Part shown: positions 1-28,611 of the stretch, piece after piece
Layout of the letters: every line of letters starts with the position of its first letter
Position numbering within the stretch: position 1 is the stretch's first letter
Virus record (IMG/VR): IMGVR_UViG_3300024320_000029
Location: 1 to 28,611 of that record
Length of the DNA stretch: 28,611 nucleotides
Reading direction: 5' to 3' (one strand)
Origin: a virus
Notes under the pieces: model-generated
Databases searched by the model: none
The model's input: the letters and a program-made list of their open reading frames with translations, nothing else
Told to the model about the DNA's origin: nothing
Program-made: the position numbers and the translations under genes

Positions 1-1879
1 CAATTTCTTCGATAGCTTTTACTACTTCTTTATCTACGTCTAAAGTACTAGACCTTTTAGTAAGAATTTCTTTATATCTTGCCATGTTTGCATCTTTAAA
101 TTCTTTATCATCTTTAAATGCAATTGCTCCTTCTTTAGCTTGGCTTCTTTGCATTATTTTATTTCCTGTAGTTTCAAGAGCTTCTGGGTTAACAACAAAT
201 GCAGCATCTGCAATTGATATTACTCTTGAAAGACTTCCAAGTCCGGAAGCGTCCCATCCAGAATATGATTTATTTGGTCCAATAGCAGTAGAACTAGAAC
301 TTCTTCCACCATCTGCATCAGTTGTTAAAGAATATTCGTGAGCTCCTTTTCTGCTCCATCGACTTCTTACATAAAATACCTTTTTACCTTTAGCAAGTGC
401 TAAAAGAGAGTTTTCTGGAAATTGAGTGTTATAGTGTCCAGAAGCATATGGATTTTCTTTTGCTTGTGTTGTATAATAAAATACGTAACCATCTTGTTTT
501 GGTCCATCTTTAGGATCGACATCTATTATTTGGTGGTCTTCTACTTTATCTAATGCTATTTTTGTTTGGCCATAAATTCCTTTTAAAAGCGTTTTAGGAC
601 TTTTTTTCATACTTAAAAGTCCTCTAAGTTTAGAACTTTTAAGTGCTTCATTAATTTCTGCAGATTCATTGTAACTTTCGTTAACGTAGTCTGTAAATTT
701 CGTGTGTACCATTTCTTTTATTTGGCTATATTTTTTGATTATTTTCTTAGACTCTTTATCTGAGCAATTTCTTATAAAATCTTCCATATCACTTCTGCTT
801 CCTGTGTCAATTTTATATTCTGTTGCTAATTTATTATATTGTTTATCGCTAAGATGTCTTACAAAATCTTCTAACTCAGCAGTAGAACCTTCATCTATTT
901 TATCACCGTTAGGTTTTTTACCAGTCTCAATAGCATAAGAAACTACTTCCTTAGTATTAAATGCAGGTTTTGGAGCTCTACCTCCGTTATATTCTTTATC
1001 CCATTCTGCAATAGATTTATCATCTTCTAAATCAAATTCACCGTTCTTATAGGCTTCAATTGCTTTCATAGTAAACATTGAGTCCCAATTTTTTGGCGCT
1101 CTAGCTTCATTAACAGATTCATACATATTAGAAGTTGCCTCGTCTGGTAAATCTTCCCAATCTTTTTCAACATGTTCTATAGCATCATCTGAATCAGAAA
1201 AAGCCTGTAATAACCATTCTTCTCTTTGGTCATCATCTGCTTTATCCCAATGTTTTTTTGTAATTTCTTTTCTACCTTCATTGATTTCAGATTCCATAAC
1301 TGCAAGTTCTAAATCTTTAATTGCAGCTTTAAGTTCTTTGTCGCTATATTCCATAGGCTCAGTATCACCTGCAAATTGATCAGTAACTTTGAATTGATGT
1401 GTGTTTCCAACTTTTCCAATATATTCATAGTCAGCTTGCCAAACATTTAAACCTAAATCTAATAAGACATAGTCTTTTCCGACTACTAAATCAGATTCCT
1501 TTTTAACAAATTCTCCAATATCACTTGGTTTCACCCAATTAGGATATATTTCCTTTCCTTTCCATCTTGAAGCTTCATTAACGGCCTCTAAGCTGCTTAA
1601 GATTTTATTTCCATAAGAAGAAAGAGTTACACTGTCTTCTTCAATCTTAAAAAATCTAGAGTTTCTTTTTGTCCATTTACTTGGACTTTTAGAATGACTT
1701 GATACTATCTCGTTAAACTCAGAAAGGGTCAATTTCTTGTCCCTTAATGCTTCAATAATAGTATTTCTAATGCTTGCTTTTTGTCTTACGTTTTTTTCTG
1801 GATAGTTTTCTGTATATCTTCTTTTAAGAACTATCTTACCCTCATCTAAAGACTCTAGGTACTTTTCGAAATCTTGCAT
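1..1879 (-). CDS. Multi-segment protein with repeated xxNE/(G,A) sites, C-terminus outside window
   Basis: An open frame runs from an ATG at 1879 to the left edge with no stop: 626 complete codons, C-terminus missing. I do not recognise the family. The N-terminus (MQDFEKYLESLDEGK) looks like a T4 capsid-targeting leader, with L11-D12-E13 before G14. Similar sites recur inside: AVNE102/A, EINE201/G, SVNE258/A and EINE411/A. They separate segments of roughly 55-150 residues that look unrelated to each other. Residues 327-384 are two tandem 29-residue helical repeats, both starting K-I-D-x-G. The last visible part (from about residue 430) is richer in aromatic residues and glycine and may be a globular domain. 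The other sites follow the weaker xNE pattern. The gene is last in the leftward series, 46 nt after the nuclease-like gene. The reading frame is certain; virion packaging and cleavage are inference. Confidence 0.85.
   Translation of the reverse strand, partial: MQDFEKYLESLDEGKIVLKRRYTENYPEKNVRQKASIRNTIIEALRDKKLTLSEFNEIVSSHSKSPSKWTKRNSRFFKIEEDSVTLSSYGNKILSSLEAVNEASRWKGKEIYPNWVKPSDIGEFVKKESDLVVGKDYVLLDLGLNVWQADYEYIGKVGNTHQFKVTDQFAGDTEPMEYSDKELKAAIKDLELAVMESEINEGRKEITKKHWDKADDDQREEWLLQAFSDSDDAIEHVEKDWEDLPDEATSNMYESVNEARAPKNWDSMFTMKAIEAYKNGEFDLEDDKSIAEWDKEYNGGRAPKPAFNTKEVVSYAIETGKKPNGDKIDEGSTAELEDFVRHLSDKQYNKLATEYKIDTGSRSDMEDFIRNCSDKESKKIIKKYSQIKEMVHTKFTDYVNESYNESAEINEALKSSKLRGLLSMKKSPKTLLKGIYGQTKIALDKVEDHQIIDVDPKDGPKQDGYVFYYTTQAKENPYASGHYNTQFPENSLLALAKGKKVFYVRSRWSRKGAHEYSLTTDADGGRSSSSTAIGPNKSYSGWDASGLGSLSRVISIADAAFVVNPEALETTGNKIMQRSQAKEGAIAFKDDKEFKDANMARYKEILTKRSSTLDVDKEVVKAIEEI
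728..901 (-). repeat. Two tandem 29-aa repeats inside the left-edge gene
   Basis: Residues 327-355 and 356-384 of the left-edge protein align without gaps: KIDEGSTAELEDFVRHLSDK against KIDTGSRSDMEDFIRNCSDK, followed by more divergent lysine-rich ends that both finish in Y. At DNA level the copies have diverged, so this is an old duplication. The pattern suggests a short helix-turn-helix-like unit. Function unknown. Confidence 0.8.
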
Positions 1880-1925
1880 TTTTATATTATTTTTTTTATC
1901 TGTTTCTTTATATATCTTTTTAAAA

Positions 1926-2942
1926 TTAATTTGCTTTGACCTCTACTTTTATAGTTCCTGCAGTCATTTGAGCAATTCTCATAGAACCTACTCTTCCTGG
2001 AAGACTATCATAAAAATAAAATTTTCCAAATTTATGTTTATTTCCTATAGAGTGACACAATACAAATTTTTCTTTAATGTTTCCGAAAGCTTCGGCAAGT
2101 TCTTTTTCTATAGTTTTATATGATTTAATTCTAGTTCTAGTCTGGTGTTTTAATAAAATTTTAAGTTCTGACAGTATTTTCTTATCAGATAAGCTACCAA
2201 TTACTTGACCTCCTACTTTAGAAATTACTAAATCTCCATGTAATTCTTTGATATCAAAGGTAAGTGGTACTTGAATTTCAACAGGGTGTAAATCTTTAAC
2301 TACTTTAATAAATTGGGTTCCTTCTCCTCTTTCCATTTTATCAGATATTTCTGCGCTTTTATCACCAGTAAATTCCGGTTGAATATCTTTAAGAGCGTTC
2401 CATAGGGCTCTTAAATCTCTTTTTGCAGAGTCAATAATACCTCTATGGTTTGCTGCTGTTTTCCATCCATATAGCCATCCTTCTTTACTTTTTTTTGCTT
2501 CTTTACACTCGCATTTTTCTCCTAGCTCATTTCCATTTTTGTCGGTAAGACTTAAATCTATGTTTTGGCTTCCTCCTCCTATTGTGCAATTTTCAATTAA
2601 ATATGCTAAAAGAACCTCTCCTCTTCCTATTGCAGTTGTATCTCCACCAACATTAAATAATTTTGTGGCTTTTGCAGCATTATTAGAAGTTGTGAGCTTA
2701 TCGTTTAACTCGTTAAACAATTGTTGTGAAAACTTTTCTGCAAAAATAGGTTCACCGAAAGGAGCTTCACCTCCAAAAAACCTGTTATTGCATTGTTCAA
2801 ATAGTTTTCTTTTATCTTTGGGATTTGAAGACTGTGCAAGCGCCAATAATCTAGAATCGGATGCTGCTTCATATATCATTTCTTCTCCATAGGAATCTCT
2901 TAGCCTATTTAATTCTGATTCAAATTGCGTTCTAATACTCAT
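1926..2942 (-). CDS. PD-(D/E)xK nuclease-like protein with leader
   Basis: A 338-aa protein if started at the ATG at 2942, which sits one base after the stop of the upstream gene (TAA-A-ATG). An upstream in-frame ATG at 2963 would overlap that gene by 20 nt; I prefer the internal start because the same TAA-N-ATG junction occurs at 13997. Using the 338-aa numbering, the middle shows the order expected of a PD-(D/E)xK nuclease core: G-R-G-E109 opening a hydrophobic helix, then N-I-D129 on a strand, then E145-C-K147. The N-terminal 25 residues are helical and charged and end I23-Y24-E25 before A26, matching the T4 gp21 cleavage pattern, so the protein may be packaged and trimmed. The C-terminal half is basic. 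Substrate unknown. The fold call rests on motif spacing only; a structural protein with a degenerate nuclease fold is possible. Confidence 0.6.
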   Translation of the reverse strand: MSIRTQFESELNRLRDSYGEEMIYEAASDSRLLALAQSSNPKDKRKLFEQCNNRFFGGEAPFGEPIFAEKFSQQLFNELNDKLTTSNNAAKATKLFNVGGDTTAIGRGEVLLAYLIENCTIGGGSQNIDLSLTDKNGNELGEKCECKEAKKSKEGWLYGWKTAANHRGIIDSAKRDLRALWNALKDIQPEFTGDKSAEISDKMERGEGTQFIKVVKDLHPVEIQVPLTFDIKELHGDLVISKVGGQVIGSLSDKKILSELKILLKHQTRTRIKSYKTIEKELAEAFGNIKEKFVLCHSIGNKHKFGKFYFYDSLPGRVGSMRIAQMTAGTIKVEVKAN

Positions 2943-2943
2943 T

Positions 2944-4773
2944 TTATTTTGTTTTAAATTCATTAAATGTTAACACTGTTTCTTTCTGTTGAACTTTGCT
3001 TAGTTCTAATTGTAATTCATAGAACATAGAATGAATTGAAGGTGGTGTTAACTGCTTAAACTCCTCTTCATTCTCGTTTATTATTGCTTCTCTAACTTTA
3101 GTAGCACTAACATTTTCTTCGTCTCTTTGTATTTCAAAAAGACTAAATTCTTCTAGAACATTTAATTGCTCTCTATATTTTGCATTGTCAACTTGATATC
3201 CGTAACCTTTCATTCTGTCAGTTCCGGAACCCCAAAGAACTGGTTCGTATTTAGGTCTAAGTTGGTTAAATATCTTATCTATTCCTGCAGTTTCTACAAC
3301 TATAACATCTTCTATTTTTTGATCGGCTTTTGCCAATTCTAAGAGTTGCATTTGAGTTTCAGTTGTAAAAGGTCTTCTTTGAGCATCGTCTTTTTTCTTA
3401 GTTTTTGACTTTACTAAAACGACAACAGTGTTTAAACCATTTTGCTCATATAAATTTTCTAATACTTTAGTATGTCCTAATGTAAATGGTTGAAATCTTC
3501 CAACAAACATATTTACTTTTTTAGCACCTCTTTCAATATAATCTACTTTAAGTCCTTCGTTTATAGGACTTTTCTGTGATTTTAAAGTATCATTGATTTT
3601 AAAAGTTTGGAAGTCCATTATTTCAGACTCTTCTACTTCACCAAATACTTTTGATTTTATCGACTTAACTATGTTATTTAAAGATTCTAATATTTCTCCA
3701 GTTAAAAGAGAAGTTTCTTTATCTCTTAATTTTCTAAAAGTTCCTAAAGTTATCTTTAATAATTCAGCAACTTGTTTTGAATCGTTTATATTTTTTATAG
3801 TCTCTTGATTATTTAAAAATATAGGGTTTAATTCAAATTCTTTTTCTTTTGCGAAATCTGCGCTTTTAAAATCTATTCCTAAAAATGAATCTCTATGTTC
3901 TTTTAAAAATGAATTAAATCCAGCAGACATAATCTCTAAATATCTGTCGTCTGTTTTTTCACCTTCCAACTTAATTTTACCAAAATCAAATTTGTTAAAA
4001 TATTCAATAAGTCTTAAAACTGTTATTTGATATGCATCTGAAGAACTTCTTTCTTCTTTTCTAGATTCTTTTAAAGGACTTTGAATCTTAAAGTTTTTTA
4101 CAGTGCTTCCATCTTGAAAAGTTACAATTAAACCATCAATGTCCTTAGATAAATCATTGTGTAATTTAGAATTGTGAATAGACTCATTAAATACTTTAAA
4201 TATTCTGTGAGTAAAACTGAAGTCACTAAAGAACTCCTCTGCTTCATCTATATTTAAAGCTAGTATGTTAATTAGTTTTTCGACTTGATATTCAGCAAGT
4301 TTACCATTGAATATAATAGTGGGTTCATCTACTTCTAAAATAGTTGCCCACTTGTTTAATATCTTAGGGTCTTTAATTACCTTCTTAACTCTACCGTCCT
4401 CTTGTAATACTTGGATATGAGTTAATATAAGATTGTTTTTTGGAACATTATCATACTCTACAGATACAGTCTTATTTGAAGTCATGTAGTCAAAACCAAA
4501 TTTCCAATCATGTGGAAGCTGTTCAACTTTTTCAGGAAGCAATGCGTTAAAATGTTTAATTGCTTTTTCGTAATATGAAACTATTGTTCGATCTATTTTA
4601 TTAATAGGTTCATTTTTACCAGATTTAAAAAACTCCATGACACCATTATTTCTATGGGTATAGAAACTGCTTGCTTGAATCTTTTCAGTAACGATGCATT
4701 TCTGCGATAGAAGTTGTTTTACGTCTTCTAATTCGTTAGCTTCAAAATAATCTTTTAAGTCTTTTAGTGCCAT
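2944..4773 (-). CDS. RNA ligase (Rnl2-like) - NMN adenylyltransferase fusion
   Basis: A 609-aa two-domain protein. The N-terminal part carries nucleotidyltransferase-superfamily signatures like T4 RNA ligase 2: motif I EKIQASSF with K31 as the expected adenylated lysine (T4 Rnl2 has EKIHGTNF), a region around W90-KFGFDYM resembling motif III, D-G-L-I-V (213-217) as motif IV and N-F-K-I-Q (227-231) near motif V. The usual motif I glycine is alanine (A34), so activity is not assured. Residues 420-565 form a cytidylyltransferase-like NMNAT: GRFQPFTLGH (425-434) is the (H/T)xGH nucleotide-binding motif and VSATKVR (555-561) the downstream phosphate-binding motif. NMNAT makes NAD+ from NMN and ATP. 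Between the domains lies I404-N405-E406/G407, a prohead-protease-like site. The gene ends one base before the next start. The NMNAT call is strong, the ligase call moderate, and cleavage is inference. Confidence 0.8.
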   Translation of the reverse strand: MALKDLKDYFEANELEDVKQLLSQKCIVTEKIQASSFYTHRNNGVMEFFKSGKNEPINKIDRTIVSYYEKAIKHFNALLPEKVEQLPHDWKFGFDYMTSNKTVSVEYDNVPKNNLILTHIQVLQEDGRVKKVIKDPKILNKWATILEVDEPTIIFNGKLAEYQVEKLINILALNIDEAEEFFSDFSFTHRIFKVFNESIHNSKLHNDLSKDIDGLIVTFQDGSTVKNFKIQSPLKESRKEERSSSDAYQITVLRLIEYFNKFDFGKIKLEGEKTDDRYLEIMSAGFNSFLKEHRDSFLGIDFKSADFAKEKEFELNPIFLNNQETIKNINDSKQVAELLKITLGTFRKLRDKETSLLTGEILESLNNIVKSIKSKVFGEVEESEIMDFQTFKINDTLKSQKSPINEGLKVDYIERGAKKVNMFVGRFQPFTLGHTKVLENLYEQNGLNTVVVLVKSKTKKKDDAQRRPFTTETQMQLLELAKADQKIEDVIVVETAGIDKIFNQLRPKYEPVLWGSGTDRMKGYGYQVDNAKYREQLNVLEEFSLFEIQRDEENVSATKVREAIINENEEEFKQLTPPSIHSMFYELQLELSKVQQKETVLTFNEFKTK

Positions 4774-4806
4774 TTTATTTTTTTATAGTTAATAAATTTA
4801 ATTTGT

Positions 4807-5463
4807 TTATACTCCATTCATTATGTCTTCTAGAAGTTTTGCAAAACCTTTCGAAAACCCTAATCTACGGTTTGATAATCCTATTGTAGAGTAATTAGAC
4901 CCATGGTCATAATCAAAAGCTATTCCACCATCATTACTATTCCATTCTTCAAATACAAAAAAGAGCAAATACAATTCTTGCATTATTTTATCTTTTATTC
5001 TTTCATCAATTCCACTTCCGATAGTTACTCCTATTATATAACTCGTACTTCCATTGTTGAAATTTACTCTTGGTCGAATATCTCCACTAACAGTCGATCT
5101 CATTGTTCCAGACCAACCAGCTGATGCTGGAGTACTAGACTGCTCAACTTCATCTCCTTTATATTTCTTAATAACTTTTGCTATTTCTCCTGCTAATAAT
5201 TTTGAGCTGTTAGGGTTGAATATTTCAAAGTCTGCTCTTTTTGGAGAATATTGTCTAGCAAAATCTCCCATGTGTTTATCATATCGAATATTGCTAGGCT
5301 TCATTTTTTCAAGTTTTGCGACTATTTTGTCATACCATCTTTCTCCTGCTGCTGCCTGGTGTTTAGAGTATTCTAAAGATGCTTCTATTTTAGCAGCTAT
5401 TCCTTTTTTACCAAATTGAATTCCTTCGTTTATAAATTCGTTGAATGATTCATGTAATTTCAT
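4807..5463 (-). CDS. Unknown 218-aa protein with capsid-targeting-like leader
   Basis: I do not recognise this 218-aa protein. Its start codon overlaps the stop of the ligase-like gene by one base (TAATG), so the two are translationally coupled. The first 13 residues, MKLHESFNEFINE followed by G14, closely resemble the leader of T4 internal proteins (IPI and IPIII begin MKTYQEFIAEA), with I11-N12-E13 as the expected gp21 site. The body is mixed: a basic helical part (residues 15-60), then alternating strand-like segments (about 125-150) and a C-terminal helix. No signal peptide, membrane segment, catalytic motif or cysteine cluster is visible. Context between two ligase-type genes suggests a shared role, but none can be assigned. 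Confidence 0.8.
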   Translation of the reverse strand: MKLHESFNEFINEGIQFGKKGIAAKIEASLEYSKHQAAAGERWYDKIVAKLEKMKPSNIRYDKHMGDFARQYSPKRADFEIFNPNSSKLLAGEIAKVIKKYKGDEVEQSSTPASAGWSGTMRSTVSGDIRPRVNFNNGSTSYIIGVTIGSGIDERIKDKIMQELYLLFFVFEEWNSNDGGIAFDYDHGSNYSTIGLSNRRLGFSKGFAKLLEDIMNGV

Positions 5464-6728
5464 TATCTTCCGTATTTTATTATCCCCATTAACTGATTTA
5501 TTGCAGCAAATGTTCCTGTTAATTTCATAGTCTTTCCTTTGTACTTAAATACAATTCCCTCTGTTGGAACTATACTTTCAATACCTCCAATAGTTTCCAG
5601 TCTATTAAGTTCACTTTCTATTTTTTGGACCTGCGTAAGGTCTCCATTTAGTTTTATATCTTTAGCAGCTTTTCTAATCTTATTATGTAGATTTTCTTTT
5701 TCTAGATCAGGGTTTGCTGCTACAAAATTACTTGCATTTTTTAAAACATCAGCGCCTAACTCTAAAAACAAATTCTCAAATGGCAATATATTCTGCTTGT
5801 ATTTTTTATGTCTATCTTTATCAAAGTCTTTAATTTTAGATAAAACATCGGGTTCTACCATTTTTTTGATAGCTACCATATTAAGAGTTTGTTTGTCTTT
5901 ATATGCCCATCTTAAAAATAAACCTTCTTTTATTTTTGAATCTAAATCTTTAAATTCTTTTTCTATTTCTTTACTCCACCATGCCTCATGATATTCTTTT
6001 ACTTCATCACCATCTTTTAAACCAAACTCATCTCTTAATTTGTCTAACTTTTTAAAATAATAGTCTCTTCTAGCCTCAAAGTCAATATCTTTTTGAAGTT
6101 TAATAATTTGAGGAGGTATGATTGTAAAAGTCTTTTGCACATCTAATTCGACACTTTTAATAATTTTAGCCAATTTTCCACCAGCTTTGCCGTCTTCTGA
6201 TATAATCTTTCCAGTTTCATCTACTTCTACCATTCCATGAAATTGAATTAAATCTCTATCATAATTAATTACATTAGGATTTTTAGTGTAAATGATTTCC
6301 ATATTCAAGAAGTTTGTTCCTTCTTTAAAATCTGAAGTATCTTTAAGGTTAGATAGTGAAGCATCTAAATCTTTAGCTGCTAAAACAAAAGTTTCTTCTA
6401 CTAAAGAAGATGCATGTCCTTTAAACATATTAATAATGCCAGCCAAATCCATTGGACTTATTAAAGTTCCCTTGTTTCTAGCAAAAAGCACTTTACCATT
6501 TTTAACAGTTGCAAATAAATTCTGACCGTCTGTTTTTTCAGTAGGTCCTTCTTCAAATGTCAAACTGCCTTGTAAACCATCTTCTACAATTCCTTTGAAA
6601 TCTTTAAATGTCAAATCATGAAAATCAAACGGATGAGCCATATGCCCAGCAGCACCACCTTCTAAAATAAGCTGATTTTCTGCAGTTTGATATTTTTCAA
6701 TTAAGAATTCTGTATAGGTCTTAAGCAT
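5463..6728 (-). CDS. KTDG-type nucleotidyltransferase/RNA-ligase-like protein with leader
   Basis: A 421-aa member of the covalent nucleotidyltransferase (ligase) superfamily by motif. T-E-K65-T-D-G-Q-N is motif I with K65 as the likely AMP-accepting lysine, F-A-R84-N-K follows as the conserved arginine region, L-N-M-E144 fits motif III, E390-G-I-V-F fits motif IV and K-Y-K-G-K-T-M-K (395-402) fits motif V. The N-terminus (MLKTYTEFLIEK through I21-L22-E23/G24) resembles a T4 capsid-targeting leader. The next residues (GGAAGHMAHPFD) resemble the opening of a widespread phage family that I recall only as ligase-like. The long insert (about 200-360) is charged and helical. A terminator and a candidate promoter lie just upstream. 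Whether RNA or DNA is joined cannot be told. The superfamily call is firm, the substrate unknown. Confidence 0.78.
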   Translation of the reverse strand: MLKTYTEFLIEKYQTAENQLILEGGAAGHMAHPFDFHDLTFKDFKGIVEDGLQGSLTFEEGPTEKTDGQNLFATVKNGKVLFARNKGTLISPMDLAGIINMFKGHASSLVEETFVLAAKDLDASLSNLKDTSDFKEGTNFLNMEIIYTKNPNVINYDRDLIQFHGMVEVDETGKIISEDGKAGGKLAKIIKSVELDVQKTFTIIPPQIIKLQKDIDFEARRDYYFKKLDKLRDEFGLKDGDEVKEYHEAWWSKEIEKEFKDLDSKIKEGLFLRWAYKDKQTLNMVAIKKMVEPDVLSKIKDFDKDRHKKYKQNILPFENLFLELGADVLKNASNFVAANPDLEKENLHNKIRKAAKDIKLNGDLTQVQKIESELNRLETIGGIESIVPTEGIVFKYKGKTMKLTGTFAAINQLMGIIKYGR

Positions 6729-6748
6729 TAGTATATTATATGTTTATA

Positions 6749-6776
6749 CAAATATAATAAAAAAAATCAACCCAAA
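6749..6776 (-). promoter_or_regulatory. Candidate Bacteroidota-type promoter for the ligase-like gene
   Basis: The minus strand reads TATATTTG at 6756-6749, matching the TAnnTTTG -7 box of Bacteroidota housekeeping promoters. A TTTG at 6776-6773 lies 16 nt upstream, somewhat closer than typical for the -33 element. The box is about 20 nt before the ATG at 6728 and overlaps the terminator, so transcription could restart here. In DNA this AT-rich a chance match is quite possible. Confidence 0.35.
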
Positions 6777-6790
6777 AAAATCTGGGCTGA
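6757..6790 (-). terminator. Rho-independent terminator after the 474-aa gene
   Basis: On the minus strand TCAGCCCA (6790-6783) pairs with TGGGTTGA (6774-6767) over 8 bp with one G-U pair and an 8-nt loop, followed at once by a run of eight T. It sits 17 nt after the stop of the 474-aa gene. This is the clearest hairpin-plus-T-tract terminator in the window, and it separates the 474-aa gene and the replication block upstream from the ligase/NMNAT block. Confidence 0.75.
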
Positions 6791-6807
6791 ATTTTTTTAA
6801 ATTATTT

Positions 6808-8232
6808 TTAACCTACTGAAGACTGCAACATTCCAATTGCTGCACCGTAATCTCCATCGGCTTTTTTCAGCATTCCTTCTGCTGCTTCTTTTGCTTTTTC
6901 TTCGTCGTATTTATCACCGAACGCTTTTTTGTAAATAGTGGTTGCCATTTCAATAAAGTCTTCGTCTGATTTAACTTCTGCTTCGTCAAGATTTGTAGAT
7001 TCACTTAATGAATTTTTTAAGCCGCAATGTACACATTCTACTGTTCCATCTGATTCTATTTGCTTATATAAATGTCCTTTTCTATTAGAACATTTTGGCT
7101 CGTCTGATTCAAAAGTTTTACTTTCGTAAATTTCCATAACACCGTCTCTAGTGACTCTTATTTCAGCTCCTTCAAATTGTGCATTGAATGCATTTAACAT
7201 TGATTGAGCAGTTGAATCATCTTTTAACATTGTTGATATGTAAAGAGCACATCCTTCTACAATTGCTTGGCCTCCCCAACCAGCTGCTGCTGAAATATCT
7301 GAAACGTGATTAAATAATATTTCTTTAATTCTTCCAGAACTAATTTTAGCATGATATCCTCCAAGACCTGGTAATTTAATTTCAATACCTTTAATATTAG
7401 CGCCTTTTATTGCTTTTAAGACTGCTGGTTTTTCAGTGTGGAAGTTAGCATCAGTCATTGCTTCTCCGCAAATATATTTTACACATCCTAGCATTCCTTC
7501 TTTTCCAAGTTGACCTAAATCTACTAACTTTTTAGTAAAAAGTCTATTCAGTTGAGTAACTACTTTTTTAGCAGCTCTTTTTCTCTCTACTTGAATTGCT
7601 TCGTTAATTTCTACCTCTTCAGTAATTTCTGATTCAAATTTATGGCCTACAATTATACAATTTGCAACTCCAGGAAAGTATTCTCCTTGGTCTGTTTGTA
7701 TTCTTCCGCTTGAACTTGATTTGTGAGGTTCAGTAAAACTTTTGACCGTAATTGGGTCTCCTCTAAAGTCTTTAGTCTTATATGGTAATTTAACAATCTT
7801 TCCAGTTTTTTCATCCATTAATTGAGCAGCTTCTTCTACTTTATAAGTTTCGCCATCAACTTCGAATTCTTCTTCTCCGTCTTCTTTAGCTTTTTTAACA
7901 GCAGCTCCAAATTTGTTACCTTCTACTTGATATTTCTTGCCATCAACTTCGAATTCTTCTTCTCCGTCTTCTTTAGCTTTTTTAACAGCAGCTCCAAATT
8001 TGTTACCTTCTGTTTCTAAATCTTCGTTATTATTAGATAATGTTGTAAAAAACTCGGTTCTTTTTTCTTCATCTAGTTCAGCAACTGAAGATACGTTATA
8101 TTTTGATAATAGTTCAGTAAATCTCTGTGCTTCAACTTGTCTATTTACAGTAGCAGCCCATTTCTCTTTATCTTCAATAATTCTTTTTCTAGTTTGAGAA
8201 AAACTAGCAAATGTTTCTAATTTTCTTTCCAT
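6808..8232 (-). CDS. 474-aa repeat- and zinc-finger-containing protein with internal xxNE/xxDE sites
   Basis: I do not recognise the whole protein. Domains in order: a helical charged N-terminus (1-70); two identical-type repeats, 75-103 and 104-132, each starting EGNKFGAAVKKAKEDGEEEF and ending in a short strand (EVDGKKY); a beta segment (140-200); a central domain (212-375) with G-G-Y-H and A-A-G-W-G-G stretches; a putative zinc-binding C381-x5-H387-x12-C400-x2-C403; and a helical C-terminus (418-474). Sites resembling prohead protease cleavage, I209-N-E211/A and L415-D-E417/A, separate the central and C-terminal parts. There is no obvious N-terminal leader. The repeat unit resembles motifs I associate with marine phage structural proteins, from memory. 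It follows uvsW by 41 nt and ends in a terminator. A head-internal or structural role is inference. Confidence 0.8.
   Translation of the reverse strand: MERKLETFASFSQTRKRIIEDKEKWAATVNRQVEAQRFTELLSKYNVSSVAELDEEKRTEFFTTLSNNNEDLETEGNKFGAAVKKAKEDGEEEFEVDGKKYQVEGNKFGAAVKKAKEDGEEEFEVDGETYKVEEAAQLMDEKTGKIVKLPYKTKDFRGDPITVKSFTEPHKSSSSGRIQTDQGEYFPGVANCIIVGHKFESEITEEVEINEAIQVERKRAAKKVVTQLNRLFTKKLVDLGQLGKEGMLGCVKYICGEAMTDANFHTEKPAVLKAIKGANIKGIEIKLPGLGGYHAKISSGRIKEILFNHVSDISAAAGWGGQAIVEGCALYISTMLKDDSTAQSMLNAFNAQFEGAEIRVTRDGVMEIYESKTFESDEPKCSNRKGHLYKQIESDGTVECVHCGLKNSLSESTNLDEAEVKSDEDFIEMATTIYKKAFGDKYDEEKAKEAAEGMLKKADGDYGAAIGMLQSSVG
7852..8011 (-). repeat. Exact 73-bp tandem repeat with 87-bp period
   Basis: Positions 7852-7924 and 7939-8011 are identical over 73 bp, separated by 14 bp, giving an 87-bp (29-codon) period inside the 474-aa gene. 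Perfect identity, including third positions, points to recent duplication or gene conversion. Copy number could vary between relatives. Confidence 0.95.
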
Positions 8233-8273
8233 TTTTACTTATTTTTATTTCAGTTTTATTATATATCAATAAT

Positions 8274-9776
8274 TTATCCATCAAATTGAAATTTCTTAAT
8301 CTCATACTTGAATTTCTGATCTTTATAGATTTTCTGTCTAACCTGAGAATGCTTCATTAGATAGTTTTTCCATTGATCCGTACATAAATCATCTACAAAA
8401 TCTATGATTAAAACTTTATCTTTTGACTCATGTTGTCTTAAACCTCTACCAATACTTTGTCTTATAATAACCTCCGATTTAAAACTTTCTGTAAAGAATA
8501 TATTGTGTATCTTTTTAATGGAAATACCCGTTGAAAACGTACCATAACTTGCTACGATGACTACGTCATCTCCTTTTTCCATTTTCTTTTTATATTCTTC
8601 TCTAATATCCTTATCTATACCTCCATCTACATAGTAAATAGTCTTATCGGTATCTTGTCTAAGTTTATCATATATCTTTTTACCATGTTCTATTCTATGA
8701 AATAAAACTAAACTATTTTTAGGTATTTTACCTATTACTTTTGTAATAAAATCCAATCTGGCTTCTGACTGTATTATGTAGTTCTGTTCTAATTGGAATA
8801 CATCTTTGCTTTCATATCTGTTCTGAGACATTTCTTCAAATGCTTTTTTAGCTGATTCAGGTGCATAATTCATTTCAATAACTTTTACGAAACATTTTGC
8901 TATATGACCTTCTTCCTGTAAAAAGTGTGCATTTACCTCTGATATCAAAGGTCCTGTATGTGCCATTAAAGTTAATCTATCTAAAGTTCCCTCTTTTGGA
9001 ATTGTACCTGAAAGACCATATCTATATTCTGCATTTGTACATTTTGAAAGAATAGTCTTGATTGATTGGCTTTTCATTTTATGACACTCATCAATAATTA
9101 CAGCATCGAACTGATCGAAGTACTCTTTTTCTTTTTTAACAAGAGATTGATAAGTACCTATAACGACATTTCTACCATCTCTTATTTTCTGCCCACTATA
9201 TATTTGTTGAACTTTTATATTTACTCTATTTTGAAAATTATAATCATTAAAGTCTTCGGTTGCTTGCACTACTAAAGATACATTAGGAACTATAAACAAA
9301 ATCTTTTTTGCTTTTTCTCTTTCTAGAAGATATGCAACTGTAAGAAAACTTATCAGTGTTTTTCCTGCAGATGTTGCAAGTTCACTTAAACATTTTCTAA
9401 ATTTTAGTATATTGTATGCTGCTTCTATTTGATAGTCTCTTGGTGTTATTTCGTTTCCTTCAAAAAACCCTAAAGCCCATTTCTCGAACCAATCTGCTGT
9501 TATGTTTTTATCAAACAGTTCAGTGACTCCTTCTATTTTTAATTCGAATTTGTATTCTTTACAAACATTATAGACATATCTCCAAAGTCCAGCTGGAATC
9601 CATTTGTTATCTTTAAAATAAGAAACGTATCCATCCCACACTCCTCTCTTTACAAGAGGGTTAAATCTCCAACTATCTATTCTTTTAGTTAAAGAAATAT
9701 TAAGTTGTTCTAGTTCTAATTCTGTCGCCTCGTCAACTCTTAAGAATTGCTTATTCTCCGTTAGTGTTAGTAACAT
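8274..9776 (-). CDS. uvsW: UvsW-like SF2 DNA helicase
   Basis: A 500-aa superfamily 2 helicase matching T4 UvsW in length and layout. T4 UvsW unwinds branched DNA and R-loops and drives fork regression during recombination-dependent replication. Motifs: a UvsW-like N-terminal DNA-binding part (about 1-105), R-D-Y-Q Q-motif-like region (113-116), Walker A ATSAGKT (134-140), Walker B/motif II DECH (229-232), motif III SGT (256-258), and motif VI QSIGRGLRQ (440-448). All key helicase residues look intact. It lies directly after the uvsY-like gene (21-nt gap), the same partnership as in T4, which supports both calls. The leader contains AGGAAAT, one of few purine-rich stretches in front of a start here. 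Confidence 0.93.
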   Translation of the reverse strand: MLLTLTENKQFLRVDEATELELEQLNISLTKRIDSWRFNPLVKRGVWDGYVSYFKDNKWIPAGLWRYVYNVCKEYKFELKIEGVTELFDKNITADWFEKWALGFFEGNEITPRDYQIEAAYNILKFRKCLSELATSAGKTLISFLTVAYLLEREKAKKILFIVPNVSLVVQATEDFNDYNFQNRVNIKVQQIYSGQKIRDGRNVVIGTYQSLVKKEKEYFDQFDAVIIDECHKMKSQSIKTILSKCTNAEYRYGLSGTIPKEGTLDRLTLMAHTGPLISEVNAHFLQEEGHIAKCFVKVIEMNYAPESAKKAFEEMSQNRYESKDVFQLEQNYIIQSEARLDFITKVIGKIPKNSLVLFHRIEHGKKIYDKLRQDTDKTIYYVDGGIDKDIREEYKKKMEKGDDVVIVASYGTFSTGISIKKIHNIFFTESFKSEVIIRQSIGRGLRQHESKDKVLIIDFVDDLCTDQWKNYLMKHSQVRQKIYKDQKFKYEIKKFQFDG

Positions 9777-9797
9777 TATTCATATTTCCTTTCTTTA

Positions 9798-10241
9798 TCA
9801 TACCAGATCTTTTATCGCCAATCTGTTACGAACAGCAAAACCCATATTATCTAGAGTTTTTACTGACTCTCTATAGAAATCTACTTGATTTTCTAATAGA
9901 GATAAAATCATTCTATCATCTCCAAGTTCTGCTTCGATAAACTTTTCTCTAATCTTATCAGTTAACTTGTAATCATAATTGTAATATCTTATCCAAGCAT
10001 CTTTCCACTTTATGTCATTTCTTCTTTTTTGGTCTTTTTGCTTTACTTGAACATACATTAACTGCTCGACTAATTGTTGTCTAACATTTAAGATATCAGA
10101 AATAACGACTTCCATTCCTGAAAGCGTTTTAATACCGTTTGCCAGTACAGTTATTTTACCGGTCCATGCAGCTCTTTGTTCTCCTAATTTTCTATCTAAA
10201 AGTAATACTCTGCTTTCTTGTGTTTTTGCTCCTTCTTCCAT
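9798..10241 (-). CDS. uvsY: UvsY-like recombination mediator
   Basis: A 147-aa, highly charged helical protein, close to T4 UvsY (137 aa). UvsY loads UvsX recombinase onto gp32-covered ssDNA. The C-terminal pattern fits: a hydrophobic helix (LLENQVDFYRESVKTLDNMG) followed by F-A-V-R-N-R-L, like the T4 ending with LLDFCSGALDAIKSRGFAIK. The N-terminal half has the expected long amphipathic helix and lysine/arginine-rich stretch (KQKDQKRRNDIKWK). It starts immediately after the 68-aa gene (TAAATG) and precedes uvsW, as expected for the T4 recombination cluster. UvsX is not in the window. Similarity is judged by pattern, not alignment. Confidence 0.75.
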   Translation of the reverse strand: MEEGAKTQESRVLLLDRKLGEQRAAWTGKITVLANGIKTLSGMEVVISDILNVRQQLVEQLMYVQVKQKDQKRRNDIKWKDAWIRYYNYDYKLTDKIREKFIEAELGDDRMILSLLENQVDFYRESVKTLDNMGFAVRNRLAIKDLV

Positions 10242-10448
10242 TTAAAATAATGATTTATCTTTGTTATTTGGCCTTATAAATTTGGCCGCTTTTAATTTCT
10301 TTTTATGTTTAGGCTTTGGAATTTCAAATCCAGTGCTTAAATATTCTTTGTCTTTAAACTCAAAATCTATAAGATGTTTAAGATTTTTAAATCTATCACC
10401 ATCATTATAGAACTTGTCTATTTCTTCTTCCATACTTAAATCAAACAT
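10242..10448 (-). CDS. Small 68-aa protein with C-terminal SLF
   Basis: A 68-aa protein with an acidic N-terminal half and a strongly basic second half (KPKHKKKLKAAKFIRP), ending in K-D-K-S-L-F. I do not recognise it. Its start overlaps the primase stop by 8 nt and its stop abuts the uvsY start, so it is clearly part of the replication operon. A terminal S-L-F resembles sliding-clamp-binding tails (S/D-L-F core), and T4 carries small clamp-binding factors such as gp33 that are placed near replication genes. A clamp- or polymerase-binding role is a guess from those features. Gene reality is supported by its tight overlap with both neighbours. Confidence 0.7.
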   Translation of the reverse strand: MFDLSMEEEIDKFYNDGDRFKNLKHLIDFEFKDKEYLSTGFEIPKPKHKKKLKAAKFIRPNNKDKSLF

Positions 10449-11523
10449 ACAACAGATCTAATTTATTATTCGTGAAATAGTTATTTAATTCAGATAAATT
10501 TAACTTAATCTGGTTATTATAGCAGACTTTTATTAAATCATTCAGATCTTTTATGTTATTATATTTATCTAATTTTTTATCTTTGATATATTTTGACCAC
10601 ATAAATACGGTCTTTCCTTTTTTAAGTTTTTCTATGGTCTTTTTAAGACCTGCACTATCGTTGTCTAGCATATATCTTACTGATTCGATAGCATCTAATT
10701 TCATAGTATCTCTTCCAACTGTACAGAGTGCTATAGAGTTCTTCATAAACATAGCATCCATTGGTCCTTCAAATACAGTTACAGGCTGCTGAAAGTTTAC
10801 GTTTAATGCTCCAAAAAGAGTTGAAACGTTGTTGATTCCTGTAAGTGTTTCTTCTTCTAGTTCTAAAGGCTTATTTAAAATCGTTTCGTATATTTTTGAA
10901 ATATCATAAGTTAAATATCTAGAGCCTTTTCCTTTCATTCTTCTTGCTTGTGCTCCGACAATTTTACCTTCTAATGTTTTATTTAATATCCACAGTCTAC
11001 CTTCTCTTTCGTTATATAAGAACCTATCTAGTTTGTGGCTTAAAAGTCTATTTTTTAATTGAAACCATATCCAATCTCCTGGAACTATTTTCTTAGAATT
11101 GGTGGCTTTCATAAAATCTTTTTCTTCTACTGCAAGATTTATTATTTTTTCATATACAAATGGAGTAAACTTTTCGTACTCTTGAGTGGCAGCTTTATTT
11201 ACCTTTATATAATCTAAAACTTCTATAACGTCCATGTTTTCTGACATTCTAATTCCATGGTCTTTTAAGAAATTATAAATATCAGAATGGTGGTCGCAAT
11301 TAAAGCAATGATATTGTAAAGTGCTCCAATAAACGTTACCTCTTTTTAAGGTGTCGTCTTTAGTAGAGTCTCCACAATAAGGACATGCCAGGCTTAGTCT
11401 ACCTGACATGTCTTTTATCATTTGCTTGTTGTGGCTTGTGTGTTCTTTAAGAACTACCTGCTTTAAAGCTTTTTTGATTTTTTCTTTAAGTTCTAATGTA
11501 AGTATATTAGATTTCGAGGTCAT
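10441..11523 (-). CDS. DnaG-type primase, T4 gp61-like
   Basis: A 360-aa primase that would make RNA primers on the lagging strand with the gp41-type helicase, which is not in the window. The N-terminal zinc ribbon is intact: C47-P-Y-C50 and C73-F-N-C76. A Toprim domain follows: F-E252-G-P-M-D-A carries the catalytic glutamate and L-D287-N-D289-S-A-G the metal-binding aspartates. Length fits T4 gp61 (342 aa) and lacks a helicase domain, so it is not a T7-like fused primase-helicase. It overlaps the gp32 stop by 17 nt and the next gene by 8 nt, indicating coupled translation with the ssDNA-binding protein. Confidence 0.88.
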   Translation of the reverse strand: MTSKSNILTLELKEKIKKALKQVVLKEHTSHNKQMIKDMSGRLSLACPYCGDSTKDDTLKRGNVYWSTLQYHCFNCDHHSDIYNFLKDHGIRMSENMDVIEVLDYIKVNKAATQEYEKFTPFVYEKIINLAVEEKDFMKATNSKKIVPGDWIWFQLKNRLLSHKLDRFLYNEREGRLWILNKTLEGKIVGAQARRMKGKGSRYLTYDISKIYETILNKPLELEEETLTGINNVSTLFGALNVNFQQPVTVFEGPMDAMFMKNSIALCTVGRDTMKLDAIESVRYMLDNDSAGLKKTIEKLKKGKTVFMWSKYIKDKKLDKYNNIKDLNDLIKVCYNNQIKLNLSELNNYFTNNKLDLLYV

Positions 11524-12418
11524 TCAAAAAAGATTCTAAGTCAGCACTAGATTCTCCACTTCCGGTTGGTGTTGTTTCCGGGGCAGCTGCAGCTTCTGTT
11601 TTCGGAGTTGCTTTTGCAGCTGGCTTATCAAAAGTTTGGTTTGTAACTTTATCCATTGCGTCTCCTGGATTTAAGTACATTTTGATAACGCTATTAACGA
11701 ATTCTCTAGTTGGCTCATCCCATGCTCTATACTCAAAAGATGCAAGTGAAGGTGCTCCTTCTAGTTCTGTTTTAATAGTAGCCATATCTTCTTCTACTCT
11801 TTCCGCTGGTTTAGACTTTTCACCAATAACAACTGCTGATTTTGAAGATGAAAACTTAGACGTGTCATAATTATTATAATCATTCTGTCTAGTAATTACT
11901 AATTCAAAATTCTTACCTTCAAATAAATCGAACACTTGTGTTGGGTCACCGAAATTAGGCTTTAATTCAGCATCGATTTTTTCTTTGATTTTATAACCAA
12001 ATTTAAAAATCTTGTAAGTTCCTTCTAATTCAGGATGCTGTGGATCTTTGATGATTTTTACAAGAGAAACATATTGCTCTCTTCTTTTTAATTTATCAGA
12101 AGCTTTACGGTCTACCGCTGAATCTGATTTTCTTAATTTCCAAAAAGCGTCTGCTACTGGGCAACTTTCACCGATTGAACTTGGAGAATCTACTAATTTT
12201 GATTCACCATCAGGGCCTGTTAGCCAGTTGACGTATTTCTTAATTAAACTGTTTCTTGGGTTTTCTACGTTAGGTACAAAACGAATAAGAGCCTTATAGG
12301 TTCCGTCTTTACCATCATCCGCAGTAGGCTTATACATTGTATTTGTGCCTGTGTTTTGTGGTTGTTCATGCGTATCGATATCTTCTACACCAATACTAAA
12401 AATGTTAAATTCACTCAT
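11507..12418 (-). CDS. gp32-like single-stranded DNA-binding protein
   Basis: A 303-aa protein matching T4 gp32 (301 aa) in length and organisation: N-terminal tail, OB-fold core, and an A/P/T-rich linker leading to an acidic tail (SSADLESFLNDLEI). The core segment S-C86-P-V-A-D, then Y-V-S-L-V-K-I-I-K-D-P, then the G-T-Y-K-I-F-K-F-G-Y-K-I region follows the T4 order (CPVCQY, ILVVKDP, KVFKYRFGKKI). T4 gp32 binds zinc through three cysteines and a histidine; here only C86 of that set is visible, so the zinc site is probably lost. The acidic tail is where T4 partners such as gp59, UvsY and polymerase dock. About 300 nt of non-coding DNA lies upstream, where T4 gp32 is translationally autoregulated. 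Confidence 0.85.
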   Translation of the reverse strand: MSEFNIFSIGVEDIDTHEQPQNTGTNTMYKPTADDGKDGTYKALIRFVPNVENPRNSLIKKYVNWLTGPDGESKLVDSPSSIGESCPVADAFWKLRKSDSAVDRKASDKLKRREQYVSLVKIIKDPQHPELEGTYKIFKFGYKIKEKIDAELKPNFGDPTQVFDLFEGKNFELVITRQNDYNNYDTSKFSSSKSAVVIGEKSKPAERVEEDMATIKTELEGAPSLASFEYRAWDEPTREFVNSVIKMYLNPGDAMDKVTNQTFDKPAAKATPKTEAAAAPETTPTGSGESSADLESFLNDLEI

Positions 12419-12719
12419 AATCTTTAATTTACTTTAATTTACGTTTATTACTTATAGTTATATAGAAAACTTTTAAATTGTTTAAATATGAGCTTTTTAA
12501 GGGAGTCTATCTGACTAAAGATTGCTTTCTTAATGAAGCCTAAATTATTATGTTTTAAAGCCCAGTAATTTTAACTAATTTACTGTTTTCCATATTAATT
12601 TATATATCTTTATTTTGTTTTGTTTATATCCCACTTAGACTCTCCTTTCAGTTGTAGGCGTGGATAATTGCGGATTGCTGACGCCTCGTTGTTCGGTCTT
12701 TTATAACCTATCTAAGAGC
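12419..12719 (-). other. Non-coding stretch upstream of the gp32-like gene, possible structured RNA
   Basis: About 300 nt without a convincing gene between the tRNA-like element and gp32. It holds a hairpin with AGGCGT/ACGCCT arms (12656-12686, 19-nt loop). Complementary 7-mers at 12636-12642 and 12503-12509 could bracket a larger fold. A CAGTAA/TTACTG hairpin also occurs near 12560-12580. Tiny ORFs (12 and 19 codons) are present but not convincing, though the latter follows a rare AAGGAG. It may be the gp32 leader, a regulatory RNA, or spacer; I cannot choose. Confidence 0.35.
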
Positions 12720-12851
12720 TGGGGAGTGACGGAATCGAACCATCATCTACTATTCTACACCTTTTTCCAAATAAGTGATCTGCTTATTCTTCTAGCCTGA
12801 TCAGGGCTGGGTTCAATAAGAATAGTCGCCTTGCCATTTGGCCAACTCCCC
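12720..12851 (-). tRNA. tRNA-like gene interrupted by about 61 nt in the anticodon loop
   Basis: Read on the minus strand: acceptor GGGGAGT (12851-12845) pairs perfectly with ACTCCCC (12727-12721); TG; D-arm GCC-AAATGGCAA-GGC; G26; anticodon stem ACTAT pairs fully with ATAGT; a 4-nt variable region; T-arm GATGG-TTCGATT-CCGTC; and A73. No CCA is encoded. Everything fits a 71-nt class I tRNA except the anticodon loop, which is 68 nt instead of 7. The insert can fold: TATTCTT with AAGAATA, AGCC-CTGATCA-GGCT, and CACTT with AGGTG. It is far too short for a normal group I intron. The last loop bases TGTAGA would give T33, anticodon GTA and G37, but the true junctions and identity are unknown. Two other readings are an unspliced tRNA-like RNA and a decayed intron. 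Confidence 0.7.
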
Positions 12852-12887
12852 GTATTTATTTTTATATGCTACCTAGACAAAGTTGTT

Positions 12888-13031
12888 TCACTCATCTTTG
12901 TTTTGGTTTTCTATCATTTCTTTGAGCAACTTTTTTTGTTTATAGTAAATTCTAGTTTGATAAGCTACTAAGCAAAATGAAGCTGTTACTAATGGTGTCT
13001 GAATAATTAAATATAATGTTGCTAAACTCAT
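12888..13031 (-). CDS. 47-aa membrane micro-protein
   Basis: A 47-aa ORF: a hydrophobic stretch (about residues 3-25, LATLYLIIQTPLVTASFCLV) that can span the membrane, followed by a basic helix (R-I-Y-Y-K-Q-K-K) and polar tail. Its ATG overlaps the TGA of the 57-aa ORF (ATGA), so the two are likely co-translated. The leader CCAAAACAAAG before its ATG is repeated exactly at its own 3' end. Function unknown. Holin-like, immunity or host-envelope roles are all possible for a single-span micro-protein. Confidence 0.5.
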   Translation of the reverse strand: MSLATLYLIIQTPLVTASFCLVAYQTRIYYKQKKLLKEMIENQNKDE

Positions 13032-13216
13032 CTTTGTTTTGGTTTAAATAATTCTGTTTTAGTAGTTGTTTTACCGCATAATTTACATTTGACGTTTTCA
13101 CTATTTGATTTTAACACATATGCTGGTTCATATACCCATATATGAGTGTGGTTTTTATACCAGAAGCGATACATCCAATCGGCTATTTTTCTTTTAATCA
13201 TCTTTGTTTTAGTTTG
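12891..13216 (-). repeat. Three copies of an AAAC(C/T)(A)AAACAAAGATGA leader element
   Basis: The plus-strand sequence CTCATCTTTGTTTTGGTTT occurs exactly at 12891-12909 and 13028-13046, and with two mismatches at 13198-13216. On the minus strand each copy ends in ATG: the starts of the 57-aa and 47-aa ORFs and a third ATG at 12895 that opens only eight codons. It looks like a duplicated translation-initiation element. Confidence 0.8.
13028..13201 (-). CDS. 57-aa basic micro-protein with CxxC
   Basis: A 57-aa ORF starting at 13201: a basic, tryptophan/tyrosine-rich N-terminal half (W-M-Y-R-F-W-Y-K) and a C-terminal V-K-C39-K-L-C42-G-K zinc-knuckle-like CxxC. A single CxxC would need a second half from another chain or the H18/H20 pair to bind metal. 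It is the first gene after the promoter at 13221-13249 and is coupled to the next ORF by an ATGA overlap. I do not recognise it. The clean start signal and overlap make it more likely real than chance. Confidence 0.5.
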   Translation of the reverse strand: MIKRKIADWMYRFWYKNHTHIWVYEPAYVLKSNSENVKCKLCGKTTTKTELFKPKQR

Positions 13217-13220
13217 TTAT

Positions 13221-13249
13221 AGTATAAATATAATCATAATAAACGACAA
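13221..13249 (-). promoter_or_regulatory. Sigma-70-like promoter for the micro-ORF/tRNA island
   Basis: The minus strand has TTGTCG (13249-13244) and TATACT (13226-13221) with a 17-nt spacer, an ordinary bacterial -35/-10 pair, about 20 nt before the ATG at 13201. In this AT-rich DNA, and given that Bacteroidota use a different -7 box, it remains a candidate. Confidence 0.4.
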
Positions 13250-13331
13250 ATAAAAATCTGAGGGCATTTATTTTAAAAAAAGTTTATTATTTTTGAAACA
13301 AAAGCCGCTACGTGTTATATAACTTAAGTCT

Positions 13332-13997
13332 TTAGGAAGGAGAGGTTAGATTAGCTTTCAGGGTTCTTAACAAACTATTAAGATAAAAGGCATCTACAAG
13401 GTCATCAAAGGGTTTAGGAACAGACTTGCCCACTTCAAGTTTTTTCGAGAACTTCCAAAAATTATTCTCTTCTAGAAATTCCTCTCCTGTTCTATTTTCA
13501 ACAAAGACATCCCAAAGAGTTCTCTTATTCATATTGCCCTTTCCAGCATGTTTCTTAATTGTTGCAGGAGAAACTGTTTGAATATCTTCGGGTTTAAAGT
13601 ATTTGAGAAGTTTTATCTTGAGAATAGATGCAGCACTCGCCATATCAATAATATTATTAGTTCCTCCTTTAGACCCATAACTGACTCCTTCAAAAGCAAT
13701 CATGAAACCATCATCTTTAAAAGTGTTTTGTGTAATAAGATTAATAATGTCATTGGACATAACATCATACCTTTTAATTTTACCTAACTCTACACTAGAA
13801 TAATCTAACTCTTTTTCAAAATTAGGTTGAAAGACAAGAGTAACCTCTTCTAACATTCCTAATTCTTCTTGTAATTTTATAGCTTTTTTAGAACCATTCT
13901 TTTTAACATACGAAATAAAGTGATACTTCTTACTCTTATCATTAAAAATACAGATTCCTGGAGAATTAAGAGAAAAGTCGATAGTAATAAAATTCAT
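13332..13997 (-). CDS. RuvC-like (RNase H fold) Holliday junction nuclease
   Basis: A 221-aa protein if started at the ATG at 13997, one base after the upstream stop. A start at 14024 would overlap that gene by 26 nt and add a leader not typical of the family. The acidic residues of a RuvC/RNase H active site appear in order: D7 in F-I-T-I-D-F-S, E103 in M-I-A-F-E-G-V-S, and D198/D199/D202 in K-P-F-D-D-L-V-D-A-F. The V-S-P-A-T-I-K-K-H-A-G-K-G-N segment (142-155) matches the basic loop that precedes the last acid in RuvC-like resolvases. It probably cleaves branched DNA before packaging, a job T4 does with the unrelated gp49. It lies between the tail genes and the tRNA island. Confidence 0.82.
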   Translation of the reverse strand: MNFITIDFSLNSPGICIFNDKSKKYHFISYVKKNGSKKAIKLQEELGMLEEVTLVFQPNFEKELDYSSVELGKIKRYDVMSNDIINLITQNTFKDDGFMIAFEGVSYGSKGGTNNIIDMASAASILKIKLLKYFKPEDIQTVSPATIKKHAGKGNMNKRTLWDVFVENRTGEEFLEENNFWKFSKKLEVGKSVPKPFDDLVDAFYLNSLLRTLKANLTSPS

Positions 13998-13998
13998 A

Positions 13999-14367
13999 TT
14001 AAAATCTTTTTCCAATAGTAGCACCTAGAGCGGTACCTACAAGTCTTGAAGTTAATAAATCATAGAGAACACCTTTGTCAATACCTAAAACTTTAGCAAT
14101 CATTTTACCCATGGACTTTCCTAAAGCAAAACCAGTAAGACCACCAACAATAGAACCGAAGAGACCTTCATTTGTCATTTCTTCATTAAACCTTTCTAAA
14201 TCTAAATCTCCGTTTTCATCACGATATTCATTTAAAAAAGAATCAACTGCCTCATCAACTTTAGCTTCTAATTCAGGCGTCCATTCTTGTTGAAGTCCTT
14301 CATTAAGAAGTTGTATTTCTTTTTCAGTTACCTGATTTTCTTCCAAGTATTTTACAAACGTTTTCAT
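13999..14367 (-). CDS. Glycine-zipper protein with capsid-targeting-like leader
   Basis: A 122-aa protein. The N-terminus (MKTFVKYLEENQ... L21-N22-E23/G24) is the closest match in the window to the T4 internal-protein leader. Next comes an acidic helical segment (24-66), then a glycine-zipper half (69-122) with G-S-I-V-G-G-L-T-G-F-A-L-G-K and G-T-A-L-G-A-T-I-G repeats, typical of chains that insert in or pack against membranes. M-T-N-E68/G is a second, weaker cleavage-like site that would free exactly the glycine-rich part. The gene lies between the tail-tube-like gene and the RuvC-like gene. A packaged, membrane-active protein delivered at infection is inference; a core/scaffold component is the main alternative. 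Confidence 0.78.
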   Translation of the reverse strand: MKTFVKYLEENQVTEKEIQLLNEGLQQEWTPELEAKVDEAVDSFLNEYRDENGDLDLERFNEEMTNEGLFGSIVGGLTGFALGKSMGKMIAKVLGIDKGVLYDLLTSRLVGTALGATIGKRF

Positions 14368-14384
14368 AATTTATATATTTGTTT

Positions 14385-14936
14385 TTAATCTAAGTCTATT
14401 TTTATGTTAAACATATTATAGTAGAAATTTACTTCAAATGTATTAAACTCTGCTACATTTTCTGCCAAGTTTAAGTTTAAATCTGAAATAGAATTCATGA
14501 TAGGTTTTTCAAAACCAATACTAGCAACTCCTAAACCTTCAGCATCTAATATTCTTAATTTAACATCTGGGATATATTTATCTGGAGTTTCATCTGCATA
14601 ATAAAATAAAAGAGTATCAGTTAATATCCAATAATTTAAGTAAGCATCTAACAATTGAAACTTTACAGTAAATTGCCTCTCAATAAGATTTTGTATTGGA
14701 AGTCTACCTCTATGATATCTTGTAGTTCCATCATTATCAGCTTGAGTTACTGGGTCGAAACTTATTCCTGGTAAATTAACCTCCTGTATTGTGTAATTGA
14801 TAAAATCTATAGGGTTTTCTAACATGTTTCCTGGAATTTTATGCAAATACTTTTTATACTTTTCCGCTACTTCTTTTGGAATAAAGTTTTTAGGAAACCT
14901 AAAATCAAATAAATTATTTCTACTGTTTAAAATCAT
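14385..14936 (-). CDS. gp19-like tail tube protein
   Basis: A 183-aa protein with the order of segments seen in T4 gp19-type tail-tube proteins (T4 gp19 is 163 aa): a loop ending in G-R-L-P-I-Q (about 77-82), a strand F-T-V-K-F-Q-L-L followed by the helix around N-Y-W-I-L, a strand V-K-L-R-I-L-D-A, then I-G-F-E-K-P-I-M-N-S-I-S-D-L-N-L-N and a final F-N-T-F-E-V-N-F-Y-Y-N strand. Such proteins stack as hexamers to form the inner tube. Its ATG overlaps the upstream stop (ATGA). It could instead be one of the related tube-initiator or baseplate proteins (gp48/gp54 type). The assignment comes from pattern, not alignment. Confidence 0.5.
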   Translation of the reverse strand: MILNSRNNLFDFRFPKNFIPKEVAEKYKKYLHKIPGNMLENPIDFINYTIQEVNLPGISFDPVTQADNDGTTRYHRGRLPIQNLIERQFTVKFQLLDAYLNYWILTDTLLFYYADETPDKYIPDVKLRILDAEGLGVASIGFEKPIMNSISDLNLNLAENVAEFNTFEVNFYYNMFNIKIDLD

Positions 14937-16933
14937 ATTGCTATAAATGTACCTTTGTAAATCATAGTTTCAGTTGAACCATTATCTACAGAAAGATAGT
15001 AATTTTTATTGGTGAGCGCTTGAACTTTTAAAGCATTGGCTTTACTTATTTGAAATAAAACTTCTCCTTTGCTAGCATCAACATCTTTAAATGTAGTTAC
15101 ATTATTAAAACTTAAACCTGAATTAAATGTCATCTTTACATTTCCTGATTCTAGGAATGATATTGCCTTAGTTTCACCATCTTCTATTTTAGAGATAGAA
15201 AACTTTATATAAGTATCGAAAGGTCCTATATTTAAAATCTCTTCAGTTCCTAAAGTTGTAACTGTTCCATCTTCCAATGTTATTTTTTCAGGAGTTGCTG
15301 TAATTTCCATTCTTTCTATAAAAGTAGGAGTATATTTTACCTGTCCCTTTGGAAGAGCACTGTTTAAAACCTGTGCAGTATTTCTAGTTGCTTGTCTATC
15401 TGGTAATGTATTATAGATTCTAGTTAAATTGTTAGTAGAGTTTATATTTACTCTCAATAATTTTTTACCATATTTAGCAGCGTTTGTATATGTTAAACTT
15501 GCATTTTTAACTATTTGGGTATTGTCAGTTTGATTATAGATTCTCATAACAACATCAATAGCAAAACTTGTCGCTGTATTTGAGAATTTAATAATAGGTC
15601 TAAACTCTATAGGTTCTTCCCAATCTTCAACTTTTGTCATTTGTGTAGAATAAGTTTCTATAAAACCAGTACCTACGTTTTCAAAAACGGTAATGTCAAA
15701 TATTACTGAAATATCCGCAGTTGAGTTTAATATTCTATCAATAATATACGCTTCGAAATCAGCAGCACTTGCATCTTTTTCTCCAAATATTTCAAAGTAA
15801 TCTCCATCTGCAGATTCTTGAACTTTTACTGTAAAATCTTGGAATTCATCTTCTCTACTTATTAAAACATTTTGTTCTTCTCCTGTATAAAAATAATCTA
15901 TACTTGCATTATCTTCAAGGGTATTTATAAGTTTAAATGAAATATTATAATTTGAAGTAGGAAAAACATTACTAGAGCCTAATGTTCCATCACCATAAAA
16001 TATATCTTCAAAATCTTGATATTGACCAACTAATGTTGGAACTTTTACCTCAATAAAATTAGTATAAAGAGTTTCTGATATGATAAATGGTTTTGGATTT
16101 TTTGTCTCAAAATTAGAAGTGTTTAAGTAAACTAATTGAGTTAAATAATTTTGAACCTCATTATCTCTATCTGTTTTAACTTCGAATAAAAATCCCTGCT
16201 TTCCTCTAGCTGCAAAACTAAAGCCATTTCTTAAATGAAGTCTTATTTTATCATATCTAATAAAATTAACATTTAAAGTAGCGTTTGCTTGACTTGCTGC
16301 TAAAGCAGCAGAATCACTACCCAACCAAGAAGGGTCGTTTATAAATGAATTCGTGCTATCTAATAAAGCATATTTGTTTTCTCCAACTGAAACTCCATGA
16401 TATCTTCCAATTGTTCCAGAACCTGTTTTTATACTATTTCCAGTTTCTTCATCGGGAGTTGCAAATAATGGGTTAGCTGTATTTGCAACTGTAACTTTTC
16501 CACCAGTTAAACCAGTGATTGAATATAAATAGGAACCTGTAATGTTAGGTATATAAGTATAAATTTGAGTAACTGCATCGTATGGAGTACCAACACTATT
16601 TCCAGTAATATCAAATGTTAAAGGCAGTGTAACTGCACTTAAATTAAATTTATAAGTTTTTCCAGCTTCTAATAATAAAGTTCTAGCTGCAAAGTTTTCT
16701 ATAGCAACATATCCACCTGATTCAGTAACATCGAAATTTACAACATCACTTCCTAGTTCATGTATTAAATGTCTTGCAGAAAGATAGTCTCCGTCAACAG
16801 TATCTAAAACTTTTATTTCGCTACCATTATCATCAACATCAATATCATAATCAGTAGCATTAGCCTGATCATGGTATATAAATTCTAAAAGTACGTCTTC
16901 GTCTATCTTGAAATATCTAGATGATTGTGCCAT
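14933..16933 (-). CDS. 666-aa beta-rich virion protein
   Basis: I do not recognise this protein. It is 666 aa, rich in T, N, S and alternating hydrophobic strands, with no cysteine-based or catalytic motif, as expected of a tail-fibre or baseplate-associated protein. Residues around 88-140 (AGKTYKFNLS ... YTYIPNITGSYLYSI) have the spacing of a small Greek-key/cupredoxin-like domain seen in some phage appendage proteins; this is weak. The gene follows the membrane-anchored coiled-coil gene by 15 nt and is coupled to the tail-tube-like gene, so it is most likely made late with the tail. Confidence 0.65.
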   Translation of the reverse strand: MAQSSRYFKIDEDVLLEFIYHDQANATDYDIDVDDNGSEIKVLDTVDGDYLSARHLIHELGSDVVNFDVTESGGYVAIENFAARTLLLEAGKTYKFNLSAVTLPLTFDITGNSVGTPYDAVTQIYTYIPNITGSYLYSITGLTGGKVTVANTANPLFATPDEETGNSIKTGSGTIGRYHGVSVGENKYALLDSTNSFINDPSWLGSDSAALAASQANATLNVNFIRYDKIRLHLRNGFSFAARGKQGFLFEVKTDRDNEVQNYLTQLVYLNTSNFETKNPKPFIISETLYTNFIEVKVPTLVGQYQDFEDIFYGDGTLGSSNVFPTSNYNISFKLINTLEDNASIDYFYTGEEQNVLISREDEFQDFTVKVQESADGDYFEIFGEKDASAADFEAYIIDRILNSTADISVIFDITVFENVGTGFIETYSTQMTKVEDWEEPIEFRPIIKFSNTATSFAIDVVMRIYNQTDNTQIVKNASLTYTNAAKYGKKLLRVNINSTNNLTRIYNTLPDRQATRNTAQVLNSALPKGQVKYTPTFIERMEITATPEKITLEDGTVTTLGTEEILNIGPFDTYIKFSISKIEDGETKAISFLESGNVKMTFNSGLSFNNVTTFKDVDASKGEVLFQISKANALKVQALTNKNYYLSVDNGSTETMIYKGTFIAI

Positions 16934-16948
16934 ATATTATTTATCTTT

Positions 16949-17734
16949 TTAAAATTGTAGCCATTTAGGTGAATAAGTTAAAAATAACCCGACTTGTGGT
17001 CCATGGTATATAGTATTACTATTACCAAAAGTTATTCCATAACCTCCTCCAACTCCTAAAGAAAGTCTACCTCTTTTTTGTTTTTTAATTTTATTAAGTT
17101 CATCTTCTACTATAGAAATACCCTCAATGTTTTTAAATGTTATTCCAGGATATTTAGTAGAAATATTAACTTTTTTAATACCATCTACAGTCTCTATACC
17201 TGCATATAATTTTATATTTTGGTCGTAATCAAAAGTTCCTATTGCTCCTTTAATTACAGTGTCGTTCAAAGAAACATCTACAGTAGCTGTAAATTTTCGC
17301 CAATTATCATCTTCATAAAATGTAGAATCTGAAAATATAAGAGTAGTATCGTTTTTGACTATAGCCCAAACAGTATCTACGTCTTTTATATTTATTTGAG
17401 CCTGTAAGAGTTGATTTAATCTTTCTAATTTTAAAGCATCTTCTAACGCGTCCTTGTATTTATCTAACAATTCAACATTTTCTTTTTTCAATTCTTTAAC
17501 AGTAAATTGATACCCTTTTATTTCACTAATATAAAAACCATTATCATTAGTAAAAACTTCAACAGTATCTACACTTGCTTCAACATTACCTTTTATTCTT
17601 TCAACTTTATTTTCTAAAGCAACATTTTCTTGTTTAAGTTTACTAACCCTGTTACACTGCATAAGCATCAACAGTAACAGTACTAGTATAGCTGCTATGA
17701 AGTGTATTGGTTTTATTTCTATTTTCTTAAACAT
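16949..17734 (-). CDS. Membrane-anchored coiled-coil protein, spanin-like
   Basis: A 261-aa protein with a short basic N-terminus, one strong transmembrane segment (12-25, FIAAILVLLLLMLM) ending at C27, then a long heptad-rich coiled coil (about 29-112), a beta-rich middle (120-200) and a C-terminal G-R-L-S-L-G-V-G-G-G-Y-G-I ... G-L-F-L-T-Y-S-P-K-W-L-Q-F segment. Two glycine-rich amphipathic strands and a terminal phenylalanine resemble the last strands of outer-membrane barrels. An inner-membrane anchor, periplasmic coiled coil and outer-membrane-seeking C-terminus would suit a one-protein spanin for the final lysis step. L-M-Q-C is a poor lipobox, so lipoprotein processing is doubtful. It lies among virion genes, so a tail-associated membrane protein is also possible. 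Confidence 0.65.
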   Translation of the reverse strand: MFKKIEIKPIHFIAAILVLLLLMLMQCNRVSKLKQENVALENKVERIKGNVEASVDTVEVFTNDNGFYISEIKGYQFTVKELKKENVELLDKYKDALEDALKLERLNQLLQAQINIKDVDTVWAIVKNDTTLIFSDSTFYEDDNWRKFTATVDVSLNDTVIKGAIGTFDYDQNIKLYAGIETVDGIKKVNISTKYPGITFKNIEGISIVEDELNKIKKQKRGRLSLGVGGGYGITFGNSNTIYHGPQVGLFLTYSPKWLQF

Positions 17735-17748
17735 TTATTTTTATTTTA

Positions 17749-19635
17749 TTATAAACCAACTGGTGCGCCGCCCGCTGCTGTATCATAGTAGGATCTATTA
17801 TATGAGTTATAATCAACTGGTATTGAAAACTTAAAAGAATAATGAATAAACTGATCATTTGGAGTACCACTGTCTATTAAATCTTCAGCTCTTATTGGTT
17901 CCATAAAATATGTTGCAACCCCACCAATTTCTTTAAATCCTTTATTAAATAAATAAATTTCGTTACTTCCTGGGTAAATTCTACCAACTTGAGTATAATC
18001 AGATACAGTATAATCGGTATCTGTTGATGGCGTAGTTCCTTCAGAATTTAAAGTAATATCTACATCTATATAAAAATTAGCATCATTTGTATATGGAAAA
18101 GTCTCTACTCCAAAAATATCAATTACTAATGGATTTGAGTTTGATGCCCATGTACTTCTATTACTGGCTTTTACTTCTACGTTTCCTTTACCCCAACATT
18201 CTACTTTATTACCAACCTTTATGTAAGCCATTTCAGAAGCATCTGAATTTGTTGGAGTACCTGATGCTGTAATATTGCCATAATTTGAAAAGTCTCCAAC
18301 ATCATTCCCACTACCAAATGGTAAACTAACAGCACCATTCGCATTTTTAATTACACATGAATCTATAATAGATTTTTCCCAGTAATAATCTGATAAAGTT
18401 CTTTCAGCATCAGTAGAACCATTATTAGGCGCAGCGTAATATCCTGTAGTACTATCTATTTGGTTATATGCCCCTCCTTCTTTCCATCTAACGCCATCTC
18501 CAGAAGAATATGTACTATCATGACTTCCGTCAGGATCATCAAAGAATATACTTTCTGAAGAAGTGTTAATTCCACTGGATACTTTAAACTTATCTACACC
18601 GTCAACTTTTAAAACGTTATATGATTTCGCATCAATTACATTAATACTTGAAGGACCATCTGCAATTAATCTATTACTACCTTGATATCCCGATGCTGTT
18701 AAAGTATTCGTACCATTTGGCGTTGTTGTATTTAAAAAATTATCAGGTGCCACTAAAGTGTTGCTTACTGTAGAAGTGATAGTTGCATTTTTAGAGTTTA
18801 TTGTAGTATCTTCAGTAGCAGTTAATGCTATATACTGTCCTGCTGTTATAATAACATCTTCTTCTGCAAAAATATTAGTAACAATGTTTCCACTTAATGA
18901 ACCAAAGGTTATGTCTCCATCCCCTGTTGATTTTATTTCTATATTTCCATCAGCACTTGTATAGATATCAGCAGCTCCTGTTATATTTATGTCACCTGAA
19001 GTTGTTGTAATACTAGCATTTCCTGAACTCAATGAAATCGTTGTTGGAATATCTATTATGAAATTAGTTTCTCCTGGTGTAGAATTTCCTGTAATTTTAA
19101 AAGTTGTATCAGCTCCGACAAATTCACTTCTTATAGCATATTTAGCAGCACCTGTTGATGAATGAAGTATTTCAATATGGTTAGAAACTTCTGTATTTCC
19201 AGAAGGGTCTTGTGGTATTATTAGATTTAAAAGAGCAAGTGGTTCAAAATTAGGTAAATTTGCAGCAGCATTAAATGCGCTTTCATCTCCTAAAATCATT
19301 CTAGTTTTTAAGTCTGTTGTAGGAGACCCGTCTAAATTAAATGGTCTAATAATATAATAGTCAGATGGGGTTGCTCCACCACCATCGTCATATTCTTGAT
19401 CTGTGTCCCATACGTTTAAAGATACTCCGTTACTTCCATCTGCTCCTGCAGGTCCTTGAGGTCCTGCAGCTCCAGTTGAACCTACTGGTCCAGCAATACC
19501 TGTAACACCTTGAGTTCCTTGAGGACCTTGAGGTCCTCCACCATTTGATAATAATTGATCGAAATTATAATTTAACTTGCTTATTCTGATAATTTCAGAA
19601 TCGCTTTCGAATATTTCTTTTAAATTTAATGCCAT
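17749..19635 (-). CDS. Collagen-like tail fibre protein
   Basis: A 628-aa fibre-type protein. Residues 32-70 are an uninterrupted Gly-X-Y run (G-P-Q-G-P-Q-G-T-Q-G and on) that would trimerise as a collagen triple helix, just after a short attachment-like N-terminus (1-31). Residues about 200-300 contain short alternating units (GDINITG, GNIEIKS, GDITFGS) typical of a trimeric beta-helix shaft. The C-terminal 150 residues are mixed and probably globular, the likely receptor-contact region. It starts one base after the stop of the 1580-aa gene, so the two are co-expressed. Fibre identity is well supported; its exact place on the virion is not. Confidence 0.82.
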   Translation of the reverse strand: MALNLKEIFESDSEIIRISKLNYNFDQLLSNGGGPQGPQGTQGVTGIAGPVGSTGAAGPQGPAGADGSNGVSLNVWDTDQEYDDGGGATPSDYYIIRPFNLDGSPTTDLKTRMILGDESAFNAAANLPNFEPLALLNLIIPQDPSGNTEVSNHIEILHSSTGAAKYAIRSEFVGADTTFKITGNSTPGETNFIIDIPTTISLSSGNASITTTSGDINITGAADIYTSADGNIEIKSTGDGDITFGSLSGNIVTNIFAEEDVIITAGQYIALTATEDTTINSKNATITSTVSNTLVAPDNFLNTTTPNGTNTLTASGYQGSNRLIADGPSSINVIDAKSYNVLKVDGVDKFKVSSGINTSSESIFFDDPDGSHDSTYSSGDGVRWKEGGAYNQIDSTTGYYAAPNNGSTDAERTLSDYYWEKSIIDSCVIKNANGAVSLPFGSGNDVGDFSNYGNITASGTPTNSDASEMAYIKVGNKVECWGKGNVEVKASNRSTWASNSNPLVIDIFGVETFPYTNDANFYIDVDITLNSEGTTPSTDTDYTVSDYTQVGRIYPGSNEIYLFNKGFKEIGGVATYFMEPIRAEDLIDSGTPNDQFIHYSFKFSIPVDYNSYNRSYYDTAAGGAPVGL

Positions 19636-19636
19636 C

Positions 19637-22600
19637 TTATGACTTTATTTTTATAACAGGTCTAAGCTTTGCTTTTAAACCTGCTTTTTTATTATATATT
19701 AGTCTAAAATTAAGTGGGTTTCTAGGGTCTAATACAAAGCTGTAATTGTTGTCTAATTCATAACCACCATTTTCGACATCTGCAATGCTTGCTGAAGACT
19801 CAATTGATGATGTAATCTTTTTACTGCTAAGAACATATAAATCAATTGAACTTATAGAAAAAAGAGGTAGGATATTATTAGAAACATATTCTTCAATATC
19901 GTCATCTAATGAATCTATTCTACCAAAACTATCTTCCAATGCAACATGTTTTGTTATAGTGTCTTTGATACCTTCATTTTTAAAGAAACGAACTGCACTT
20001 TTTTCTAGATAAAAGTCTATGATTAATTGTGATTTAGTCTCTGTAAAAGCAACTTCACTCTCAACATTATCTGATATTTTAGCATCTGTTAAAATGTCTA
20101 AAGTATCAAAGTATTCAGAAGTAAAATCAAATATCTGATATGAAGTTCCAATTTTAGGAGTATTTGAAGAAAGATAACTTTTTTCTTCAATTATATTTTT
20201 AGTTCCAGGAACCAATGTTTTATTAGAAGCAGATTCTGCTCTAACATAGTATTCATGTTCCCATCTTGACTTAAATATATTAATGTCTCTTTTATCAATA
20301 GCAATTTCATCAATTAAACTATATTTAGGCAAAAGTGAATCTGACTCTGAAAGTTTAATAACACCCTCTGTGTCTATTTCATTTACTTTGTGATAAAAAT
20401 AATTTTTAATTCTTCCATAAGATTCTCTAAATTCACTATCTCTAATAAATGTTAAATCGTAAAATACTCCTAAATCATTTAATTTTTTATAAAGAGCACT
20501 TGTAAGTTCATTTAATTCAGGGTTGCTATAATCATAAGTAGAACTTGGCATAGCCGGAGTTTCTGTAGTCCAATCTGTATCTATTTTATGTCTAGAAAAA
20601 GGTTCTCTAAAAGTTACTATAGATTTCATAGCTGGAGAATATCTACCGTTATGTCTTTTTAAGAATGTAAAATACTCATTTTGTGCTTTTTGAATCTCAT
20701 ATCCTATAACTGAATTCGTAAGACTAAATGCCTTAGGCTTATTTGTGTCTACATCTGCAGTTAAGCTAGAAGTTTTTATGACTTCATTTCCGTCATCTAT
20801 ATTTACAACAAAATTATTTTCAACTATAGTACCATCTGACTCTACTGTAATATATTCTGCGGCGTTAGACTTATTTAATATTTCAGCAACGTTACCTGCT
20901 GACAATTGATTTAAAAGCTCCCTATGTGCAAATATTCCTCCACCCTCATAACTATATTCAGCAGACTTATATTGTGAACTTGTATAAAAACCAGTAGGTT
21001 GAACAATTCCAGTAGAAAGTTCATACATTGCACCTTCTAACTGAATTGTAGTATTATTAATAACACTAGCGATCTGAATACCATATTCAATAATCCCTAT
21101 TTTTATTTTTAAAACTCCATATAAACCAGTAGTCGGATCTTTTAATATCTGGTGTAGAAATTCTGTAGTTGAACCATCAGCATGTGGTACTGAACTTAAT
21201 GTAGTAAAACCAGAAACTGGAAGCGAAACTGAAGATAAATCTAAAGCACCACTTACTTGGGCATCTGCATAATCTCCACTTTCTAATTTATGGTCTAATT
21301 CATACAATAATCTCCTATTCAACCAATCATAATTAGAATCAGACATTTCTAATTCTAACATTAAAACAACATACTTAAATTTCTTATTTCTAATAACTCT
21401 TACACCTAAATGATTTGGTTTAGAATCATCAAACTTAGTTTTCATAAAAGCTGTAAATCTATAACCATTAAACTCAGTAGATTTAATAAATTCTTTAGTT
21501 ATTGAATTTTCTGCTTTCTTTCTAGATTTCATAGAGAATTTCAAACCTTTAAAAATAGTAGACGCGAAATTTTCTTTAGTACCCTCTTCTATAAAAGTAT
21601 ATTTTCTCTTTTTAGGTAAATGACTCCATCTATTGGCTAAATTACCTTGCAATAAAAAGTAAGATTTAAAATAATCAAAATCTATACTTTTAAAATCATC
21701 AAATTCTATAGGTAAATCACTCGCATTCTCTAAATAACTAAATTCTTCTAAAGGTGTCATATAGTAGTCTGGTCTTTTATCTAAATAAAACCATTCATGT
21801 GTCATTTTTTTCGGATCTCTTTCTAAACTTTCTAAACTTGGTGAAAAGTTAGTTTCGCCAAAAGTTTCTGAAACATTTAAGTAGTAAGGATTTTCTCTAA
21901 CGTTAGTTGAGTTTATTAATGACCATTTATTAATACTAGGAACAACTCTAGATTTGGTAGCAAATTCAGTTGTAAAATTCTCTTTTAACCTGTCAAGTTC
22001 ATTTTCTATAGTTTCATTTTCAACGTCTTCAGTAGATTCTTGTTTTAATAAAGGTATAAGATTTGCATAATATTTTTCTGGATCTAAATATAAGTCTTCT
22101 AAATTCTCTTCTGAGAATGCAGTTTTAGGAGAAGGTATACTACCAGGATATCCAGAAGTTCTATCTCTATTTAATTCTTTCAAGTCAGAATTTGAATTAT
22201 CAAAGAAGTCAAAGTTAAAATCATAGATATCATATCCACTAAAATAACCCCAAGAAAGTTTAAATTCCGAATAAATGCTTAAAACACCAGAAAGTTTATT
22301 TTTAATCTTATGTTCTAAAATAATCTTCTTATATTCGGAATTAATCGTTCTAGAATCTGTTACTTTGTCTATAACTTTATTGTAGTTTCCTGAACCATCT
22401 ATGAAATACTCTCCGATTGAAACTTGGTCTTCATCATCTAAATTAATATAAATAGATTTGTTTTTTTCGTTTCCACCCTGTAAATAATATGCAGTCTTGG
22501 TACTTAAAAAGCTAGAACCAATATTTAAAATATTAGAAGTGTCTTCTCCAAATTCTATTTCTAAGAATGGAGCATTTGAATCTGTAAAAAAGAATCCAAA

Positions 22601-24379
22601 ATTATTTAATTTATATCCTTTTATAGGTGACTTAACGTATATTGTTTCACCATCTATTAAAGTTTCAAATCTAGTATTTTCAGTTATAACTTCTGAAATA
22701 GCATTAGCAATATTCTTATTAGTTCCTAAATTAGAAAAAGACTTAACATTTGTTCTAGCCTTTAATATCGTGTTATCTGCGTAAAATGTATTTGCTGCAG
22801 TATTTACTGGATAAACATTTCTTTGTATCGATAAAAATGTAGGAGTATTATTTAAACTTATAAAACTATGGTCTTCCTCCATACTAACAACATCTTCAAA
22901 TACATCTATATACCATATATTATCTTTAGAATTATATTTTTGCAATAAAGAATATTTTGCAAAAGTTCCTATTGAAGGCCATGCTGCTATAATATTAAGA
23001 GAAGTCTCTTCAGAAGTAGCTCCTGAAACTGCTGTAAAAGAATTTGAAAGATTATCTTCAATTGTTATTATTTCTCCAGCTGTATTTTTATTTATAAATA
23101 TAGAAAAAGACTGTTTCTTTAAATTTACAAGAGTAAAATTATCGTTGTGATTTGGAGTTCCAACAACTTTTAATTTTAGGAAATCTCCTTCTGCTGAATC
23201 ATTTATAAAAGACTCTACATTTCTATCAGTTCTCTTGATTCCAAAAAAGTCAGAATAATCTTGATTGTTAGAGTCTATTTTTATTTCTAGTTTAGATATA
23301 TCCCAATCAACTCCATTTTTAACATTATGATATCCTCTTGCTGTTTTTACCCAGCCCAACATTGCTTTATCTTTAAAAAATTCAGAATAAGGAAGTGACC
23401 AATAATCTGCATTAGTTGTAAAGTCTAAGTTATGGCTTATTTCTGAAAAAGTAACAGTATCATTTATTAATCTTTTTACTTTACCTTCTCCTATATCATG
23501 AGAGTCGACATATAAACCAAAATATCTATTGATAGAATACTCTTCAGCTTCGTCATCATTAAACATAAACTCAAGATTGAGTAGATTTGCACATGCAATA
23601 CCATTTCTAGAAAAACCTGAAGTAATGAAATCATTGTATTCTATAACTGGTTTATCAGTATCTAAAGTATCTCTATATTGATATTCACCCTTACTTACAA
23701 ACCCACCTTTCTCTAAATCAATTCCATTATATAAAGTTTTTTCATCTTGTTCAAACGAAACTGTTAATGGCGATTTTGGAAAATCTTCGGAATTAACGTG
23801 ATTTCTTACGTATGTACCTATGTTACTGTCTTCTGATAAATCTATAGTTTTTATTAGAGTAGCATTAGTCATGATGTCATTTATTCTATCTGCATTATTA
23901 GAATAATTTATGGAGTCTGCATCTAAAGGGTCTTTTATTCTAAAAATTAAAAACTTAGAAGGTACTTTTTTATCTAACCATATAGGTGCAAATATTTTAA
24001 ACTCTGAATCATATAGTTTAGAAAAGTTAGAACTAGTTCCATAATTATAAGTTTCTTCAAACTGCTTAGAAAAATCATCAAGTATAGAAAAATCACTGTA
24101 CTCTCTTTTTACATTAAATGCTAACTCTAAAGGTGTTGAGTTTTTTATCCAAAATCTAGAAAGGTCATAAGAATACTTGCCATTTTTGCTGACTCTCTTC
24201 TTCTTATATTTAAAATCAGATAGCTGTTCAGATGCATCAAAGCTTTCTAAGAATAATTCATCATCCTCTACTACAATCTTAACATTAGTAGAAAGTTTTG
24301 GGTTTGTTCTTAGAATAGGTCTAGATATAAAATCAGATCCATTATTAACTTCAATATCCGTTCGAATACTTCTAGGCAT
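19637..24379 (-). CDS. 1580-aa giant tail/baseplate-type virion protein
   Basis: The largest gene in the window. The protein is acidic, rich in N, S, D, Y and F, with no membrane segment, repeat or catalytic motif visible. Its length, position between the 1180-aa protein and the collagen-like fibre, and late-promoter-like box right before its ATG all point to a major appendage or baseplate component. It is in the size range of T4 gp34 (1289 aa) but lacks any fibre repeat. The N-terminal part (F-A-P-I-W-L-D-K-K-V-P-S-K-F, about 150-165) resembles proteins I associate with Bacteroidota phages, from memory only. No frameshift is visible. Confidence 0.7.
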   Translation of the reverse strand: MPRSIRTDIEVNNGSDFISRPILRTNPKLSTNVKIVVEDDELFLESFDASEQLSDFKYKKKRVSKNGKYSYDLSRFWIKNSTPLELAFNVKREYSDFSILDDFSKQFEETYNYGTSSNFSKLYDSEFKIFAPIWLDKKVPSKFLIFRIKDPLDADSINYSNNADRINDIMTNATLIKTIDLSEDSNIGTYVRNHVNSEDFPKSPLTVSFEQDEKTLYNGIDLEKGGFVSKGEYQYRDTLDTDKPVIEYNDFITSGFSRNGIACANLLNLEFMFNDDEAEEYSINRYFGLYVDSHDIGEGKVKRLINDTVTFSEISHNLDFTTNADYWSLPYSEFFKDKAMLGWVKTARGYHNVKNGVDWDISKLEIKIDSNNQDYSDFFGIKRTDRNVESFINDSAEGDFLKLKVVGTPNHNDNFTLVNLKKQSFSIFINKNTAGEIITIEDNLSNSFTAVSGATSEETSLNIIAAWPSIGTFAKYSLLQKYNSKDNIWYIDVFEDVVSMEEDHSFISLNNTPTFLSIQRNVYPVNTAANTFYADNTILKARTNVKSFSNLGTNKNIANAISEVITENTRFETLIDGETIYVKSPIKGYKLNNFGFFFTDSNAPFLEIEFGEDTSNILNIGSSFLSTKTAYYLQGGNEKNKSIYINLDDEDQVSIGEYFIDGSGNYNKVIDKVTDSRTINSEYKKIILEHKIKNKLSGVLSIYSEFKLSWGYFSGYDIYDFNFDFFDNSNSDLKELNRDRTSGYPGSIPSPKTAFSEENLEDLYLDPEKYYANLIPLLKQESTEDVENETIENELDRLKENFTTEFATKSRVVPSINKWSLINSTNVRENPYYLNVSETFGETNFSPSLESLERDPKKMTHEWFYLDKRPDYYMTPLEEFSYLENASDLPIEFDDFKSIDFDYFKSYFLLQGNLANRWSHLPKKRKYTFIEEGTKENFASTIFKGLKFSMKSRKKAENSITKEFIKSTEFNGYRFTAFMKTKFDDSKPNHLGVRVIRNKKFKYVVLMLELEMSDSNYDWLNRRLLYELDHKLESGDYADAQVSGALDLSSVSLPVSGFTTLSSVPHADGSTTEFLHQILKDPTTGLYGVLKIKIGIIEYGIQIASVINNTTIQLEGAMYELSTGIVQPTGFYTSSQYKSAEYSYEGGGIFAHRELLNQLSAGNVAEILNKSNAAEYITVESDGTIVENNFVVNIDDGNEVIKTSSLTADVDTNKPKAFSLTNSVIGYEIQKAQNEYFTFLKRHNGRYSPAMKSIVTFREPFSRHKIDTDWTTETPAMPSSTYDYSNPELNELTSALYKKLNDLGVFYDLTFIRDSEFRESYGRIKNYFYHKVNEIDTEGVIKLSESDSLLPKYSLIDEIAIDKRDINIFKSRWEHEYYVRAESASNKTLVPGTKNIIEEKSYLSSNTPKIGTSYQIFDFTSEYFDTLDILTDAKISDNVESEVAFTETKSQLIIDFYLEKSAVRFFKNEGIKDTITKHVALEDSFGRIDSLDDDIEEYVSNNILPLFSISSIDLYVLSSKKITSSIESSASIADVENGGYELDNNYSFVLDPRNPLNFRLIYNKKAGLKAKLRPVIKIKS

Positions 24380-24383
24380 TAAC

Positions 24384-24391
24384 TATTTATA
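24384..24391 (-). promoter_or_regulatory. T4 late-promoter-like TATAAATA box
   Basis: The minus strand reads TATAAATA at 24391-24384, an exact match to the T4 late promoter -10 element recognised by gp55. It ends 4 nt before the ATG at 24379, so a transcript from it would be nearly leaderless. It lies in the 65-nt gap, the widest in the tail module. A chance match is possible in such AT-rich DNA. Confidence 0.4.
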
Positions 24392-24444
24392 TTTTTAGTT
24401 TTACTAATTATATATCTCTTTAATATACGCCTTAAGTTCAGAAA

Positions 24445-27400
24445 TTATATAGTCTTATTAAGAGTTACAGCTTTGATATTATTAAGATTAAATCCTTTAG
24501 GTTTGTACTTAGCAAAAACTTCAACATCGAAAGAAAATTGGTTTTCATTCGAATCAAATAAATCTATACCAATTGTTTTTGAATACGTCAAGTTATTTAT
24601 TTGAGAAGTATTTAAACCACCAATTCTACCACTTGAAGTATCAACTCCTCCTGCAGATGTAGTACCAAAATAATCTGTCATTCTATATTGAAAGACGACA
24701 TCTAAAGTTAGATTAGGAGCTTTAGCAGTTGTAGAATTTACTTGCTTCTCATCTAATTTACCTATTTTTCTTTTACCGAATTTATTATCACCATCTACTT
24801 CTAAACTTCCAATTCTAGTTGGAGATACAAAAAGATATGCACCGCACGATTTACCTCCTAGAAGATATTGGTCATTGTCACTAAAAGACATTTTCATACT
24901 TCTTTGGTATGATGAGTCATTATCATATCTATATGCGTTCTGTAAATTAGAGAATGCTTCACTTTCTTGTAAAGTCGCTAATTGACTCATATTAGTATTT
25001 CCTGGAGCGAAACCTGGAGTTCCTATTTGAGGATGGTCTATATGAACATAAAGACTATCATCATAATCCCCGGATGTTAGTGACCCAAGTGTTACAACTC
25101 CAGTTGAACCGTCCCATATAAAGTCAGAACTTGGTGCTCCTACAGAACCAGCTCCTGCAATACCAAAGTATTCGAATCTATTTGAGTTATTAGTTAAAGT
25201 AAGGTCTGTTCCATTAAGATAATCTAAAGGAGCAACTGCATAAAGTGGGTTTTCACCAGAAACATCCATATATCTGCTATAAATAAATTGACCTTTTCTC
25301 TGTGCTGATTGAAAAGGCGATGCATTATTGAAAATTTCAGCAGCTGCCTCGGCACTTGACATATTTTGATATTGTATTGGCACTAAGTCATATTTAGCCT
25401 CTACTGTATAATAAGTATCATTTTCAACTCTTGATGCTAGTGTTGGTGATGGTGTAACAGCAAAATCATTTGTTCCCATTTCAAAATCAACTTCAGTTCC
25501 AGTAGAAGAAGAATGATAAACTGCATCGGATCTTTTACCAATAACTCTAGCAACTAATTCTAAATCTGTCGCTTTTGTATTTTCTAATAAAAGTTTAAAA
25601 GTCTTAGTAACAATATGACCTTTTTTAATATTTAAGTCTGCAACCTCATCAACATAATATCCAGCAAATACTTTTGCTGTTTGGTTAGCTTCTATCTGAG
25701 TAGTAGCTCCTTCTTCATCAACTAAAGTAACTGTTAATTCTCCTTCTGCATTTTCTATAACTCCTCTAAGAGTTTCTATTTCTTTTTGAAGGTCTATTAA
25801 TTTATCAAATAATGTTATTGGTGTTTGCTCTCCAGATAAGAATCCAGAATTAATATCTTTAGCACCATGCGCAAAGTATTTTTCGTTAGCAATAACAGAT
25901 TGTGCAATATGCTCATAAAAACCTTTAGATTCTAATTCATCTAATAATTTTACAAATGTAGTTTCTTTAGAATTTTCTTCAATTAAATTAACTATATTTG
26001 TAGTATCTAAAAGACCTTCTGGAAAATCAATTTTAGTAATTTCACTCCAATCAGATTCTAAAGGGTTAGAAGGATATCCTGCTTCAGAAATAGATTTTAT
26101 TCTTATTTCTACACTTTCTCCTAAATTAATTGGAATATCTAATTGGTTAAAGTTTATTTCTTGTCCATCTTCAACTGATTCAGAAACCCAAACATATTTA
26201 CCTGTTACAGAATCTCTAAGTCTTTTTCTAACAGGGGTTTCATATTGATTCCAATTAGAAAAACTTGCTGTTGTAGTTTGTCCATTTGTTTCAAAAGGAA
26301 TTTGCTCTATGTTAGAAGTTTTTCCGCTAGATGAAACATATCTATATTGAATCTTAAATTGAACTATTTCTTGTGGTAAAGTGTCTTCGTTATCTTTTGC
26401 TTCTGGAATAGCCCAAAAACCTCTAACTCTATATTTTGCACTGATATCAGCTATACCTTGGTCAGTACTAATACTTTGAATTTGATTTACTATTGAAGTA
26501 TAAAGTTTTGCTTCTCCACTTCTTTTTTCAATTAGAGAGTTAAGATTATTTTTATCTTTATTTTGCTCTATTTTAGAAGTGTATTTCTTAGTTGCTATCT
26601 CGGATCTTTTATTTGAAATAGTATCATCTAATTTTTTAATTGATTCTAAAACAGTAACTTTATCACTTGATAGTTTTTTGATAGAATCGAATGCATCATT
26701 AGATGTTAAGTGAGTATTTACTTGAACTACTGAAAAATTACCTGGTAATAATTCAACTGGATCTGGAACAATTCCTACAGTTGCAGGTGGAATGAAATCT
26801 TCTTTAAGTGATTTAATAAATTGTCCGAAATCAGCTACATTATTTCTATAATATGCTGCTAAAGTTGAAGTACTTCCATCAACCTCTTCAATTGTTAATT
26901 CGTTTGAATAGAACCCAACACCAGGTGACCAGTTTTCTGCTATAATTTTAGAAGAAGGGTCAATTGCTTTAAAGAACACAATTTGTCTTTCATTAAAACC
27001 TACATTAATACTTAGGCTTACTGAATCTTCTAAATTTTTATAAATTTTTAAAACATCAGCACCAATAGATACAGAGTCAAATCCTTCTATCAGCTTTAAC
27101 TCCAGTTGACTTGTACCTGAATAAATGTTAGTTATCTCATACCTTGTGCTATTGTTACCAGAATTAACCAGAAGATTATCTCCTATACTTAAAAGCTCGG
27201 TATCTTTTAGTGACTTTTCCCCATCATTATATGTTAATTTATTAAGTGTAAATAGTTTTACGGTTCTTGTAACATCTTCTCCATCAACTTGAAAAGTTCT
27301 AGATACATTTTCTACATTGATAACATCAAACCCACCATAATATTGAGTAGATTTAAAAGGTAAATCTCTTACTTGCTCATCAATTGTTATATTTACACCA

Positions 27401-27987
27401 TCTGAAATAATATCACCAAGAGCAGTTTCATAATCTAACTCTTCTAAATTTTTGTAATTGTCATCAAAATAAGAAGGTGCAAAATCATCTTCAGCTGGAA
27501 ATATAAATCTTTTAACTAAAACCCTTTCAGTATCAGTGTCAATTTGACCACTAACATTAAATTTTACAGTTAATAAAGGGTTAAGAAAATCTTCAAAAAA
27601 GTCATTATCTGTAGTTTCAAAAGAAGTTGGTAAATCAATAACCTCTAAATCATTTGCAGGTGTCTTTAGTTTTTTAGTGATAACTCTTTGAAAGCTGCCA
27701 TCAGGTAATTGAACTGTTGCATTTGAAGTACCAACACCACTAAGCGCTTTGATATTGTTTTCAAGTCTTTTCATTTCTTTATTTAAGAAACCAAAAGAAG
27801 GTATTTGATAAGTCTTTATTGTAGTATTACCATCCTCGTCTGGAGTACCAAATAAATCTATGGAAACTGTTATTGATTCATCTTGAGTTGTTACTGCTTG
27901 ATTAATTCTTTCAAAAGTTTCTAAAGCATTTGTGTTCATTTGAGTGAACTGTCTAATAACGCTATTTAATGAGTTTTGTGTGTCCAT
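24445..27987 (-). CDS. 1180-aa tail/baseplate protein with coiled coil and FN3-like domain
   Basis: A virion-type protein. In order: an N-terminal helical/attachment part (1-90), beta-rich domains (100-420), a coiled coil (about 428-505, with heptads such as I-K-K-L-D-D-T-I-S-N-K), a fibronectin-III-like sandwich (about 513-655, with F-K-I-Q-Y-R-Y and V-E-I-R-I-K-S-I-S-E-A-G-Y-P-S, the usual F/G-strand pattern), a second helical linker (660-740) and further beta-rich C-terminal parts. FN3-like domains on phage tail proteins often bind host surfaces. The gene starts 6 nt after the partial structural gene upstream. There is no frameshift or truncation. The specific T4 equivalent is unknown. Confidence 0.72.
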   Translation of the reverse strand: MDTQNSLNSVIRQFTQMNTNALETFERINQAVTTQDESITVSIDLFGTPDEDGNTTIKTYQIPSFGFLNKEMKRLENNIKALSGVGTSNATVQLPDGSFQRVITKKLKTPANDLEVIDLPTSFETTDNDFFEDFLNPLLTVKFNVSGQIDTDTERVLVKRFIFPAEDDFAPSYFDDNYKNLEELDYETALGDIISDGVNITIDEQVRDLPFKSTQYYGGFDVINVENVSRTFQVDGEDVTRTVKLFTLNKLTYNDGEKSLKDTELLSIGDNLLVNSGNNSTRYEITNIYSGTSQLELKLIEGFDSVSIGADVLKIYKNLEDSVSLSINVGFNERQIVFFKAIDPSSKIIAENWSPGVGFYSNELTIEEVDGSTSTLAAYYRNNVADFGQFIKSLKEDFIPPATVGIVPDPVELLPGNFSVVQVNTHLTSNDAFDSIKKLSSDKVTVLESIKKLDDTISNKRSEIATKKYTSKIEQNKDKNNLNSLIEKRSGEAKLYTSIVNQIQSISTDQGIADISAKYRVRGFWAIPEAKDNEDTLPQEIVQFKIQYRYVSSSGKTSNIEQIPFETNGQTTTASFSNWNQYETPVRKRLRDSVTGKYVWVSESVEDGQEINFNQLDIPINLGESVEIRIKSISEAGYPSNPLESDWSEITKIDFPEGLLDTTNIVNLIEENSKETTFVKLLDELESKGFYEHIAQSVIANEKYFAHGAKDINSGFLSGEQTPITLFDKLIDLQKEIETLRGVIENAEGELTVTLVDEEGATTQIEANQTAKVFAGYYVDEVADLNIKKGHIVTKTFKLLLENTKATDLELVARVIGKRSDAVYHSSSTGTEVDFEMGTNDFAVTPSPTLASRVENDTYYTVEAKYDLVPIQYQNMSSAEAAAEIFNNASPFQSAQRKGQFIYSRYMDVSGENPLYAVAPLDYLNGTDLTLTNNSNRFEYFGIAGAGSVGAPSSDFIWDGSTGVVTLGSLTSGDYDDSLYVHIDHPQIGTPGFAPGNTNMSQLATLQESEAFSNLQNAYRYDNDSSYQRSMKMSFSDNDQYLLGGKSCGAYLFVSPTRIGSLEVDGDNKFGKRKIGKLDEKQVNSTTAKAPNLTLDVVFQYRMTDYFGTTSAGGVDTSSGRIGGLNTSQINNLTYSKTIGIDLFDSNENQFSFDVEVFAKYKPKGFNLNNIKAVTLNKTI

Positions 27988-27993
27988 TTATTC

Positions 27994-28611
27994 TTATCTT
28001 ATTATATCAATTTCGAAATCATAACTAGCAGCATTTACGCATACTATTTCAAAATAAGGGTTATCGCTCAATTGAGCATCTGATAAACTTCCAATTTGTG
28101 TATTATAATTGTTTAAGTAATTTGTCCAAATATTTATTGAATATCCATTCAAATCTAAATTTTCAAAAACAACTTTAAAACTTTGACCATCTGACCATTT
28201 AATAAGTTTATCGTCTAAGTATATATTGATATTTGTATCAGCACTTCCGGAAGTAACTTTTCCTGCTAATCTTAACTGATTTGAAAAATCTTTAATTTGA
28301 GTCCAAATACCATAAGTTGAAGATTGTGTCGGATCGTATTGAGACGCAGCTGAAATTTCAGTATATCTTGTCAATGTGTTTTCGTTAAATCTATAAGGTC
28401 TATTTAAAGAATATCCTTTTAGATTATTATTAACTTTTATTTTATTTGGTATACTTTTATCTAAAAGAATTCCATTTCCAGCAGCCAATACATCAGTGTT
28501 ATATTGAACCTCTGTAGGAATAGTTCCATCAACTATCTGATTGATTCTATTGTTAGCACTTGTGATTAAGCTGAGTAAACTATCTGCATCAGCAAGGTTT
28601 AGTGAAGCATT
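27994..28611 (-). CDS. Virion protein, N-terminus outside window
   Basis: The frame is open to the right edge of the window, giving 205 codons plus stop; the 5' end is missing. A TTG at 28488 could be taken for a start, but reading continues upstream without a stop (N-A-S-L-N-L-A-D-A-D-S-L-L-S-L-I), so that TTG is internal. The visible part has a helical segment (I-T-S-A-N-N-R-I-N-Q-I-V-D-G-T) and then strand-rich sequence ending F-E-I-D-I-I-R. By context it belongs to the tail module, 6 nt before the 1180-aa gene. The family is not recognised. Confidence 0.75.
   Translation of the reverse strand, partial: NASLNLADADSLLSLITSANNRINQIVDGTIPTEVQYNTDVLAAGNGILLDKSIPNKIKVNNNLKGYSLNRPYRFNENTLTRYTEISAASQYDPTQSSTYGIWTQIKDFSNQLRLAGKVTSGSADTNINIYLDDKLIKWSDGQSFKVVFENLDLNGYSINIWTNYLNNYNTQIGSLSDAQLSDNPYFEIVCVNAASYDFEIDIIR

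Follow-up and report, generated by a model that had tools for sequence, protein, structure and literature searches.

Gene and domain architecture

The stretch of DNA analyzed here (the window) is a 28.6-kb virus fragment. Because it also carries genes for UvsW, gp32 and primase, we consider the phage to be T4-like. The closest relative of its UvsW belongs to an uncultured 462-kb phage (57%), with other huge phages and cyanophages far behind. An open reading frame running from 4773 to 2944 on the minus strand, with an ATG start, encodes a protein of 609 aa that we refer to as P0001. The original prediction had given the correct coordinates for this gene but the strand is corrected here to minus; the motifs that it quoted (EKIQASSF with K31, GRFQPFTLGH, VSATKVR and INE406/G407) are all present at the residues given for them. 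P0001 (2944-4773) is a predicted precursor made of an RNA-ligase-like domain, a linker resembling a capsid-targeting sequence (CTS) with a protease site, an NMN adenylyltransferase (NMNAT)-like domain and a CTS-like tail. All positions within P0001 given below refer to the minus strand, and a slash marks a predicted cut.

Proteins with the complete fusion occur in 31 non-redundant IMG/VR relatives as well as in one 462-kb phage (34% identity); the phage collection that we searched contained no cultured member of this clade. An AlphaFold2 (AF2) model built from 30 relatives reached a mean pLDDT of 81.8 and confirmed, at the level of predicted structure, that the reading frame holds two independent folds. 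When P0001 was searched against structural models of viral proteins, the highest-ranking protein came from an uncultured phage and shared the architecture of P0001 (E = 1.7e-48); alignments with cyanophage "cytidyltransferases" extended over about 700 columns. In the open literature that we searched, we found no earlier report of a ligase-NMNAT fusion as head cargo.

The RNA-ligase-like domain

Residues 1-376 (3646-4773) are predicted from Foldseek matches and secondary structure to adopt the fold of T4 RNA ligase 2 (Rnl2; RnlB, gp24.1), with a nucleotidyltransferase part at about 1-236 and a helical part at about 246-376. The top PDB match of this region was full-length T4 Rnl2 (2hvq, E = 8.8e-9, probability 1.00), followed by 2hvr, 1s68 (Rnl2 core), a fungal tRNA ligase and T4 Rnl1; further matches included the trypanosome editing ligase REL1 and RNA ligases of Naegleria and archaea. 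The modeled helices at 246-376 fit the C-terminal helical domain of Rnl2. A resemblance to T4 Rnl2 had been proposed from the motifs, to be abandoned if the region matched no nucleotidyltransferase fold; the Foldseek search recovered a nucleotidyltransferase/ligase fold, and the proposal stands.

Conservation was assessed in an alignment of 30 marine relatives (A2). The predicted AMP-accepting lysine, K31 (codon at 4681-4683), lies in a motif I that reads EKIQASSF in P0001 and EKIHGTNF in T4 Rnl2, and it is invariant in 30/30 sequences. The other motifs were assigned by eye: a motif III-like WKFGFDYM (residues 90-97; 4483-4506) in which K91-Y96 are invariant, a motif IV-like IDGLI (residues 212-216; 4126-4140) with an invariant acidic D213, and a motif V-like KNFKIQ (residues 226-231; 4081-4098) with invariant F228 and K229. 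The invariant residues thus include E30, K31, D95, D213 and K229. Unlike T4 Rnl2, P0001 is fused to an NMNAT, has divergent motifs III-V and lacks a Pfam RNA_ligase match, as do the 30 family members searched. The comparison of this domain with the T4 Rnl2 family by hhalign, made on shallow alignments, was not significant, and the VIA structure list for P0001 was filled by the NMNAT half and is neutral on the ligase match. We call the domain an Rnl2-like fold on the strength of the model and do not file it as a member of the Rnl2-type family. Judged from the predicted fold alone, a role in RNA repair is plausible.

It is also conceivable, though improbable, that this half is a pseudoenzyme that serves only in RNA binding or head packing and leaves the NMNAT as the sole working part. 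The position of K31 is taken by Asp in four 635-735 kb phages and by Asn in the 462-kb phage, lysine-less copies persist as standalone proteins in the former, and the second lysine of motif V was not seen when residues were matched to T4 Rnl2 by eye. In contrast, K31, D213 and K229 show no variation among the marine relatives. Since Asp or Asn replaces the catalytic lysine in the most distant relatives, not every member of the family need be an active ligase. The standalone copies of the 635-735 kb phages (L083-L086) retain a C-terminal LLxFxD(F/Y) motif.

The NMNAT-like domain

Residues 407-595 (2989-3555) form a domain resembling NMNAT, of the TxGH type and with a predicted HIGH-superfamily nucleotidyltransferase fold. 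The Pfam family CTP_transf_like (PF01467) matched above its cut-off (E = 4.7e-14), and an archaeal NMN adenylyltransferase matched residues 418-595 with a Z-score of 14.7 over 153 residues, in agreement with the NMNAT call that the original prediction had based on GRFQPFTLGH and VSATKVR. The first of these, a nucleotide-binding signature (residues 425-434; 3472-3501), lies in a stretch where nearly all residues from 423 to 434 are invariant in A2. The second, SATKVR (residues 556-561; 3091-3108), has invariant S556, A557, T558, V560 and R561. Both the [HT]xGH and the SxTxxR motifs are therefore present and invariant, as T431-x-G-H434 and S556-A-T-x-V-R561. P0001 resembles archaeal or NadM-type NMNATs in its fold, its GRFQPF signature and its SxTxxR-type signature, but it has TxGH in place of HxGH, is not accompanied by a Nudix partner and scores below the curated cut-offs of the NCBIfam NMNAT models (best 37.2 bits vs. 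127). The T variant of [HT]xGH is more usual in PPAT. Because the NCBIfam cut-offs were not reached, we call the domain NMNAT-like and its substrate putative.

Restoration of NAD+ by this domain is plausible. P0001 recalls NAD+ synthesis by NARP/NadV-NadM in that a phage NMNAT could restore NAD+, but it differs from NARP2 in being predicted head cargo and in that NadV is absent from 9 of the 11 related records. A NadV-like NAPRTase, the usual phage source of NMN, was found in the other two, and the records may be incomplete. In these two (L204 and L205) the NAD+ salvage pathway could be complete. One 205-kb relative has an additional NMNAT-like reading frame, short and standalone (L198:5389-5853).

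A very improbable reading makes the two halves a single cycle, in which the ligase takes AMP from NAD+ and frees NMN, from which the NMNAT remakes NAD+. This would explain both the recurrent pairing of the two enzymes and the rarity of NadV. NAD+-dependent ligases, however, bind NMN through domain Ia, and K31 lies so near the N-terminus that there is no space for it; the structural neighbors recovered by Foldseek are ATP-dependent RNA ligases. We set this idea aside for want of domain Ia.

Linker, tail and predicted cleavage site

An internal capsid-targeting-like segment spans residues 383-406 (SEIMDFQTFKINDTLKSQKSPINE; 3556-3627), with a helix containing MDFQTF followed by PINE, and its start matches [DNT][FY]xx[FY] in 31/31 non-redundant relatives. 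It leads into a predicted prohead-protease site, I404-N405-E406/G407 (3553-3564), which fits the specificity of T4 gp21, a protease that cuts after L/I-X-E (PMC9026906). At E406 all 31 relatives match both [ILVM]xE[AGS] and the narrower [ILVM]xE[AG], with a varying P2 residue (N, L, T, M). No other position has a site conserved to this extent: the runner-up, in the C-terminal tail, is found in 14 of the 31, and only 4.4% of the glutamates outside the linker stand in a motif of the [ILVM]xE[AGS] type. The original prediction had named a lack of INE/G conservation among homologs as an observation that would count against it; the conservation held. The 462-kb relative has TFE/A instead of a strict site and lacks the C-terminal tag.

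The tail (residues 596-609, with LTFNEFKTK; 2947-2988) is CTS-like as well. The pattern [TS]FxxF occurs within the last 14 residues of every one of the 31 relatives, often preceded by (x)E/S. The tag-like segments of P0001 are therefore located at residues 386-391 and 602-606, and its N-terminus, MALKDLKDYF, does not have the form of a CTS. P0001 shares with the T4 internal proteins IPIII and Alt an aromatic-xx-aromatic tag and an [LI]-x-E site followed by a small residue, as well as a gp21-type protease in its relatives; unlike these proteins, whose CTS is N-terminal, it has its tags between the enzyme domains and at the C-terminus. In the AF2 model an isolated helix (388-398) has a stretch with pLDDT below 50 on either side (382-385 and 401-407). 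E406 lies behind this MDFxTF helix in a part taken as disordered, and confidence in the linker is low exactly around E382 and E406. Likewise, pLDDT falls below 50 at 596-602 before a helix at 603-608. These low-confidence stretches around the linker and tail helices are the positions where cutting would be expected.

For the E406 site, the reading that we favor is that an NMNAT gene once stood on its own and that its N-terminal tag and cut site have been kept here. The ATG at residue 386 may also allow independent translation of the NMNAT half, since GAAGAG stands about 9 nt upstream, but some relatives have Leu, His or Tyr in place of this Met.

Head protease, capsid protein and tags in related phages

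In the T4 CTS, targeting to the capsid is the task of positions 4 and 7, and positions 8 and 10 permit the cut (PMC9026906). A prohead protease of the gp21 type (PF03420) is encoded in 11 of 12 related records; the window itself has none. The Gp23 major capsid protein of relatives begins with MANLINEAEIRGTWAPIIEEATGINES, and its N-termini show sites of the same type as the linker (INE followed by A or S, and I(E/K/S)E/AT). The protease of these relatives, of the S77 type, lies in one large reading frame (about 635-830 aa; L171-L178) together with a scaffold-like region, in contrast to T4, where gp21 and gp22 are separate. The scaffold-like region is full of [ILV]xE[AGS] sites, for example [VLI]AE followed by A or S.

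We scanned the genome of one 205-kb relative with a strict CTS pattern, [FY]xxF[ILVMT]xE. The pattern was found at 13 N-termini of open reading frames, compared with 0.56 in shuffles (maximum 4). Several of the tagged reading frames, which have starts such as MKTYEEFINEA, flank the P0001 homolog, and some multidomain neighbors carry the strict pattern internally. Because neighboring genes bear both N-terminal and internal CTSs, the arrangement of P0001 is part of a wider pattern in this cluster. The multidomain cargo candidates with an internal CTS in this genome (G002; L190-L201) lie at 54283-56241, 59139-61592 and 61592-62098, and the first has, by eye, the look of an S41-type peptidase.

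Ligase-motif partners and virion NMNATs

A second ligase-motif protein, P0002 (5463-6728, minus strand), is encoded upstream of P0001 in the window and in nearly all relatives. It carries an N-terminal capsid-targeting leader (MLKTYTEFLIEKYQTAENQLILE; 6660-6728, minus strand), which in the family follows the form ML(K/L)TYxxFLxEK...LILE/GG. The motifs KxDG, R, E, EG and K are invariant in 16 diverse members of the family and occur in the order expected of ligases. The putative ligase fold of P0002 is based on these motifs, as its AF2 model reached a pLDDT of 45 on an alignment that was too shallow. A 218-aa neighbor starts with the leader MKLHESFNEFINE (5425-5463, minus strand), which fits the strict CTS pattern. 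The original prediction had noted the signature of the linker in adjacent leaders, and these are real: MKLHESFNEFINE/G and MLKTYTEFLIEK..LILE/GG. In L061 the P0002-P0001 gene pair occurs twice in tandem (4683-7833 and 8780-11942), with diverged copies.

The cyanophage NMNAT-like family T4-GC190 (cytidylyltransferase/NMNAT; phrog_395/phrog_3041/phrog_455) presented an N-terminal CTS in 80 of the 81 retrieved reading frames, with a DUF6267 gene beside it. This NMNAT was detected by mass spectrometry in virions of S-SM1 (PMC3037559), S-SCSM1 (PMC9602691) and S-CREM2 (PMC10665884), although authors of such work caution that a highly expressed protein could be carried over during purification (PMC9602691). 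The detected proteins start with MKKFSAFLNE/A, MKSFLQFLKE/A and MKNFSSFLTE/A, respectively. Because all three bear CTS starts, they support both the tag rule and the packaging of this type of enzyme. DUF6267 (PF19782), a family of unknown function that is common in cyanophages, displays a set of ligase motifs (KWDGAP, GTKSVFNKK, QGD/QAD, HEGFV and KLVDR) in which KWDG, GTK, EG and K are invariant. It adjoins or is fused to the virion NMNAT at L242:1351-2247, L245:1871-3076, L246:1390-2271 and in p138 of S-PM2 (L240:526-1104), in which the DUF6267 region continues into the NMNAT. These cyanophage proteins resemble P0001 in combining a CTS-tagged virion NMNAT with a KxDG ligase-motif partner; they differ in that the partner belongs to another ligase-motif family, the genes are usually separate and the CTS is mostly at the N-terminus of the NMNAT.

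Another arrangement is found in WWT39297.1 of Microcystis phage Mel-JY01, in which NMNAT-like and ligase-motif domains are joined in one protein around an IxE/GG site (IIAE/GG). Its domain order is opposite to that of P0001, with the NMNAT first, and its ligase half belongs to the P0002 family. LR756508 (918 aa) and two 735-aa IMG/VR proteins are similar fusions. Profile comparison of the P0002 family with Rnl2 was weak, a PDB profile search with the same family returned nothing relevant, and DUF6267 gave no significant match to the P0001 N-terminal domain or to P0002. In view of these weak or non-significant comparisons, we do not treat the three as one family.

These fusions bear on two other explanations of P0001. 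According to the first, which we regard as quite improbable, P0001 works in the infected cell as a stable, uncut bifunctional enzyme with a linker motif that serves in docking or dimer formation. The S-PM2 fusion, which has neither CTS nor site in its linker, is consistent with this. The conserved site of P0001, however, fits the substrates of the phage's own protease, and its linker is modeled with low confidence at both glutamates. According to the second, which is somewhat unlikely, neighboring head-cargo genes simply lost their stop codons and the protease separates the products again, so that ligase and NMNAT are functionally unrelated. Other multidomain proteins of the cluster indeed carry an internal CTS and site, and the DUF6267 and NMNAT genes, both present in S-CREM2 and S-SCSM1, are not adjacent there. 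In contrast, the pairing of NMNAT with ligase motifs recurs in various forms in P0001, Mel-JY01, LR756508, the 735-aa proteins and the cyanophages with DUF6267.

A candidate precursor of two injected enzymes

We propose, with a probability of roughly three in four, that P0001 is a capsid-targeted precursor of two enzymes that is cut in the head into ligase and NMNAT, both of which are injected. A gene similar to that of RNA ligase 2 would have joined, in the same reading frame, an NMNAT gene that lay downstream of it and bore a T4-type CTS and a head-protease site, so that the former tag of the NMNAT would now be the linker (MDFQTF...PINE/G); the C-terminus has another tag-like peptide. As the head is assembled, the prohead core would take up all of P0001 by way of the tag, and a gp21-type protease would cut it there after E406, and probably also in the tail, to release ligase and NMNAT inside the head. 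Both would be ejected with the DNA and be active as infection begins, when their most plausible tasks are to reseal cut RNA and to keep NAD+ up. We infer in this way the packaging, cleavage and catalysis of P0001, its role at the start of infection and its role against host defenses. That one gene may yield two mature enzymes had already been suggested. The gp21-type protease of related records, the same type of site in Gp23, the conserved CTS-like segment and the N-terminal CTS of virion cyanophage NMNATs all favor this idea; what changes is the reading of the site, now taken as a retained tag. Weighing against the proposal are the internal and C-terminal placement of the tags, the TFE/A sequence and missing C-terminal tag of the 462-kb relative, the absence of K31 from distant relatives, the rarity of NadV and the non-significant profile comparison with T4 Rnl2.

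If this proposal is correct, phage heads hold ready-made enzymes for RNA repair and NAD+ restoration that would act before phage gene expression, just when tRNA-cutting and NAD+-depleting defenses fire. It would also explain the repeated presence of NMNAT in cyanophage virions and propose a biochemical identity for DUF6267, a core cyanophage family. The aromatic-xx-F tag combined with [LI]xE followed by A, G or S would become a simple predictor of injected proteins in uncultured T4-like phages, and the prohead protease would gain a new function, the cutting of a cargo polyprotein into separate enzymes within the head. More tentatively, and with somewhat less than an even chance, marine and huge T4-like phages may make polyprotein head cargo, with more than one enzyme per chain, punctuated by CTSs and protease sites, which would allow a single import and matched amounts of ligase and NMNAT. 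DUF6267, P0002 and the N-terminal domain of P0001 would then be three ligase-fold partner families of virion NMNATs, forming a pre-loaded anti-defense kit.

Other genes of the window

Three further genes on the minus strand of the window present tag-like or site-like sequences. A 345-aa neighbor of P0001 (1926-2963) displays, by eye, a PD-(D/E)XK-like pattern and is a possible injected nuclease; it has a MIYE/A site near its start, which is LLVE/G in the 205-kb relative. A 626-aa reading frame that is open at the window edge (2-1879) has MQDFEKYLESLDE/G at its N-terminus and, internally, MVHTKFTDYVNE/SYNESAEINE/A, another linker composed of a tag and a site. Finally, a 474-aa protein (6808-8232) starts with the tag-like MERKLETFASFSQTRK and contains a near-perfect internal duplication (EGNKFGAAVKKAKEDGEEEFEVDG).
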